Shown: positions 1 to 64,000 of the stretch, piece by piece
Numbering within the stretch: position 1 is the stretch's first letter
Layout of the letters: the number at the start of each line of letters is the position of its first letter
Assembly: GCF_009695745.1 (NCBI RefSeq)
Contig: NZ_VUNH01000012.1
Location: forward strand, 1 to 64,000
Source of the DNA: Pyramidobacter porci
GTDB taxonomy: Bacteria > Synergistota > Synergistia > Synergistales > Dethiosulfovibrionaceae
Length of the DNA: 64,000 bases
Direction: 5' to 3'
Notes under the pieces: generated by a model
Databases searched by the model: none
What the model was told of the DNA's origin: nothing
What the model saw: the letters and a program-made list of their open reading frames with translations, nothing else
Translations under genes and position numbers: made by a program

Positions 1-114
1 CTGGTGATAAAAGCGGAGGGGGTCCACCCGGTCCCATGCCGAACCCGGCAGTTAAGCCCTCACGCGCCGATGGTACTGCGATTCGCTTCGCGGGAGAGTA
101 GGTCGTCGCCCGTG
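1..114 (+). rRNA. rrf: 5S ribosomal RNA, 5' end cut off
   Basis: The first ~114 bases carry the conserved 5S core (the CCGAACCCGGCAGTTAAGCC block and the GGGAGAGTAGGTCGTCGCC 3' part). The 3' end (CGCCCGTG) should pair with a 5' arm that is only partly in the window, so roughly five 5' nucleotides are missing. It is the last gene of an rRNA operon whose 16S and 23S genes lie upstream. Confidence 0.93.
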
Positions 115-233
115 TCTCTGTTTTTTTCTTCCTTTTTGTGCTATAACTTTAAAATAATGCCATGATTGAAGTAACGAAGAATCTCCCGGACGCTTCGACG
201 TAAACGCGGCGACTGTCGAGATTCTCGTTTTTG

Positions 234-265
234 GGGTTCCGCGATTGCGGGGCCCTTTCTTTTTA
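234..265 (+). terminator. rRNA operon terminator
   Basis: A 9-bp stem (234-242 with 247-255, two G-U pairs) around a GATT loop is followed by a T-rich run. It lies about 120 nt after the 5S end with no gene between, so it is the likely end of the rRNA transcript. Confidence 0.6.
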
Positions 266-350
266 TTCTGCAAAAAAAGACAAATAAATGAAAGAGAAAT
301 GTCTCACAAGTACGGAATGACTCCTATAGAATAACTAAGATCATTGCTTT

Positions 351-370
351 GAGTGTAAATCGTGACACTC
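351..370. promoter_or_regulatory. short inverted repeat upstream of arcB
   Basis: GAGTGT and ACACTC are perfect 6-nt inverted arms separated by 8 nt, about 30 nt before the arcB start codon. The position suits an operator or 5' leader hairpin. No known consensus is matched, so the function is inferred from position only. Confidence 0.3.
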
Positions 371-398
371 CATTTCATAAATTTCAGGAGGCGCCGCA

Positions 399-1391
399 AT
401 GGGTAAGAATTTGCGTGGAAAGAATTTTTTGAAGCTGATTGATTTTTCGTCTCAGGACATCCGCTACCTGCTTGAGCTGTCGAAGAACTTCAAGTCGATG
501 AAGCGCGCCGGCGTTCCGCACCGCTACCTCGAGGGCAAGAACATCGTCCTGCTCTTCGAGAAAACCTCGACGAGGACGCGTTGCTCGTTCGAAGTCGCCG
601 GCGCCGACCTGGGCATGGGCGTGACGTATCTTGACCCCGCCGGTTCGCAGATGGGGCACAAGGAGAGCATCAAGGATACGGCCCGCGTGCTGGGGCGCAT
701 GTTCGACGGCATCGAATACCGCGGTTTTTCGCAGAAGACGGTCGAGGAACTGGGGGCTTACGCCGGCGTGCCGGTGTGGAACGGGCTGACCGACGAATGG
801 CATCCCACGCAGATGCTGGCCGACCTTCTGACGATCGAGGAGCATTTCGGCCGTCTCAAGGGATTGAAGTTCGTCTATATGGGCGACGCCCGCAACAACG
901 TGGCCAACTCGCTGATGATCGCCTGCGCCAAGATGGGCGTCAACTATGTGGCCTGCGCTCCCAAAGAGCTTTTCCCCGATTCCAAGCTGATCGAAACGGC
1001 CAAGGAGATCGCCGAGGAAAACTTCTGCGCCGTCACGCTGACGAGCGATGTCGATGAAGGCACGAAGAACGCCGACGTGCTCTATACCGACATCTGGGTC
1101 TCCATGGGCGAGCCGGCCGAGATCTGGGAGCAGCGCATCAAGCTTCTGAAGCCGTATCAGATCAACGCCGCGGCCATGAAAAACGCCAACGAGCAGGCCA
1201 TTTTCCTGCACTGCCTGCCCTCCTTTCACGACACCGAGACCAAGGTCGGCAAGGAGATCGCCGAGAAGTTCGGCATCACCGAGATGGAGGTCACCAACGA
1301 GGTTTTCGAGTCGAAGCAGTCCTACGTTTTCGATCAGGCCGAGAACCGCATGCATACCATCAAGGCGGTCATGTACGCGACGCTCTGCTGA
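399..1391 (+). CDS. arcB: ornithine carbamoyltransferase (probably catabolic)
   Basis: 330 aa, the usual OTC length. It shows the carbamoyl-phosphate-binding STRTR motif near residue 57, an HPTQ motif near 133 and HCLP near 269, all diagnostic of ornithine carbamoyltransferase (citrulline + phosphate <-> ornithine + carbamoyl phosphate). A strong GGAGG precedes the ATG. With the carbamate kinase downstream this makes the ATP-yielding half of the arginine deiminase pathway: citrulline is phosphorolysed and carbamoyl phosphate drives ATP synthesis. No arginine deiminase gene is in the window, so citrulline comes from elsewhere. The catabolic direction is inferred from the carbamate kinase and the downstream ornithine-cyclodeaminase-like genes. 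Confidence 0.93.
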
Positions 1392-1508
1392 AAAAGCCGT
1401 GAATGGTGATGATGAGCGGCAAGGTCCGCGCTATCGTCGACGAGTTCTTCACTATTTCCCCCGCAGGAAATAAACGGTAGAATACAAAAATAGGGTATTC
1501 AGTCGGCG

Positions 1509-1547
1509 GGGAGTGCGGTTTATCGCGGAGCGTTAAACCGCACTCCC
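1509..1547 (+). promoter_or_regulatory. 14-bp inverted repeat between arcB and next gene
   Basis: Perfect 14-bp arms (1509-1522 and 1534-1547) with an 11-nt loop, 21 nt before the downstream start codon. No T-run follows, so it is not a typical intrinsic terminator. It may be an mRNA-stabilising or attenuating hairpin or an operator. Confidence 0.45.
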
Positions 1548-1567
1548 GTGCTATTACAGGAGGTACA

Positions 1568-2725
1568 ATGAAAGCGAACGGGGAATTTGTCAGGTTCAAG
1601 AAAGAGATCGGGAAAGAGGCTTTCATTTTCCTCTTCTTTTTCCTCGCCTTTTTCGTAGGCATCGGCAGCGTCATGGGCTGTACCGAAATGTTCAAGACGA
1701 TGATGCTGACGGGCTATCAGCTGCTGACGTCCGTTTGTTTCTACCTGATGGCAGTGTCGGTGCTGGCGGGCGGAGCCGCCGGGCTTTTGTCCGAATTCGG
1801 CGTGATTTCTTTGATCAACCGGGTGCTGCGGCCGATCATTTACCCGCTGTACGGCCTGCCCGGTTCGAGCGCGCTGGGCATTATGAACTGTTATCTGTCG
1901 GACAATCCGGCGATTTTGGCCTTTGCCCAGGACGACAATTTCAAGCGCTATTTCAAAAAATACCAGATGGCGGCGCTGACCAATCTGGGCACGGCGTTCG
2001 GCATGGGGCTGATCATCACGACGACGATGATGAGCCTGTCCGTGGAAGGCGCGATGAAGGCGGCCCTGATCGGCAATTTTGGCGCGGTGATTGGCTCCGT
2101 CGTCTCGGTGCGCCTGATGCTGCGCAAGACGAAGGCTCATTACGGTATTGAGACGATGATGCCGACTTCCGGCGGCGAAACGATTCCCGGAGACATGCGA
2201 GTGGTTCGCGAAGGGTCGGTGGGGTCGCGTTTCATACAATCGATGCTGCACGGCGGCAAGAGCGGCGTCGATATGGGGATCTCCATCATTCCCGGCGTGT
2301 TGCTGATCTGCACGATCGTGCTGATGCTGACCAACGGCCCGGGGCCGAATGGCGCGTACACCGGTGCGGCGGGCGAAGGTATCGGGCTGCTGCCGCTGAT
2401 CGGTTCCAAGCTTCGCTTTCTGCTCGATCCGCTGTTCGGCTTCCAATCGCCCGAGGCTATCGCCGTGCCGATCACGGCGCTCGGCAGCAGCGGCGCGGCG
2501 ATCGGCATGGTCGGCGACCTCGTGAAGAAGGGCGCGGCGACGAGCAACGATCTGGCGGTCTTCACGGCTATCTGTATGTGTTGGAGCGGCTATTTATCCA
2601 CGCATATCGCCATGATGGACGCGCTCGACATGAAGGAAATGACCGGCAGCGCGATCCTGTCGCACACGATCGGCGGCCTCTGTGCCGGCGTTGCGGCGCA
2701 CCTGATCTGGACGCTGCTCGGCTAG
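1568..2725 (+). CDS. membrane protein of the nucleoside-recognition (GATE/YjiH-like) family
   Basis: 385-aa polytopic protein. A hydrophobic segment follows a short charged N-terminus, then come repeated glycine-rich membrane helices and a long loop (about residues 175-225), the pattern of nucleoside-recognition/GATE domain proteins. It is preceded by AGGAGG. It lies between arcB and arcC, so it may carry a substrate or product of the citrulline/ornithine pathway; the family's substrates are poorly known and this is inference from context. The protein is full length with no sign of truncation. Confidence 0.7.
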   Translation: MKANGEFVRFKKEIGKEAFIFLFFFLAFFVGIGSVMGCTEMFKTMMLTGYQLLTSVCFYLMAVSVLAGGAAGLLSEFGVISLINRVLRPIIYPLYGLPGSSALGIMNCYLSDNPAILAFAQDDNFKRYFKKYQMAALTNLGTAFGMGLIITTTMMSLSVEGAMKAALIGNFGAVIGSVVSVRLMLRKTKAHYGIETMMPTSGGETIPGDMRVVREGSVGSRFIQSMLHGGKSGVDMGISIIPGVLLICTIVLMLTNGPGPNGAYTGAAGEGIGLLPLIGSKLRFLLDPLFGFQSPEAIAVPITALGSSGAAIGMVGDLVKKGAATSNDLAVFTAICMCWSGYLSTHIAMMDALDMKEMTGSAILSHTIGGLCAGVAAHLIWTLLG

Positions 2726-2983
2726 CGGAACTGCGTGCCGGGCTTGAGGAAGACCAGATCGAACTGACCTGGGGCGCCGCGACACTTGGCGCCGTGACGG
2801 CCGGTTTCAACGGCTCAGAAAGCGGCGCTCATCCCGTCGTCAGGTACATGAAGGCCGTCCTCGTCGATTTGGCCGCAAAAAAGTTGCGCGGCCAGTTGCG
2901 TCCCGGTGTGCGTATTGTCTGTCATACGGACCAGCGATCGCTTTCCGAAAAAAAATTTCCATTTGCGAGAATAGGAGATTATA
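2726..2983 (+). other. 258-nt spacer before carbamate kinase, no supported gene
   Basis: This spacer has no good start codon with a ribosome binding site. One frame is open across almost all of it and runs on into arcC, but no family is recognised in the translation. The arcC ribosome binding site (AGGAG, near 2972) is at its end. I see no terminator, so arcC may be cotranscribed with the upstream genes. Confidence 0.4.
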
Positions 2984-3913
2984 ATGAAAAGAGTCGTCAT
3001 CGCTCTGGGCGGCAACGCTCTTGGAAACACACCCGAAGAGCAGAAAGAACGCGTCAAGCACTCGGCGCGCTCCATCGTCGATTTTGTCCAGTCCGGCGTT
3101 CAGGTGCTGGTGTGTCACGGCAATGGTCCGCAGGTAGGTATGATCAAGAAGTCCATGGACATCACTGCCAAGTTGGATGAAAAGCTGCCCTACGTGCCGT
3201 TTCCGGAGTGCGGATCCATGAGCGAAGGCTACATCGGCTTCCACCTGCAGAACGCCATTGGCAACGAATTCCGCGCCAGAAAGATGAACGACAGCGTCGC
3301 CACCCTCGTGACGCAGGTCCAGGTCGACGCCGCCGATCCGTCCTTCCAGCGTCCAACGAAGCCGATCGGCAACTTCATGAGCAAGGAAGACGCCGACAAA
3401 CTGGCTGCTGCCGGTGTGGCCGTGGTCGAAGACGCCGGGCGCGGCTACCGCCAGGTCGTCGCCTCGCCGGCTCCTGTCCGCATTGTCGAGGAAGAGGCCG
3501 TCCGCAAGCTGATCGACCAGGGCGTGACCGTCATTGCCGGCGGCGGAGGAGGAGTTCCTGTCGTGGAGAAAGACGGCGTGCTGACGGGCATCGACGCGGT
3601 GATCGACAAAGATTTTACGTCGGTGAAGCTGGCCGAAACGATCGACGCCGACGTGGTGGTGATCCTCACCGCCGTGGAAAAGGTGGCGATCCGCTTCGGC
3701 ACGCCGGATCAGCTGTGGCTTGACACGCTGACGACGACTGAAGCCAGAAAGTACATCGAAGACAAGGAATTCGCCGAAGGCTCCATGCTGCCGAAGATCA
3801 GCGCGGCCATCAGGTTTGCCGAGTCGAAACCGGGGCGCAGGGCGCTGATCACGTCGCTGGAGAAGGCGAAAGAAGGTCTGGAAGGTTCTACCGGCACCTG
3901 GATCCAGGCGTAG
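2984..3913 (+). CDS. arcC: carbamate kinase
   Basis: 309 aa, the normal length. The N-terminal ALGGNALG motif (residues 7-14), the HGNGPQVG motif (near 45-52) and the IAGGGGGVPV motif (near 187) are hallmarks of carbamate kinase in the amino-acid-kinase fold. It converts carbamoyl phosphate + ADP to carbamate and ATP, the energy-yielding step after ornithine carbamoyltransferase. The start is supported by AGGAG 8 nt upstream. It is followed after 67 nt by the AraC regulator in the same direction. Confidence 0.95.
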   Translation: MKRVVIALGGNALGNTPEEQKERVKHSARSIVDFVQSGVQVLVCHGNGPQVGMIKKSMDITAKLDEKLPYVPFPECGSMSEGYIGFHLQNAIGNEFRARKMNDSVATLVTQVQVDAADPSFQRPTKPIGNFMSKEDADKLAAAGVAVVEDAGRGYRQVVASPAPVRIVEEEAVRKLIDQGVTVIAGGGGGVPVVEKDGVLTGIDAVIDKDFTSVKLAETIDADVVVILTAVEKVAIRFGTPDQLWLDTLTTTEARKYIEDKEFAEGSMLPKISAAIRFAESKPGRRALITSLEKAKEGLEGSTGTWIQA

Positions 3914-3980
3914 CGCCGCGGGCCTTTGGGACGCTGGAGGCGCCGGCCGTGCCGCCGGCATGTAAAAAGGGGGAGGACAG

Positions 3981-5312
3981 ATGACTTCCCGGAAAAATCC
4001 CGGACAGGGGAAGCGCGTGGAAATTCAGGAATTTTACCGCACGGCGTCCCGCGAGGGCGTCGCGACCTATTTCGAAGTGCAGTCGGACAGCGCGCCGACC
4101 AGGCCGCTGCTGCACAAAAACAGCCGTTTCCTCTACGTCCTTTCCGGAAAAGGCACGATCAGAATTTACGACAAAGACTATGCGATGGAGCCGGGCGCGG
4201 TCATCGCCCTGTTGCCGTGGGAAATTTCCGAAATCGTCGAAGTGAAGGAGCCGCTGCGCTATTACCTGCTCATCTATCCGTTCGAGTTTCTGAATTTCAT
4301 CGTCAAGAACCAGTTCAACATCGAAAACGAGAAGCTCGACATGGTCACGCTTCTGTACCGCTGCGGCGGCGTGCGCGTGCCGGAGCGGGAGCGTCCGCGC
4401 GTCAAAGCGCTCTTTGACGAGATCCGCCGCGAGATCGAGCCGGTCTCCATCGTCAGCCCGACCAATCGTCAGCCGTGGTCCGGCCTGTACCTGACGGCGA
4501 AGCTCGTGGAACTGGTCGTCCTCTACCTGCGTTTGGCGCAGGATCAGGAAGAACGTTCCGACGGACAGTCCCGTCTCGAAGAAGAGGAAGAAAGCTGTTC
4601 TCCCCACATTTTTCAGTACATGTACCTGAATCTGCACCGCAAGCTGACGCTTCAGGACCTGAGCCGGATCTATTTCGTCAGCGAAGCGTCGCTTTCCCGC
4701 TACATCTTCAAGGTGACCGGACTCGGCTTTTACGAGCTGCTTCAGGAAATGAAGCTGTCGAAGGTCACGTTTCTGCTGCTGCACACCGACATTTCGCTGG
4801 CGGAGATCGCCGATATCCTCGACTACGCGGACATATCGCACCTGTCGCGCGTCTTTTCCGACCAGCAGGGGATCGGAGCGCAGCAGTTCCGCCGCTGCTA
4901 CCGGAACAATCCCGGCGTCTCCATGGTTTTGCCTGCGCCGAAAGCCGGCAAGATCATCGAATACGTCTACCGCAATTTCGCCGGCGACCTCACCATCCTG
5001 GACGTGGCGGAGCGGTTTTGCACCTCGCCCAAAATGGTCAACGAATCCCTGGGCTACATTGTCGAGATGAACTTTACGAATTTCCTGAATTACCTGCGCA
5101 TCCACGAGGCGGCGAACCTGCTGCTTCGCACCGATCAGTCGGTGACGGACATCGCGTTTCAGGTCGGCTACAATTCACTGCGGAGTTTCAACCGTAACTT
5201 CCTGAAATGGCTCAAAATTACGGCCAGCGAGTTTCGAGAACGAGTGACGGAACAAAAAGACAAGGTGGACATCGGCCGCCTGTTTCGTTTGTCCAGAGAG
5301 GAGCAATCATGA
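3981..5312 (+). CDS. AraC-family regulator with cupin domain and two AraC DNA-binding domains
   Basis: 443 aa. Residues ~15-110 form a cupin-like sensor (HKNSRFLYVLSGKG then PGAVIALLPWE). A first AraC helix-turn-helix pair lies at ~218-307 (LTLQDLSRIYFVSEASLSRY). After a linker, a second lies at ~332-420 (LTILDVAERFC, then VTDIAFQVGYNSLRSFNRNF). Usual AraC proteins carry one such domain of ~100 residues and are ~300 aa, so this one is duplicated. Its stop codon overlaps the next gene's start (ATGA, 5309-5312), so it is translationally coupled to the ornithine-cyclodeaminase-like pair. It probably responds to an amino acid of this pathway. Confidence 0.85.
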   Translation: MTSRKNPGQGKRVEIQEFYRTASREGVATYFEVQSDSAPTRPLLHKNSRFLYVLSGKGTIRIYDKDYAMEPGAVIALLPWEISEIVEVKEPLRYYLLIYPFEFLNFIVKNQFNIENEKLDMVTLLYRCGGVRVPERERPRVKALFDEIRREIEPVSIVSPTNRQPWSGLYLTAKLVELVVLYLRLAQDQEERSDGQSRLEEEEESCSPHIFQYMYLNLHRKLTLQDLSRIYFVSEASLSRYIFKVTGLGFYELLQEMKLSKVTFLLLHTDISLAEIADILDYADISHLSRVFSDQQGIGAQQFRRCYRNNPGVSMVLPAPKAGKIIEYVYRNFAGDLTILDVAERFCTSPKMVNESLGYIVEMNFTNFLNYLRIHEAANLLLRTDQSVTDIAFQVGYNSLRSFNRNFLKWLKITASEFRERVTEQKDKVDIGRLFRLSREEQS

Positions 5313-6475
5313 AGTTTGAAATGCCTGTCTTTGCGTGCCCCGACTTTGCCGACGCGAAATATCGGGAAGCAGGCGAAGTGAAATGCGCGAAGGTCGAAAA
5401 GAAGGGCGTGGCGCCGCGCGGTTTTTATCTGACCACCCATCTGCCGACCTTCTACCGCTGCAACGGAACGTGGCAGCTTCCCGAGCATAATTCGCTGAAC
5501 TGCGTGCCCGTGCTCAAAGAGGGGAAAATCATCGTCACGGAAATCCGCGACCTCGAAGCGGGCGACCAGGTCGTTATAGGGCGCGCGACCGACGGCTCCG
5601 AGGGCGTTCTCGTGTGCAAGGAAGGCTTCCCCGAAAGCGTTTACGCCGCGCCCGGCCGCGCCGTGGAGACCGCCTACACGACCGATTACGAGCAGCTGTT
5701 CGCGCAGCTTGAATACGAGCGCGACAACGGCGGCTACATCGTTTGGGTATTGGGGCCGAGCGTCGTCTTCGACTACGACACGCGCGTCGCCCTCAACCAC
5801 CTGGCCGAGAACGGCTACATCAGCTGCATGATGGGCGGCAACGCCATGGCCACGCACGACCTCGAGGGCGGCTTCCTCGGCACCGCGCTGGGACAGAACA
5901 TCTACACGCAGGAAAACCAGCCGATGGGGCACTACAACCACCTCGACCTGCTCAACGAGGTGCGCGCCGCCGGCTCCACGAAGAAATTCATCGACGACGG
6001 TCACGTCAAGGACGGCATCATCAAGACGCTGGTCTCGATGAACGTGCCGCTGGTGCTGGCCGGCTCGATCCGCGACGACGGCCCGCTGCCCGAGGTGATC
6101 GGCGACACCGACAAGGCGCTGACGGAGATGAAGAAGCACCTCGACAAGGCCACGCTGATCATCGGCATCGCCACGATGCTGCACAGCCTTTCCGTCGCCA
6201 ACATGGCGTCGAGCTACCGCGTGCGAAAAGACGGCGCCATCACGCCGGTCTATATGTACATCATCGACATCACCGAAAACGTCACCAACAAGGTGGTCGC
6301 GGCCCGCGAGCGCATCGCCGTCGTGCCGATGAACACCAACGTCCAGGACTTCGTCGTCAACTGCGAACGCGCGCTCGTCGGCGACGTGGCCAAAGAACGG
6401 GTGGAGGCGATGGAAGTTCCCGTCGAGGAATTTGTCGCCGTGAAAAACGCACGGCACGAGGGGGCGAGCAAATGA
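5309..6475 (+). CDS. LOR/SDH-domain (TIGR00300-type) ornithine cyclodeaminase-like protein, paralogue 1
   Basis: 388 aa from the ATG that overlaps the regulator's stop (AGAGAGGAG upstream). The C-terminal two thirds match what I know of the LOR/SDH bifunctional-enzyme domain found in AgrE/ArgZ and archaeal ornithine cyclodeaminase: MMGGNAMATHDLEGGFLGT near 171-190, then GSIRDDGPLPEVI near 251, then an ATMLHSLSVANM block. Known members convert ornithine to proline and ammonia with bound NAD. With OTC and carbamate kinase in the same cluster, ornithine release followed by cyclodeamination is a coherent route. This copy keeps the RDDGPLP signature, so I predict it is the catalytic partner. Exact substrate is inferred. 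Confidence 0.7.
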   Translation: MKFEMPVFACPDFADAKYREAGEVKCAKVEKKGVAPRGFYLTTHLPTFYRCNGTWQLPEHNSLNCVPVLKEGKIIVTEIRDLEAGDQVVIGRATDGSEGVLVCKEGFPESVYAAPGRAVETAYTTDYEQLFAQLEYERDNGGYIVWVLGPSVVFDYDTRVALNHLAENGYISCMMGGNAMATHDLEGGFLGTALGQNIYTQENQPMGHYNHLDLLNEVRAAGSTKKFIDDGHVKDGIIKTLVSMNVPLVLAGSIRDDGPLPEVIGDTDKALTEMKKHLDKATLIIGIATMLHSLSVANMASSYRVRKDGAITPVYMYIIDITENVTNKVVAARERIAVVPMNTNVQDFVVNCERALVGDVAKERVEAMEVPVEEFVAVKNARHEGASK

Positions 6476-7575
6476 AATTCCAGATGCCGAAGTACCGCCA
6501 CCCCGATTTCGAGCAGGAGTTCCTGAAGAACGCGCCCAACTGCCGCTTCGAAACCGTCGAGCGCGACGGGATCAGTCCTCGAGGCTACCACGCCCTGTCG
6601 GTCTACCCCGAGTATTTCAAGATCAACGACAAATGGGTGCTGGCGACGCAGAGCCGCATGGACACCGTCTGCGTGGCCAGCGACACGCCCGGCCGGGAGC
6701 GCGTCGAGATCGTCGAGTTCCGCAACCTGAAAAAAGGCGACAAAGTCGTGATCGGCCGCACCGAAGACGCCAGCGAAGGCATCTACGTGTGGACGCAGGG
6801 CTTCCTCGCCGAAGCGGGCACCTCCGACACCTTCGCCTTCCGCGAAGGACGCTCGCGCGAGACCGCCTATTCGCTCGACTACGACACGCTCTACGAAGTG
6901 CTGCGCTACGAGCGCGAACACCGCGGCTACGTGACGCTCGTCGTCGGCACGGCGCTGGCCCTCGACCAGAACTCGCGCCTGGCGCTCGAGCGCCTGATCC
7001 GCAACGGCTATGTGCAGGCGATCTTCTGCGGCTCCGAAACCGCCGCCTTCGACCTCGAACGCGGAATCTTCGGCACGTCGTGGGGACAGAAAGTCTTCGA
7101 ACACGAGCAGAACACCACCTACAACCTCTACGACACCATCAACCTGGCCAACTCCTACGGCTCGCTGGAAGCGCTCGCCGCCTCCGGCAAAGTCAAAGAC
7201 GGCTTCGTCAAAGCCTGCGTCGAATGCGGCACGGCCCTGGTCATGGCCGGCACCATCCGTGACCGCCTCGCCCTGCCCGGCGCCTACAACAACGTCTACG
7301 CCGCCCAGAACGCCATGCGCGCGCACGCCCGCAAGACCTCGACCATGATCATGATGTCGGCGATCCTCTACACCATCGCCACCGGCAACATGACCCCCTC
7401 GTACAACGAGTTCGGCGGCGTCGTCCGCCCCGTCTACATGTACACCGTCGACGTTCAGGAATTCGCCGTCAACAAGCTCTCCGACCGCGGCACCGTCACG
7501 GCCGTCAGCATGGTTACCAATACGCAGGATTTCGTGCGCAACCTCGACCGCGCGTTGAACAGGCCTCAGGATTGA
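6472..7575 (+). CDS. LOR/SDH-domain (TIGR00300-type) protein, paralogue 2
   Basis: 367 aa. It starts at the ATG overlapping the previous stop by 4 nt. It is collinear with the preceding protein from the N-terminus (MKFQMPKYRHPDF against MKFEMPVFACPDF) through FCGSETAAFDLERGIFGTS to the end, so it arose by tandem duplication. It has lost the RDDGPLP block (it reads GTIRDRLALPGA) and has Ser-Glu-Thr in place of Gly-Asn-Ala in the nucleotide-site region. This suggests a non-catalytic or changed-specificity partner, possibly forming a hetero-oligomer with paralogue 1. The operon ends at a strong terminator directly downstream. Confidence 0.65.
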   Translation: MKFQMPKYRHPDFEQEFLKNAPNCRFETVERDGISPRGYHALSVYPEYFKINDKWVLATQSRMDTVCVASDTPGRERVEIVEFRNLKKGDKVVIGRTEDASEGIYVWTQGFLAEAGTSDTFAFREGRSRETAYSLDYDTLYEVLRYEREHRGYVTLVVGTALALDQNSRLALERLIRNGYVQAIFCGSETAAFDLERGIFGTSWGQKVFEHEQNTTYNLYDTINLANSYGSLEALAASGKVKDGFVKACVECGTALVMAGTIRDRLALPGAYNNVYAAQNAMRAHARKTSTMIMMSAILYTIATGNMTPSYNEFGGVVRPVYMYTVDVQEFAVNKLSDRGTVTAVSMVTNTQDFVRNLDRALNRPQD

Positions 7576-7578
7576 TTC

Positions 7579-7643
7579 GCGGCGATAAAAACTGCCCCGC
7601 CTTTCTCGCTTGCCGAGAAAGGCGGGGCAGTTTTTATCGCCGC
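7579..7643. terminator. bidirectional intrinsic terminator
   Basis: A perfect 30-bp inverted repeat (7579-7608 with 7614-7643, 5-nt loop) contains A-runs on one arm and T-runs on the other. It ends the ornithine operon on the + strand. It may also serve the convergent L,D-transpeptidase gene on the - strand. Confidence 0.85.
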
Positions 7644-7688
7644 GGCGAATGATGAAAGAAATGGCTTTTGTATTTGGTATGGTTCCGT

Positions 7689-8351
7689 CTAAAAACGGAC
7701 GAGGTGCTCCGCGTTCGGGACGATGACGATCCAGGCGCCGTCGTGGCACTGGCGCAGCAGCTCGATCATGTCCCGGCGTTCGAGCGAAATACAGCCGGCG
7801 GTGGTCCAATGGTTGCGCGATTTGACGTGGACGAAGATGGCGGAGCCCTGTCCGGGCACGACAGGGTCGGTGTTGTAGCCGACGGCCATGGCGTAATCGT
7901 ACTGATAATAGTCGGCCAGACGCTCGCCGCCGATCTTGCCCGCGCTCTCCACCCAGGTGTTGTAGATGTCGGGGCGCTTGACGTCGTCGACCCAGTAGGA
8001 GTTGGGCGTCACTGAGCGCCATTTCATGGCCGTGCCGGGGTTGGGCTTGTTGCCGAAGGCGTACAGGATTGGGAAGGCGCCGACGGGCGTCTTTTTGTCG
8101 CCTTCGCGCTTGTTTTCCGTCAGCCCCAGCCTGCCGCAGCCGCACGGCGCTTCCAGCGTTTTTTGCCAGGCGCTGGCGTCGCTTTTCTTCCACAGGGTCA
8201 GCGCTCGGTCGACGACGAGGATGATCTCGCCGGTTTTCTGCGCCGTTCGCGTCGCCGCGAGCAATTCGCGCAGATCGGCGGCCATGGCGGGGGCACCCAA
8301 CGCCGCGGCGGCGAAAAGCGCCGGGAAAATTTTTGCAAGAGTACGTTTCAT
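7689..8351 (-). CDS. L,D-transpeptidase (YkuD) family protein, secreted
   Basis: 220 aa from the ATG at 8351, chosen because GAGGAGG lies just upstream and the first ~25 residues form a signal peptide ending in APAMA; a longer open frame upstream lacks this. The C-terminus has HVKSRNHWTTAGCISLE, the YkuD His...Gly-Cys signature with catalytic Cys near 190. Such enzymes make 3-3 peptidoglycan cross-links or attach proteins to peptidoglycan in the periplasm. Several (the ErfK/YafK group) have more specialised roles, and the exact substrate cannot be told. Single-gene unit. Confidence 0.85.
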   Translation of the reverse strand: MKRTLAKIFPALFAAAALGAPAMAADLRELLAATRTAQKTGEIILVVDRALTLWKKSDASAWQKTLEAPCGCGRLGLTENKREGDKKTPVGAFPILYAFGNKPNPGTAMKWRSVTPNSYWVDDVKRPDIYNTWVESAGKIGGERLADYYQYDYAMAVGYNTDPVVPGQGSAIFVHVKSRNHWTTAGCISLERRDMIELLRQCHDGAWIVIVPNAEHLVRF

Positions 8352-8502
8352 AACGAGCAACCTCCTCTTCGGAATGATCTTGTTTGGCGAGCCAAGCATA
8401 GCACAAAAACGTTGCGCTGTCTGCGCGAGTCCCGCTTCAGTCTCGTCCCGCCTCAGGATTTGACAGGGCGCCTGGAGGCGCTTAAAATATGTGAAAATGG
8501 AA

Positions 8503-8652
8503 CGTCGCCGGGCGTCGGAAGCAGGTGAAAATCCTGCGCGGCCCCGCCACTGTAACCCCTGACGAAACGGTATCACGCTCACTGAGGGCTTTCGGCCTTT
8601 GGGAAGGGCGCCGCGGAGGACGATGGGGAGTCAGGATACGCGCCGGGCGACG
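8503..8652 (+). promoter_or_regulatory. cobalamin riboswitch aptamer
   Basis: It contains the classic B12-box elements in order: GGAAGCAGGTGAAAATCCTG, then GCGGCCCCGCCACTGTAA, and GAGTCAGGATAC near the end. The closing helix pairs 8503-8509 with 8646-8652. It precedes the BtuF-type gene and is followed by an intrinsic terminator, so B12 binding should reduce expression of the uptake operon. Confidence 0.95.
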
Positions 8653-8713
8653 CGAAGGAAGGCTTTTGCGCGGGCGAAATCTTTTCAGTGCAGCAGACAT
8701 CACTGTCTCTAAA

Positions 8714-8741
8714 GGCACGGCCGCGGACCGTGTCTTTTTTT
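8714..8741 (+). terminator. riboswitch expression-platform terminator
   Basis: A 7-bp stem (8714-8720 with 8728-8734, one G-U) is followed by seven T. It lies between the aptamer and the btuF start, which fits transcription termination on ligand binding. Confidence 0.8.
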
Positions 8742-8812
8742 ATGCCCGCGTTTTCTATAGAGGCGAGCCGGCGGGGGCCGGGTCACGTTTTTTTGCGCAG
8801 GAGGTTCACAGC

Positions 8813-9826
8813 ATGAAAAAGATTCTTCGCAGTTTTCTTGCGGCAGCCGCTTCACTGGCCATGGCCGCGGCATCCTTCGCGGCGGAAACCGTTTATCCCG
8901 TAACCGTCGACAACGGCAATCGCCGGCTCGTCTTCGAGAAGGCGCCTGAACGCGTCGTCACCAACGGCGACAGCAACATCATCGAACTGATGTTCGCGCT
9001 GGGGCTCGAAGGCCGCGTGATCGGGTATGCCGGTTTCAATCCGAAGCGAATGACGGTCTCGGACAAGTACGTGGAGCGTCTGTCGAGGCTGAAAATGATC
9101 TCCGACGATTACATTACGCTGGAACAGCTGGTCGGCGCCAATCCCGACATGTTCCTGTCGGGCTACTTCTACGGACTGGACATCCCCGGCGACACGACGG
9201 GCAGCGCGATCACTCCGGAAGAACTCGACAAATACGGCATCAAGAGCTATGCCATCACCGAATCGCTGATCCGCGTCATGAAAAAACCGCCGGTGAGTCT
9301 CGAGGACACGTACAACGACGTGCGCAATCTGGGCGTGATCTTCAACGTGCAGGACGAAGCCGCGGCAGTGATCAGCTCCATGAAGGCCCGCGCGGCGGCG
9401 GTGACGGACAAGACGGCAGCGGTCCGGGAACCGGTGAACGTCTTTATTCTCCGCGTGGTAACCGACACCGACGTCGCTATCGGCACAGCGGCCAAGACGG
9501 TGGGCGGGCAGGCCATGCCCAGCGCGCTGACGGCTCTGGCGGGCGGACGGAACGTTTTTGGCGGCGTCGACGACAGCTGGATCAAGGTGAGCTGGGAAGA
9601 GGTGATCGGGCATAACCCCGACGTGATCGTCATTCTCGCCTACGGATTCACGATCGATTGCGACAAGATCGCCGAAACGCTGCGGAGCATGCCCGAACTG
9701 TCCGGCGTCAGAGCCGTAAAGAATAACCGCATCTATTCGACGCGCGTCGAGAACACGTATCCCGGTCCTCGCGCCGTGGACGGGCTGGAGATTCTCGCGA
9801 AGTTTTACCATCCCGAGCTGTTCTGA
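8813..9826 (+). CDS. btuF: periplasmic binding protein of a cobalamin/corrinoid ABC importer
   Basis: 337 aa with a signal peptide (KKILRSFLAAAASLAMAAASFA) and the helical-backbone binding-protein fold of the FecB/BtuF family (APERVVTNGDSNIIELMFALG, then LVGANPDMFLSG, then VIGHNPDVIVI). The start is the ATG at 8813 behind GCAGGAGG. Sequence alone does not separate corrinoid from siderophore binding. The cobalamin riboswitch directly upstream decides for vitamin B12 or cobinamide. First gene of a three-gene operon. Confidence 0.85.
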   Translation: MKKILRSFLAAAASLAMAAASFAAETVYPVTVDNGNRRLVFEKAPERVVTNGDSNIIELMFALGLEGRVIGYAGFNPKRMTVSDKYVERLSRLKMISDDYITLEQLVGANPDMFLSGYFYGLDIPGDTTGSAITPEELDKYGIKSYAITESLIRVMKKPPVSLEDTYNDVRNLGVIFNVQDEAAAVISSMKARAAAVTDKTAAVREPVNVFILRVVTDTDVAIGTAAKTVGGQAMPSALTALAGGRNVFGGVDDSWIKVSWEEVIGHNPDVIVILAYGFTIDCDKIAETLRSMPELSGVRAVKNNRIYSTRVENTYPGPRAVDGLEILAKFYHPELF

Positions 9827-9836
9827 AAGGGTTTCG

Positions 9837-10892
9837 ATGCGTTTTTCTTCGATTCGGCAGAGGACGGGGCTGCTTGCCCTCATCCTCTGCATTCTTTTAT
9901 TCGTATCCATAACGATGGGAGTGTCCATCGGCTCGGTGTCCATTCCTTTCGGCCGAGTCTGGGGCATTATCCTGCATCAGCTCTTTCCCGACTGGCAGAC
10001 ATTCGCCCGTGACTGGCCGAAGAACGAGGTCGGCATCGTCTGGCAGCTCCGCTTGCCGCGCGTGCTGCTCGGTTCGCTGGTCGGCGCGGGGCTGGTGATG
10101 GCCGGAGCGACGATCCAGTCGCTGGTGCGCAATTCGCTGGCTGACCCCTATTTGCTCGGCATTTCTTCGGGGGCCTGCGCCGGCGCCGTGCTGGCGATTC
10201 TGTTCGCGGGAAAGCTGCTCGGCGCGGCTTTTTCGGGCATGCCGACGGTGTCTCTGCTGGCCTTTCTCGGCGCGTTGCTGGCCTTCGCGCTCGTCTTCCT
10301 GATCGCCAGCCGCGGCAGCGGCTTGACTCCGATGCGCATGGTTTTATCCGGATTGGCCGTCAGCTATATTTTCATGGCCATGACGAATTTCCTTGTCTAC
10401 CTGAATCAGCGCAGCGGCGCGGAGACCGCCATGTTCTGGATGCTCGGCGGGCTCGGCGGCGCGCGGTGGGACCGGCTGCCCATTCCTTTTGCCGTCACCA
10501 GTCTTTGCCTTGTCGTGCTCATGCTCCAATCCCGTTCGCTCAACGCGCTGCTGCTCGGCGACGAGAGCGCCGCCGCTCTGGGCGTTGATGTGCAGAAGTT
10601 CCGCCGTTTTCTGTTCGTCGTCACTTCGGTGCTCACCGGCGTGCTCGTGGCCGTCAGCGGCTCCATCGGTTTCGTCGGCTTGGTCGTGCCCCATATCATG
10701 CGCATGACCGTCGGGGCCGATCATCGTCGCGTGCTGCCGCTGGGCGCGCTGCTGGGAGCCGTTTTTCTGATCTGGGCCGACGTGTTCTCGCGCACGGTCA
10801 TGGCCCCGCGGGAACTGCCGCTCGGCATCGTCACGGGCTTTATTGGCGCGCCGTTTTTCATCTGGCTGCTGAGCCGCGGAGGGCACAAATGA
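9837..10892 (+). CDS. btuC: FecCD/BtuC-family ABC importer permease
   Basis: 351-aa polytopic protein of the BtuC/FecCD family. Recognisable segments are LRLPRVLLGSLVGAGLVMAG near 70, NSLADPYLLGISSGA near 100, the GLAVSYI region and the C-terminal GFVGLVVPHIMR. It would form the homodimeric channel of the importer. It lies 10 nt after btuF and overlaps the ATPase gene by 4 nt, so the three are one transcript under the riboswitch. Confidence 0.9.
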   Translation: MRFSSIRQRTGLLALILCILLFVSITMGVSIGSVSIPFGRVWGIILHQLFPDWQTFARDWPKNEVGIVWQLRLPRVLLGSLVGAGLVMAGATIQSLVRNSLADPYLLGISSGACAGAVLAILFAGKLLGAAFSGMPTVSLLAFLGALLAFALVFLIASRGSGLTPMRMVLSGLAVSYIFMAMTNFLVYLNQRSGAETAMFWMLGGLGGARWDRLPIPFAVTSLCLVVLMLQSRSLNALLLGDESAAALGVDVQKFRRFLFVVTSVLTGVLVAVSGSIGFVGLVVPHIMRMTVGADHRRVLPLGALLGAVFLIWADVFSRTVMAPRELPLGIVTGFIGAPFFIWLLSRGGHK

Positions 10893-11683
10893 GCGAAAAG
10901 CTGAGCGTCGCCAAGCTGCAGTGGCAGGCCGCGGGACGCCGCATCGTGGACGGCGTCGACGTGACGGTAAGCCCGGGGGAATTCGTGGGCGTCATCGGCC
11001 CCAACGGCAGCGGCAAATCGAGTTTTCTTCGCTGCGTGTATCGCGTCAACAGGCCCAACTTCGGCGCCGTCTTTCTCGACGGCGAGGATCTGTGGAAGAT
11101 GCCCGCCTCGCAGGCGGCGCGCCGCTGCGCGGCCGTGCCGCAGGAGATGCCGGCGCAGTTCGACTTCACGGTGCGCGAGATCGTTGCGATGGGGCGCTAT
11201 CCCTACAAGAAAGCGATGGAGCGCGACAGCGACGACGACCGTCGCCTTGCAGCGCAAGCCATGGACTACGTGGGACTTTCGCAGAAAGCCGATCAGGCTT
11301 TTTCCAGTCTTTCCGGCGGCGAGAAGCAGCGCACCCTGATCGCGCGCGCCATCGCGCAGGATACCGACTTCCTTGTCCTCGACGAACCGACCAACCATCT
11401 CGACATCTACTATCAGCTCGAGATCATGGACTTGATCCGCCGCATGGGAATAGCTTCGCTGGTGGTCATGCACGACCTCAATCTCGCCTCGCAATATTGC
11501 GACCGGCTTTATGTGCTTTGTCAGGGACGCGTCGCTGCCGCGGGGCGTCCGCAGGACGTGATCACGCCGGAGCTCATCGCGCGGCTCTACCATGTGGAAA
11601 CGCGCGTTACGCCTCGCCCCGAGACCGGCCGGCCGCAGATCGCCTTCCTGCGCCGGCTGAGCGGCGCCGAGAGCACGGAATGA
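10889..11683 (+). CDS. btuD: ABC importer ATPase for cobalamin/corrinoid
   Basis: 264 aa. Walker A GPNGSGKSS near 36-44, Q-loop VPQEMP, ABC signature LSGGEKQR near 138, Walker B DFLVLDEPTNHLD and switch His in VVMHDLN. This is the FecE/BtuD type. The start ATG overlaps the permease stop (ATGA). It powers corrinoid import together with the upstream permease and binding protein; the operon ends at the terminator at 11775. Confidence 0.9.
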   Translation: MSEKLSVAKLQWQAAGRRIVDGVDVTVSPGEFVGVIGPNGSGKSSFLRCVYRVNRPNFGAVFLDGEDLWKMPASQAARRCAAVPQEMPAQFDFTVREIVAMGRYPYKKAMERDSDDDRRLAAQAMDYVGLSQKADQAFSSLSGGEKQRTLIARAIAQDTDFLVLDEPTNHLDIYYQLEIMDLIRRMGIASLVVMHDLNLASQYCDRLYVLCQGRVAAAGRPQDVITPELIARLYHVETRVTPRPETGRPQIAFLRRLSGAESTE

Positions 11684-11774
11684 AAACGTCGCGTTACCAA
11701 GCGAGGTCGGTCCTTCACGGCGCCGGCGACACCGTCAGAAGAGACGGAGAAAAACAAAAATCCGATCAGAGCGC

Positions 11775-11810
11775 AACGTCCGACGACTCCTGAATCGTCG
11801 GACGTTTTTC
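11775..11810. terminator. terminator between btu operon and the convergent regulator genes
   Basis: A perfect 12-bp stem (11775-11786 with 11795-11806) is followed by a short T-run. It lies directly after the btu operon and directly before a parS-like site. Confidence 0.7.
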
Positions 11811-12221
11811 AGGCGCGATGTTCCACGTGGAACATTTTCCGCGCGGTCCTCTCACCGCGCTGCTTCATTTTTTGGCCGACGGCTCGGACGTTCTTCAGGA
11901 TCTCGTCGTAAAGCCGCCGCGGCTCATGGAGTCCACGGCCGAAATTGTCCAGCGCTATTTCGTATTGATTTTCCGGGTTGTTCATCCTGGCCTTGCGCAG
12001 GTCGGAGAAATTGTCGAAGCCCAGGCTTTGACAGAAGCGCGTACCGTGGAGAAGGAAATGTGGCACTGCGCCGTCAGATCGCGTGTTTTCATGCGGTCGA
12101 TCTCGTTGTAGTGGAGCGGCAGATACTGCGCCAGCTCCCAATTGGCTTCGTCGGGATCACTTCTGTGCTCGGCGTTGATGAGCTTCCGTTTGACCGAAAA
12201 GGATTTGCCGTCGTTATGCAT
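11809..12221 (-). pseudogene. RpiR-type regulator remnant, frameshifted and lacking the SIS domain
   Basis: Starting at the ATG overlapping the HxlR stop (TGATG), the frame encodes about 60 residues of an RpiR-type helix-turn-helix domain ending DLTAQCHISFSTV. The match then continues in another frame as RFCQSLGFDNFSDLRKARM. Adding one base near 12040 restores a canonical STV-x-RFCQSLGF motif, so a single-base deletion is the simplest reading (a sequencing error is possible). Even if repaired, the product is ~137 aa and lacks the sugar-phosphate-binding SIS domain of ~280-aa RpiR proteins. Its C-terminus is encoded by the parS-like palindrome. Confidence 0.7.
11819..11834. promoter_or_regulatory. 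parS-like centromere site
   Basis: TGTTCCACGTGGAACA is a perfect 16-bp palindrome (18 bp with flanks). It matches the widely conserved ParB-binding parS consensus TGTTNCACGTGNAACA. It overlaps the 3' end of the decayed RpiR-type gene. A second near-identical site lies at 45589. Confidence 0.8.
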
Positions 12222-12535
12222 CAATCCGCCTCGTCGCCCCACGCGATCAACTGGCGCACTGGGGGCAGCGCGCTGCGTCCCAAGTCGGTCAGCGCGTACT
12301 CGGCGAAAAGCGCCGGCTCGCTGAGCTTGCGGCAGCTGACAAAGCCTTCCCGCTCCAGCTGGCGCAGGTAGCCGGTCAGCGTCACGCGCGACACCGCTGC
12401 GCAAAGCCGCCGCAGCTCGCCGAAACGCAGCGGCCGCTCGCCCAGCAGATAGACGACGTAAAACTTCCAGCGATGGGAAAGCAGATCCCAGGTGCGGTTG
12501 AACGTGATCTTTTCGGCAAAGTCTTCCGGAATCAT
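12221..12535 (-). CDS. HxlR-family transcriptional regulator
   Basis: 104 aa, typical HxlR size. The winged-helix core reads WDLLSHRWKFYVVYLLGERPLRFGELRR, close to the family's W-x3-I-L-x2-L-x3-RF-x2-L pattern, then VSRVTLTGYLRQLEREGFV. HxlR proteins often sense redox or electrophiles through an N-terminal Cys; none is at the N-terminus here, though Cys occurs later. It is divergent from the amidase, and a 29-bp imperfect palindrome lies between them. The downstream decayed RpiR-type gene is coupled to its stop codon. Confidence 0.85.
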   Translation of the reverse strand: MIPEDFAEKITFNRTWDLLSHRWKFYVVYLLGERPLRFGELRRLCAAVSRVTLTGYLRQLEREGFVSCRKLSEPALFAEYALTDLGRSALPPVRQLIAWGDEAD

Positions 12536-12857
12536 GAAATTCGCCTCATCTTCATAAAAATTCGTCTGCTGCGCCGGCCGTCAGAAAGTGACGACCCCGC
12601 TACCGTTTTCCGACGGACCGCCGCGCTTTCCAAAGCGGCATGGCTCCTCTTTCCCGGACGGCGGCGAAACGAAAAGCTTTTCTGCCTCTTTTCCACGGCA
12701 GTATATCAGAATTCTAACATAGGCAAGATTTCTATCCTAGATTGATCGCAGCTGACGAAATTTATAAAATAACAGTCAGTTCAGTCCTTCATAAGTTCAG
12801 CAAAATTGTTTTGTGGGAAGGAATCTTTCATGAAAACGCCAGAAAGGGGTAATTTTC
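12536..12857. other. 322-nt divergent intergenic region hxlR/amidase
   Basis: It holds no recognisable gene apart from a 41-codon upstream frame (12830-12955) described among the findings. It contains the candidate operator at 12713-12741 and an AT-rich stretch at 12760-12772 that could include a -10 element for the amidase. Confidence 0.5.
12713..12741. promoter_or_regulatory. candidate HxlR operator
   Basis: A bipartite palindrome: left TCTA-nn-ATAG, right CTAT-nn-TAGA, total 29 bp. It lies ~175 nt upstream of hxlR and ~115 nt upstream of the amidase. Size and position suit a dimeric winged-helix repressor of either gene. Confidence 0.5.
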
Positions 12858-14309
12858 GTGAGCAATGCTGTTGTCGAAATGACGGCCGTAGATCTCTCCA
12901 AGGCCATCCATGCCAGGAAAGTTTCCTGCCGCGAGGTGATGGCTTCCTATCTTGATCACATCGACAAGACCAATCCCCGCGTCAACGCCATCGTCACCCG
13001 CGTCGACGGCGAGGCGCTGCTGAAGCAGGCCGGTGAAAAGGACGCCGAGCTGGCATCCGGCAGGGACAACGGCTGGATGCACGGCTTCCCGCAGGCCGTG
13101 AAGGATCTGGTTCCCACCAAAGGCATCCGCACCACCAAAGGTTCGCTGCTTCTCAAGGACTGGATTCCCGACGCCGACGGCGCTGTCGTCACCGCGATGA
13201 AGCGCGGCGGCGCCATCATCATCGGCAAGACCAACACGCCCGAGTTTGGCTACGGCTCCCAGTCCTACAACGAAGTGTTCGGCGCCACCGGCAATCCATA
13301 CGACGAGAACCGCACCAGCGGCGGCTCGTCCGGCGGCGCGGCCTGCGCCGTCGCTTTGAGGATGCAGGCCGTGGCGGACGGCAGCGACTTCATGGGTTCA
13401 CTGCGCAATCCGGCCGGCTGGTGCAACATCGTCAGCCTGCGTCCATCCATCGGCGTCGTCCCCTCCGGCGGCACCGAACTGTTCACCAACTCCATGGCCA
13501 CGAACGGTTCCATGGGGCGCACCGTGGCCGACGTAGCCCTGCTGCTGGGCACGATCGCCGGTTACAACCCCGCTTTCCCGCTGAGCCGCGAGGCCGACTC
13601 CCGTCTGAAAGCGCTGACGCCGGCGAACGTGCGCGAGGCGCTGAAAAAGGACCAGAAAGGCGTTCGCGTGGCCTGGATCGGCGACTGGGGCGGCGCGCTG
13701 CCCACCGAGCCCGGCGTCATGGAAACCTGCCGCGCGGCCGTCGAGCGCATGAAGGACTTCGGAGCGGTGGTCGAGGACATCAAGCCCTTTTACAATATGA
13801 ACGAGTTCTGGGAGACCATCTGGCTGCCCATCCGCCATTACTGCGCGTCCTCGCTGAAGCCGTGGTACGACAAATGCCGCCAGAATCTGATGAAGCCGGA
13901 GAGCCGCTGGGAGTACGATGGTTCGCTGGCCATGAGCGCCCAGGATGTGTACCGCGCCTTCGAGAAGCGCACCGAGTTTTATCACGCTATGCTCAAGGTT
14001 TACGACGACTACGACTACATCGTCTCACCCACCGCCTGCTGCTTCCCCTTCGACAAAAACGTTCACTGGCCCGAGACGATCAACGGCACGCCGATGCGCA
14101 CCTATCACAATTGGATGGAGATCGTCACGCCGTGGACCATGGGCGGCAACGCAGTCTGTACGGTGCCGGCCGGATTCGGCGGCGCAAATCGCCTTTCCAT
14201 CGGCCTGCAGCTGGTCGCCGCGCCGCACCGTGAGTTCGAGGCGCTGCAGTTCGCCTCGGCCTACGAAGCGGTTACCGGCTTCGTCGACAAGTTCCCGCCC
14301 AAATTCTAG
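12858..14309 (+). CDS. amidase signature family hydrolase
   Basis: 483 aa starting at GTG (AAAGGGG upstream). It has the amidase-signature motifs: catalytic Lys in AVKDL near 79, the GGSSGGAA signature near 155 and the downstream GSDFMGSLRNPA that supplies the nucleophile region. The family cleaves carboxylic amides by a Ser-cisSer-Lys triad, but a GatA role is unlikely because no gatB or gatC is near. The first residues (SNAVVEMTAVDLSKAI) have no signal peptide, so it is cytoplasmic. It is followed by two membrane-protein genes in the same direction, suggesting uptake and hydrolysis of an amide compound. The substrate is unknown. Confidence 0.85.
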   Translation: MSNAVVEMTAVDLSKAIHARKVSCREVMASYLDHIDKTNPRVNAIVTRVDGEALLKQAGEKDAELASGRDNGWMHGFPQAVKDLVPTKGIRTTKGSLLLKDWIPDADGAVVTAMKRGGAIIIGKTNTPEFGYGSQSYNEVFGATGNPYDENRTSGGSSGGAACAVALRMQAVADGSDFMGSLRNPAGWCNIVSLRPSIGVVPSGGTELFTNSMATNGSMGRTVADVALLLGTIAGYNPAFPLSREADSRLKALTPANVREALKKDQKGVRVAWIGDWGGALPTEPGVMETCRAAVERMKDFGAVVEDIKPFYNMNEFWETIWLPIRHYCASSLKPWYDKCRQNLMKPESRWEYDGSLAMSAQDVYRAFEKRTEFYHAMLKVYDDYDYIVSPTACCFPFDKNVHWPETINGTPMRTYHNWMEIVTPWTMGGNAVCTVPAGFGGANRLSIGLQLVAAPHREFEALQFASAYEAVTGFVDKFPPKF

Positions 14310-14393
14310 TTTTTTCTCAGAAGACGTTCCGGAACTGTTCGACTCGCTCCGCGCTCTCAAAATGTTCGTCCCCGCCCAAGGAGGAGCTCTTTT

Positions 14394-15089
14394 ATGGAAG
14401 AATTGTTGAAGATCGGCAACGCGGCGCCTTTCTGGGGGTGCGCCGCCATCAGCGTCGGCATCGTCGTGTCGCTGGCGCTCCGCTACGTGAAGCTGGGCTA
14501 CAAATTCGCCGGCAGCGTCGGCCTCGACAGGGGCGCCTGCAACCGCGCTTTCAAAAGCGGCATGATCTCCGCCACGGGACCCGCTATCGCCCAGGTCATC
14601 GTCATTCTGGCCATGATCTCGGTCGTCGGCGGCCCCATCTCCTGGATCCGTCTGTCCATGATCGGCTCGGCCGCCACCGAGCTGACCGCTGCCCGCACCG
14701 GCGCTGCGGCCTGCGGCGTGGAACTGGGCGGCGCCGGCTACGGCCTGAATCAGATGGCCGTTTCCTGGTTCACGATGAGCGTGAACGGCTGCGGCTGGCT
14801 GCTGATGGTGTGGCTGTTCACCCACAGGATGGACAAAGTCAGCGACAAGACCGGCGGCGCCGACAAGGCATGGCGCGCCATTCTCACCGCCACGGCGAGC
14901 ATCGGCCTTTACAGTCACATGACCAGCCCTTATCTGGTCACATTCAGCGCCCGCACCGTCGCCGCGATCGTCGGCGCTGTCTCCATGTTCGTGCTGATTC
15001 AGCTCGGCAAAACGTATCCCTGGATCAAGGACTACTCGCTGGGCTTCGCCATCATCGCCGGCCTGATCGGCGGTTACTTCTTCATGTGA
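14394..15089 (+). CDS. DUF5058-like membrane protein (component 1 of a two-protein system)
   Basis: 231 aa with about six hydrophobic segments and an overall very hydrophobic, Gly/Ala-rich composition. I recognise it as the DUF5058 type; no function is established for it that I know of. AAGGAGG precedes the ATG. It is 12 nt upstream of a second membrane gene of similar size and 84 nt after the amidase, so the three form a probable operon. The arrangement resembles small two-subunit carriers. Transport of an amide or amino acid is a contextual guess. Confidence 0.6.
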   Translation: MEELLKIGNAAPFWGCAAISVGIVVSLALRYVKLGYKFAGSVGLDRGACNRAFKSGMISATGPAIAQVIVILAMISVVGGPISWIRLSMIGSAATELTAARTGAAACGVELGGAGYGLNQMAVSWFTMSVNGCGWLLMVWLFTHRMDKVSDKTGGADKAWRAILTATASIGLYSHMTSPYLVTFSARTVAAIVGAVSMFVLIQLGKTYPWIKDYSLGFAIIAGLIGGYFFM

Positions 15090-15101
15090 GGGGGCGTTCC
15101 A

Positions 15102-15758
15102 ATGGATTTCAGAACGGAATGGAACAAATCGGTCGTTCGTGTCGGCCGCGTCAGCATGCTCCTGGCAATCTGCTGCAGCTTCCTGCCCAATATCGTACTC
15201 TCTCTGTTCTACGGAGCCCGACCTGACATCGGCAACCTGCTGGCCGGCTGGGGACAGATCGCCGCGGCCTATGGGGCGTTCTACGTCATCGAGCCGATCA
15301 CTTACTACACTGTGCTTGGCACGGCCGGTTCCTACATGGGGATCCTCGCCGGCTCCATGGGACAGATGCGCGTTCCCGCCGCCGCCACCGCGCTTGACGT
15401 TACCGGCAACGAGGCCGGCTCCGACAAGGGCGAGATCATCTCCACGATGGGCATCGCCGGTTCGATCGTCACCAACGTCACGATCCTGACGATCTTCGTC
15501 GTCTTCGGCTACCAGATCCTGGGCGTCCTGCCTCAGACCGTCAAGAACGCGATCTCCAACCTGATTCTGCCGGCGCTGTTCGGCGCCGTGCTGATGCAGT
15601 TCGTGGTCAAGAAGCCCCGCATCGCCCTGTACGCGCTGCCGCTGGTGCTGCTGGTGCGCAAGTTCGTCCCGCTGCCCGGCTGGGGGTATATCCTTATCGC
15701 CGTGTTCGGCAACATGGTCATCTCCAAGTTCGCCTACAGGGCCAAGTTCGTCAAGTAG
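15102..15758 (+). CDS. uncharacterised membrane protein (component 2)
   Basis: 218 aa with at least five hydrophobic stretches. The N-terminal cytoplasmic segment is MDFRTEWNKSVVRVGR. A glycine-rich central region (GTAGSYMGILAGSMGQM) precedes an acidic segment (VTGNEAGSDKGEIIS). It follows the DUF5058-like gene by 12 nt behind GGGGGCG. Always-paired small membrane proteins usually act as one complex, so I infer a heteromeric transporter. Family not securely recognised. Confidence 0.55.
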   Translation: MDFRTEWNKSVVRVGRVSMLLAICCSFLPNIVLSLFYGARPDIGNLLAGWGQIAAAYGAFYVIEPITYYTVLGTAGSYMGILAGSMGQMRVPAAATALDVTGNEAGSDKGEIISTMGIAGSIVTNVTILTIFVVFGYQILGVLPQTVKNAISNLILPALFGAVLMQFVVKKPRIALYALPLVLLVRKFVPLPGWGYILIAVFGNMVISKFAYRAKFVK

Positions 15759-15849
15759 GACCCGCGCTCCGATTCTGTACGGCCGGCTGCGGAACAGCCT
15801 GTCGCCGCCGGCGCCGTTTCGCCAATTGGTTCCGTCCGGGGGGATTTTT

Positions 15850-16365
15850 ATGAGAAGAAAAGACCGCGAAGTGACGTCAGAGGCATGGATCCGCAAGGTC
15901 CTCGAAGAAGCCGAGATCCTTCATCTGGCGCTGATCGACCCGGCGGGGAAACCCTACTCGGTGCCGGTCCATTACGGTCTGGGCGACAACTGTCTTTATA
16001 TCCACGGCGCCATGCAGGGGCGCAAGGTGGAAACGATGCGGGCGCACCCCGACGTGGCTTTTCACGTCGTCGCCGGCTACGAGCTGGTCCCCAGCCCCGT
16101 CAAGGCCGGCTATAAATGGGGCGTCTACCGCAGCGTCATGGGCGAGGGAAAGGTGCGCGTCGTCACCGACTTGGACGAAAAGCGCCGCGCCATCGACCTG
16201 CTCCACGCCCATTACGGTGACGTCAGGGAGAACTACTCCGTCGCCGACGCCAAACTGGAAAAAGTGGTCAACGTGCTGGCAATCGAGATCACGTCGCTGA
16301 CGGGCAAGACCAAGGGCTATCCCAATCCCGACAATCCCCGAACCGTCGTCGTCAGGGAAGAGTGA
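15850..16365 (+). CDS. pyridoxamine 5'-phosphate oxidase-like / NimA-like flavoprotein
   Basis: 171 aa from the ATG at 15850, chosen over an upstream GTG because GGGGGGA sits 7 nt before it. It has the split-barrel FMN-binding features of the NimA/PPOX-like group: R-x-D-x-E-V near the N-terminus, LALIDPAGKPYSVPVHY near 32, and HGAMQGRKVETMRAHPDVAFHV. Members bind flavin or heme and may reduce nitro-compounds; the physiological substrate is unknown. It stands 91 nt after the membrane pair, so cotranscription is possible. Confidence 0.8.
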   Translation: MRRKDREVTSEAWIRKVLEEAEILHLALIDPAGKPYSVPVHYGLGDNCLYIHGAMQGRKVETMRAHPDVAFHVVAGYELVPSPVKAGYKWGVYRSVMGEGKVRVVTDLDEKRRAIDLLHAHYGDVRENYSVADAKLEKVVNVLAIEITSLTGKTKGYPNPDNPRTVVVREE

Positions 16366-16595
16366 GGCGCGCCTCGGCGCGCCCGCGGGAGCGAAAGCTC
16401 TTCGCGCGGCGCTCCGAAAAGGAGTTTTTCCCGGTCTGCTGCGGCTGCGTCAAGATTTTCGCCGGTATCTTCCATTGGAGCTGAATAAAGAGAATCATGA
16501 GAAAGAATCTCTCGCCGAAAGGGCGACTGATCATGGGCGTCAACCTGTGGGAGAAACCGCTATTCTGCTGTTCAACGGCGCGTTCTACAATGTCT

Positions 16596-16650
16596 AAAAA
16601 AACGAGTCTGTCTCCGCCGCCGCAAGGGGGCGAGACGGGCTCGTTTTTTA
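16596..16650. terminator. bidirectional terminator
   Basis: Arms AAAAAAACGAG and CTCGTTTTTT enclose an inner GTCTC/GAGAC stem. It lies between the NimA-like gene and the convergent LysR gene and can serve both. Confidence 0.75.
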
Positions 16651-16658
16651 TGGACCGG

Positions 16659-17627
16659 TCATTTTCGCGCGCGGCGAATCACGGCGCCGATGGTCTGTGA
16701 GTACTCTTCGAAAACGGCCTGAGCGACTTGGATAAAGCCTTGCAGATAGCGGGGATGGGAGCTCTCCATGCGGTAGGTCAGCTCGGTGTTTTTCTGCGGC
16801 AGTTCAGCGCGAACGGGCACGGCGTAAAGTTCGTCGGCGATGTCGGGACGCCTCAAGACGTCGTAGAGGATCATCTCGTAGACGAGGCCGATGCCGTGTT
16901 CCTGACGGCACAGTTTCAGCACCAGATCGTGCCGGCTCGTCTCGAAAATGATGTTGGGATGGATGTCCTGCTTCTCGAAAAAGCGTTCCAGCGTGTAGCG
17001 CAGTCCGTTGCTGTGCGTGAACGTGATCAGCGGCATGCTGTCGATCTTCGTCAGATCGAAGCCGTGCGGATCGAGCAGCGCTTCGCGCCAGGCCGGCGGG
17101 GCTTTCGCCAGGAAGCGGCGGCTGAAAGCGCAGTAGATGCGGTCCCGCATGAAGGTCAGCACCTGCATGTTGTTGTGCCGCGGCACGTTGACGCCGATAT
17201 AGAGATCGATCTTTCCATCCCGAAGCAGCTCGTCCAGTTCCGCGGTTGAGGCTTCCACGGTGGTGACGACGATGTTGGGGAATTGCCTGTGGTACACGTC
17301 CCAGATGCGCGGCATGAACACGGCGCCGCGCGTGCCCGTCACGCCGACACGCAGCGACCCCGTGCTGGTGCGCGAGGTGTCCGCCAGGGCAGCGACAAGC
17401 TGCTGCTCAGTGTGCAGGACTTTGCGCACATACTCGACCATGCTGCGCCCCGCCGGTGTCAGGATCAGGCGCGGCTTGCGCTCGAAGAACGCCACGCCGT
17501 ACTGGCGTTCCAATTTCTGAATGCTGGAGCTGAGCGACTGCTGCGTGATGTAGAGCCGCTCGGCCGCTTTGCGGAAATTCATCTCCTCGGCGGCGGCCAG
17601 AAAATATTTCAGACTTTGCAAAGGCAT
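16659..17627 (-). CDS. LysR-family transcriptional regulator
   Basis: 322 aa from the ATG at 17627 (GGAGG 8 nt upstream; an upstream in-frame ATG lacks a site). The N-terminal helix-turn-helix (LKYFLAAAEEMNFRKAAERLYITQQSLS) is followed by the LysR linker helix and a periplasmic-binding-protein-like effector domain starting near 90. It is divergent from the RraA-like/dehydrogenase/Tct operon, which it very probably controls in response to a carboxylate or hydroxy acid. Palindromic TTATC-n2-GATAA sequence lies in the shared intergenic region. Confidence 0.9.
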   Translation of the reverse strand: MPLQSLKYFLAAAEEMNFRKAAERLYITQQSLSSSIQKLERQYGVAFFERKPRLILTPAGRSMVEYVRKVLHTEQQLVAALADTSRTSTGSLRVGVTGTRGAVFMPRIWDVYHRQFPNIVVTTVEASTAELDELLRDGKIDLYIGVNVPRHNNMQVLTFMRDRIYCAFSRRFLAKAPPAWREALLDPHGFDLTKIDSMPLITFTHSNGLRYTLERFFEKQDIHPNIIFETSRHDLVLKLCRQEHGIGLVYEMILYDVLRRPDIADELYAVPVRAELPQKNTELTYRMESSHPRYLQGFIQVAQAVFEEYSQTIGAVIRRARK

Positions 17628-17706
17628 CCCCGTTCCTCCGTTTCCGACAGTCAAAAGCTGTGAGTCCCTTCTACTTTTTTCTGTTTGATAAAAAAATCAT
17701 AACCGT

Positions 17707-17718
17707 TTATCTTGATAA
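17707..17718. promoter_or_regulatory. candidate LysR-box between the divergent LysR gene and the RraA-like operon
   Basis: A perfect 12-bp palindrome TTATCTTGATAA lies 80 nt before the LysR start and 68 nt before the RraA-like start; a TGAT-n6-ATCA motif lies just upstream. LysR regulators bind such T-n11-A dyads between divergent genes. Assignment rests on position. Confidence 0.4.
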
Positions 17719-17785
17719 GCAGGATAAAAATCATTCTCTCCAACAGTCCGGCCAAATTTCTGGAAATTTCAAAGGAGCGGTTTTC

Positions 17786-18511
17786 ATGAGCACAATCGGC
17801 AATCGGATCTTCAGCGAAGTCAGACGCCCGGGGCGCGATCTCGTCGAAGCCTTCAAGGGCATTCCTTCCAGCAATATCAACGACGAGATGAACCGCCTCT
17901 TCTGCATGCACGACTTCGTGCGCCTCGTCAATCCCGACCATGCCGTGCAGTTGCTCGGCACGGCCGTCACGGTCAAGGTCCCCTCGGGCGACAATCTGTT
18001 CTTTCATCAGGCGCTCGACATGGCGCTCCCCGGCGACGTTATCGTCGTGGACGGCGGTCACTGCAACAATCGTTCGCTGGCCGGCGAGATCATGCTCAAG
18101 TTCGCCCAGTACAAGGGGCTTGCCGGCGTCGTCGTCGACGGCTGCCTGCGCGATCTCGACGCGCTGCGCGGGCTGTCCATGCCGGTCTACTGCGCCGGCA
18201 TCACGCCGCAGGGGCCTTTCAAGAACGGCCCGGGCGAGATCAACGCGCCGATCGCCTGCGGCGGGCAGGTCGTGTTCCCCGGCGACATCCTGGTCGGCGA
18301 CATGGACGGCATCGTCGTGATCCACAAAGAGGACGCTCCGGAAATGGCGGCTGCCGCGCAGAAGAAAAAAGCTTCGGAGGACAAGACGTTCGCGCTGATG
18401 GACGGCGACTGGAAAGCGTACGCCGAGAAGCACGCTGTCACCACCAAAAAGCGCATGGAAGGCCGCACTCCCGAATTTCTCGGCAGTTTTGCTGACAAAT
18501 ACGGCCTGTAA
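17786..18511 (+). CDS. RraA-like / HMG-type aldolase
   Basis: 241 aa, starting behind AAAGGAG. It has the family core LPGDVIVVDGG near 83 and the GCLRDLDAL motif near 121 that forms the divalent-metal and substrate site of class II HMG/CHA aldolases and RraA. In operons with 2-hydroxyacid dehydrogenases and Tct transporters these proteins usually act as aldolases or decarboxylases on branched oxo-acids, so I favour an aldolase over an RNase E inhibitor. First gene of the operon 17786-22632. Confidence 0.8.
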   Translation: MSTIGNRIFSEVRRPGRDLVEAFKGIPSSNINDEMNRLFCMHDFVRLVNPDHAVQLLGTAVTVKVPSGDNLFFHQALDMALPGDVIVVDGGHCNNRSLAGEIMLKFAQYKGLAGVVVDGCLRDLDALRGLSMPVYCAGITPQGPFKNGPGEINAPIACGGQVVFPGDILVGDMDGIVVIHKEDAPEMAAAAQKKKASEDKTFALMDGDWKAYAEKHAVTTKKRMEGRTPEFLGSFADKYGL

Positions 18512-18541
18512 AGCGTCCGCTCCCGAAAGAAGCACGGTGTT

Positions 18542-19537
18542 ATGAATAAAGTCGTCATCGCCGGCAGAGTGCCGGACGCGGGCAGAAAAATCCTGTACGA
18601 ACGCTGCGCCGGCCGCTACGAGGTGGCAGAGGTCCTGAGCAGCGAGGATCTGGCGAAGCATCTGGACGCTACCTATTATATCCTGCGCGGCTTCCCGATG
18701 GGAGCGGCGGAAATCGAAAAGCTCGGCGGCGGCGCCCGTCTGATCCACCGCTGGGGAGTCGGTTTCGACGCGGTCGATATCGAAGCGGCGGGAAAAAAGG
18801 GCATCACCGTCTCGATCTGCGCCGGCGTCAACTCGCAACCCGTCGCCGAACTGACCGTCATGCTGATGCTCGCCTCGCTGCGCCATTTGCCCGAGCTGAT
18901 GGACCGCGCCAAAGCGGGATGCAGGGACAAGGAAGACATCATCGCGCGCTCGTGGCTGATCTGCGGCAAACGCGTCGGTCTCGTCGGCCTTGGCAGCATC
19001 GGCCGGCGCGTGGCCGCAGCCGTCGGCGGCATGGGCGCGGAAGTGACCTATTACGATCCTTTCCGCGCCGCGCCGGAGACCGAAAAAGAGCTGGGCGTCG
19101 AATTTCTGCCGCTCGACGAACTTCTGAAAAGCAGCGACATCGTCAGCCTGCACATGCCTCTGCTCGATTCGACCCGGCACCTGATCGACGCCGCCGCCCT
19201 CGCCAAAATGAAACCATCGGCCTTGCTGGTCAATACCGCCCGCGGCGGCATCGTCGATACCGAAGCACTGCTGAAGGCGCTGGCGGAAAAACGCCTCTTC
19301 GGCGCCGCGCTCGACACGATCGAGAACGAACCGCTCCCCGCCGGTCATCCCGCCTTCAGCCTCGACAACCTGATCATCACTCCCCACGCCGGCGGCAACA
19401 CGGAAGACAACAACCGCAACATGGCAGCCTACATCATGGACAACATCGACGCCGTGGAGAGCGGGCGCGGACCGAACCCGCGCAGCGTCGTCAACCGGCA
19501 GTTCCTTGGCAGTCAGCGGATTTCTGATCCGCTCTGA
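18542..19537 (+). CDS. D-isomer-specific 2-hydroxyacid dehydrogenase
   Basis: 331 aa. NAD-binding GLVGLGSIGRRV near 148-159, catalytic Arg in NTARGGIVD near 235, Glu in DTIENEP near 264 and His in ITPHAGG near 283. This is the SerA/GyaR type but lacks the C-terminal ACT domain of many phosphoglycerate dehydrogenases. It lies 30 nt after the RraA-like gene, so it probably reduces or oxidises the oxo-/hydroxy-acid pair of the same pathway rather than making serine. Confidence 0.85.
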   Translation: MNKVVIAGRVPDAGRKILYERCAGRYEVAEVLSSEDLAKHLDATYYILRGFPMGAAEIEKLGGGARLIHRWGVGFDAVDIEAAGKKGITVSICAGVNSQPVAELTVMLMLASLRHLPELMDRAKAGCRDKEDIIARSWLICGKRVGLVGLGSIGRRVAAAVGGMGAEVTYYDPFRAAPETEKELGVEFLPLDELLKSSDIVSLHMPLLDSTRHLIDAAALAKMKPSALLVNTARGGIVDTEALLKALAEKRLFGAALDTIENEPLPAGHPAFSLDNLIITPHAGGNTEDNNRNMAAYIMDNIDAVESGRGPNPRSVVNRQFLGSQRISDPL

Positions 19538-19584
19538 AATGTTCACACCGCACCGGATCCTCAAAATTTTTCAGGAGGCGAATC

Positions 19585-20550
19585 ATGATGAGAAAAAGCT
19601 CGCGCATCGCAGGTATTGTGACGGCGCTGACTATTCTGTTCTGCGGCGCCGCTATGGCAGAAATTAACTGGCCCACAAAGCCGATCACGCTGGTATGCGG
19701 GTACAGCGCCGGCGGCAGTTCCGATCTCGGCTGCCGCTATCTGGCGGCGGCGCTTGAAAAGCAGCTCGGCGTGCCCGTCGTCGTCGAAAACCGTCCCGGC
19801 AGCGGCAGCTGGGTGGCGTGGAACCGTTTTCTCCACAACACGCCCGCCGACGGCAACACGTTCGCCCTCGTCAACCTGAGCGCCGTGTTCGGCCACTACG
19901 ACGACAAGACGCCCCGCAAGGAGACCATTGACGACTTTGAGCTTCTTGCCAACCAGGCCATTGACTATCAGGTCATCGCCATCCGCCCCGACGAAAAGCG
20001 TTTCACGGATTATAAAAGCTTGCTCGAATACGCCAAGAACAACGAGCTTCTGACGGCCGCCTCCAGCACCGGCATTACCAGCGGCGAAGCGAGCGTGGCC
20101 CGCATGCTCGGAAAATTCCACGGCGCCAAAGTCAGCGTCGTGCCCGTCGGCGGCGCCGGCGACGCGAACACCATGTTCATCTCCGGCAACATCGACTTCC
20201 TGATCGGCAATGTCGGCGACGTCACGCTCAATCCCGAAAACTACAGGGTCATCGTCCTCTTTGCCAACGAGCGCGACGAACAGCTGCCCGACGTGCCCAC
20301 CGAGAAGGAACTGGGGCTGGGCGATTACGTATCCTTCTCCGCGCGCGGCTACGCTTACATGAAGGGAGTCGATCCCGAGATCGTCGCGAAGATGACTCAG
20401 GCTGTCAGCGCCGCCATTCAAGACCCCGAGTGTCTTGAGAACATGCGCAAGATGGGCGTCAACGTCGAGCTCTATGCCGGCGGCGCTTACAAGAAGCTGC
20501 TGAACGATCAGCTCGAATGGAGATGCAGGATTTGGGACGTGAAGCGTTAA
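19585..20550 (+). CDS. tctC: TctC/Bug-family periplasmic carboxylate-binding protein
   Basis: 321 aa with a signal peptide (MMRKSSRIAGIVTALTILFC, cleavage after AMA). The start of the mature part, INWPTKPITLVCGYSAGGSSD, is the Bug-family hallmark for carboxylate binding. It delivers the ligand to the TctA/TctB membrane complex encoded downstream. A hairpin follows (20573), which would let the binding protein be made in excess. Confidence 0.9.
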   Translation: MMRKSSRIAGIVTALTILFCGAAMAEINWPTKPITLVCGYSAGGSSDLGCRYLAAALEKQLGVPVVVENRPGSGSWVAWNRFLHNTPADGNTFALVNLSAVFGHYDDKTPRKETIDDFELLANQAIDYQVIAIRPDEKRFTDYKSLLEYAKNNELLTAASSTGITSGEASVARMLGKFHGAKVSVVPVGGAGDANTMFISGNIDFLIGNVGDVTLNPENYRVIVLFANERDEQLPDVPTEKELGLGDYVSFSARGYAYMKGVDPEIVAKMTQAVSAAIQDPECLENMRKMGVNVELYAGGAYKKLLNDQLEWRCRIWDVKR

Positions 20551-20572
20551 TCCCGGTCTGATGAAATTTTTC

Positions 20573-20602
20573 GCGCCGCTGCCTTTTGCTGGTCAGCGGC
20601 GC
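20573..20602 (+). terminator. attenuating hairpin between tctC and tctB
   Basis: Perfect 9-bp stem GCGCCGCTG / CAGCGGCGC with a 12-nt loop and only a weak T-rich tail. It may stabilise the upstream mRNA or partially end transcription. Confidence 0.5.
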
Positions 20603-20629
20603 TTTGAGTAAAACAAGGGGAGGTTTCTC

Positions 20630-21109
20630 ATGAAACGACATCAGGACGTGACCATTGGCATCGTCATCCTGCTGTTCTGCGCCTTTTTCACGCGTTGTGC
20701 CCTGCGTATGGACATGGGACCGGCCCTGATGCCGCTCATTCTGCTCGCCTTTATGGCGGTATTGGGGCTCATCATCCTGGCCGACGGCATTCGAAAAACG
20801 CGTCACGCAACGGCGGAAAATCCCGTCAAGCCTTTCGTGACCTGCGCTGCGTTGAAAACGCCGCTGACCATGTTCGCTTTGATCGTTGTCTATGTGCTGC
20901 TGTTTCTCGCCGTCGGCTACTATGCCGCAACGGTGCTCTTCCTGATCGCGGCGATGCGTTTTCTCAAGCAGAAGAGCTGGCCGCTCATCGCGATGACCAC
21001 CGCCGGATTCGTGGCCTTCACCTACTTTTTCCTTGTCCGCCAGCTGAACGTCTCCATCGACGAATTGGGCTGGATCGGCAACTGGCTGCAGATGCGCGGC
21101 GGATTTTAG
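20630..21109 (+). CDS. tctB: TctB-family small membrane subunit
   Basis: 159 aa with four hydrophobic segments, the standard size and layout of TctB. It starts behind GGGGAGG. The family sequence is poorly conserved, so the call rests mainly on size, topology and position between tctC and tctA (11 nt before the latter). Confidence 0.85.
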   Translation: MKRHQDVTIGIVILLFCAFFTRCALRMDMGPALMPLILLAFMAVLGLIILADGIRKTRHATAENPVKPFVTCAALKTPLTMFALIVVYVLLFLAVGYYAATVLFLIAAMRFLKQKSWPLIAMTTAGFVAFTYFFLVRQLNVSIDELGWIGNWLQMRGGF

Positions 21110-21120
21110 GAGGCGATCTC

Positions 21121-22632
21121 ATGGAACTGGTCAAACAGGTTCTCGGTATGACGTTTGAGTGGGGGGCGTTGACGGGGCTGATCGTCGGCACCGTAGGCGG
21201 CATCATCATCGGCGCGCTGCCCGGCTTCAGCGCTTCCATGGGCGTGGCCCTGCTGATTCCCATCACCTACGGAATGTCGCCCGTCGCCGGGCTGATCATG
21301 CTGACGGCGGTCTACACGTCGGCCATTTACGGCGGCTCGATCACCGCCACTCTGTGCCACACGCCCGGCACGCCGGCTTCCGCCGCGACGGCGATCGACG
21401 GATACAAGCTGACCCAGCAGGGGCGCGGCATGGAAGCCGTCGGCGTCTGCACGGTCGCTTCCATGATCGGCGGCGTCGTCGGCGCGCTGGCGCTGTTGTT
21501 CCTTTCGCCGCCGTTGGGAAAATTCTCTCTGCAATTTTCGGCGCTTGAATACTGCATGCTGGCCATCTTCGGCGTCACGATCATCGCCTCCCTGGCTGGA
21601 GAGTCGCTGTACAAAGGGCTGTTTTCGGGCATTCTCGGTCTGTTCCTCGGCACCGTCGGCTTGGACGCCATCACCGGCACGCCGCGTTTCACCTTCGGCT
21701 CCATCCAGCTTGAGGACGGCATCCAGTTCGTCCCCGCGCTGATCGGCATGTTCTCGATCTCGCAGGTCATGATCATCGCCGACGACGTCTTCAAGGGCAA
21801 GCATACCATCGTCGACGAAAAGAGCATGACGGGGCGTATCCTGCCGCCCTGGAACGAATTCAAAGAGCTGGTCCCGACCATTGCGCGTTCGTCCATCATC
21901 GGCACGATCATCGGCATCATTCCGGCGGCCGGCGCCGGCGTTTCTTCGTGGGTTTGCTACAGCCTCGGCAAAAAGTTCTCCAAACATCCCGAGAAATTCG
22001 GCAGCGGCTCTTTTGAAGGCGTGGCCTCGTCCGAAGCCGGAAATAACGCCGCCACCGGCGGCGCGCTCGTTCCTCTGATCACGCTGGCTCTGCCCGGCAG
22101 CGCGGTGGCGGCCATCCTTCTCGGCGGCATGCTCATGCACGGGCTCGTCCCGGGAGCTTCCATGTTCACCGAAAAGGCCCCCGTCACCTACACGATCATA
22201 TTCGGCTATCTGCTCTCGAATATTCTCATGGGACTCATCGGCCTGGCCATTGCCAAATACGTGGCCCGGGTCAGCACTGTTCCGATGGGCGTGCTCGGCC
22301 CGCTTGTCGTCGCGCTCTCCGCCATCGGCACCTACGCGATCCGCAACAACATGTTCGACGTGTTCGTGATGCTTGCGTTCGGTCTGCTGGGGTATCTGCT
22401 GCGGCGGACGGGCTTCGCCACCGCGCCCCTCGTGCTGGGCATGGTGCTGGGCGAAATCGTCGAGAGCAATTGGCGCCGCGCGCTGATCATGTCCCGCGGC
22501 AACATGTTCAAATATTTCCTCAGCCGCCCCATCAGCCTTGCGCTGCTGGTCCTTATCGCGCTTTCCATGTTCACGCCGGTTCTGATGAACTATGTGAATA
22601 AAAAGTCGAGGGTTCAGGAAAAATCCGCCTGA
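21121..22632 (+). CDS. tctA: TctA-family large permease
   Basis: 503 aa from the ATG at 21121 (TTAGGAGG upstream). It has ~12 membrane segments with the family motifs GTVGGIIIGALPGFSASMGVAL near 20, YTSAIYGGSITATL near 63 and ALPGSAVAAILLGGMLMHGL near 322. It is the ion-coupled transport subunit of the tripartite tricarboxylate-type system. The substrate is probably the carboxylate metabolised by the upstream dehydrogenase and aldolase. The operon ends at the terminator at 22652. Confidence 0.93.
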   Translation: MELVKQVLGMTFEWGALTGLIVGTVGGIIIGALPGFSASMGVALLIPITYGMSPVAGLIMLTAVYTSAIYGGSITATLCHTPGTPASAATAIDGYKLTQQGRGMEAVGVCTVASMIGGVVGALALLFLSPPLGKFSLQFSALEYCMLAIFGVTIIASLAGESLYKGLFSGILGLFLGTVGLDAITGTPRFTFGSIQLEDGIQFVPALIGMFSISQVMIIADDVFKGKHTIVDEKSMTGRILPPWNEFKELVPTIARSSIIGTIIGIIPAAGAGVSSWVCYSLGKKFSKHPEKFGSGSFEGVASSEAGNNAATGGALVPLITLALPGSAVAAILLGGMLMHGLVPGASMFTEKAPVTYTIIFGYLLSNILMGLIGLAIAKYVARVSTVPMGVLGPLVVALSAIGTYAIRNNMFDVFVMLAFGLLGYLLRRTGFATAPLVLGMVLGEIVESNWRRALIMSRGNMFKYFLSRPISLALLVLIALSMFTPVLMNYVNKKSRVQEKSA

Positions 22633-22651
22633 CCCCATTGCGCATACAAAA

Positions 22652-22689
22652 ATTTCTGCCCGGGCATTGCAGCCGGGCAGAAATCTTTT
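22652..22689 (+). terminator. terminator after tctA
   Basis: A perfect 12-bp stem ATTTCTGCCCGG / CCGGGCAGAAAT with a 9-nt loop is followed by CTTTTT. It ends the Tct operon. Confidence 0.8.
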
Positions 22690-22731
22690 TGTATCGAAAC
22701 GTACAAAATAGGTCGTAAAAGTCGTATCGAA

Positions 22732-23565
22732 TCAACCGTTGGCCGTCCCCGCCAGGCCGATGATCGCGCCGGTCCAGCGGCGCATTTCCGCCATGCCGCG
22801 GCCGCGGACGCGCACGGTGCGGCCGCCGAGGCGTTCGAGCGCGGGAATTTGGATGGCCGCGTCGCACTGCGTCGTCGTATGGAACGTGACGCGCAGGTCG
22901 TAGCTGCCGTCGCCGATGTCGAAAAGCGGGATTTGGCGCGCTTTCAGGCGCTCGACGGCTTCCTTCGCCTTCGCCTTGATATAGCCGTAGGAATCCGCCG
23001 GCGACAGGCAGTCCGCCGCCAGACGGCCTTTGGCGACTTTCACCCGCGCGTAGACGGGAGCCGCGCCGAGCTGCGCGCGGACTTCGCGCTCCAATGCGTC
23101 GTCACCCTCGACCAGCGCTACCGGCAGGCCGAAGGAGGAGGCGACGGCGGCGTTCAGTCCCAGTTCGCCCATCTCCACGCCGTTGAGCGTAATGGAATAG
23201 ACCGTGCCGCCGGAGATAGTGTGATCGAGCACGGCGACGGGAGTGCCGGCCATGGCGTGGTAGCCGATGAAGAAAACGCCGTCGCTTCCCGAGCAGCCTT
23301 CCATCATGCCCAGGGGCTTGGGCGTGCCGCTGAGCAGGCGCACGCGACTGCCCAGGCCGTTGATGTCGACGTTGATCTTGCGCCCGTGCGCGTCGTTGAC
23401 CAGTACTTCGTCGGCGCCGGCTTCCAGCGCGCCCTCGGCGGCGGCGCGCACGTCGTGCAGTTCCATCTTGCAGCCGAAGGCGTATTCGGGACGTCCGTTC
23501 ATGGTCTGATGAACGTCGGTCACGCCGGTGCAGCCTTCCATATCGGCGCTGATGTAAATTTTCAT
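22732..23565 (-). CDS. M55-family D-aminopeptidase
   Basis: 277 aa. Metal-ligand motifs of the DppA (Bacillus) M55 family are present: SADMEG at 6-11, NDAHG near 58 and GYHAMAG near 100. These zinc enzymes release N-terminal D-residues, mainly D-Ala, from peptides. It lies at the distal end of the dipeptide transporter operon, with a hairpin at 23629-23664 before it, consistent with breakdown of imported D-amino-acid dipeptides such as cell-wall fragments. No signal peptide, so cytoplasmic. Confidence 0.9.
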   Translation of the reverse strand: MKIYISADMEGCTGVTDVHQTMNGRPEYAFGCKMELHDVRAAAEGALEAGADEVLVNDAHGRKINVDINGLGSRVRLLSGTPKPLGMMEGCSGSDGVFFIGYHAMAGTPVAVLDHTISGGTVYSITLNGVEMGELGLNAAVASSFGLPVALVEGDDALEREVRAQLGAAPVYARVKVAKGRLAADCLSPADSYGYIKAKAKEAVERLKARQIPLFDIGDGSYDLRVTFHTTTQCDAAIQIPALERLGGRTVRVRGRGMAEMRRWTGAIIGLAGTANG

Positions 23566-23628
23566 GGGGCAATCAGATTCCTTTCACGAGATTTTTGTTT
23601 GTCACGAAGGGCGCGGCGGCGACAGCAA

Positions 23629-23664
23629 AGGGACTGAGGGCGGAAAAGGCCGGCCTCAGTCCCT
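23629..23664 (-). terminator. hairpin between binding-protein gene and M55 peptidase
   Basis: 11-bp perfect stem (AGGGACTGAGG / CCTCAGTCCCT). On the - strand only a short T-run follows, so it may attenuate rather than end transcription into the peptidase gene. Confidence 0.5.
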
Positions 23665-23707
23665 CTTTCGCGCCTGGATCCGCGCACTTCCGTTTTTTTG
23701 CGAACCG

Positions 23708-25279
23708 TTATTCCACGTAGGTCAGATGGTTCACCATGACGAAGTTGATCGGGTAAATGTCGAGGTTCTTCACTTCCTTGCGCACGGCGTACAGGTTCTT
23801 GATAGAGTAGATGGGGATGCGGGGCTGGTCGGCGATCAGCTGTTCTTCGATCTTTTCGTAGGCGGCCTTGCGCAGGGCGTTGTCGGATTCGCGCATGCCG
23901 TCTTTGATGCCCTGGTCGACGATCTCGTTGCGGTAGAAGCTCTGGTTCTGTCCCATCGGAGGCACCAGCCAGGAAGCGAGCAGCGGACGATACACCCAAT
24001 CGGCGTCGCCGGTGGAGGGGCTCCAGCCCATCATGAAAATCTGCGCCTTATTCTTCTCTTCGGGCAATTCGATGCGGGAGTTCAGCGTCGCCCAGTCCAT
24101 GGTCTGGAGCTTGATTTCCATGCCGACGGCCCGGGCGAAGCCGATATAGGCTTCGGGGATGATGGCGCTCTTGCTGGAGGTCCACAGTTCGACGCTCAGG
24201 CGCTTGCCTTCGGCGTTGGTGCGGATGCCGTCTTTGCCGATTTTGTCCCAGCCGGCCTCCGCGAGCAGTTTTTTGGACAGCTCGGGGTCGTAGGCGATCA
24301 TGTTGTTCTGACCGGCGGCGCAGTTGATCATTGGGGAGATGATGCTGTAAGCTGGAACGGCGTTGCCGTGCAGGATCTTGTCGCAGATGCCCTGGCGGTC
24401 GACGCTGTGGCTCAAAGCCTGACGCACGCGCACGTCGCCGAGGATTGCGTCGCTGGTGTTGACGACAAGCGTGTAAACGGTGATGTTGGGGAAGATGCGC
24501 ATCTCAACATCGTCTCGGGTTTTGAGCCGTTCCACGTCGTTGGTGTCGATGGACTGACCGACGTGGGCTTCGCCGGTTTCGACGAGCATGGCGCGCGTCG
24601 AGGGCTCGGGCGCGAACTTGTAGATCAGGCCCTTCAGTTTGGGCTTGCCCTGCCAGTAATCTTCGAACGCGGACATTTTCACGTAGTCGCCGGGTTCCCA
24701 TTCCTCGAACTTGAACGGGCCGGTGCCGGAGGGCTGGCGCTTGATTTTGGCGTTTTTCTTGGGATCCTTGACGTAGCTGGGGTCGAGGATCAGGCCGGCG
24801 GTGTGGGCCAGATTGTTGAGGAAGGGGCCGAAGGGCTGCTTGAGGTCGAACGCCACGGTGTATTCGTCGACGACGCGCACTTCCTTGATGATGGGCTGAT
24901 AGAGCGATGTCCTCTTGTAGCGTCCGTTCAGGATGCGGTCGAAGTTAACCTTGACGGCCTCGGCGTTGAAGGGCGCGCCGCTGTGGAACGTGACGCCTTC
25001 GCGGAGTTTGAACGTCCAGGTCAGTCTGTCTTCGGAGATTTCCCAGCTTTTGGCCAGCTTGGGAACGACGTCCAACGACATGTTGAAGTCGACGAGTCCC
25101 TCGTAGATCTTGCGGTTCAGGTCTTCGGACGGCGTGTCGGTGATGTCCTGGGGATCGAGCGAAATGACTTCTGCGTACTTTACGACGGTCAGAACGTCCT
25201 TGTCTAGAGCCAGAATCGGTTCGGCGGCGAGCAGAGCCGCCCCCACGAGCGCGAGCAGCGCGGTATGGTAAAACTTCAT
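23708..25279 (-). CDS. dipeptide/oligopeptide ABC transporter substrate-binding protein
   Basis: 523 aa from the ATG at 25279, preceded by AAGGAGG. A signal peptide (FYHTALLALVGAALLAAEPILA) leads into the SBP_bac_5 fold: VVKYAEVISLDPQDITDTPS, then KIYEGLVDF, WTFKLREGVTFHSGAPF and the late DWATLNSRI region. It binds di- or oligopeptides in the periplasm for the DppBCDF complex encoded just upstream. A GC-rich hairpin (25327-25346) between dppF and this gene could raise its mRNA stability. Confidence 0.9.
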   Translation of the reverse strand: MKFYHTALLALVGAALLAAEPILALDKDVLTVVKYAEVISLDPQDITDTPSEDLNRKIYEGLVDFNMSLDVVPKLAKSWEISEDRLTWTFKLREGVTFHSGAPFNAEAVKVNFDRILNGRYKRTSLYQPIIKEVRVVDEYTVAFDLKQPFGPFLNNLAHTAGLILDPSYVKDPKKNAKIKRQPSGTGPFKFEEWEPGDYVKMSAFEDYWQGKPKLKGLIYKFAPEPSTRAMLVETGEAHVGQSIDTNDVERLKTRDDVEMRIFPNITVYTLVVNTSDAILGDVRVRQALSHSVDRQGICDKILHGNAVPAYSIISPMINCAAGQNNMIAYDPELSKKLLAEAGWDKIGKDGIRTNAEGKRLSVELWTSSKSAIIPEAYIGFARAVGMEIKLQTMDWATLNSRIELPEEKNKAQIFMMGWSPSTGDADWVYRPLLASWLVPPMGQNQSFYRNEIVDQGIKDGMRESDNALRKAAYEKIEEQLIADQPRIPIYSIKNLYAVRKEVKNLDIYPINFVMVNHLTYVE

Positions 25280-25356
25280 ACGGCATTCCTCCTTGAAAGA
25301 CTCTCGTCCCTTGCGGGAATTTCCTCGCCGGCGCGCCAGCGCCGGCAAACGGATTG

Positions 25357-26311
<955 letters not shown>

Positions 26312-26325
<14 letters not shown>

Positions 26326-27289
26326 AGCAGGCCACCTTATGTCCTTCCTCCGCCTCCACGGCCGCCGGGCGCGCCAGAGCGCAGCGCTCCGTGGCGCGCA
26401 AACAGCGAGCGCGGAACTTGCAGCCTTCCGGCAGGTGCAGCAGATTGGGCAGCGCGCCGGGAATGACTTCCAGATATTCCTGCGCCTGATCGAGGCGGGG
26501 AATGGCTCCCAGCAACCCCTGCGTATAAGGGTGAAGCGGATGTTCGAAGATCTGGCGGACTGAGCCGTATTCGATGATGCTGCCAGCGTACATGACGGCC
26601 ACTTTCTGTGCCATCGTGGCGATCACGCCGAGGTCGTGGGAGATCAGCATGATGCTGCTGCCGAAATCCTTCTGCAAATCCTTGATCAGCGACAGGATCT
26701 GCGCCTGAATGGAAACGTCGAGCGCCGTCGTCGGCTCGTCGGCGATCAGCATACGGGGATTGCACGACAGCGCCATGGCAATCATGACGCGCTGTTTCAT
26801 GCCGCCCGAAAACTGATGCGGATAGCGCTTCATCGACTTTTCGGGATCGGGAATATTGACTTTTTTGAACATCTCCGCGGCGCGTTCGTGAATCTGCGCC
26901 GCGCCCATATCGGGATTGTGAACGCGGATCGCCTCTTCCACCTGACGCCCTACCGTGAAGACGGGATTCAGGGAACTCATTGGATCCTGAAAGATCATGG
27001 CAATATCCTTGCCGCGGATCTGGCGCATCCGTTCCGGCGTCGCCTGCGCGAGGTCTTCGCCCTCGAACAGAATTTTGCCGCCGATGATCTTTCCCGGCGG
27101 CGACGGAATCAAACGCATGATGCAGGCCGAGGTCACCGACTTGCCGCAGCCCGTCTCGCCGACCAGCCCCAGGATCTCGCCGCGGGCGACGCTGAAACTG
27201 ACGTTTTCCAGAGCCTTGACGATTCCTTCTTCCGTGTAGAACCATGCGTTCAGATTTTCGACGCGAAGCAGCGTTTTATCGTCAGTCAT
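26312..27289 (-). CDS. dppD: peptide ABC transporter ATPase, DppD type
   Basis: 325 aa. Walker A GETGCGKS near 44, the IFQDPMSSLNP Q-loop, SGGMKQR signature near 163, Walker B LIADEPTTALDVS and a C-terminal CKFRARCLRATERC cluster. It lies between dppC (6 nt away) and dppF (overlap). Confidence 0.92.
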
Positions 27290-27295
27290 GGCGGA

Positions 27296-28156
27296 TTACT
27301 CCTTCAAACGGGGATTCAACGCGTCCTGAAGTCCGTCTCCAAAGAAATTGAAGCCGAGGACGACGATCATGATCGTCACGCCGGGAATGATCGCGACATG
27401 AGGGGCGGAGCGCAGGTACACCCGGGCGGCGGAAAGCATCGTTCCCCATTCGGGAGACGGCGGCTGCACCCCCAACCCGAGAAAGCCCAGCCCCGCGGCC
27501 GTCAGCAGCACCGTCGCCATGCGCATCGTCGTCTGCACGATGATCGGCGAAATGGCGTTGGGCAGCACATAGCGGAACAGGATCGACAGATCGCTCTCGC
27601 CGATCGCCCGCGCCGCCGTCACGTAATCGTTTTTCTTGACGCTGATCACCGCGCCGCGCGACACGCGCGAAAACCCCGGCACTGAATTGATGCCGATAGC
27701 GACGATCAGATTCGTCAGACTTGGCCCGAGGATGGCGACGATTGCCAGAGCCAACAGAATGCCGGGAAAAGCCATCATGACGTCCATCAGGCGCATGACG
27801 ATCTCGTCGACCTTGCCGCCGAAGTAGCCGCTAGCCGAGCCGAGGAACGTCCCCACCGCCAGCGAGATCATCACCGCCCAGAACTGAATCACCAGCGAGA
27901 CGCGCGCGCCGTAAAGCAGACGGCTGAGGATGTCGCGTCCGAATTCGTCGCAGCCCAGCCAGTGAGCCATACAGGGGCGCAGATAGGAAATATTCAGATC
28001 CTGGAAATAAGGATCGTACGGCGCCAGCCACGGGCCGCAGACTGCCAGAAACAGATAGACGGCCACAATGATCAGACCGACGACCGCCGTCTTGCTCCGG
28101 CGCAGACGACGCCATACCAGCGCCGCGTGAGTTTGCGTTCTCCTCTGACTATTCAT
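27296..28156 (-). CDS. dppC: peptide ABC transporter permease, DppC type
   Basis: 286 aa. An N-terminal cytoplasmic Arg-rich segment precedes the first helix, a periplasmic loop with APYDPYFQDL follows, and a BPD_transp_1 domain holds the EAA-type loop (ARAIGESDLSILFRYVLPNAISPI) near 200. The start overlaps the dppB stop by 8 nt. Confidence 0.92.
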   Translation of the reverse strand: MNSQRRTQTHAALVWRRLRRSKTAVVGLIIVAVYLFLAVCGPWLAPYDPYFQDLNISYLRPCMAHWLGCDEFGRDILSRLLYGARVSLVIQFWAVMISLAVGTFLGSASGYFGGKVDEIVMRLMDVMMAFPGILLALAIVAILGPSLTNLIVAIGINSVPGFSRVSRGAVISVKKNDYVTAARAIGESDLSILFRYVLPNAISPIIVQTTMRMATVLLTAAGLGFLGLGVQPPSPEWGTMLSAARVYLRSAPHVAIIPGVTIMIVVLGFNFFGDGLQDALNPRLKE

Positions 28157-29066
28157 AGCGGATCCTCGGATCGAGAAAAGCGTAAAGGATATCGACCAAA
28201 AGGTTGGCCCCTACGTAGATAAAAGCCACCACCAGCAGCGTCGCCTGCACCACGGGATAGTCGCGCCCCAGAATCGAATCGACCAGCAGACGTCCCACCC
28301 CCGGCCAGGCGAAGACTGATTCGGTGAGAACGGCTCCCGTCAGCAGCGAACCGATCTGCATGCCGATTATGGTCACCGTGGGGATCATGGCGTTTCGGAG
28401 CGCGTGCAGATACACGACGACGCGCTCCGTCAGCCCCTTGGCGCGAGCCGTCGTCACATAATCCTGGCGCAGCACGTCCATCATCGTCGAGCGGGTCATG
28501 CGCGCGATGATTCCCGCCGATCCCGTACCCAGCACGACGGCAGGAAGAACAATGTGCCGCACGCCGCCCATGCCGGCGGCCGGCAGCCACCCCAGTTCGA
28601 CGGCGAACAGCATGACCAGCATGATCGCCAGCCAGAAAGCCGGCATCGAGACTCCGATCAGCGCCAGCGACGTGGAAAGATAATCGATCCACGAATACCG
28701 CCGCACCGCCGAGAGAATTCCCGCCAGCACCCCCAGAGCGACCGCGAGCAGCATCGCCGCTCCGGCGAGAACCGCTGTGTTCTTCAGCCGCGATGCGATC
28801 AGGCCGATTGCGGGAACCTCGTATTTCATCGATTCAAGCGAACCGTCGAAAACTCCCTTGACAAACCGCACATACTGGACGGGCAGAGGATCGTCCAAAC
28901 CGAACCGGTCGCGGATCAGCCGAACATCTTCGATCGTCGCGTCGGGGCCGGCAAGCAGCAGCGCCGGATCGCCCGGAGTCAGGTGCATGATGAGAAACGC
29001 GACAATGGAGACGCCGATCATGACAGGAACGGACATCACAAGTCTGCGAAGAATGTACTTCCCCAT
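28149..29066 (-). CDS. dppB: peptide ABC transporter permease, DppB type
   Basis: 305 aa with the usual N-terminal MGKYILRRLVMSVPVMIGVS helix, the HLTPGDPA motif near 29 and the EAA loop ARAKGLTERVVVYLHALRNAMIP near 195. It is the first gene of the operon dppBCDF, binding protein, M55 peptidase. The LysR gene upstream, in the same direction, could control it. Confidence 0.92.
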   Translation of the reverse strand: MGKYILRRLVMSVPVMIGVSIVAFLIMHLTPGDPALLLAGPDATIEDVRLIRDRFGLDDPLPVQYVRFVKGVFDGSLESMKYEVPAIGLIASRLKNTAVLAGAAMLLAVALGVLAGILSAVRRYSWIDYLSTSLALIGVSMPAFWLAIMLVMLFAVELGWLPAAGMGGVRHIVLPAVVLGTGSAGIIARMTRSTMMDVLRQDYVTTARAKGLTERVVVYLHALRNAMIPTVTIIGMQIGSLLTGAVLTESVFAWPGVGRLLVDSILGRDYPVVQATLLVVAFIYVGANLLVDILYAFLDPRIRYE

Positions 29067-29275
29067 CCTGTTTCATTTTCCCCTTTCCCAAAGTTTCAAC
29101 CGCCGCGCGCTTCTTCTCGTCATCTCCTTCATGTTCTCATTAAATAAAGACGCTTTCACGGGCGTCTTTCTCGCAATGTTTTATGTATTCTTTGTTTTGA
29201 AGTATAAATAGTAGCCCTGTTTTTTTCAACTGCATCCTCAAGACGACCTCGATAAAAGTATACATTTTCCCCTGT

Positions 29276-30265
29276 TCAACCAGAAGAAACGTCGCCGCCG
29301 CACGTTGGAAAAAACTGCTTTTCGCTCCGTTCCGGATCCAGCAACATCCGCTCGAAGCTCTTCATGGCCGAAGTGAAATAAACGCCGCGGCGGCTGCTCA
29401 GGAACGCGTCGCGTTCCGCGTAGCGGCTGTCGAGCTTGTAAAAATACAGCGCCTCGCAATCGGAGCTCTGCACGAGCCGGTTGCTCAGGATCGTCGCGCC
29501 CAGTCCGAGGCGGGCGAAGTTGAAGGATTCGGCCGACTGCTCCACCTCGAGAACTACCGGCGGATCGACGCCGCGTTCGCGGAAGAGGATGTCGGTGTAT
29601 TGGCGAAGGTAATTCTGATTGCTGAGAAGGAGAAACGGCATCCGAGCGAAAGCGTCAAGCCGCACCGACCGCGCCGCGGGGATGGAAAAGACCGCGTCGC
29701 CCAGTTCGTCCGGCGCAAGCCGTTTGCCATAGAGCGTTTCATTGACGCCGAACGATTTCGGTACAGCGAGGATCAGGCACTCGCGATAGCACACCTTCTG
29801 CTCGTACTTCTTGCCGTCGTAAGGACGGTTGGTGATCACGAAATCCAGCTCGCCGGAATCGAGCAGATGCTTGGCCTGCATTGTATTCAAATTGCGGACC
29901 TGCAGCTCGATCTGCGGATACCGGCGGTGGAAATCCGCCAGCCGTTCCGTCACGAAATAGGACATGCCGAGATTGCTGCCGCCGACCGCCAGCCGGCCGC
30001 TTTGCAGCGTCCCCTCTTTCTCGACGAACTCGCGCAGCCGCCGCTCCAGTCCGCGCAGCTGTTCCAGCGCCTGAATGTATTCCACCCCGAACGGCGTCAG
30101 CGTCACGGGCACGGTCTGGCGGTTGAAGATGGGCAGTCCCAGTTCGGCTTCCGCCTTTTTGACGGTGATCGAGAGCGACGGCTGGGTGATGAATAGTTTG
30201 TCCGCCGCTTTGCTGAAGCTTCGTTCGCGGTAAACGGCATAGATATAGTCAGCGTACTGAAACAT
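29276..30265 (-). CDS. LysR-family transcriptional regulator
   Basis: 329 aa. The N-terminal helix-turn-helix (YIYAVYRERSFSKAADKLFITQPSLS) is followed by a LysR substrate-binding domain from ~92. It is divergent from the threonine aldolase gene, with a 152-nt AT-rich spacer containing near-repeated TGACATTTTA and TGACATTTAA motifs. It may control the aldolase/symporter pair or the dpp operon that starts 209 nt downstream. Confidence 0.9.
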   Translation of the reverse strand: MFQYADYIYAVYRERSFSKAADKLFITQPSLSITVKKAEAELGLPIFNRQTVPVTLTPFGVEYIQALEQLRGLERRLREFVEKEGTLQSGRLAVGGSNLGMSYFVTERLADFHRRYPQIELQVRNLNTMQAKHLLDSGELDFVITNRPYDGKKYEQKVCYRECLILAVPKSFGVNETLYGKRLAPDELGDAVFSIPAARSVRLDAFARMPFLLLSNQNYLRQYTDILFRERGVDPPVVLEVEQSAESFNFARLGLGATILSNRLVQSSDCEALYFYKLDSRYAERDAFLSSRRGVYFTSAMKSFERMLLDPERSEKQFFPTCGGDVSSG

Positions 30266-30329
30266 GGCGCGGTCTCCTTATTTTGGGGTAATGTGCGTTG
30301 ATCATTTATCTTTATCTATGATGACATTT

Positions 30330-30369
30330 TAACATTTATATTGGATTATATTCGACAGTTGACATTTAA
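30330..30369. promoter_or_regulatory. AT-rich direct repeat in LysR/aldolase spacer
   Basis: TGACATTTTA (from 30332) and TGACATTTAA (from 30360) are direct repeats 28 nt apart; the second copy is preceded by T, giving a perfect -35 hexamer TTGACA at 30359-30364. A matching -10 element is not clear. Possible regulator half-sites or promoter of the aldolase gene. Confidence 0.35.
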
Positions 30370-30417
30370 TATCGGTGCAAGAACAAATTTTTACGATCGA
30401 AAAGAGGCTGGCGCACA

Positions 30418-31455
30418 ATGATCGATTTAAGAAGCGATACGCTTACGCTCCCGGACCGCCCCATGCTGGAGACGATCCTGTCGGCGCCGTTGGGCGACGA
30501 CGGACGGCTGGACGAGGAAGGACGCGGCGAAGACGCAACGGTCAACAAACTGGAGGACATGGCGGCCTCTCTCACGGGCAAGGAAGCCGCGCTGTTCTGC
30601 GCCTCCGGCACGATGGGCAACCAGGCCGCCCTGCTGACCTGGTGCCGCCCCGGCGACACCGTGCTGGTCGACGAGCTGCAGCACCTCGACCGCAGCGAAA
30701 AAACCGCCTTCGAGCCGCGCTTCGGGCAGATGGAAAAAGCTTTTTACAAATTCGACGCCGACGGCATGCCCGACCCGGCCGACATGGAACGAACGCTCAG
30801 GGAAAAATCCGTCAAGCTGATCTGCGTCGAGAACTCCCACAATTACACCGGCGGGACCTGTATCACGCCGGAACGCATGGCCGCCGTCCGCCGCCTGGCC
30901 GATAAATACGGCGTGCCGGTCCACATGGACGGCGCGCGCGTTTTCAACGCCGCCGCGTATCTCGGCGTTTCCGCGAAGGAATTGGCCCAATACGCCGACA
31001 CGCTCATGTTCTGCGTCTCCAAGGGGCTGGGAGCGCCCGTGGGATCCCTTCTCTGCGGGTCGAAAAACTTCATCGGCAAAGCCAAGGACACCCGCAAGCT
31101 GCTCGGCGGCGCCATGCGTCAGGCCGGCGTTGTCGCCGCGCCCGCCATCTACGCGCTGGAGCACAATATAGAGCGTCTGAGGGAGGACAACGAAAACGCC
31201 GCGTACTGCGCTTCGCTGCTGACGGGGCTGAGAAAAACGCTCGTGCAGAAAAACGTGCAGACCAACATCATGATGCTCGACGTAAAGGACTCCGGCGTCA
31301 CGCCTCGGGAATTCTGCGAGCGCGCCAGGGAAAAGGGGTTGCTGATCCGTCCCATCATCAACACCTCGGTGCGGCTTGTCTTTTACAAAGGCATCACGCG
31401 CCGTGACGCGGAACGGGCCGCAGCCATCATCCGCGAGATCGACGCGGCGCTTTGA
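30418..31455 (+). CDS. ltaE: threonine aldolase (beta-eliminating lyase family)
   Basis: 345 aa. It begins with the family signature IDLRSDTLTLP. The GTMGNQAALL segment binds phosphate of PLP near 65, HMDGARVFNAA holds the conserved Asp near 170, and the PLP Lys lies in CVSKGLGAPVGS near 201. The enzyme splits threonine/allo-threonine to glycine and acetaldehyde. Glycine made here could feed the glycine-reductase system whose GrdE/GrdB genes are 20 kb away. The symporter gene follows after 25 nt. Confidence 0.93.
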   Translation: MIDLRSDTLTLPDRPMLETILSAPLGDDGRLDEEGRGEDATVNKLEDMAASLTGKEAALFCASGTMGNQAALLTWCRPGDTVLVDELQHLDRSEKTAFEPRFGQMEKAFYKFDADGMPDPADMERTLREKSVKLICVENSHNYTGGTCITPERMAAVRRLADKYGVPVHMDGARVFNAAAYLGVSAKELAQYADTLMFCVSKGLGAPVGSLLCGSKNFIGKAKDTRKLLGGAMRQAGVVAAPAIYALEHNIERLREDNENAAYCASLLTGLRKTLVQKNVQTNIMMLDVKDSGVTPREFCERAREKGLLIRPIINTSVRLVFYKGITRRDAERAAAIIREIDAAL

Positions 31456-31480
31456 CCATATTCGAAAGGGGCACAACACA

Positions 31481-32716
31481 GTGATTATCGGCGGTAAAAA
31501 GATTTCTCTGACAACGCAGGTTTTCGTGGCCATGATCCTCGGTTCCGTCGCCGGACTCGTGGGCGGCGAGACCATGGTCCAGCTCGGCTTCGTCGGCGAC
31601 ATCTGGCTCAACTGCATCAAGATGATCGTGGTCCCCATGGTGCTCTGCACGATCGTGACCGGCATTACCTCGCAGGACAGTCTGGCTTCCCTGCGCCGCG
31701 TCAGCGCGCGCATCATCGCCTATTACGTGGTCACCACTGTGCTGGCCTGCGTGGTCGGGATGATCGTAGCAACGCTGCTCCAGCCCGGAAAGTTCGCCAA
31801 CTTCGCCGGCATGGCCTCGCAACAGATCAAGGGCGGCGTCGACATCACTTTAGCCGGCTTCCTCAAGGGGCTGTTTTCCACCAATATGATCAAGACGTTC
31901 GCCGACGGCAACGTTGTGCAGACGCTGGTCATCGCCATTCTGCTCGGCGTCGCCATCCTGCGCATCAAAGATCCCGAACGCAGGGCGACGATGAAGAAGT
32001 GCTTCGACGGCTTCAGCAGCATGGTCTTCTCGCTGATCGGCATGGTCATGGGAGTGTCGCCCATCGGCGTGTTCTTTCTCATGGGCAATTCCTTCGGCAA
32101 GTACGGCGCCGGTATCTTCACCTCCATGGCCGTGCTCGTGGGAACCTACTACGCTGCCTGTCTCGCCCACGTCGTCTTCGTGTACGGCGGCTTCCTTCTG
32201 GCCTTCAAGCCTCACATGAATCCTTTCCGGTTCATCAAGGAGAGCGCCGACGTATGGATCTACACCATCTCCACGTGCAGCTCCATCGCCACGATCCCCG
32301 TCAATATCAAGACCGCCGAAGAAAAATTCGGCATTCCGGAGCGCGTCTCCGGCTTCACCATCCCCCTCGGCTCGCAGATGAACACCGACGGCTCCGTACT
32401 GCTCTATGCCTGCGTCATACTCTTCATCAGCCAGATGATCGGTCAGCCCATGTCGATGCCTCAGCTGCTGAATGCAATTTTCATCTCCACCATTCTCTCC
32501 ATGGGCGGCGCGGGGATCCCCGGCAGCGGCATCGTCAAGCTGATGGTCGTCGTCCAGTCCGTGGGACTGCCCATTGAAGTCGTCGGCGTCATCGCCGCGT
32601 TCTATCGCCTCTTCGACATGGGCACCACGACGAACAACTGCCTCGGCGACCTCGTCGGCACCGTCATCGTCGGCACAGCCGAAAGAAAATACGACACGGA
32701 GAAACAGAGCGGCTAA
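31481..32716 (+). CDS. dicarboxylate/amino acid:cation symporter (DAACS)
   Basis: 411 aa from GTG at 31481 (GAAAGGGG upstream). It has eight or so membrane helices and the DAACS signature segments: KMIVVPMVLCTIVTGI near 48, STCSSIATIPV near 265, the PLGSQMNTDGSVL motif near 300 and a C-terminal NNCLGDLVGT. Members carry glutamate, aspartate, dicarboxylates or Ser/Thr with Na+. The gene pairing with threonine aldolase suggests a Ser/Thr-type substrate (inference). Confidence 0.9.
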   Translation: MIIGGKKISLTTQVFVAMILGSVAGLVGGETMVQLGFVGDIWLNCIKMIVVPMVLCTIVTGITSQDSLASLRRVSARIIAYYVVTTVLACVVGMIVATLLQPGKFANFAGMASQQIKGGVDITLAGFLKGLFSTNMIKTFADGNVVQTLVIAILLGVAILRIKDPERRATMKKCFDGFSSMVFSLIGMVMGVSPIGVFFLMGNSFGKYGAGIFTSMAVLVGTYYAACLAHVVFVYGGFLLAFKPHMNPFRFIKESADVWIYTISTCSSIATIPVNIKTAEEKFGIPERVSGFTIPLGSQMNTDGSVLLYACVILFISQMIGQPMSMPQLLNAIFISTILSMGGAGIPGSGIVKLMVVVQSVGLPIEVVGVIAAFYRLFDMGTTTNNCLGDLVGTVIVGTAERKYDTEKQSG

Positions 32717-32751
32717 GATCTTCTTGCCGAAGCGCAGAAAGACGGAGAGAA

Positions 32752-32809
32752 AAAAATCGCGGCCGGTCATCGAAGAGCATAGGCTCAACGATGACCGGCC
32801 GCGATTTTT
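32752..32809. terminator. bidirectional terminator
   Basis: A perfect 21-bp inverted repeat (32752-32772 with 32789-32809) with A/T-runs at both ends. It ends the symporter transcript and the tRNA-Ser transcript from the other side. Confidence 0.85.
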
Positions 32810-32826
32810 ATGCGTGAAATTTCCGA

Positions 32827-32912
32827 TGGCGGAGGGGAAGAGATTCGAACTCCCGGAGCTTGCGCTCAACAGTTTTCAAGACTGCCGCCTTAGACCGCTC
32901 GGCCACCCCTCC
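32827..32912 (-). tRNA. tRNA-Ser (UGA anticodon)
   Basis: 86 nt on the - strand including an encoded CCA. The acceptor stem is GGAGGGG / CCCCTCC, the D-arm TGGCCGAGCGGTCTAAGGC, anticodon loop CTTGAAA (anticodon TGA), a long variable arm (GAGCGCAAGCTC) typical of class II tRNA and a GTTCGAATC T-loop. Confidence 0.95.
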
Positions 32913-32979
32913 GCGAAGTGCCAGCGGCATTATAGCACGCGCCCCGGCGATTGGCAAAACATGGAGCGGGATCGTTTCG

Positions 32980-33558
32980 CTACCGATACAGCGACAGCGC
33001 GCAGTAGGCGAGGAGCAGGGCCATGACGGCGTTTGCGGCGCGTTCGTGGCGGCGCAGAGCGCGGCTGAAGGCGGCGCCGAAAGCGGCCCAGCAGTTGACC
33101 GAGACGAAGGCCGTGCCCGCCAGCCCGAGCGCGAAAAGAATCAGCACGGGAAGAGAACGGACGCAGGGCAGCACAAAAGTCGACATGATGGTCATGGCGT
33201 AGATGAGCCCCTTGACGTTGACGAACTGGAGCAGCATGCCCGACAGAAAAGCGTTGTCGGCGGCGGACGTTTCTTCACCGCCGGATCGGCTGGTCAGCGT
33301 CTTCCAGGCCATCCAGAGGATGTATGCGGCGCCGAGAGCCAGCATGTAAGGCTGGGCGGCGGGGATATAATCCAGCAGCGTGGCGCTGAACAAAGCCGCC
33401 AGCAGCTGCACGGCGAAGAAGCCGCAGAAGATCCCCAGGCGGTAGCGCAGCGAAGCGCCGAAGCCGTAGCGGCCGGCGTTGGACATCGAGGAGATGTTGT
33501 TCGGCCCGGGCGTGAAGGTGGAGACAAGAACATAGCTGAGAAAGGGAAGCCAGTTCAT
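32980..33558 (-). CDS. LysE/RhtB-family amino acid exporter
   Basis: 192 aa with six hydrophobic segments. The N-terminal FTPGPNNISSMSNAGRYGF is the LysE/RhtB signature, close to the cysteine/O-acetylserine exporter subgroup. A good GAAGGAG site precedes the ATG. Such carriers relieve amino-acid overload, plausible in a peptide fermenter. Confidence 0.85.
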   Translation of the reverse strand: MNWLPFLSYVLVSTFTPGPNNISSMSNAGRYGFGASLRYRLGIFCGFFAVQLLAALFSATLLDYIPAAQPYMLALGAAYILWMAWKTLTSRSGGEETSAADNAFLSGMLLQFVNVKGLIYAMTIMSTFVLPCVRSLPVLILFALGLAGTAFVSVNCWAAFGAAFSRALRRHERAANAVMALLLAYCALSLYR

Positions 33559-33591
33559 GGGAATCGCTCCTTCGGAAAGAGGATAAAGGAA

Positions 33592-33622
33592 AAGGGCGGA
33601 AGCTTTTTCAGCTTCTGCCCTT
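33592..33622 (-). terminator. terminator after OmpP1 gene
   Basis: 13-bp stem with one G-U (AAGGGCGGAAGCT / AGCTTCTGCCCTT), with TTTTCC following on the - strand. Confidence 0.7.
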
Positions 33623-33648
33623 GAATTATATCCGTTTGCAGACGAAAA

Positions 33649-34893
33649 TCACAGGTCGATGCGCGCGCCGATCGAAACGATGTGGGCGTCGCAGCCGCGC
33701 GTGAAGGCGTCTTCGCCTTTTTCGCCGGCGCCGTTGATGCGTTTGTCGCCGACGTCCATGTAGCCGTAGCCGAACGAGTACTCGACGTTTTTGACGCGGC
33801 AGCTGGCGCCGACGGTGTAGGTGCGGCGCGTGCCGGTGGGCACCATGAAATCGGCGTCGTCGGGATCGCAGGAAGAGCAGTCGTCGGAGACGAAGCCGGC
33901 GCGGATCGTCCATCTGTCGTTGATCTTGTGCTCAATGCCGAACTGGTAGCGCCATCCGTCGCGCCAGTTTTTCGCTTCGTTGTACGGATAGCTGGCGAGC
34001 CCGCCGAGAAACGGGCGGAACGGCGCGGGCACGGTGACGTTGATGGTCAGGTCTTTGTAGGAGCTCCACATCGTCTTGATGGCGTTGAACTCGACGCGCG
34101 TGCGGTCGCTGAACCTGTAGCCGACGCCGAAAGTATAGCTTTCGGGCAGATGGATCGATCCATGCCCCCGCGTGGCGATCTGCCCCAGCCCGCCGTACAG
34201 GTTCACGTCGCCCTCGACCGTCTGCTTGACTTCGGAACGGTACAGCGCCGCCAGCGAGAGCCGGGGCGTCGCCTGCCAGCTCAGGCCGACGTTCCAGCCC
34301 ACGCCCCAGCTGTCTCCGTCGAGATCGATCGGCGTCTCGCCGCCGAGGCGGGTCGACTTGTCGAGCTTCAGCCCGGCGTACATCAGCTCCGCGCCCACGG
34401 ACATCGACAAAGACGGCGCGATCTTCCAGGCCACGTTGGGAGCGAAGGAGACCGACAGAAACTCGATGCTGCGGTTGCTGAAGCGGCCGTACCAGCCCGG
34501 ATCATAGGAGGCTTTCAAGCCGAAGCGCGGGTAAACGCCGACGCCGAACCAGGCGTTGGGCTGGATCCTGCGCGCGTGAAAAAAGGCGGGCACATAGGCC
34601 GGATTGTTCTTGTTGTGCTGCGTCAGAAAGACGTTGTCGCCGCCGTCGAGGAAATCGGCGGAGCCGCGCGGCGCGATGTAAGTCACGGCGCCGGAAAAGG
34701 TGCCCTTCTCGTCGAACTGCGTGATCGCCGCCGGATTGTAGGCGATCAGCGAAGCTTCGTCGCCGAACATCATCGCGCCGCCCATACCCACGCCGCGGGC
34801 GCTCCACTCATAGACCGCAAAACCGTCCGCGTAAACGGGCGTCGCCAAAAGCGCCGCCGAAAGCGCCAGCGCGGCCGCTTTTCTCATACTCAT
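33649..34893 (-). CDS. OmpP1/FadL/TodX-family outer membrane protein
   Basis: 414 aa with a signal peptide (RKAAALALSAALLATPVYA). The mature N-terminus, YEWSARGVGMGGAMMFGDEASLIAYNPAAI, is the FadL-family plug signature, and the rest has alternating beta-barrel pattern ending in an aromatic-poor GARIDL strand. FadL-type channels admit hydrophobic substrates. The gene shows that the organism has an outer membrane. Two ATG codons stand close together at the start; I use the first (34893), with GGGGG upstream. Single-gene unit. Confidence 0.9.
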   Translation of the reverse strand: MSMRKAAALALSAALLATPVYADGFAVYEWSARGVGMGGAMMFGDEASLIAYNPAAITQFDEKGTFSGAVTYIAPRGSADFLDGGDNVFLTQHNKNNPAYVPAFFHARRIQPNAWFGVGVYPRFGLKASYDPGWYGRFSNRSIEFLSVSFAPNVAWKIAPSLSMSVGAELMYAGLKLDKSTRLGGETPIDLDGDSWGVGWNVGLSWQATPRLSLAALYRSEVKQTVEGDVNLYGGLGQIATRGHGSIHLPESYTFGVGYRFSDRTRVEFNAIKTMWSSYKDLTINVTVPAPFRPFLGGLASYPYNEAKNWRDGWRYQFGIEHKINDRWTIRAGFVSDDCSSCDPDDADFMVPTGTRRTYTVGASCRVKNVEYSFGYGYMDVGDKRINGAGEKGEDAFTRGCDAHIVSIGARIDL

Positions 34894-35312
34894 ACACTAC
34901 CCCCTGCCCCTCGTCTCTTGTGTCGTGCCTGTCATGATCTTTCTGGCTCCGTCGGGATCACCCCACGAAAGGGCGACCCCGATCTCCGGCTGGGGCCTGC
35001 GATGTCTCCGCCGGTCTCCAGCGCCCTTTTGCGCAGATACTCTCTGATCCTGATTCTCAATTAAAAGGCATCATTGAAAATGCCGCGCTTCGCGCGTCCG
35101 TGCCGCAAAGAACGCGCGTCCCGCGGTTTCATAGGTTTTGTAGGCTTCAAAGCCGCCGCCTTTCGGTTCGAACGGGCCGTTTCCCCGATCGGAAAAAGAA
35201 AAGCGGCTCTGCTGTCCCGCCTTTGCACATGCGCATAATTTTATCTTTTCTTATCTTCGGAGGCAAGCCTAAAAGAGAGGCATGCCCCCAGATATCGCGC
35301 CGTTTTTTATGA
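34894..35312. other. intergenic stretch with non-coding repeat-like sequence
   Basis: No start-to-stop gene is supported. Around 35100-35165 the sequence reads on the - strand as a low-complexity AYKTYETAGRA-like string, typical of short repetitive sequences scattered between genes in many bacteria. Nothing else recognised. Confidence 0.35.
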
Positions 35313-35456
35313 ACTTTATCGCCGTTCGCGAGAGGAAAAATCGTACCCGCCAAATTGAAGGCGCTGATCTTCGATCAGTTCCAGTCCGGCTACTACGTTT
35401 CGGGCGAGAAAGCCGGCCAGGCGTGGAACGCCGGCAAGGGGCTCATGAAGAAATAA
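35313..35456 (+). pseudogene. C-terminal remnant of an unidentified gene
   Basis: A 48-codon frame, open after an in-frame stop and without a start codon or ribosome site, encodes a coding-like C-terminus (ALIFDQFQSGYYVSGEKAG, then QAWNAGKGLMKK) ending in TAA. It is followed 25 nt later by an intrinsic terminator, as a real gene would be. The family is not recognised. I read it as the tail of a deleted gene. Confidence 0.45.
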
Positions 35457-35480
35457 CCGCCCTCCCGAACAACGCAAAGA

Positions 35481-35529
35481 GCCTGTGCCCGGATCGTCAA
35501 GCGGCGAGCCGGGCGCAGGCCCTTTTTTT
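35481..35529 (+). terminator. terminator after gene remnant
   Basis: 12-bp stem GCCTGTGCCCGG / CCGGGCGCAGGC (one G-U) followed by CCTTTTTTT. Confidence 0.75.
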
Positions 35530-35541
35530 CAGCCCGAAGGG

Positions 35542-37224
35542 TTATTCCTTCGGCGCGCCTCCTGCGCGCCGAAGCAGGTCAAGCAGGCCGCCCAGAGGCT
35601 TTTTCGCTTCCTCGGCGGGGGAAAGCGGGTCATCCTTCGTCGCCTGGCGGGCCGCTTTTTCGGATTCGAGCTGCCGGGTCAGTGCGGCGATTTGGGCTTG
35701 GGCGGCGGCAAGCTCCTTGGCAGATTCGGCCGCGGCGGCTTTCGCGGCTTCGTCGGCCTTCTCGGCCGCGGCCTTTTCAGCTTCGATCCGGACGTTCAGT
35801 TCGGCCACGGCGGCTTTTGCCGCTTCGAGCGCCGTAGAGGCCTCGGCCAATTCGGCTTTCGCGGCTTCGTCGTTTTTCACGGCCGCGTCTTTCGCCGCCT
35901 GGTGGGCCGCCTTTTCGGATTCGAGCTGCCGGGTCAGTGCGGCGATTTGGGCTTGGGCCGCCTCAATTTGTTTGGTCAGTTCGGCCTTCTCGGCCGCGGC
36001 CTGTTCGGCGGCGGCTTGGGCTTCTTCTTCGGCCTGGCGGGCGGCGTCCTTTGTCACCTGATGGACGGTTCGTTCTTTCTCGAGCTGCCGGGTCAGCTCG
36101 GCGATTTTTTTATCGGACTCGGCCTTCTGAGCGCCGAGTTTGTTTTCGTAGTCCGCCCGGGCGCGGTGGTTCTCGACCGCGGCTTTCAGTCCGCCCAGCT
36201 CGTCGATTTTGGCGCCGGCTTCCTCGGCGTATTCGAGGGCGCTGCGGCCTTTTGTGTCGAACAGATCGACACGCGCGCCGGCGTTCATCAGGATCTGAAC
36301 GGCGGCGGGGTTCTTCGCGGCGTACATCAGGGCCGTGCGCCCTTCCGGGTCCTGGGCGTTCACGTCGACGCCGGCGTCGATCAACGCGCTCAGCACGTCT
36401 TTATCGCGGTTGTCCCGGGCGGCCCACATCAACGGCGTCAGGCCGTCGACGGCAGCGTTGGGATCGCTCCCGGCCTTCAGTGCGGAGCGCAGGCGTTGGG
36501 CGCTGCCGAAGCGGCACAGCTGGACGAATCGCGAAGGCTCGAGCGGCTTCTGCCCGGCGGAATTCTGAAGGCGGGCAGCGATGTCGGCATCGTCCTTGAA
36601 GCGGCTTGCTTTGAAATAATCGCCGAGGACGCGCCCCGACAGATCTTTCGCTTCGCGGTCGGCGCCTGAATCGAGCAGCGAGATCACGGCGCCGCGGTTG
36701 GCGCCGCCGCGCAGGGCCAGCAGCAGCGGCGTGGCGCCGTCGCGGGCGCGGGCGTCGATATTGGCGCCCGCGTCGACGAGGGCGTTTACCATTTCGACCG
36801 AACCGTTTTTGGCGGCGGCAAAAGCGAGGGGCGTCCAGCCGCGTCGGTCTTTGGCCTCGCGGTTGGCTCCGGCCGAAAGCAGGAAGCGGAGCACGTCGGG
36901 GCTGTCGCCGAACTGGGCGGCGTACATCAGCGGGGTCATGCCGTTGCCGTCGGCGACGTTGACCTTGGCACCGGCGTCGATCAGCAGCCGCAGTTTTTCC
37001 ACCGAGGCGGCCGCGCCGCGGGCGGAAGCCGCGCCCATCAGGGGCGTGACGCCGCTGGCAGCCTTGACGGGCGACAGATTCTCATTGCGGAGGGCCAGCG
37101 TGATCTCGGCGGGGTCGCCGTCGCGGCACAGATCGACGAATTCCTTCTGGGTCATCGCCGAAACGCCGCCGGCGGACAGGCAGAGGACGGCCAGCGAAGC
37201 GACGAACGTTTTCGTTGCGTTCAT
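35542..37224 (-). CDS. secreted ankyrin-repeat and coiled-coil protein
   Basis: 560 aa. A signal peptide (TKTFVASLAVLCLSAGGVSA) is followed by two ankyrin blocks: about five repeats at ~50-190 (GMTPLMYAAQ, GWTPLAFAAAKNG, GATPLLLALR) and three at ~255-335 (GLTPLMWAARDN, GRTALMYAAKN). Residues ~345-535 form an Ala/Glu/Lys-rich coiled coil in which the unit IAALTRQLESEKAAHQ occurs three times. The tail resembles TolA-like or tether domains. It is probably periplasmic or envelope-bound and mediates protein contacts; no specific function is evident. A 47-nt exact DNA repeat (35657 and 35912) shows recent internal duplication. Confidence 0.85.
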   Translation of the reverse strand: MNATKTFVASLAVLCLSAGGVSAMTQKEFVDLCRDGDPAEITLALRNENLSPVKAASGVTPLMGAASARGAAASVEKLRLLIDAGAKVNVADGNGMTPLMYAAQFGDSPDVLRFLLSAGANREAKDRRGWTPLAFAAAKNGSVEMVNALVDAGANIDARARDGATPLLLALRGGANRGAVISLLDSGADREAKDLSGRVLGDYFKASRFKDDADIAARLQNSAGQKPLEPSRFVQLCRFGSAQRLRSALKAGSDPNAAVDGLTPLMWAARDNRDKDVLSALIDAGVDVNAQDPEGRTALMYAAKNPAAVQILMNAGARVDLFDTKGRSALEYAEEAGAKIDELGGLKAAVENHRARADYENKLGAQKAESDKKIAELTRQLEKERTVHQVTKDAARQAEEEAQAAAEQAAAEKAELTKQIEAAQAQIAALTRQLESEKAAHQAAKDAAVKNDEAAKAELAEASTALEAAKAAVAELNVRIEAEKAAAEKADEAAKAAAAESAKELAAAQAQIAALTRQLESEKAARQATKDDPLSPAEEAKKPLGGLLDLLRRAGGAPKE

Positions 37225-37422
37225 TTTTCACACACCTCGACTTCTCGTGAGAATTTTTTCGCTGCAACGGCGAAAAGGGGCGATACGTCGTAAAAATTAT
37301 ACTCTGAAAAATTTTTTTTGTCAGATTTCCGCCTGAAAATCTTCGCGGGCCGTTCCCCTTTTCGCCGGCAGATACGCTAAAATGAGCGCAGACTACTTTT
37401 CCCCGGCGGGGAGGTGAAATCG

Positions 37423-38661
37423 ATGAGAGTTTTGATCGCAATGGATTCGTTCAAGGGGAACATCAGCGGGCTCGAGGCTTCGGAAGCCGTGGCCCGCGGC
37501 GTGCGGCGCGGCTGCCCGTGGGCGGAGCTGAAGATCCTGCCCATCGCCGACGGCGGCGAGGGCACCGTCGAGGCTTTCGTGCGCACCATGCACGGGCGGA
37601 CGGTGCACGGGCTCTTCACGGGGCCGCTGGGACGCCCTGTCGAGGCGGCCTGGGGGCTTTTGCCGGACCGCGGCGCGGTCGTGGAAATCGCGGCCGCTTC
37701 CGGACTGCCGCTGATTCCCTTCGGGCGGCGCAACCCGCTCCATACCACTTCGCTGGGAACGGGCGAGCAGATCCGCGCCGCGCTCGACGCGGGCAGCCGC
37801 TTCGTCGTGCTCGGCCTGGGCGGCAGCGCCACCAACGACGGCGGCATGGGCATCCTCGCCGCGCTGGGGGCGCGCTTTCTCGACGCCGCCGGCGGCGAGC
37901 TGCCGCCCTGCGGCGAATCGCTGGAAAAGGTCGAACGCATCGACCTGTCGCGCCTCGATCCGCGTCTTGCGGAAACAGAGCTGATGCTCGCCTGCGACGT
38001 GCGGAATCCGCTTTGCGGCGCCAGCGGCGCCGCGGCTGTCTACGGACCGCAGAAGGGCGCTACCGCGGAGATCGTCCAACGTCTCGACGCGGGGCTGCGC
38101 CGTTTCGCCGCCGCGGTCGAACGCACCACGGGACGCGACGTGCTTGATCTGCCCGGCGGCGGCGCGGCCGGCGGCGCTGGGGCCGGACTGACCGGGCTGC
38201 TCGGCGCCAGGCTGGCCAGGGGCGTCGACCTGCTGGCCCAAGTCGTCCGTCTCGACAGCGAGATCAAGCGCGCCGACGTGATCTTCACCGGCGAGGGACG
38301 CATCGACCACCAGACGGCGCAGGGCAAGGTGATCTCCGGCCTGGCGGCGCGGGCGCGCGCCGCCGGCGTGCCGCTGGTCGCGCTGGTGGGCTGCGTGCGC
38401 GGCCACGTGGGGCCGCTGATGAGCATGGGACTGACGGCGGTCTTTCCGATCACGTCCGGCCCCTGCACCACGTCGCAGTCGTTCCAGCGTTCGCGCGAGG
38501 ATCTGGAGCGCACGGCCTCGCAGGTGATCCGCGTCATCCGCGGCACGCTGCGCCGCCAGTCCAGCCGCCGCCCCGCGGGGCAGGCAAAGCGCGCCCAGGA
38601 AAACGGAGATGGCATCAGCCGCGAAAGCTCACTCCCCCAAACGCGCTTTACGGCCCCATGA
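37423..38661 (+). CDS. glycerate kinase (GarK/GlxK type)
   Basis: 412 aa from the ATG at 37423 behind GGGGAGG; a GTG 9 nt upstream is less well placed. The family motifs are IAMDSFKG at 4-11, PIADGGEGT near 40-48, GLGGSATNDGG near 133 and GEGRIDHQTAQGK near 290. It phosphorylates D-glycerate to a phosphoglycerate. The last ~30 residues (basic, Ser-rich, ending RFTAP) extend beyond the usual ~380-aa end and may reflect loss of the original stop next to a decayed gene. Confidence 0.92.
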   Translation: MRVLIAMDSFKGNISGLEASEAVARGVRRGCPWAELKILPIADGGEGTVEAFVRTMHGRTVHGLFTGPLGRPVEAAWGLLPDRGAVVEIAAASGLPLIPFGRRNPLHTTSLGTGEQIRAALDAGSRFVVLGLGGSATNDGGMGILAALGARFLDAAGGELPPCGESLEKVERIDLSRLDPRLAETELMLACDVRNPLCGASGAAAVYGPQKGATAEIVQRLDAGLRRFAAAVERTTGRDVLDLPGGGAAGGAGAGLTGLLGARLARGVDLLAQVVRLDSEIKRADVIFTGEGRIDHQTAQGKVISGLAARARAAGVPLVALVGCVRGHVGPLMSMGLTAVFPITSGPCTTSQSFQRSREDLERTASQVIRVIRGTLRRQSSRRPAGQAKRAQENGDGISRESSLPQTRFTAP

Positions 38662-38691
38662 CCGATTCCATCCGCAATTCCCTGAAAAGAG

Positions 38692-38881
38692 ATGACCGCA
38701 GTGATCTCAACCCGAGCGAAAAACATCGTCCCTTCGGCCACGATCAGGCTTTCGTCCCGCGTGGAGAAAGTGGTGCGCAGGGCGTCGACGTGACCGCGCT
38801 CGCATCGGCGAGCCGGACTTTCCGCCGCCGGAAAACGTCTGTGCCGCCGCGGCCGTGGAGGCACGAAGAAAATCGAAAGAT
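38692..38881 (+). pseudogene. aspartate aminotransferase (class I) remnant, N-terminal ~60 codons with two frameshifts
   Basis: From the ATG at 38692 the frame encodes a class I aminotransferase start (STRAKNIVPSATIRLSSRVE). The match then jumps frame to AQGVDVTALAS and again to GEPDFPPPENVCAAAVEA. Together these reproduce the family's canonical N-terminus (SxRxxNIxPSATL, then G-x-DVIxLxxGEPDFxTP). The rest of the ~390-aa enzyme, including the PLP lysine, is absent. A decayed gene. Confidence 0.7.
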
Positions 38882-39061
38882 GCGAATCCTGATTTTCGAC
38901 GAGAAAGCATCGTTGAAAATGCCCGAGCTTCAGGGCGCGATTTCGTGCAGTTTCCGGCGCGCCGTTGGCGCGATAAAAGGGCCAGAAAAACTGCGCCCTT
39001 CTTATCGAAAATTTATACTAAAAAACTCATTCATATTTCATGGCCGGGACGTTCGAGAGTC
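38882..39061. other. intergenic, nothing recognised
   Basis: No gene is supported between the aminotransferase remnant and the terminator at 39062. This is probably further decayed sequence of the deleted gene. Confidence 0.3.
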
Positions 39062-39114
39062 TCGCAAAAGAGAGCGGCCGCAGTTTTTTTGACTGCGGCC
39101 GCTCTCTTTTGCGA
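39062..39114. terminator. bidirectional terminator
   Basis: A perfect 23-bp inverted repeat (39062-39084 with 39092-39114) with a T-rich loop. It lies downstream of the M20 gene on the - strand and after the aminotransferase remnant on the + strand. Confidence 0.75.
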
Positions 39115-39130
39115 AGCGACTCTTCGTCTT

Positions 39131-39175
39131 TTTTGCTTTTCTCCGTGTCTTCGCGTCTCCGTGGTGGCCTTTGTT
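39131..39175 (-). repeat. fragment of a widely dispersed intergenic repeat
   Basis: Read on the - strand it encodes GHHGDAKTRRKAKK, characteristic of the short tandem-like intergenic repeats (HGDAETRR-type strings) found across unrelated bacteria. It is not a gene. Confidence 0.4.
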
Positions 39176-40344
39176 CAAGCCCCGCCCAAAAAGTCCTGCG
39201 CGAACTGAACGGTCAGCGCCGCGCTGAGTGCCAGGCAGTCTTCGTCGGCGTCGAACCGGTCGCTGTGCTGCGGCGCGCCGCAGCCCTTGTCGGGATTGGC
39301 GCAGCCTACGAAGGCCAATACTTCGGGACAGATCTCGCGATAGCGCGCGAACGTCTCGGAAGCCATCCACGGCTCGCCGGCGATCACGTCGGCGCCGATT
39401 TTTTCCGCCGCCGCGCGGGCGAGCGCCGCCAGCGCCGCGTCGTTGACCGAGGGAGGGCACCAGTTGCGCCAATGCACTTCGGCCGTGCAGCCGTCGGCCG
39501 CAGCGATTCCGGCCGCCGTTTGTTCGAGCAGCGCGTGCAGGTCGCGCCCCACCCGCTCGCTGAAAAAGCGCAGGCTGCCCTCCATGCGGCATTCGTCGGG
39601 AATGCGGTTCCACGTCGAGCCACCGTGAAAGTTGCACACCGTCAGCACGGCCGCCTCGCGGGCGTTGACGCGGCGCGAGATGATCGAATTGGCGCCGCAG
39701 AGGATCTGCGCGGCGCAGTTGATCGGATCGAGGCCGAGGTGCGGCATGGCGCCGTGCGCGCTCTTGCCCCGCACCTTGACGGCGAAGGTCTCGCAGCCGG
39801 CCGTGCAGGAGCCGTCGATCACGACTGCCGTCCCGCAGGGGAAAGCCGCCTGCACGTGAACGCCGAAAATCGCGTCGATCGGCTTCAGTTCCGCCAGCAG
39901 GGCGCGCGCGTCGTCGCCCAGGCCCATCTCCTCGCCGGACTCGAAACAGAATATCAGCCGCCCCCGCAGCCGCTCCTTGGCGGCGCTCAATCGTCGCGCC
40001 GCCGCCAGCATGCCCGCGGTGTGGAAGTCGTGCCCGCACATGTGCGCCGCGCCGTCGATTTCGGAGACGACCGCTTTGGGCCCGTTCAGGTTGCAGGCGT
40101 TCTCCTGCAGCGGCAGCGCGTCCATGTCGGCGCGCAGCGCCAGCGTCCTGCCCGGACGTCCCGTGTCGAGCACGCCCAGCAGGCTGTTGCCTTTTTCGGG
40201 CGCGCGGATCACCTTCAGCCTCAGACGCTCCAGTTCGGCGGCGACGAGGGCCGCCGTGCGCGTTTCCCGGCCGCTCAGCTCGGGATGGCGGTGCAGGTCG
40301 CGCCGCAGCGCCGCGATTTCGTCTTCTATCGGGATACGGTTCAT
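39175..40344 (-). CDS. M20-family amidohydrolase / peptidase
   Basis: 389 aa. Metal-binding motifs: RADMDALP near 93, GHDFHTA near 124, EE in FESGEEMG near 155 and a C-terminal QHSDRFD. The dimerisation domain carries GKSAHGAMPH near 215. This is the hippurate hydrolase/IAA-amino-acid hydrolase subgroup, which removes acyl groups from N-acylated amino acids. No neighbour specifies the substrate. Cytoplasmic. Confidence 0.88.
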   Translation of the reverse strand: MNRIPIEDEIAALRRDLHRHPELSGRETRTAALVAAELERLRLKVIRAPEKGNSLLGVLDTGRPGRTLALRADMDALPLQENACNLNGPKAVVSEIDGAAHMCGHDFHTAGMLAAARRLSAAKERLRGRLIFCFESGEEMGLGDDARALLAELKPIDAIFGVHVQAAFPCGTAVVIDGSCTAGCETFAVKVRGKSAHGAMPHLGLDPINCAAQILCGANSIISRRVNAREAAVLTVCNFHGGSTWNRIPDECRMEGSLRFFSERVGRDLHALLEQTAAGIAAADGCTAEVHWRNWCPPSVNDAALAALARAAAEKIGADVIAGEPWMASETFARYREICPEVLAFVGCANPDKGCGAPQHSDRFDADEDCLALSAALTVQFAQDFLGGA

Positions 40345-40482
40345 TGCAAGTCACCTTCCTGTCGATGCGGCGGGAAGACCGCCCTTTTTCTCGATGGTAC
40401 CCCCGTCGGCGCGGCGACGAAAAGGGATTGTCCACAGGGACTTATCTCGGAATGACGAGCGCCGCAAAGTTCCTCTTTGGAC

Positions 40483-41523
40483 TTATGGTCGGGGTGAACG
40501 AAGCTGTCGAGCCCGTAATTTATAAAAAAGTCTCGGCGCGGACAACAGAACGACGCACTTAAAAAACAGCTCCGGCGAATAGGGGAGGGCCCAAAAACTT
40601 GAGAGGAGAATTTTCCGAACCATCCTGTGGCGAAGAAAGCGCAGCCGCGACCGATAATTTTCCCAATCTCTTCTGCGTGCGTAAAAAGTGAAACGGCCGA
40701 TCAGTATTTCCGGTTCCTGGATATACCTGACTGCATAGCGAACTTTTTTCGAGCGGCTGTAACGAAGGACATACCGGGCAGCCCTCACCGAAGCCAGGGT
40801 CATTTCCTTTTTCAGCCCGGGAGCGCGCTCATCTTCTCTCCCAATCGCCGTAATCTGTTGGTCGTGATGGACATAATTGTAAGGGCGCTCGCGCACGAAG
40901 ACCGTTTTGGAGCTTCGCACGAGAATTTTCTGAATGAACTCGCCGTCTTCCCCTCTGTTGCACCGCTCGTTGAAGCGAATTCCTTTTGACAAAAGAAACT
41001 CTCGGCGGTAAAGGAAGCCCCAAACTGATGTGGAAATCTTTCGCATATGCCAGGCGAAAAGATAGTCTTCAGGCTGCGCAAGTGATTTCTTTAATTTGAA
41101 GCGCTCAGGGACTGTTTTTCCCGAATCGACAAAATAGTGGTTGAACCCGCACAATGCGAGGTCGGATTTCTCCGCTGAAATCGCGTTATACAGGAGCGTC
41201 AGATAGTTGGGCTCGATAAAATCGTCCGCGTCGATGAAACACACGAATTCTCCGCGCGACAAGGCAAGTCCCAGATTGCGCGCCGCCGACACGCCGCGGT
41301 TCTCCGTTCTCCTGATCAGGCGAACGGGGCGCGTGCACGAATCCAGCGTCCGTTGCGCAACGGACGCGGTGTTGTCAGTTGAGCGGTCGTCTATGAAGAC
41401 AATCTCGAAATGGGGATAATCTTGCTTCATGACGGAAGCAACGGCCTTCTCGACAAATTTTTCCACGTTATAAGCAGGAAAAATGACGCTGATAAGCGGT
41501 AGCTCATGATTATCGCCGTTCAT
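40483..41523 (-). CDS. family 2 glycosyltransferase
   Basis: 346 aa from the ATG at 41523 (GAGGTG upstream). The GT-A fold is clear: LISVIFPAYNVEKFVEKAV at the start, DDRSTDNT near 45 and the nucleotide-metal motif DADD near 97. The last ~100 residues are Arg/Lys-rich with amphipathic helices, suggesting membrane association. It transfers a sugar to an envelope glycan or lipid. Lower GC than neighbours and isolation from other glycan genes suggest acquisition by transfer. Confidence 0.88.
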   Translation of the reverse strand: MNGDNHELPLISVIFPAYNVEKFVEKAVASVMKQDYPHFEIVFIDDRSTDNTASVAQRTLDSCTRPVRLIRRTENRGVSAARNLGLALSRGEFVCFIDADDFIEPNYLTLLYNAISAEKSDLALCGFNHYFVDSGKTVPERFKLKKSLAQPEDYLFAWHMRKISTSVWGFLYRREFLLSKGIRFNERCNRGEDGEFIQKILVRSSKTVFVRERPYNYVHHDQQITAIGREDERAPGLKKEMTLASVRAARYVLRYSRSKKVRYAVRYIQEPEILIGRFTFYARRRDWENYRSRLRFLRHRMVRKILLSSFWALPYSPELFFKCVVLLSAPRLFYKLRARQLRSPRP

Positions 41524-41686
41524 CGCAGACACCTCATCGCATTTTTGTGCTGATACTATTTCTTAATTAAAAGGCCGAACGCCCGGAAAACTATGTTAAT
41601 ACTTTCTATTAAGAATCAGTATGAGTGGATTCTTGTCGCAGGGGATGCGCCGCCGATCCCTTTTCGAATCCTATAGCAAAAAAACA

Positions 41687-41721
41687 TAAAAAGCAAGATC
41701 CTGCGCAATGCAGAACCTTGC
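41687..41721 (-). terminator. terminator after YfcC-type carrier
   Basis: 12-bp stem with G-U pairs (GCAAGATCCTGC / GCAGAACCTTGC), followed on the - strand by a long T-rich run. Confidence 0.7.
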
Positions 41722-41748
41722 CTTCTTCGCGAAACCCGGCGAACTCAT

Positions 41749-43164
41749 TCACGCCAGCTCGATCATCTGCGCGACGGAGACGAGCACGCAGCCCAGCGCC
41801 ACCCACCAGAGGAAGACGCGCCAGCTGTACTTCATCCAGCGCTCGAAGGGCATGTTGACGATGCCCAGCACCGCCATCAGCGCCGAGCTGGTGGGGATGA
41901 CCCAGTTGCAGAAGCCGTCGCCGAAGTTGAAGGCGAGGATGGCCGTCTGCCGGGTCATGCCGATGATGTCGGCCAGCGGCAGCATGATCGGCATCACGGC
42001 CGCCGCCTGGCCGGAGCCGGACGGGATGACCGTGTTGATCAGCAGGTTGGCGATGAACATGGCCGGGGCCTGAAGCACGGCGGGAACGAGCTTGAGCGCT
42101 TCGCCGAGGGCGTAGACGATCGTGTCGAGCACCCTGCCGTCGGTGAGGATGCTGGAAATGGCGCGCGCCGCGGCGACGAGGAAGAAGACCATGACCATCG
42201 TCTTGGCGCCGTCCACGAACGTTTTGGAGATTTCCGCGGGCTTCATGCGCGCGCACAGCCCGGCGACGATGGCCAGGCCGATGAACGTGGCGGAAAGCTC
42301 CTGATACTTCCACTTCCACCGAATGCTGCCGTAAACCATCAGCACCATCGCCGCCACGGTCGCCAGCGTCACCAGCCATTTGCGCGGATCCATGGGGCCG
42401 TACGCCTTGATCGCGTCGGAATCGCCGAGATTCTCCGCCCGGTCCAGGTCGTACATCGGCGACGCCGCAGGATCCTTGCCGATCTTCACGGTGTAGCGCC
42501 AGATCAGAAAACCGGTCAGGATCATGTACAGGCCGAAGCAGATGGCGCGGTACCACAGTCCCGAAAACGGCGGCAGCCCCGCCAGCTCCTGGGCGATCAG
42601 CGTCGTGCTGGGCTGGAGCATGCCGGTGGCGAAGCCGACGGCCGTGCCGCCGGTCATGATGGCGACGGCGGTGACCGAGTCAAGCCCGAGCGCCAGGCAG
42701 ATCATCACCAGCACCGGCGCGAACGCCACGAATTCGACGAGGCCGCGCGTGAGCATGATGAAGCAGAACAGCACGAACATCGACAGCACGAACATCGATT
42801 TGCGCTCGCGGTACTTCAGCGCCAGCGTGCCGATCGACGAATGCATGGCCCCCGACTTGATGACGACGGCGAAGGCCGCGCCGGAGCACAGCAGCATGAA
42901 CAGCAGGTCGACGGCACTCTTGGCTCCTTTGGCGATGTGCAGCGGGATCAGCAGCGGATTGACGGGGCTTTTCTCCACCCAGTGGAACGACGCCGCGTCG
43001 ACGACGGAGCGCGAGCCGACTTTGACGCGGTTGAACTCGCCGGCGGGAATGATCCACGTCGCCAGGCAGGCGATCACGACGACGGAGAAAATGATCACCA
43101 GCGTGTTCATCGCCTTTTTGGGCTTGGCTGCCGAGGCTTCCGCTTTTTTCACTTCTTCTGCCAT
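41749..43164 (-). CDS. YfcC-family basic amino acid / peptide carrier
   Basis: 471 aa from the ATG at 43164 (GAGGAGGG upstream). It has ~12 helices; an N-terminal WIIPAGEFNR motif and a late PSGSGQAAAVMPIMLPLADIIG motif are typical of the YfcC/DcuC-like group of secondary carriers. It lies 63 nt after an M20 hydrolase gene on the same strand, so it likely imports the substrate of that hydrolase. Confidence 0.85.
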   Translation of the reverse strand: MAEEVKKAEASAAKPKKAMNTLVIIFSVVVIACLATWIIPAGEFNRVKVGSRSVVDAASFHWVEKSPVNPLLIPLHIAKGAKSAVDLLFMLLCSGAAFAVVIKSGAMHSSIGTLALKYRERKSMFVLSMFVLFCFIMLTRGLVEFVAFAPVLVMICLALGLDSVTAVAIMTGGTAVGFATGMLQPSTTLIAQELAGLPPFSGLWYRAICFGLYMILTGFLIWRYTVKIGKDPAASPMYDLDRAENLGDSDAIKAYGPMDPRKWLVTLATVAAMVLMVYGSIRWKWKYQELSATFIGLAIVAGLCARMKPAEISKTFVDGAKTMVMVFFLVAAARAISSILTDGRVLDTIVYALGEALKLVPAVLQAPAMFIANLLINTVIPSGSGQAAAVMPIMLPLADIIGMTRQTAILAFNFGDGFCNWVIPTSSALMAVLGIVNMPFERWMKYSWRVFLWWVALGCVLVSVAQMIELA

Positions 43165-43227
43165 AACAAAACCCTCCTCACAAATTCGCTTCCAACAATA
43201 AAACCCCAAGGACCACGACGCTTGTAC

Positions 43228-44418
43228 CTACGCGCGCGATTCGGCCTCGAGCTGCGCCTTGCGCGTTGCGAACTCTTTTTTGATCTCGTCCAGCAGACCG
43301 GGGACGGAAATCAGATCGGCCGCCGCGCCGGCCAGCACCTTGGCGCCGGTGACGATGGCGCTGTGGGCGGCTTCCGTCTTTCCGGCGTCCAGGTACGCCT
43401 GCGAGTGCGAGGGCGAGCCCTCGGGCACGAAGGCCACGCGGATGCACGAACCCGGCATGAGCTGCATGACGTTGCCGAGATCGGTCGAACCGGTCTTCTG
43501 GCGCGGCGGTCGGATCGCCGGCGCGTTCACGAGCCGCGCGTTTTCCATGATCACGTCGTTCAGTTTCAGCGCCGGGATCTTGTTGTCCACGTCCTTGCGG
43601 CGCTCGATCTCCACTTCCGTTTCCGTCATCATGGCCGCGCCGCGCAGCACCTTGAGGAAACGTGCGATCACGCTCTCCAGATAGGCGCGGTTGTAGGACC
43701 TCACGTAGAACTGCGCTTTGGTGAAAGCCGGCACCGTGTTCGCGCCCGTGCCGCCGCCGTCCGTGATGTTGTAGTGGATGCGCGTGTCTTCCTTGACGTG
43801 CTCGCGCAGGCACTCCACGCCGTGAAACGCCAGCGACATCGCGTCCAGCGAACTGCGTCCCAGTTCGGGCCTGATCGCCGCGTGCGCCGCCGTGCCATGA
43901 TATGCGACGAAGAAGTTCGTCAGCGCCATCGACTTGACGTCGGTCGTCGTCTCGCCGCTGCCGTGCATCATCAGGGCCACGTCGATATCGTGGAAGCAGT
44001 CGCCGTTTTTGATCATGAGGATCTTGCCGCCTTCCGTCTCCTCGGCGGGCGTGCCGTAGACGACCACCGAGAACGGACCGGGCAGGCCGGAATCCTTCAG
44101 CGCCGCCGCCGCCGCGAGAATACACGGCCCCTGCATCTGGTGGCCGCAGGCGTGCCCCAGAGCGGGCAGCGCGTCGTACTCGCAGAGCAGGCCGATGCGC
44201 GGGCCGCCCTCGCCGCGGCGGTACACGGCGCGGAACGCCGTGGGCAGACCGCCGACGCCGCGCTCCACCGCGAAGCCGCGCTTCTCCAGCCATTCCGTCA
44301 GCAGCGCCGAAGCGCGGACCTCCGTCAGGCCGACCTCGGGATGATCGTAAATGTCGTCGGACATCGCCGACAGCTCCGGCTTCAGCGCGTCGATCAGCGC
44401 AAACATCTTTTCCTTCAT
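43228..44418 (-). CDS. M20-family amidohydrolase (AbgB-like)
   Basis: 396 aa. Metal ligands: GHACGHQ near 90-96 and EETEGGK near 127. The dimerisation region has GTAAHAAIRPELGRSS near 177. It resembles AbgB/PatM-type hydrolases acting on N-acyl or p-aminobenzoyl amino acids. It is first in an operon with the YfcC-type carrier and divergent from an IclR regulator, so the three genes form a self-contained catabolic unit. Confidence 0.87.
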   Translation of the reverse strand: MKEKMFALIDALKPELSAMSDDIYDHPEVGLTEVRASALLTEWLEKRGFAVERGVGGLPTAFRAVYRRGEGGPRIGLLCEYDALPALGHACGHQMQGPCILAAAAALKDSGLPGPFSVVVYGTPAEETEGGKILMIKNGDCFHDIDVALMMHGSGETTTDVKSMALTNFFVAYHGTAAHAAIRPELGRSSLDAMSLAFHGVECLREHVKEDTRIHYNITDGGGTGANTVPAFTKAQFYVRSYNRAYLESVIARFLKVLRGAAMMTETEVEIERRKDVDNKIPALKLNDVIMENARLVNAPAIRPPRQKTGSTDLGNVMQLMPGSCIRVAFVPEGSPSHSQAYLDAGKTEAAHSAIVTGAKVLAGAAADLISVPGLLDEIKKEFATRKAQLEAESRA

Positions 44419-44467
44419 CGAGAATCCTCCGTCCCGCGCCGTCCGATCAAAATCGGGCGCGCAAAAG

Positions 44468-44499
44468 TTCTATTTTTATGGCACTTGATTCTATTTTTA
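44468..44499. promoter_or_regulatory. direct repeat in the M20/IclR divergent promoter
   Basis: TTCTATTTTTA occurs twice, at 44468-44478 and 44489-44499, exactly 21 bp (two helical turns) apart in a region much richer in AT than its surroundings. Likely regulator sites or overlapping promoters. Confidence 0.45.
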
Positions 44500-44616
44500 A
44501 AAATTGCTATTATTTTAGCAAGCCAGCGAAGGTTGTCAAGCCTCCCGCCGAAATTCAACGCGCTGACGGCGCGCCCGCTTTTGCGGCGAACGTCGTCCCT
44601 GCAAGGAGGACTCCGC

Positions 44617-45435
44617 ATGGAGCTGAAAAACCGCGTCAAAGAAGCCGAACGGCTGAACGCCTCGGTCGTGTTCAGCCTCGAGGCGCTTGATTTTCTCGAA
44701 ACGGAGGGCTCGGCGTCGCTGACGGAACTGAGCAACGCTCTGGGCATCCACAAATCGCGCGTCATGCGCCTGTGCGGCACGATGGAGCGGATGGGCTACG
44801 TGATCCGCCGCGGCGAAGACGCCCGCTACGTGCTCGGTCCCCGCGTGCTGTCGCTGGGCAAGGCGTTCGAGCGCCACAATCCGCTGCTCCACGTGTTGCG
44901 CCCGCAGCTGGAACAGCTGGCCCGCGAACTGGACGAGAACGTTTCCTTCCAGATCATCCGCAACGACCGGCGCCTGTGCGTCTGTTCCGTCTGCCGCGCG
45001 CAGCTGGCGCGCTACGTCACGCCCGAGGGCAGCGAGGCGAAGTTCCCCTACGGCGCCGCCTCCAAGGTGATGCTTGCTTGGGGGCCGGACGAACTGCGCG
45101 CCAAAATCCTCGCCGCAGCCCCTTATCCGCGCTATACCGAGCACACGCCGACGACCGCCGACGAAGTGCTGCGCGCCGTCGAAGAGACGCTGCGCCGCGG
45201 CTACGCCGTCTCGCGCGAAGAGCGCACCTACGGCACCGCGGCGCTGGACGTGCCCGTTTTCGGCGCCGGCCGCGAGCTGCTCGGCGCGCTCGGCCTCGCC
45301 AGCACCACGGAACGCCTCACGCCGCAGTTGATCGAAAAAGCCGTGCCGGCGCTGCAGGAGGCAGCCGCCTACATCCAGTCGATGACCGCCGGCGCGGAAA
45401 AGTTCGCGCCCCGCATGCCGCGCCGGGACGAATAG
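44617..45435 (+). CDS. IclR-family transcriptional regulator
   Basis: 272 aa from the ATG at 44617 (AAGGAGG). The N-terminal winged helix (ALDFLETEGSASLTELSNALGIHKSRVMRL) and the IclR effector domain from ~90 (PYGAASKVMLAW, then GYAVSREERTYGTAALDVPVF) are complete. It is divergent from the M20/YfcC operon and probably regulates it in response to the imported compound. Confidence 0.92.
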   Translation: MELKNRVKEAERLNASVVFSLEALDFLETEGSASLTELSNALGIHKSRVMRLCGTMERMGYVIRRGEDARYVLGPRVLSLGKAFERHNPLLHVLRPQLEQLARELDENVSFQIIRNDRRLCVCSVCRAQLARYVTPEGSEAKFPYGAASKVMLAWGPDELRAKILAAAPYPRYTEHTPTTADEVLRAVEETLRRGYAVSREERTYGTAALDVPVFGAGRELLGALGLASTTERLTPQLIEKAVPALQEAAAYIQSMTAGAEKFAPRMPRRDE

Positions 45436-45529
45436 CCCGCGGCGCGGACACTGCCTCGAAAAGATGCCGCAAAAACGGAAACGACCTCCAGATCCGAAAG
45501 GGAACGCAACATTTTCTCCGACAAAAAAG

Positions 45530-45580
45530 CGCCCCCGGCGCGGGCCGATAAAGAAAATTCATCGGCCCGCGCCGGGGGCG
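45530..45580. terminator. bidirectional terminator
   Basis: A perfect 20-bp GC-rich stem (45530-45549 with 45561-45580), with A-run before and T-rich sequence after. It closes the iclR transcript and lies 8 nt from a parS-like site. Confidence 0.85.
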
Positions 45581-45588
45581 TCTTTTGA

Positions 45589-45604
45589 TGTTCCACGTGG
45601 AACT
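45589..45604. promoter_or_regulatory. second parS-like site
   Basis: TGTTCCACGTGGAACT differs from the site at 11819 only in the last base. It also lies directly after a transcription terminator, in a spacer between genes. Confidence 0.75.
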
Positions 45605-45650
45605 GTTTCACGTCGTCGCTGAGTTTCCAAGGCATCATGAATTATGATGT

Positions 45651-47165
45651 TTAATTGATATCATTTTCCGCCTTCGGCTCCGCCGCGTCCCCGACGGTCA
45701 GGCGCAGGTTGAGGGCGGTCAGTTCGGCGCTGCGCGCTTCGATCGTCCGCGGCGAAAGGTTCGGCACGAGTCCGTCGAGGAACAGCGCGTTGTGTTTGAT
45801 TCCGGCCAGATCGAGGATCAGCCGGGGAACGTTGTAAAAGCCGATCTCGCCGCGCGGGTCCCAGCCCGCGGCGCGGCGGTTCGTCAGCAGCGCCACCGTG
45901 CGCGGGCGTTTTTTCAGACGTCCGAGGATCGGCGTGTTGTTCTCGCTGCCCATCATCAGATGGTCGCCGAGGATCACGATCGCCGTCTCCCGGCCGCCCG
46001 GTTGCGCTGCGACGAAATCGACGAAGTCGCCGAGCAGATAATCCAGACAGGCCATGCAGTACTCGTGGCTCATGGGCGGCACCGCGGGCGACACCTTATC
46101 CTTCAGGCGCGCGTCGGGAAGTCCCTTCGTAAAGTGTGTGTCGACTGTCAGCAGCGTCAGGTTGAACGGGCGTCCGGCGGCCGCCAGGCGCGAATATTCG
46201 AGCTTGGCCTGCTCGAACAGGTCGGCGTCGTGAGCGCCCCAGACGGTTTTTTCGCAGCCCTTTTCGAAGTCGCGGAATCCCTTGACGCGGTAGCCCAGCA
46301 TTTTCATGAGGCCGCCCGTGCCGCCGAAGCCGAGCTCGCAGCCCGCCAGAAACAGGCAGTCGTACCCCGCTCGCCGCATCACCTTCGTATACGACGTCAG
46401 CCGGCTGCTCCGGAGCCGGTCGAACAGCTCGTCGCCCGCGCCGCCGAAAAAGGCGGGAAACGACGTCTGCGTCGCGTACAACGCGCCGATGGTCCAGGTC
46501 GCGCCGCTGACACAGCGGTAATCGCTCCACGAACTCCAGCCGGCGTCGATAAGGCGGTGCAGGCGCGGCAGCGAGTCCGGAAAATCCTCCCGGTTCAAAA
46601 AATTGTTCTCCAGCGACTCGCAGTAAACGACCACGATATTCCTGCCCGCTTCGGCTGCGACGTCAGCCTCCGCAACCGGCTTTCGCCGCGCCCCCAGCGC
46701 CGCGAACAGCTCCGCCTCGGAACAGGACGAGGCCCGTGCGTAGTGCCGCCATGACTTCAGCATCTCCCAATAAACCGAGGTTACGGGCGAAAAAACGATT
46801 GTCAGCGCGCAGAGCGCCAGCAGGCCCAGACGCAGAAAGCGGCGCTTCGGCGTGAAAACGCGCCGCAGCCGCCCCGTCCAATTCAGCCAGACGGCGAGCA
46901 GAACCAGCGCCGTAATTGCGATAAAGACGGCGCTGCTCGCCGCCATGACGGACGGCGCCATGCGCAGCATGTCCCAGTCGAGCCGCATGAAGACAAAATA
47001 ATCGAGATCCCGGTTCAGCACGGCGGCGCAGACCGCCTGAGCCACCGCCAGCGCGTAGCCGAGAAGGACCGCCAGCGAGCCGAGCTTCCGGTTTTTTATG
47101 AGGAAAAAACCGGAAGCGGCGAACGGAAGGAAAAACAGCACCGCGTCTCCAAGCCCGTTTTTCAT
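45651..47165 (-). CDS. sulfatase-fold phosphoglycerol/phosphoethanolamine transferase (LtaS/OpgB-like)
   Basis: 504 aa from the ATG at 47165 (GGGAG upstream). About five N-terminal membrane segments (to ~145) precede an extracytoplasmic sulfatase domain with VVVYCESLENNF (metal Glu) near 178, the nucleophile-Thr segment SGATWTIGALYATQT near 216, DTHFTKG near 343 and ILGDHLMM near 395. LtaS/OpgB enzymes move phosphoglycerol onto lipoteichoic acid or periplasmic glucans; in a diderm the OpgB role is more likely. Confidence 0.8.
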   Translation of the reverse strand: MKNGLGDAVLFFLPFAASGFFLIKNRKLGSLAVLLGYALAVAQAVCAAVLNRDLDYFVFMRLDWDMLRMAPSVMAASSAVFIAITALVLLAVWLNWTGRLRRVFTPKRRFLRLGLLALCALTIVFSPVTSVYWEMLKSWRHYARASSCSEAELFAALGARRKPVAEADVAAEAGRNIVVVYCESLENNFLNREDFPDSLPRLHRLIDAGWSSWSDYRCVSGATWTIGALYATQTSFPAFFGGAGDELFDRLRSSRLTSYTKVMRRAGYDCLFLAGCELGFGGTGGLMKMLGYRVKGFRDFEKGCEKTVWGAHDADLFEQAKLEYSRLAAAGRPFNLTLLTVDTHFTKGLPDARLKDKVSPAVPPMSHEYCMACLDYLLGDFVDFVAAQPGGRETAIVILGDHLMMGSENNTPILGRLKKRPRTVALLTNRRAAGWDPRGEIGFYNVPRLILDLAGIKHNALFLDGLVPNLSPRTIEARSAELTALNLRLTVGDAAEPKAENDIN

Positions 47166-47278
47166 GCCGACGACTCCCTTTCTGGACGCAAAATTGACGA
47201 AGCAAAACGCCGCGCGGCGGCTTGCGCTGTATTCTATCACTTCCATGCCGCCGCGGCAAAACGTCTCGCCTTGAACGC

Positions 47279-47325
47279 AAAAAATCCCCGACGCGCGGGC
47301 TTTCGCCCGTTCGGCGGGGATTTTT
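47279..47325 (-). terminator. terminator after NSS symporter
   Basis: AAAAATCCCCG / CGGGGATTTTT outer stem with an inner CGGGC-TTTC-GCCCG hairpin. The T-run on the - strand follows the symporter gene. Confidence 0.8.
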
Positions 47326-47364
47326 CATTCACTGCGCCGCTTGGCGCGGAACGGCGCTCCTTTT

Positions 47365-48750
47365 CTAGAACACGTTGCGGTACATGATCACGATCAGCAC
47401 GACCGGCAGGCCGTAGGTGATCCAGGGTCTCCACCAGCCGCTGACGCGCCAGGCATGGCTTTCGTTCAGGCCCTTGTTCGCCTCTTCCATGTAGCCGTTG
47501 AACTTCAGCACGAAGGAGATGTAGAGCGAAACAAGCAGCGCGTCGACCGGCATCATCACGTTGCCCGACAGGTAATCGGCGAAGTCGAAGATGCTCTTGC
47601 CGAGGATCCGGCACGCGGACATCCAGCCGTGCCCTTCGCTGAGCGAATAGACGCAGGGCAGGCTGAGCGCGAACATGACGAAGACGACGATCCAGGTCAT
47701 CTTGCTGCGCTTCACCTTGAAGAAATCGGCGAAGCAGGCCACGGGAGCCTCGAGATAGCCGAGCCCGGAGGTGTAGCCGGCGACGGCGACGAGAATGAAG
47801 AACAGCGAAGCCCAAAACGACCCCATGGGCATCTTGCCGAAGACGACGGGCATGATCTCCATGACCAGGCCGACGCCGCTGGCGTTGGGATCGGCGCCGT
47901 AGACGAGCAGAGCCGGGAAGATGACCACGCCGGCGATCAGCGCGAAAGAAGTATCCATGGTCACGACCATGGCGGCGTCCTTGGGCATGTTGTCGGCGTC
48001 GCTGCGATAGGAGCCGTACACGACGGCGGTGGCGATGCCGACGCCGATGGAGAAGAAGCTCTGTCCGAGGGCATACAGCCACACTTCGGGGTTGCCCAGC
48101 TGGCTGAAATCGGGGCTGAGGTACCATCTCATGCCGTCCATGGCGGTTTTGCCGACGCCTTCCACGGGGCTGAGCGTCAGCGAGCGGACGGCCAGCGTCA
48201 CGATCATGACGCCGAGGATGGGCAGCAGCCACTTGCAAAGTTTCTCGACGCCTTCCTTGACGCCGCGGGAAATCGCCAGCCCGAGCGCGACGAAGACGAC
48301 GACGGTGTAGGCGATCAGCTCGAAGGGGCTCTTCATGAAGTCGCTGAACATCATTTTGGTCTGCTCGAAGGTGGAACCGGCGAAGACGCCGCTCAAAGCC
48401 TTCACGGCGTAGCGGACCATCCAGCCGATGATGACCGTATAATAGGCCATCAGCACGATGCAGGCGATGGCTCCGACCCAGCCGATCAGCGACCAGAAAG
48501 GCTTCTTTTCCTTCAAGAAGCCGACGATGGGCGTCGCTCTCATGCGGCGGCCGATGCTCAGCTCGCCGAGGAACAGAGGCAGACCGACGAAAACGCAGAT
48601 CAGCACGTAGGCGAGCACAAAAGCGCCGCCGCCGAACTTGCTGGTGAGGTAAGGAAAACGCCAGACGTTGCCGAGGCCGATGGAAAATCCGGCGGCCGAA
48701 AGGATAAAACCGATGCGACTGCCAAAACTGTCCCGTTTCTGTTCTTCCAT
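47365..48750 (-). CDS. sodium:neurotransmitter symporter (NSS) family transporter
   Basis: 461 aa, ~11-12 helices. The NSS hallmark GLGNVWRFPYLTSKFGGGAF near 25-45 (Na+ and substrate site) and a late YTSGLGYLEAPVAC segment are present. Bacterial NSS proteins take up neutral amino acids with Na+. It follows grdX on the same strand, close to grdE-grdB, so glycine or an N-methylated glycine is the likely cargo (inference). Confidence 0.88.
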   Translation of the reverse strand: MEEQKRDSFGSRIGFILSAAGFSIGLGNVWRFPYLTSKFGGGAFVLAYVLICVFVGLPLFLGELSIGRRMRATPIVGFLKEKKPFWSLIGWVGAIACIVLMAYYTVIIGWMVRYAVKALSGVFAGSTFEQTKMMFSDFMKSPFELIAYTVVVFVALGLAISRGVKEGVEKLCKWLLPILGVMIVTLAVRSLTLSPVEGVGKTAMDGMRWYLSPDFSQLGNPEVWLYALGQSFFSIGVGIATAVVYGSYRSDADNMPKDAAMVVTMDTSFALIAGVVIFPALLVYGADPNASGVGLVMEIMPVVFGKMPMGSFWASLFFILVAVAGYTSGLGYLEAPVACFADFFKVKRSKMTWIVVFVMFALSLPCVYSLSEGHGWMSACRILGKSIFDFADYLSGNVMMPVDALLVSLYISFVLKFNGYMEEANKGLNESHAWRVSGWWRPWITYGLPVVLIVIMYRNVF

Positions 48751-48859
48751 AACGAATCATCCCTTCCATTTCAATACGTTGCGGCCGTGATTTTCACGGC
48801 ACGCTCTTGCGGTTTCCGTCCAAGCCGCGGCACGCAGGGCCTCTGCGACGGGAACCGAA

Positions 48860-49216
48860 TCACACGTGGAGTTTTGCCGCTTCGGCAAGAGCCGTTTTCA
48901 AATGCTCAAGGTCGATCCAGCGGTAATCGGCGTCGGCTCCCTTGGGATCGTCGAAGCCCTGCCGCGACAGAAGTTCGATCGCCCGGTCGAGAATGTCCCG
49001 GTCGTCGCCCTCCCACGAGGATTTTTCGGCGACGACGACGGAACGATAAGGGCTTCTGTTGAGGCGGTTGTTCGCCGACAGCGGATGCGTGACCAGATGC
49101 CATTTTTTCTCCACATATTCGGAAACTTTCAGCAGCACGTCCAGCGGACTTCCTTCGACCAGCACGGTCGCGTCGAGTTTCGCCGCTTCGACGTCCGGAT
49201 TGTTGGTGACGATCAT
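48860..49216 (-). CDS. grdX: GrdX protein
   Basis: 118 aa. It begins MIVTNNP and contains THPLSANNRLNRSPYRSVV near 58, as in the GrdX proteins found beside glycine-reductase operons; molecular role is not established. CGGAGG precedes the start. It lies between grdB, from which it is separated by a terminator, and the NSS symporter, so its own promoter in the 49217-49329 spacer is likely. Confidence 0.8.
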   Translation of the reverse strand: MIVTNNPDVEAAKLDATVLVEGSPLDVLLKVSEYVEKKWHLVTHPLSANNRLNRSPYRSVVVAEKSSWEGDDRDILDRAIELLSRQGFDDPKGADADYRWIDLEHLKTALAEAAKLHV

Positions 49217-49329
49217 GGTCAGCCCTCCGAGAAAATGATTTCAAGAATCAGACGTTAAATTCGTCTTTGTTAACGTGGTTTTATGCCTGAGAGAATGGAT
49301 CGTGAAAATTTTCATTTGCGCGGCGGCGC

Positions 49330-49364
49330 AAAAAGCCGGTGGAACCCGACGAGGTTCCGCCGGC
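49330..49364 (-). terminator. terminator after grdB
   Basis: 12-bp stem GCCGGTGGAACC / GGTTCCGCCGGC (one G-U) with five T following on the - strand. Confidence 0.8.
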
Positions 49365-49412
49365 TTTTTGGTGTCCCATCACAGGAAAGCGACAGGAGCC
49401 ATTCTTCGAACG

Positions 49413-50726
49413 CTAGAACGCTTTGAAAATCGTCTGCTTGTCGATCGGCGTGACCATCGCCTCGAGCGCCTTTTCGAGCAGCTTGCGGCGGGCCTTTTTG
49501 TCCTCTGCGTCGCCAAGCTCGGGCTTGCCCACGGGGTGGGGGATGGCGACTCCGGGGACGATCCGGTTGGAACCAACAGTCATCATGATCGGCACGATCG
49601 TGGCGATCTGTACGACGGGAATGCCGGCCGCCTTCTCGATTTCACGCGACATCGATGCACCGCATCGAGTGCAGGAGCCTCAGGTGGAGGTGAGAATGGC
49701 GGCGTCGACGCCCGCGGCTTTCAGCTCCGGGCCGATCTCCTGGCCGAACTTCTCGGCCCAGGCCACGGCCGTGCCGGTGCCGGTGGTGCAGTACACGTAC
49801 TTGTAGATTTTGCCGATCTTGCCCTCCTTCTCCAGCTCGCGCATCTCGTCGAGCGGTAGCACCACGTCGGGATCGGCGTTGGCCCACTGCGTGTCGTAGC
49901 CGCCGTGGATGGACTCGTAGTTCTCGGGGGTGAGGTCGTTCAGGCCGGTGATGTCGTAGCGGCCGTAGGACTCCGCGGAGGAGACGCGGATCTTGTCGGG
50001 ATTGCCCTTGGGGACGATGCCGCCGGAGGTGATCAGGGCGATGGTGGCGTGCTTGAGGTCCTTGACGGGCGCGCAGGGTGCGATCTTTTTGAAGGTCGGC
50101 ATCTCGTACTCGGTCTGGAACGGCTCGCCGGCCATCTTCTTGAGCAGCATTTCCAGGCCGCGCTGAGCGCCGTTTTTTTCGTGGAAGAAGACGCGGCGGA
50201 AGCCGCGGCTGATGTAGTTCTCCTCGGCGGCGGGGCCGAGAGTTTCCTTCTTGAGCAGCTTGAGCGCCAGCGAGGCCATGGATTTGGCCGCGTCCTTGAT
50301 GCCGCGGGCGCTGTTGGCGGTCTTGACGATGAAGACTTTCTTGGCGAAGGATTCGGCGCCGGGATTTTCGGGATACATGCCGGTGACGACGGGAATGCCC
50401 AGCGCGTTCTGCACGGCGGCGCAGATGTCGCCGCAGGCCATGCCGTAGCGTCCGGCGAAGAACGCCGGCCCGGCGATCAGCAGGTCGGGCTTGTAGCTGC
50501 CGATCATCTCGAGCAGCGTCTTCTTGGCCTCTTCGTTGTGCTCGTTGAAGTAGTTGTCGCCGCAGATTACCGTGCCGACGATCTCGGCTTCCTTGCCCAG
50601 TTCGGCCTGAAGGGCGGCGCCGGGACCGACTTTGCCGTCGCGCTTTTCGGGCGGCACGTGGGCCATTTCCTCGCCGCCGATGCCGGCGTAGAACTGGTTG
50701 ATGTAATGAACGATGCGGAACGTCAT
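49413..50726 (-). CDS. grdB: selenoprotein B of glycine/sarcosine/betaine reductase (UGA-encoded Sec349)
   Basis: 437 aa if the in-frame TGA at 49680-49682 is read as selenocysteine. The frame upstream of it encodes HYINQFYAGIGGEEMAH at the start and CTTGTGTAVAWAEKFGQEIG near 320. After the TGA the same frame continues G-S-C-T-R-C-GASMSREIEKAAGIPVV to the stop at 49413. The U-x-x-C-x-x-C motif and total length match GrdB, where the Sec residue is the catalytic selenol that forms the substrate-specific intermediate passed to GrdA. Automatic annotation would split the gene in two. Whether it is the glycine (GrdB), sarcosine (GrdF) or betaine (GrdH) version is undecided. It lies 14 nt after grdE. 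Confidence 0.93.
49652..49679 (-). promoter_or_regulatory. candidate bacterial SECIS hairpin
   Basis: Directly after the Sec TGA on the - strand, 11 nt lead into a perfect 7-bp stem (49668-49662 with 49658-49652) closed by a GGT loop. Distance and a G-U-containing apical loop suit the element recognised by SelB in bacterial selenoprotein mRNAs. Confidence 0.55.
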
Positions 50727-50740
50727 GACCGATCTCCTCC

Positions 50741-52027
50741 TTACACCCAGAGCGAGCCGGACTTGTTGAAGCCGGTCTCGCAGGTCGAGCCGATGATCGA
50801 TTGCAGTTCGACGTACATGGAACCGTCGGGACGAAGGCTCTCGGCCGCGCCGCCGGAAACGTGGGCGATCGATTCGATGAAGCCGATCACCTTTTTCATG
50901 GCCGGCACCTCGAGCATCTCGTTGACGTTGCCGCAGGAGACGAAGGCCGTCATCTGCGGCGTGGCGTCGGCCAGCCCCTGCGAAGCGCCGTCGGTGCCGG
51001 AGGCTTCGTCGGCGATGACCACGGTGCTCATGCCCAGCGCTTCGCACTTGTTGACGTTCAAGCAGAGGTCGCTGTCGGGATTGCCGTAGCCCTCCTCGGT
51101 GATGATCACGCCCTTGGCGCCGAGCTCGTGGCAGAGGCGGGCGTTGAAGGACGAGGCGCGCTCCTTGCCGGCGAGGACGACCGATTCCTGCGTGGGAATC
51201 ATGCCCAGGAAGTTGACGGTTTTGCCGTGCTGGGCGTACAGTTCGCTGACCACGGGATCGTGCAGATGGTGCCACGTCGTCGTCTTGTCGCAGGCGGACA
51301 CGCAGTTGCCGGAGACCATGGCGCCGTCGAGCACTTCGTTGGGGTGCAGCAGCGTGGGCAGGCAGGTTTTGACGTCGGCGCCGTACACGTACGTGTCGTG
51401 CAGCAGTCCCTGCGTGATGCACATGCACAGATGGACGACGGGCGGCAGGTCGGGATATTTTTTCAGCTCTTCGGCCACCGTGCCCTTTTCGAAAACTTCG
51501 ACAGCGTCGATCTTCGCATTCTTGCAGCAGTCGGCCAGCCAGACGGCGGCTTTCAGCCCGGCGACGCGGATCGCTTCCTCGTATTGATGCTTTTCCAGGT
51601 CTTTGACGGGCTGGGCGATCAGCACCACGTTGAACAGCTCCGCGAACGGGCTGAACTTTGCCGCGGGGCCGGACATGTCGATGAAGCCTTCCTGGAATCC
51701 CATGATCGGGCCGACGGTGACGACGGCCGCGCCGTCGAGCACGAAGGTCGCGCCTTCGCCCGCCGTGTCGTTGGGGCCGACTACGGACGGAAAGTAGCTT
51801 TCGCCGCCTTCGAGCTTGACGCGCGGTTCGACGACGTCCTTGACGGGGATGATGCGCACCGATTCGCCCGGGCGGGCCAGATCGGCGTCCCACTTTTCGA
51901 TGCGGTCGTCGTCGGAAAGCGCGGCGATCAAACCTTCCTTGTCGACGTAGAGCACGCCGTTTTCCATGCGGGTCGGGCTGCCCCACTCGAGCCCGGTCAC
52001 ATGCGCCTTGCGAAGTTCCAGCCTCAT
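50741..52027 (-). CDS. grdE: GrdE-type proprotein of glycine/sarcosine/betaine reductase component B
   Basis: 428 aa, the normal GrdE length. It contains the conserved SGNCVSACDKTTTW segment. The Cys of GNC is residue 242, the position where GrdE is autocatalytically cut to create the pyruvoyl group that captures the amino group of the substrate. With GrdB it makes protein B. The substrate-binding version (glycine, sarcosine or betaine) cannot be fixed from sequence alone. First gene of the minus-strand operon; divergent from the CdaR-type regulator with a perfect palindrome between. Confidence 0.92.
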   Translation of the reverse strand: MRLELRKAHVTGLEWGSPTRMENGVLYVDKEGLIAALSDDDRIEKWDADLARPGESVRIIPVKDVVEPRVKLEGGESYFPSVVGPNDTAGEGATFVLDGAAVVTVGPIMGFQEGFIDMSGPAAKFSPFAELFNVVLIAQPVKDLEKHQYEEAIRVAGLKAAVWLADCCKNAKIDAVEVFEKGTVAEELKKYPDLPPVVHLCMCITQGLLHDTYVYGADVKTCLPTLLHPNEVLDGAMVSGNCVSACDKTTTWHHLHDPVVSELYAQHGKTVNFLGMIPTQESVVLAGKERASSFNARLCHELGAKGVIITEEGYGNPDSDLCLNVNKCEALGMSTVVIADEASGTDGASQGLADATPQMTAFVSCGNVNEMLEVPAMKKVIGFIESIAHVSGGAAESLRPDGSMYVELQSIIGSTCETGFNKSGSLWV

Positions 52028-52130
52028 AGAAGTATTCCTCCTTAGCTTGTTGAATATTATTTATGGTTCTTCGCCTTATTTAAAATGATAAAGAATGCTC
52101 CCGCAAAAAAAACCGTTGCAAGTTACCAGA

Positions 52131-52154
52131 TTTCGTGAGTTAATACTCACGAAA
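52131..52154. promoter_or_regulatory. candidate operator between grdE and cdaR-type gene
   Basis: Perfect 10-bp inverted arms TTTCGTGAGT and ACTCACGAAA separated by TAAT, total 24 bp. It lies 104 nt before grdE and 31 nt before the regulator start. The symmetry suits a dimeric activator/repressor controlling both. Confidence 0.65.
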
Positions 52155-52184
52155 ATTCGTATCAATCATATGAGGTGATTCATA

Positions 52185-53483
52185 ATGACGAAAAAATATG
52201 ATTCTGATGAGCGTTCATTAGTTCAAAAATATGCACAAGAAATCGCTTCTTCCACGGCGGCGATCATCGGCCACAATATCATCATCACCGACGTGGACGG
52301 CAAGATTATCGGCGCCAGCCAGAGTGAGCGCATCGGCCAGCTGCACGAGGCCTCGCTCGAAGTAGCGCGCACCGGTGCGGCCTCCGAGACGACGCGGGAA
52401 CAGGCGCGCCAATTCAGGGGCACGCTGCCCGGCGTCACCTTCCCGATCCAGAATCTGAACGGGCGCACCGTCGGCACCATGGCTCTCACCGGTTCGCCGG
52501 ACGAAGTGCGCCCGTTCGGGCTGATCGTCAAAAAGCAGATCGAGATCCTGCTGCGCGAGCGCGAGCTTTACGTTTACTCCAGCAGCCGCGAGAGCATTCT
52601 GCAGGACCTCATCCACGATCTGGAGACTTTCGTCCCCGGCGTCGGCAACGAGACCATGCTTCAGTCGCGGGCCATCGAGCTTGGGTACGATCCGAGCCTG
52701 TTCTACATTCCCATCGTCGTCGACCTCTATCAGTTCGGCCGCTACGCGCTGGAGGTCCGGCGCGAATGTCGGGATGGGGACAGCGGGCAGGTGGAGATGC
52801 GCATCCTCAACATCAAGAAGGCCGTCCTCGCGGAAATGCGCGGCATCTTCTCCCACCCGCGCACCGTTTCCAGCGTCAGCGGCAACAACCGCTTCGTCAC
52901 GCTTCATGCCGTCAAGGACGCCGACCACGCCGCCCCGCAGCACGAAAAGGCGGCCCTTGCGCAGGTCGTCGAACTCTCGCAGAATCTTTTGGACCGGCTC
53001 GAGGATTACGGGCTGAAAGCCGCCATCGGCATCGGCTCGCCGGCCCACAGCGTCGCGGCGCTGTCGCTCAGCTGCCAGGAAGCCCGCAAGGCCCTGATGC
53101 TGGGCAAAAAGTTCAAACAGCGTCCCGACGTGTACTGCATCGCCGACTTCCGCATGGAGGACGTGATCTCCACCATCGACGCGCCCGTGCGCATCCGCTT
53201 CATCAAGGGGCTGACCGGCAACCTGCGCGGCAAATCCGACTGGCCGGAATTGGAAAAGACGATCCGCGCCTGGTGCGAAAGCGGCTTCTCGCTGGTGGAG
53301 ACGGCGCGGCGGCTCCACATCCACCGCAACACGCTGATCTACCGCCTCGAGAAGATCAGGCGCCTCACCGGCGAGGACATCCACAGTTTTCGTACCTGCT
53401 TCAACTTGTATTTCGCCCTGCTGCTCGGCCAATATTCCGGCCCCGCCGCCAAGGAGAGCGCCGCTCCGCCCGCCGAAGAATGA
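52185..53483 (+). CDS. CdaR/PucR-family regulator of the grd module
   Basis: 432 aa. An N-terminal sugar-diacid-recognition-like sensor (~10-135: EIASSTAAIIGHNIIITDVDGKIIG) is followed by a GGDEF-like linker region and a C-terminal PucR helix-turn-helix (ETARRLHIHRNTLIYRLEKIRRLTG near 370-394). The start has GAGGTGATTC upstream. Divergent position next to grdE, with a perfect palindrome between, makes it the probable activator of the reductase genes in response to the substrate amino acid. Confidence 0.88.
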   Translation: MTKKYDSDERSLVQKYAQEIASSTAAIIGHNIIITDVDGKIIGASQSERIGQLHEASLEVARTGAASETTREQARQFRGTLPGVTFPIQNLNGRTVGTMALTGSPDEVRPFGLIVKKQIEILLRERELYVYSSSRESILQDLIHDLETFVPGVGNETMLQSRAIELGYDPSLFYIPIVVDLYQFGRYALEVRRECRDGDSGQVEMRILNIKKAVLAEMRGIFSHPRTVSSVSGNNRFVTLHAVKDADHAAPQHEKAALAQVVELSQNLLDRLEDYGLKAAIGIGSPAHSVAALSLSCQEARKALMLGKKFKQRPDVYCIADFRMEDVISTIDAPVRIRFIKGLTGNLRGKSDWPELEKTIRAWCESGFSLVETARRLHIHRNTLIYRLEKIRRLTGEDIHSFRTCFNLYFALLLGQYSGPAAKESAAPPAEE

Positions 53484-53508
53484 AAGCGAAACGCCCGCCG
53501 AACCGAAA

Positions 53509-53558
53509 AAAGCGGCCGGAGGCTGATGAGTCGAATGTCATCAGTCCCCGGCCGCTTT
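53509..53558. terminator. bidirectional terminator
   Basis: Outer 11-bp stem AAAGCGGCCGG / CCGGCCGCTTT and inner CTGATGA / TCATCAG stem. It separates the convergent regulator and deacylase genes. Confidence 0.8.
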
Positions 53559-53576
53559 CAACGTTGGAAATCGGTC

Positions 53577-54059
53577 TCAGAAGCGGGCGAAGTTCAGTTC
53601 GTTGCCGTGCGCCGTGATCAGACGCGCCACGTCTTCGGTCTTCACGTAGACGGTGGCGGTGTTTTCGTTGGGGTGGATGCCCATCTTTTTGCCGCGGAAA
53701 TCGTCGTCGAAATAAACCGTCACCAGGCGTCCTTCGTCGTTGAGAATGCCGAAGGGCGTGACCGAGCCCCTGGCGAGGCCGAGGATCCGGTTCAGCTCTT
53801 CCTCCGAGGCGAAACTGAGTCGGCGCGTGCCGAAGCGCGCCTTGAAGTCTTTCAGGTCGACGCGCTTTTCTTCCTTGACGGTGATCAGATAATAGCGCTG
53901 TTTTTTGTCGTCGTGGACGAAAAGATTCTTGGCGATCGCCTCGACGTGAGGCAGGCCAAGCGCCAGCATTTCGTCGATGGTATAGACGGGATCGTGCTCC
54001 ACCTTTTCGTAAGCGATCCCTTCGGCGTCCAGCATCGCCATCACTTCCCGCTTGTTCAC
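53577..54059 (-). CDS. YbaK/ProX-type aminoacyl-tRNA deacylase
   Basis: 160 aa, full YbaK/EbsC fold: start MNKREVMAMLDAEGIAYEKVEHDPVYTIDEM, Lys in KNLFVHDDKKQ near 44, GSVTPFGILND near 98 and FRGKKMGIHPNEN near 121. The length and PVYTIDEM segment point to the ProX (prolyl-tRNA editing) subgroup, which clears Ala-tRNA-Pro. Single gene. Confidence 0.85.
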   Translation of the reverse strand: MNKREVMAMLDAEGIAYEKVEHDPVYTIDEMLALGLPHVEAIAKNLFVHDDKKQRYYLITVKEEKRVDLKDFKARFGTRRLSFASEEELNRILGLARGSVTPFGILNDEGRLVTVYFDDDFRGKKMGIHPNENTATVYVKTEDVARLITAHGNELNFARF

Positions 54060-54269
54060 AGTCGTTCAGCTCCTTTGTCTCAAGATGTTTTGATCTTGCC
54101 GCGCCGCGTCTTTCCGCTGTCAAAAACGGCGCCGTCCGTCCAGCGAAAGGGCGCGGCGGGCCGGCGGAGGTCGCCGCCGTATGGCTGAGCGCTCCCTCGA
54201 GATCTGGACAAAATGGCGGCCATCGCTGCTTCTGCTCTCAACGGCGTTGCATGCGAGAACTCTTTGCGC

Positions 54270-54887
54270 TCACCGCGGCGCGAGACAGCCGCGGGAGAGC
54301 ATGTGGGAAAGCAGCTGTGAGATGCTGCCGTAGCCTGTCTTGTTCAGAATCGACGACACGCAGCCTTTGATCGAACTGGGCGAGAGGGCGAGCGCGGCGC
54401 CGATCTCCTCGCGGCTGCGGGAGCTGCAGAGCATGCAGAGCAGCTTGACCTCGCGGCGCGTGAACATGCCGGCGAACGGGTCGGTCTGGCGGAGCATTTC
54501 TTCGCTGGGATAGATCTGGTAGCCGCCCGCCGTGCCGCGGGCGCAGGTGACCAGCCCTTCCTGCACGCAGTTGTAGAAGAGGAAAGAGTCGACGCCCCGC
54601 TCGCGCGCGTCGGCGATCAGCGACGAGTCGGACAGCCCCGTGAGGAACATGATCTTGACGGCGGGAGAGCCTTTTTTTACCGCGGCGGAGCTGCTGAGCG
54701 CGCTCCGCACGCCGTCGAGGGCGACGTCGAACAGAAGCAGATCGGGGCGCAGGCTTTCGCAGACGCCGGGCGCTTCTTCTTCATGTTCCAAAACGGCGGC
54801 GACCTCGAAATCTTTCTGTGCGGCGAGGCAGTCCGAGAGCAGGCGGCGGATCAAGTTCTGGCGGCTGACAACGACAATGTGAACCAT
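54270..54887 (-). CDS. orphan NarL/LuxR-type response regulator with degenerate acidic pocket
   Basis: 205 aa from the ATG at 54887 (AAAGG upstream, weak; a TTG 42 nt earlier is possible). The receiver domain starts VVVSRQN, where active receivers have adjacent acidic residues, but retains Asp in LLLFDVALDG near 58. The C-terminal LuxR helix-turn-helix is FTRREVKLLCMLCSSRSREEIGAALALSPSSIKG. No sensor kinase is nearby. The missing acidic pair suggests phosphorylation-independent control. Confidence 0.75.
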   Translation of the reverse strand: MVHIVVVSRQNLIRRLLSDCLAAQKDFEVAAVLEHEEEAPGVCESLRPDLLLFDVALDGVRSALSSSAAVKKGSPAVKIMFLTGLSDSSLIADARERGVDSFLFYNCVQEGLVTCARGTAGGYQIYPSEEMLRQTDPFAGMFTRREVKLLCMLCSSRSREEIGAALALSPSSIKGCVSSILNKTGYGSISQLLSHMLSRGCLAPR

Positions 54888-55104
54888 CTGATTTCTGAAC
54901 CTTTCTGCGAGTGGTTGAAGTCCTTTCAAAATGCTAACGTTTCTTTGGATCCCTTGTCAAGGACTTTCGGCTAATTTTCTTGGCGCAATTTTAGCCAAGA
55001 GGGGCATTGCGGCGCGCGGCAGCTGTGGATAGAATATGTGAAGACGCCGGGACATGCCCGGGCGATTGGCGGTACGAACCGCCATTTTTCAAGGAGGAAA
55101 AACG

Positions 55105-55548
55105 ATGAAAAAGCTTCTTGCGTTTGTGTTTGTGCTGGCGATGGCCGCCATGGCCTGGGCCGCGCCGATGGATTGCGGCTACTTTACGGCCGACGTGCCC
55201 GAGGGCTGGACGTTCGAGATGGTCCAGCAGGACGACAACTCCGTCACCGGCGTGCTCAAGGCCGCCGACAATTCGCTGGCCTTCACCGTGTCGGCGCTCA
55301 AGGCGTCCGAGCAGCTGACGGTCAAGACGGCCGCCGAGCAGTTCGCCAAAGTCCACGGCGCGACCGATCTCGCCAGGATGGACGGCGAGGGGGAGAGCTA
55401 CGAATACACCGCGACGGTCAACAACGCGCCCGTGTACGCGCAGGTTTTCGTCATCGACGACACCGCGATCGGCTACATCGCCATCGCCGGCGACCACGAG
55501 AGCGATCTCGCCACGAACGTCTTCAACTCCATCGAGTTCAAGAAGTAG
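55105..55548 (+). CDS. small secreted protein, function unknown
   Basis: 147 aa from the ATG behind AAGGAGG. A signal peptide (KKLLAFVFVLAMAAMAWA) leads to a mature domain beginning MDCGYFTADVPEGWTFEMVQ, reminiscent of PsbP/DcrB-like small lipid-free periplasmic proteins. No catalytic motif is seen. Single gene followed by a hairpin repeat. Confidence 0.7.
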   Translation: MKKLLAFVFVLAMAAMAWAAPMDCGYFTADVPEGWTFEMVQQDDNSVTGVLKAADNSLAFTVSALKASEQLTVKTAAEQFAKVHGATDLARMDGEGESYEYTATVNNAPVYAQVFVIDDTAIGYIAIAGDHESDLATNVFNSIEFKK

Positions 55549-55600
55549 GCGTTCGTTTTTTAACGAAAGCGGCCGCGGAGGCGCAAAAAATCATCGATAT

Positions 55601-55670
55601 AAAAGGGAATCCCCAACGAGTTCATGCCGTTGGGGATTCTCTTTTTTTTTTCGTCTCCGCGGCGCGGCGG
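55601..55670. repeat. hairpin repeat element, copy A
   Basis: A 14-bp inverted repeat (55605-55618 with 55628-55641) followed by a T-run works as a terminator for the preceding gene. It is then followed by the 19-nt tail CGTCTCCGCGGCGCGGCGG. A related copy with the identical tail lies at 59472-59540; the hairpin loop is inverted between the copies. Confidence 0.7.
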
Positions 55671-55726
55671 CATGCTCTCGATGCGGTCCCGTTCGCTACG
55701 AGCCTTTTCATGTCTTTTCGTCCGAT

Positions 55727-55755
55727 TTGATGAGGAAATCATGAATCGGTATAAT
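55727..55755 (+). promoter_or_regulatory. sigma-70-type promoter of the TetR gene
   Basis: TTGATG (55727-55732), a 17-bp spacer and a perfect TATAAT (55750-55755). A short CACGCTTC / GAAGCGTG inverted repeat (55765-55796) follows the expected start of transcription and might be the regulator's own operator. Confidence 0.6.
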
Positions 55756-55940
55756 TAAAAGTATCACGCTTCACATAATATGCGGCGCGAAGCGTGCCTG
55801 TTATTTTGGGCAGTCCGTAAAAAAGCGGGAATCTTCATGTCCGGCCGCGGACTTCGAGATCTCCTTGATTTATCTTCCGATTCGGAAAGGGAACTGCGGG
55901 TCCAGAGTAAAAAAAACAGTTGCCGTTGGCGGGGGAGCGC

Positions 55941-56489
55941 ATGAAAAGAAAAACAGCAAGAGAAATATTCGCGGAGTCTTTCCGGGAGCTGGCGGAAAAT
56001 AAATCCGTCGATAAGATTACGGTTAGAGAAATCGCCGATAACTGCGGCTACTCGTCCGCAACCTTTTACCGGCAGTTCCGGGACAAGTATGATCTCATTG
56101 CATGGGACTATAGCAGAAGACTTGAAGCGATCATGCTGCAGATTGGCGTAAAAGAGTGTTCCTGGAGGCAGTCGCTTATCGATGCGGCGAACTACTTTCA
56201 GGAGCAGAAGCGCTATCTTGCCAATCTGTTTCTTCATACCAGCGGACTTGATTCGTTTATCTGCAACATGAGTGAGATTCATTTCAGCTGCCTGAAAGAA
56301 ATCGTCCAGCGAGTATCACAGACGACGCGGCTTGATGCGAAAACGGAAATGTATATCCGCATTTATGTCCTTGGGACTGTTCATCTGACGTGTGAGTGGA
56401 TTTTGGGAAACTACAGCGTCAGCCCAAAAGAGCTGGCGGAAGTTTACGAAAACTCGCTGCCGGAGCCGTTGCGCCAGTATCTCTGCTGA
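55941..56489 (+). CDS. TetR/AcrR-family regulator
   Basis: 182 aa from the ATG behind GGGGGAG. The N-terminal helix-turn-helix (ITVREIADNCGYSSATFYRQFRDKYDLIAWDYS) is followed by an all-helical ligand domain of the DhaS-like size class. It is first in a less GC-rich block with a ferritin-like gene, a MarR remnant and a ThrRS. Target genes are unknown but the ferritin-like gene 215 nt downstream is a candidate. Confidence 0.85.
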   Translation: MKRKTAREIFAESFRELAENKSVDKITVREIADNCGYSSATFYRQFRDKYDLIAWDYSRRLEAIMLQIGVKECSWRQSLIDAANYFQEQKRYLANLFLHTSGLDSFICNMSEIHFSCLKEIVQRVSQTTRLDAKTEMYIRIYVLGTVHLTCEWILGNYSVSPKELAEVYENSLPEPLRQYLC

Positions 56490-56704
56490 AAATGAGAGAA
56501 ATTGCCGGTATTGTATCGTCATGAGAATTCGAGCCGGGATTCTCAATTGAAATTCTTCTTGGAGCGAATAGAATAATATACACGCGCAATACTACGGCGC
56601 GCAGTCATCAACCGATGTCATGTTCGCAGAGGGACAGAACGGTCGTCGCTGCGAGCAAGATAGATTGACGTTCAACAAAGAAAAGATAAACGGAGGTTTT
56701 TCCC

Positions 56705-57163
56705 ATGGAACGGAACGAAAAAGTCATCGCCGGGCTTCAGGTGATCGTAACGGAGCTTTCTCAGCAGGCTGACGGACACGCGATCCAGTCCAGGATCTTT
56801 GCGAGCGAAGGTTTTACGAAGCTGGCTGATAAATATGCGGCGCATGCGGCAGAAGAGCGCGGCTATGTAGATAAGTGCATCGACCGCATTCTTGACCTCG
56901 GCGGAGAGGTGAAACTGGAAGCCAAAAAAGAAGCGCCTTTGTACAAAGATCCGGTGGAGTGGGTCAAGTACGACCTGCAGGTTTCCAGGACTGGACTGTC
57001 CTGGCTTGCCGCTCTTGTTGAAGAGGCCCGGACGGATTACACGACCTTCGATTTTCTGAAAAAATACTATCAGGACGAGGAAGAAGATATGTACTGGGGC
57101 GAAACTCAACTTGAGCTGATCGAGTGCATCGGCAGACAAAATTGGCTTGTTCAGCAGTTGTAG
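56705..57163 (+). CDS. ferritin-like / bacterioferritin-related protein
   Basis: 152 aa, four-helix-bundle pattern. The helix AAHAAEERGYVDKCIDRILDLGGEV near 40-64 corresponds to the bacterioferritin E-x-x-H helix, but the His position is Tyr (EERGY). A second acidic helix, YYQDEEEDMYWGETQLELIECIG, lies near 120-142. Iron binding may thus be altered. Behind AACGGAGG, and ended by the terminator at 57192. Confidence 0.65.
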   Translation: MERNEKVIAGLQVIVTELSQQADGHAIQSRIFASEGFTKLADKYAAHAAEERGYVDKCIDRILDLGGEVKLEAKKEAPLYKDPVEWVKYDLQVSRTGLSWLAALVEEARTDYTTFDFLKKYYQDEEEDMYWGETQLELIECIGRQNWLVQQL

Positions 57164-57191
57164 ACGGCAAGCAGGAAACAAAGGCATCCGC

Positions 57192-57232
57192 AAGAGGCTG
57201 ACGGCGCAGAAATGTGCGCACGTCAGCCTCTT
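57192..57232 (+). terminator. terminator after ferritin-like gene
   Basis: Perfect 12-bp stem AAGAGGCTGACG / CGTCAGCCTCTT followed by TTG. Confidence 0.7.
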
Positions 57233-57283
57233 TGAAAATCTGTAAAGGGAGGAGCCTTTGCGGAGCGGATATTATATAGATAA

Positions 57284-57532
57284 ATGCCGCCGCCGGGATT
57301 GCAAAAAGTCTGCGCCGTGAAAGCCAGTAGCGGCTCGCGCGCTTTACGTCTGTGCGAAAGAAACGGCTCGCGAGTCCTAAGGGAAAAAGCGGCGGAAATC
57401 GCTTTTGCGGTGAGAAACTGCATTGCCTTTTCGGACGAAGAGCGGTCGAGACTGGACGGAATGCTGAGCGATGCGCTGTGTGGTGTGGGAATGAAAAATG
57501 AATATGCCGATCCGGTACGTTTAAGAGAGTGA
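57284..57532 (+). pseudogene. possible MarR-type regulator remnant
   Basis: An 82-codon frame without a clear ribosome site. Its C-terminal half (GSRVLREKAAEIAFAVRNC, then FSDEERSRLDGMLSDAL) resembles the last helix pair of MarR proteins, while the winged-helix part is absent. I read it as the 3' end of a MarR gene whose front was lost, just before thrS. Weak evidence; could also be a small unknown gene. Confidence 0.35.
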
Positions 57533-57538
57533 TCCGAT

Positions 57539-59323
57539 ATGAAGGTTTTATTTAATGACGGACATGTGGGCGAATGCCCCGAAGAACTGGAACTCAGAGT
57601 CTTGCGCCATTCGGCTGCGCACATCATGGCACAGGCGGTAAAGCGCCTGTATCCCGACGCGCATTTTGCATACGGTCCGGCGACGGACGAGGGCTTCTAT
57701 TATGATATAGACATCGGCGACAGAACGTTAAGCGATGAAGACCTTCCGGCGGTCGAGGCGGAGATGCAGAAAATCGTCGGTGAGAACCTTCCTTTCAAGG
57801 TCTCTTCCCTGCTGCGGACCGAAGCGGTTCGTCTGATGCAGGAGCGCGGTGAAAAATATAAAGCCGAGCATATCAGCGACCTGCCGGAAGACGCCGTTAT
57901 CACGTTCTATCAGCAGGGCGAATATATTGATATGTGCGTAGGGCCTCATCTGACTTATACGAAAGCGCTGAAATCCTTCAAGCTGACGGCCGTTTCTGGC
58001 GCGTACTGGAAGAACAACCGGGAAAACAAGATGCTCACGCGTCTAAACGGCGTGGCGTTCCGCACGAAAGAAGAGCTGGCGGAATACGAGAGGCAGGCCG
58101 AAGAAGCGAAAGCGCGGGATCACCGCCGTATCGGCAAAGAAATGAAACTGTTCATGACGGACGATCTGGTCGGCAAAGGGCTTCCGATGTTTCTGCCGAA
58201 AGGCTACGCCGTATGGCAGCAGCTTGAGGCATACATCAAAGAGAAAGAACGCATGCTGGGGTATCAGCACGTCATGACGCCTTGCGTGGGAACTGTCGGC
58301 CTTTACGAGACCAGCGGACACTGGGCGCATTATAAGGAAAACATGTTCCCCGTGATGGAGGTCGAGGACGAGAAGTTTGTGCTGCGCCCCATGAACTGCC
58401 CTCATCATATGATGATCTATGCAAACCAGCGTCATTCCTACCGTGATCTGCCCCTCCGCATCGGGGAGATTGCCCACGACTTTCGCTTTGAGCCAAGCGG
58501 AACGCTGAAAGGCATCGAGCGCGGACGGCATTTTTGTCAGAATGACGCGCATCTGTTCGTCACGCCGGATCAGATCAGAGACGAAGTTGGCCGCGTCGTG
58601 GATCTCATCTTTGATGTCTATAAGGATTTTGGGATTACGGACTATCGCTGCGTGCTCTCTCTTCGCGATCCGGAGGACAAAGTGAAATACTATCAGGACG
58701 ACGAGATGTGGACGCATGCGGAGAGCGCCCTGCGGGCGGTGCTGACGGAGCTGGGGGTTCAGTTCTCCGAGGAGATCGGAGAGGCCGCCTTCTATGGTCC
58801 GAAACTGGATGTCAATGTAAAGCCTGCGGTGGGGGCAGAGTACACCTTGTCCACCTGCCAGCTCGATTTCTGCTTGCCTGAGCGTTTCCATCTGAAATAT
58901 ACCGACAGAGATGGGACGGAGAAGACTCCCGTGGTGCTTCACCGGGCTATCTTAGGCAGTCTGGATAGATTTATGGCCTATCTGATCGAAGAAACAAAAG
59001 GTGCCTTCCCCGTGTGGCTGGCTCCGGTCCAAATCAAGGTGCTGCCGGTTTCGGAAAAGAGTCTGGACTACGCCGGGAAGGTCTACGAAGAGCTGCGGAG
59101 GGCGCACTTGCGCGTCGAATTGGACGAGCGCAATGAAAAGATCGGTTATAAGATCCGCAGCGCGCGGCAGGATGATAAGGTGCCCTATATGGTGATTATC
59201 GGCGAAAAAGAAAGCGAAGAAGGGAAAATTTCTGTCCGGGACCGTGCTACGGACCGGACTGCAACCTGCCTGTTGGAGTCGTTTGTTGAAAAAGTGCGGG
59301 AAGAGATACGGAATCATCGCTGA
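57539..59323 (+). CDS. thrS: threonyl-tRNA synthetase lacking the TGS domain
   Basis: 594 aa against ~640 for usual ThrRS. It opens almost directly with the editing domain (LRHSAAHIMAQAVKRLYPD near 17-40; second editing motif YIDMCVGPH near 130), so the ~60-residue N-terminal TGS domain is missing. The class II core is intact: Zn ligands in RPMNCPHHMMIY, NDAHLF and VVLHRAILGS. The anticodon-binding domain follows (~490-594). Codon use is less GC-biased than the neighbours, suggesting transfer. It may be a second ThrRS, as some bacteria keep TGS-less copies expressed under threonine or antibiotic stress. Confidence 0.9.
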   Translation: MKVLFNDGHVGECPEELELRVLRHSAAHIMAQAVKRLYPDAHFAYGPATDEGFYYDIDIGDRTLSDEDLPAVEAEMQKIVGENLPFKVSSLLRTEAVRLMQERGEKYKAEHISDLPEDAVITFYQQGEYIDMCVGPHLTYTKALKSFKLTAVSGAYWKNNRENKMLTRLNGVAFRTKEELAEYERQAEEAKARDHRRIGKEMKLFMTDDLVGKGLPMFLPKGYAVWQQLEAYIKEKERMLGYQHVMTPCVGTVGLYETSGHWAHYKENMFPVMEVEDEKFVLRPMNCPHHMMIYANQRHSYRDLPLRIGEIAHDFRFEPSGTLKGIERGRHFCQNDAHLFVTPDQIRDEVGRVVDLIFDVYKDFGITDYRCVLSLRDPEDKVKYYQDDEMWTHAESALRAVLTELGVQFSEEIGEAAFYGPKLDVNVKPAVGAEYTLSTCQLDFCLPERFHLKYTDRDGTEKTPVVLHRAILGSLDRFMAYLIEETKGAFPVWLAPVQIKVLPVSEKSLDYAGKVYEELRRAHLRVELDERNEKIGYKIRSARQDDKVPYMVIIGEKESEEGKISVRDRATDRTATCLLESFVEKVREEIRNHR

Positions 59324-59471
59324 TAGATAAGAAACCGTCCGGCGTCATGTTTGCCGTCAAGAGGCAAAGCGAGCGAGTATGCAGGCGACACCGTTGCCCC
59401 GTTTGTCAAAATTTCGTCGAGAGCGGCGCCCGTTTCCTGGCGAGAGCCGCCACGAAAGAAAATCATTGTGC

Positions 59472-59540
59472 AAAAAAAGGAATCTCCAACGGCATGAATC
59501 CGTTGGAGATTCCTTTTTTTGCGTCTCCGCGGCGCGGCGG
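59472..59540. repeat. hairpin repeat element, copy B
   Basis: GGAATCTCCAACG / CGTTGGAGATTCC hairpin with A- and T-runs, followed by the same 19-nt tail CGTCTCCGCGGCGCGGCGG (59522-59540) as copy A. It may also serve as terminator of thrS and of the convergent pepC. Confidence 0.7.
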
Positions 59541-59554
59541 CTTTCGTTTAAAAA

Positions 59555-60889
59555 CTACTCAGCCAGCGTGCCCATGGGATCCCACGGGAAGAAGTGCAGC
59601 GGCTCGGTTTCCAGCGCGGCGAGCTGCTTCTCGCTGAGGTGCTTTTTGTTGATCACGGCCTGATAGACGTACTGGTCGAACCAGCCGCCGTCCATCAGAT
59701 AATAGCCTTTGTCGCCGTGCTCGTCGCCCCAGCTGTTCTCGATCTTCCAGCGGTTGGGCTTGCCCGCGGCGTCGAGGTTGACGCCGGTGATGACCATGGC
59801 GTGGTTCATGGCGCTGTCGCGCAGGTCGAGACGCTCGCCCTTGGTCATGGCGAAGTCCATCGCGAAGGTGCCCTCGTAGTCGAAGCAGGCGTCGCTCCAG
59901 ATGCCCATGTCGCGCGCGCCCTTCTTGCCGACGTCGGAGCCGAACCAGACGCACTCGCCGTCTTTGAGCTGGCGCACGATCAGGTCTTTGAGCTCCTCCA
60001 TGGGCAGGTTGAGGTAGCGCACGGGGCGCCCTTCGGCGACGTTGCCCAGCCAGTCGATGGCGACGGCGCGGTAGAACGGCTTGTCGGCGGTGGGGGAGTT
60101 GATCAGGCTGACGTAATCGTTTTTCAGGTCGAGGCCGACGTACTTTTCGTAAAAGCTTTTCGGGGTCAGCTCGCGATCGGCGTGGAAGTTCTTGTCCTTG
60201 TCGACGTACTCGAAGTCGAACATCTGCGGCGGTTCCCCGAAGCACAGACACAGCAGCGCGTACACCTCGTCCATCATCTGTAATTTTAGGTCGTGCGGAT
60301 CGCCGCCTTTGGCCGCTTCGGCGCGCAGCCGGGCGGCGTCGCGGCGCAGCTTGGCGTTGAGCAGTTTGTTCATGTCGGCGGTGTTGCTGCTCTGGAACGT
60401 CTCTTCCATGGCCGACTTGGGGGCGACGCCGTACTTGGCGACCAGGTTGACGAACATGTCCCACTGGCCGCCGTCCTGGACGCCTGTCTCGAGGACGTAG
60501 CTCAGCAGCCGGTCGTCGACGGGCCTGTCGGCCAGCGCGATGACGCTTTCGAGGAAGTAATTGGCCTTTTCGAACTTGTCCCAGAAGGCCGTGTAGTTCT
60601 GCGAAAACTCCAGCTCGGCGAGGTTCAGCTTTTTGGCCGTCAGCTCGCGCAGCACGTTGAGCGCGGCGAAGATCCAGCAGCGGCCGCTCTTTTTCTGATT
60701 GGCGGCGGGCAGCGTGGGGACGACGTGCGAAAAGCGGAACTGCGCGGCGTTGCGCCCTTTTGAACTGAACGCGACGTCGCCGACGCCGTGCTTCGACAGC
60801 GCGTTGCCGACCGCCCGGTACAGCGCGCTTCCCTCGTAACGCGCCCGATACTCGGCGCGCTGCTGTTCGGAAATTCCCTCAAATGACAT
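59555..60889 (-). CDS. pepC: aminopeptidase C (bleomycin hydrolase family)
   Basis: 444 aa, the normal C1B length. Papain-like triad visible: Cys in KKSGRCWIFAALN near 71, His in DSAMNHAMVITG near 365 and Asn in KIENSWGDEHGD near 388. A cytoplasmic hexameric peptidase that removes N-terminal residues from small peptides, well suited to the peptide diet. GAGAGAG precedes the start. Confidence 0.95.
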   Translation of the reverse strand: MSFEGISEQQRAEYRARYEGSALYRAVGNALSKHGVGDVAFSSKGRNAAQFRFSHVVPTLPAANQKKSGRCWIFAALNVLRELTAKKLNLAELEFSQNYTAFWDKFEKANYFLESVIALADRPVDDRLLSYVLETGVQDGGQWDMFVNLVAKYGVAPKSAMEETFQSSNTADMNKLLNAKLRRDAARLRAEAAKGGDPHDLKLQMMDEVYALLCLCFGEPPQMFDFEYVDKDKNFHADRELTPKSFYEKYVGLDLKNDYVSLINSPTADKPFYRAVAIDWLGNVAEGRPVRYLNLPMEELKDLIVRQLKDGECVWFGSDVGKKGARDMGIWSDACFDYEGTFAMDFAMTKGERLDLRDSAMNHAMVITGVNLDAAGKPNRWKIENSWGDEHGDKGYYLMDGGWFDQYVYQAVINKKHLSEKQLAALETEPLHFFPWDPMGTLAE

Positions 60890-60996
60890 GACTCTCTCTC
60901 CTTCGTGAGAATGTGCCGGCCGTATGTCCGGCGGCCGATATTTCCGCCGCTATCATAATGCGGCCGTCCGCGCTTTACAAGCGGAAGTTTTGTACT

Positions 60997-62190
60997 TTAC
61001 CGCCCGCGCCGGCGCAGGATCTCGTCGAGGAGGCGGTGGGCGGCTTCGTCCTTGCTCATCAGCGGCAGCTCGGTCTCGGCGTCGGCGGTGATCAGCGTGA
61101 GGACGTTGGTGTCGCCGCCGAAGCCGGCGCCGGCGACTTTGAGGCTGTTGGCGGCGATCATCTGCACGCGCTTTTTGGCGAGCTTGGCGCGCGAGTTCTC
61201 GAGCAGGTTCTCCGTCTCCATGGAGAAGCCGCAGATGAACTGACCGGCGCGGCGCTCGCCCAGATATTTGAGGATGTCGGCGGTGCGTTCCAGCGGCAGG
61301 CTCATGTCCGCGTCCTGTTTCTTGATCTTGTTCTCGGAAACGGCGGCGGGTCGGTAGTCGGCGACGGCGGCGGCCTTGACGACGATGGTGCTTCGGTCGA
61401 AGCGCGAGACGACGGCGTCGAACATGTCCTGCGCGCTGACGACGCTGACCAGATCGACGAAGGGCGGTTTTTTCAGAGCGACGGGGCCGGATATCAGCGT
61501 CACCTGCGCGCCGCGCATGGCGGCGGCGCGGGCGACGGCGTAGCCCATGCGGCCCGTTGAGTGGTTGGTAAGGAAGCGCACGGGGTCGAGCGCCTCCCGC
61601 GTGGGGCCGGCGGTGACGAGCACGCGCTCGCCGGTCAGGTCCTTTTCGCAGGCGGCGAAGTGCTCGATGAAGTCGAGGATGTCCTCCGGCTCGGGCATTT
61701 TGCCGCGTCCCGTGTCGCCGCAGGCCAGGCGCCCCTCGGCCGGCTCCATCACGTGCCAGCCGCGGCGGCGCAGCGTGGCCAGGTTTTCCTGCGTGGCGGC
61801 GTTGTCGAGCATGTGAGTGTTCATGGCGGGCACGACGATGCGGCAGCCTGTAAACGGCAGCACGGTGCTGGTGAGCATGTCGTCGGCGATGCCGTGGGCG
61901 ATTTTGGCGATCACGTCGGCGGTGGCGGGCGCGATCACGAGCGCGTCGGCCTCGGCGGCCAGCGCGATGTGGCGGACGACGGACGGATCGGCGCGGTCGA
62001 AGACGTCGTCGAAGACGCGGCGGTGCGTCAGGGCCTCGAACGTGACGGGCGCGACGAACTGCTCCGCGGCCTTGGTCATCACTACCTGCACTGCGCAGCC
62101 GCGCTTCGTCAGCGCCGAAGCCAGCGACGCGATCTTGTAGGCGGCGATGCCGCCGCTCACTCCCAGCAGAATGTTTTTCCCCTCGAGCAT
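60997..62190 (-). CDS. coaBC: bifunctional phosphopantothenoylcysteine decarboxylase / synthetase
   Basis: 397 aa from the ATG at 62190 (AAGGAGG). The CoaC flavoprotein half (GVSGGIAAYK near 10; catalytic PAMNTHMLDN near 121-130) is followed by the CoaB half (VLVTAGPTREALDPVRFLTN near 193 and NHSTGRMGYAVA). It catalyses the second and third steps of coenzyme A synthesis from 4'-phosphopantothenate. It is divergent from coaX, so both CoA genes share the 62191-62377 spacer. Confidence 0.96.
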   Translation of the reverse strand: MLEGKNILLGVSGGIAAYKIASLASALTKRGCAVQVVMTKAAEQFVAPVTFEALTHRRVFDDVFDRADPSVVRHIALAAEADALVIAPATADVIAKIAHGIADDMLTSTVLPFTGCRIVVPAMNTHMLDNAATQENLATLRRRGWHVMEPAEGRLACGDTGRGKMPEPEDILDFIEHFAACEKDLTGERVLVTAGPTREALDPVRFLTNHSTGRMGYAVARAAAMRGAQVTLISGPVALKKPPFVDLVSVVSAQDMFDAVVSRFDRSTIVVKAAAVADYRPAAVSENKIKKQDADMSLPLERTADILKYLGERRAGQFICGFSMETENLLENSRAKLAKKRVQMIAANSLKVAGAGFGGDTNVLTLITADAETELPLMSKDEAAHRLLDEILRRRGR

Positions 62191-62377
62191 GAAAAGCGCC
62201 TCCTTCACAAGGCGAAGATGAGTTGCCGTTCCCGAGCCAAGTATACCAAAAAGCGGACGGCGCGCGAAAAAAATCCGCGCCTCCGCGCTTGCGAAAAATT
62301 TCTCGGCCGTTATACTGAAAGCGCACGATCGCCGCGAGGAATCCGCGGCATGACGAATATTGCGGGAGGAAAAAAAC

Positions 62378-63157
62378 ATGCTTCTTCTGTTCGACGTGGG
62401 CAACACCCACGTTACCATCGGCGGCTACGACGGCGACCGCCGCCTGTTCACGGGGCGCGTGGCCAGCGACCGGCACAAGACCGAAGACGAGTACGCCATG
62501 ATTGTCGAGAGCGTGCTGCGCATGCACGGCTTCGCGATCGGCGACGTGGAAGACGGCGCTATCAGCTCCGTCGTGCCCGTCGTCACGCAGGCGCTGGACC
62601 GCGCCTTTCAGCTGCTCTGGCACAAGCGCATGATGGCCGTGACCACGGCGCTCGACCTCGGCCTGACGATCATGACCGACGCGCCCGAACTGCTCGGCAA
62701 AGATCTGATCGTCGACGCCGTGGCCGCGAAAGCCAAATATCCCTGTCCGATCCTCGTCTTCGACCTCGGCACCGCCACCACCTGTTCGGTCATCGACAAG
62801 AACGGCAATTACCGCGGCGGCATGATCGCGCCCGGCCTCGGCATCTCCGTCGACGCGCTCGGCGCGCGCACGGCGCAGCTGCCCTACGTCAGCCTCGACG
62901 CGCCCGATCAGCTCATCGGCACCAACACGAAAAACTGCATCCGCTCCGGTGTCATGTACGGCCACGCCGGCATGATCGACGGCTTCATCGACCGCATGGA
63001 AGAACATCTTGGCCAAAAATGCACTGCCGTCATCACCGGCGGGCTGGCCGCCAAGGTGGCGCCGCTGTGCCGACGGCCCATCGTCCTCGACGAATATCTG
63101 CTCTTCGACGGCCTGCGCGCGCTCTACGCGAAGAACAAAGACAGGCCGCGCGGGTAG
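62378..63157 (+). CDS. coaX: type III pantothenate kinase
   Basis: 259 aa from the ATG at 62378 behind CGGGAGG; an upstream in-frame start lacks a site. The ATP-binding LLFDVGNTHVTIG motif at 3-15, DLGTATT near 130 and GGMIAPG near 147 are typical of CoaX. It makes 4'-phosphopantothenate, the substrate supply for CoaBC encoded divergently. Confidence 0.95.
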   Translation: MLLLFDVGNTHVTIGGYDGDRRLFTGRVASDRHKTEDEYAMIVESVLRMHGFAIGDVEDGAISSVVPVVTQALDRAFQLLWHKRMMAVTTALDLGLTIMTDAPELLGKDLIVDAVAAKAKYPCPILVFDLGTATTCSVIDKNGNYRGGMIAPGLGISVDALGARTAQLPYVSLDAPDQLIGTNTKNCIRSGVMYGHAGMIDGFIDRMEEHLGQKCTAVITGGLAAKVAPLCRRPIVLDEYLLFDGLRALYAKNKDRPRG

Positions 63158-63163
63158 GTCGCC

Positions 63164-63634
63164 GTGATCCGCATCGAAATCCCCGGCCGCGTCGAGCCGC
63201 TGGAAATCGCCCACGTCGTGCTCGACTACAACGGCACCGTCGCCGTCGACGGACGATTGTTCGAAAGCGTCAGGTCGCGCCTGCCCGGACTGCTGGAACT
63301 CGTCAGCGTCCACGTGCTCACCGCCGACACCTACGGCACCGTGCGCGCCCAGTGCGAACCGCTGGGCGTGGAAGTGCACGCTTTTCCGCGCGCGGGCGCC
63401 GGCGACTGCAAGCGCGAGATCGTCGAAAAGCTGCGCGGCGGCGTCGCCTGCTTCGGCAACGGCTTCAACGACATCCCCATGTTCGCCCTCGCCGACCTCT
63501 CCGTCGCCGTGCTCGAGGGCGAAGGTCTCTGCGCCGCCCTGCTGCCCCACGCCGACGTGCTCGCCGCGACCGCCGCCGACGCCCTCGACCTGCTCCTCAA
63601 ACCCGACCGCCTCAGAGCGACGCTGAGGAGCTGA
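63164..63634 (+). CDS. HAD-family soluble P-type-ATPase-like protein
   Basis: 156 aa starting at GTG, 6 nt after coaX. The first HAD motif reads DYNGT near 21 (second Asp replaced by Asn), motif II lies in HVLTADTYG, and motif IV is GNGFNDIPM near 101, as in the stand-alone P-type ATPase-like group. Phosphatase activity is possible but the missing general-acid Asp argues against a standard one. Cotranscribed with coaX. Confidence 0.78.
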   Translation: MIRIEIPGRVEPLEIAHVVLDYNGTVAVDGRLFESVRSRLPGLLELVSVHVLTADTYGTVRAQCEPLGVEVHAFPRAGAGDCKREIVEKLRGGVACFGNGFNDIPMFALADLSVAVLEGEGLCAALLPHADVLAATAADALDLLLKPDRLRATLRS

Positions 63635-63657
63635 CAATCCCGATCGTCACAAAAGAG

Positions 63658-63703
63658 AAAACGAGCCGCCGGCCTGCTATAAAACAGGTTGGCGACTCGT
63701 TTT
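63658..63703. terminator. bidirectional terminator
   Basis: AAAACGAG / CTCGTTTT outer stem with an inner imperfect stem, between convergent HAD and permease genes. Confidence 0.75.
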
Positions 63704-63723
63704 GTTTTAACTGTGTCCAGGCT

Positions 63724-64000
63724 TTAAACCGTCAGATTCACGAGCAGCCCCGCCAGCAGCGAAAAAAGCATCACGAAGGCGAGGTAGAGCGAAAAACTGC
63801 GCGGTCCCGGCACGATTTTGAGCGCGCCGAGGTTGGTGATCTTCGTTGCAGGACCGGTGATCATGAAAGCGGCGGCGCTGCCGGCGCTCATGCCGTCGGC
63901 GAGCCAGCCCTGAAGCAGGGGAATGGCGCCGCCTCCGCAGGCGTAGAGCGGCACGCCGACCGTGGCGGCCATCAGCACGCCGAAGCCTTCGTGCCTTCCG
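63724..64000 (-). CDS. ArsP/DUF318-type permease, C-terminal part (start outside window)
   Basis: The visible ~92 residues read on the - strand through the window edge. VGVPLYACGGGAIPLL followed by AAAFMITGPATKITNLGALK is the C-terminal repeat of the two-TRASH-less ArsP/DUF318 permease family. Members export methylarsenicals or act as undefined metal-linked permeases; the rest of the gene lies beyond 64000. Confidence 0.75.
   Translation of the reverse strand, partial: GRHEGFGVLMAATVGVPLYACGGGAIPLLQGWLADGMSAGSAAAFMITGPATKITNLGALKIVPGPRSFSLYLAFVMLFSLLAGLLVNLTV

Follow-up and report, generated by a model that had tools for sequence, protein, structure and literature searches.

There is a GrdB-family (protein B) gene on the minus strand of the window, the whole 64,000-nucleotide stretch of Pyramidobacter porci DNA that was analysed (Table 1). 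The cluster in which it lies is arranged in the order divergent regulator, grdE-type gene, grdB-type gene, inverted repeat, grdX and sodium-dependent transporter, and the GrdB-family gene starts directly after the grdE-type gene. For the proprotein encoded by the latter, the best NCBIfam model is GrdG (NF040793), although its score of 512 bits falls below the cut-off of 780. The SGNCVSAC motif of this partner contains the conserved cysteines of the pyruvoyl-forming site. The CdaR/PucR-type regulator is found next to grdE-grdB in other genomes as well, namely those of Pyramidobacter C12-8, a Synergistaceae MAG and a Dethiosulfovibrio MAG (loci L034, L035 and L042).

Table 1. Features of the protein B cluster, with positions numbered along the window
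Feature	Positions	Strand	Evidence
Sodium-dependent (SNF/SLC6-type) transporter	47365..48750	-	NF037979, 105 bits (cut-off 50); PF00209, 210 bits
grdX-family gene	48860..49216	-	NF038093, 97 bits (cut-off 40)
Strong inverted repeat with A and T runs at its flanks, terminator-like in both directions	49330..49370		Fold of -30 kcal/mol; scan
GrdB-family (protein B) gene, predicted selenoprotein of 437 residues with Sec349	49413..50726	-	Open frame with a single TGA; PF07355; TIGR01918
Predicted apical SECIS hairpin TCGATGC-GGT-GCATCGA, 11 nucleotides past the TGA	49652..49668	-	Covariation; codon-level test; Rfam SECIS_4
In-frame TGA, predicted Sec349, first residue of UGSCTRC (UxxCxxC)	49680..49682	-	Sequence; TGA common to nearly all listed full-length homologues
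GrdE/GrdG-type partner proprotein, 428 amino acids, SGNCVSAC	50741..52027	-	PF09338, 619 bits; motif
Divergent CdaR/PucR-type regulator	52185..53483	+	PF05651; PF13556; synteny

The inverted repeat is likely a bidirectional terminator, which would part grdE-grdB from grdX and the transporter gene. An Rfam match at positions 49329-49370 that resembles an animal microRNA was rejected as merely this terminator-like inverted repeat. No glycine riboswitch or other RNA was found in the cluster by Rfam. Elsewhere in the window, a cobalamin riboswitch that scores over the Rfam gathering score is located on the plus strand at positions 8493-8661.

A GrdB-family gene with a single in-frame TGA

The reading frame is open from an ATG at position 50726, which is preceded by a strong ribosome-binding sequence (AAGGAGGAGAT), to a TAG at position 49413. 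Its sole interruption is a TGA at positions 49682-49680, which forms codon 349. The earlier note had placed the TGA at this codon with the frame intact on both sides, and this proves right to the base. The residues that surround the codon are TSTUGSCTRCGASM, and therefore include, as UGSCTRC, the U-x-x-C-x-x-C context that the note had described.

The encoded protein matches TIGR01918 with 595 bits (cut-off 65) over residues 4-435 and PF07355 with 547.5 bits (cut-off 22). Thus, the gene has the whole-length profile match, the in-frame TGA within UxxCxxC and the adjoining GrdE/G/I-type partner that are characteristic of the GRDB family. The match to PF07355 (347 positions) covers residues 3-348 and stops immediately before the predicted selenocysteine, and this Pfam family model appears to have been built on truncated proteins.

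Beyond the TGA, amino acid identity with Synergistota orthologues is 82-100% over the next 60 codons; two Bacillota rows that were aligned without gaps lose register in this test, and the figures rest on the Synergistota orthologues. In the same orthologue comparison, codon changes downstream of the TGA cluster at third positions. The closest named relative is Pyramidobacter sp. C12-8, whose protein is 98% identical over its whole length and whose gene has the same neighbours.

The hairpin downstream of the TGA

The TGA is followed, after a spacer of 11 nucleotides (GGCTCCTGCAC), by a hairpin of seven base pairs with a GGU loop, exactly as had been claimed. When synonymous codons were redrawn according to local codon usage, all seven pairs formed at the hairpin site in 260 of 200,000 redraws. 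Stems of at least seven pairs arose anywhere in the 48 nucleotides in about 30% of the redraws, and because of this the hairpin of a single sequence is weak evidence when taken alone. It is the comparison across genes, not the single sequence, that argues decisively for a real hairpin.

The central pair of the stem joins the third base of an Arg codon to base 1 of the codon at +9 (four codons on). These two bases are able to pair in all 63 distinct sequences, against an expectation of 23.3 of 63 derived from Arg codons of the same genes (z 13). A later codon for Ser (TCG) goes with an A-U or G-U pair, one for Thr (ACG) with U-A, and one for Ala or Val (GCG, GTG) with C-G. Similarly, base 1 of the Arg codon and base 3 of the later codon are paired in 61 of the 63 sequences (12.6 expected), and the outermost pair of the hairpin is formed in 46 of them (8.2 expected). 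In one homologue (L059), there is a doubly synonymous compensation wherein Arg CGA is changed to AGA together with a change of Ser TCG to TCT. Moreover, five local genes together contain 121 Arg codons, and the one at the hairpin site is the only CGA among them.

Among 53 distinct sequences, the covariation score is 0.216, compared with 0.051 in shuffles (none of 500 reached it) and no more than 0.070 in slid controls; because the sequences are related, the comparison with shuffles is inflated, whereas the slid controls and the same-gene codon test are not affected in the same way. In Synergistota as well as in Bacillota, the TGA and the hairpin are both conserved, and compensatory changes occur. 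The element accordingly has the general features of a bacterial SECIS, which are a stem-loop set a short, constant distance beyond the UGA, compensatory change and a G in the loop.

The earlier note had proposed an RNA structure search for a bacterial SECIS as a check. The best Rfam match at the hairpin site is SECIS_4 (RF01990), found at positions 49650-49674 on the right strand with 24.5 bits (E 0.002), but the gathering score of 38 is not reached. Two paralogues from the same genome, located on contigs C13 and C3, exceed this gathering score with 60.3 and 47.1 bits, respectively. The low score of the window copy probably reflects its A-U centre, since SECIS_4 apparently has U-A at the central pair.

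Decoding of the TGA

In the genome that was examined (2.53 Mb, 98.4% complete), selA and selB are found side by side, and selD and a tRNA-Sec gene (selC) are also present, such that the complete set of genes typical of a Sec-decoding organism is in place. The earlier note had held that the cell must carry these four genes elsewhere, and that a genome with no selB or tRNA-Sec would speak against its reading; all four were located. The selD gene has its own in-frame TGA (SSGU), and the selenophosphate synthetase that it encodes (L023:1531, G000:C5) is likewise a predicted selenoprotein. There is one grdA gene with a TGA in CFVU, and both grdC and grdD score over their NCBIfam cut-offs. There are four GrdB paralogues in the genome, the window copy and three others, and every one has a TGA at the Sec site. 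Among 188 Synergistota genomes, matches are found in 134, and a TGA is located inside nearly all full-length matches among the matches listed.

What was observed directly is the open frame, the conserved TGA and hairpin, the covariation and the presence of all of the machinery genes. The machinery genes, the conserved TGA and hairpin and the compensatory changes support the proposal that the TGA is read as selenocysteine, and at the level of sequence evidence the internal UGA of the window gene is almost certainly read in this manner.

One alternative is that TGA 349 is a true stop, a sequencing error or a disabling mutation, which would leave a 348-residue protein followed by a remnant or a 79 amino acid gene. 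Indeed, a mechanical list of ORFs yields precisely these two pieces, an N-terminal piece that ends at the TGA and a separate ORF of 79 amino acids that begins at an internal ATG (49413-49652); this had been foreseen for automatic gene finders. However, this internal ATG is located at the 3' end of the hairpin and has no ribosome-binding sequence ahead of it, and the presence of the Sec machinery in the genome also weighs against a stop. In nearly all of the full-length homologues listed, which come from independent assemblies including that of Pyramidobacter sp. C12-8, this codon is likewise a TGA, and purifying selection goes on downstream of it. On account of this conservation and selection, a stop, pseudogene or sequencing error was rejected, and we consider such an explanation extremely improbable.

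An open frame alone cannot identify the inserted residue, and another amino acid such as Trp or Cys might be incorporated through suppression or a change of the code. This possibility is given hardly any weight, because selA, selB, selD and tRNA-Sec are all in the genome and because the TGA occupies the catalytic Sec position of the family together with a covarying hairpin. Moreover, TGA codons are not scattered. There is one in the gene, and others were seen where GrdA, SelD and the GrdB paralogues have their Sec sites.

Substrate, mechanism and relation to known systems

The name grdB that was given to the gene holds in the sense that the product is a GrdB-family protein B, but it is loose, for the gene is one of four paralogues and its product fails the glycine-specific model (TIGR01917 equivalog; 569.6 bits against a cut-off of 602.2). 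None of the substrate-specific NCBIfam models for GrdF, GrdB and GrdH is passed by the window copy, which scores 628.1 bits with the GrdF sarcosine model (NF040794; cut-off 800) and 517 bits with the GrdH model (cut-off 775). The sarcosine reductase protein B, GrdF/GrdG, provides the top substrate-named models for both window subunits, but each subunit falls below the strict cut-off and the glycine copy of the same genome also tops these models. Since that glycine copy also ranks GrdF first, the NCBIfam ranking was dropped as a guide to substrate.

This glycine copy is the C13 paralogue, which passes the glycine GrdB model with 644 bits (cut-off 602.2) and, as judged by this match, is the glycine GrdB of the genome. 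The C3 copy adjoins a betaine transporter of the BCCT type and has a partner without the pyruvoyl-site cysteines; for these reasons it is probably of the betaine type. The fourth paralogue (L029:6510-7823; G000:C8:47509-48819) reads U-G-T-G-T-R-C, wherein Gly replaces the first Cys of UxxCxxC. It is divergent, with a very long branch and a best homologue in the genus or family of 47-49%, and it is found near TRAP-transporter genes, a grdX-like gene and a RidA-like gene. Perhaps it was acquired horizontally.

A tree of 69 sequences places the window copy in a clade of 30 rows that spans the Synergistota, has 100/100 support and lies apart from the C13 clade. The partner of the window copy keeps SGNCVSAC, from which, given the known mechanism, an amine substrate bound through a carbonyl group would follow. 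By analogy with the known family, the substrate is most likely sarcosine or another small amine, and elimination makes sarcosine a reasonable guess. A second glycine reductase protein B, as opposed to a sarcosine or other-amine type, seems unlikely, although the window copy scores near the cut-off of the glycine model, has an SNF transporter and grdX-type setting like that of the C13 cluster, and has a partner with intact pyruvoyl-site cysteines. Against this reading, its clade is clearly separate from the C13 copy, with which it shares 53% identity, and it has its own divergent CdaR-type regulator that is conserved in related loci. We are equally doubtful that its substrate is none of glycine, sarcosine and betaine.

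Fluoroacetate reductase (NF053623) was also considered, as its FarB and FarE proteins are GrdB/GrdE relatives from the same phylum. FarB has no CxxC and FarE has no pyruvoyl-site cysteines (PMC10838667). In contrast, both the CxxC and SGNCVSAC are present in the window pair, and the partner scores 180 bits with the FarE model (cut-off 675). Fluoroacetate reductase was rejected on these grounds. No FarB-like copy was found in the genome of the window, and all four of its GrdE-type proteins fall short of the FarE model. Related members of the genus do carry FarB-like copies that read UGTSSRC and, like FarB, lack CxxC (L112 and L113, at G117:C144 and G116:C11, and G118:C1:360073-361338). No solved structure of a relative was found by sequence.

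Taken as a whole, we are very confident in the explanation that the gene encodes a Sec349-bearing protein B subunit of the glycine/sarcosine/betaine reductase family whose UGA is recoded by means of the hairpin. The recoding itself, the chemistry and the amine substrate are drawn from the known family, and on that model the window gene would encode the subunit that carries selenocysteine in a substrate-specific protein B. The mRNA hairpin located 11 nucleotides past UGA 349 would recruit SelB with Sec-tRNA(Sec), which would be made by SelA and SelD. The window subunit and the GrdE-type partner encoded upstream, with its pyruvoyl-forming cysteine, would then bind the amine substrate, and Sec349 would attack the substrate carbon such that the amine leaves. 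The carboxymethyl group would be passed to the single GrdA selenoprotein and from there to GrdC/GrdD, which would yield acetyl phosphate.

There are well-established precedents for this arrangement. Two in-frame TGA codons occur in grdAB of C. litorale (Kreimer and Andreesen 1995, as cited in PMC13188914). The clostridial glycine reductase GrdB has the same in-frame TGA at UxxCxxC and is of the same family and partner type as the window copy, although it represents another phylum and another paralogue. A 2006 survey placed GrdB with those selenoproteins for which Cys homologues are very few or absent (PMC1794560). From the same phylum as the window copy, grdB genes have been described in Cloacibacillus porcorum MFA1 and in other Synergistota (PMC10838667). 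In MFA1, eight grdB genes are predicted selenoproteins with SECIS elements, accompanied by the full Sec machinery, and Pyramidobacter piscolens is included in the grdB gene tree of that paper. Selenocysteine in GrdB has been known since the 1990s, is textbook knowledge and has already been reported for Synergistota, and so the finding is correct and well supported but ordinary.

Standard annotation would cut this GrdB-family enzyme at its active site. The codon-level covariation is a clean example of an RNA element within a coding sequence, and it overturns nothing. The window gene confirms that a Pyramidobacter-like anaerobe makes selenoproteins and uses reductive amino acid fermentation.
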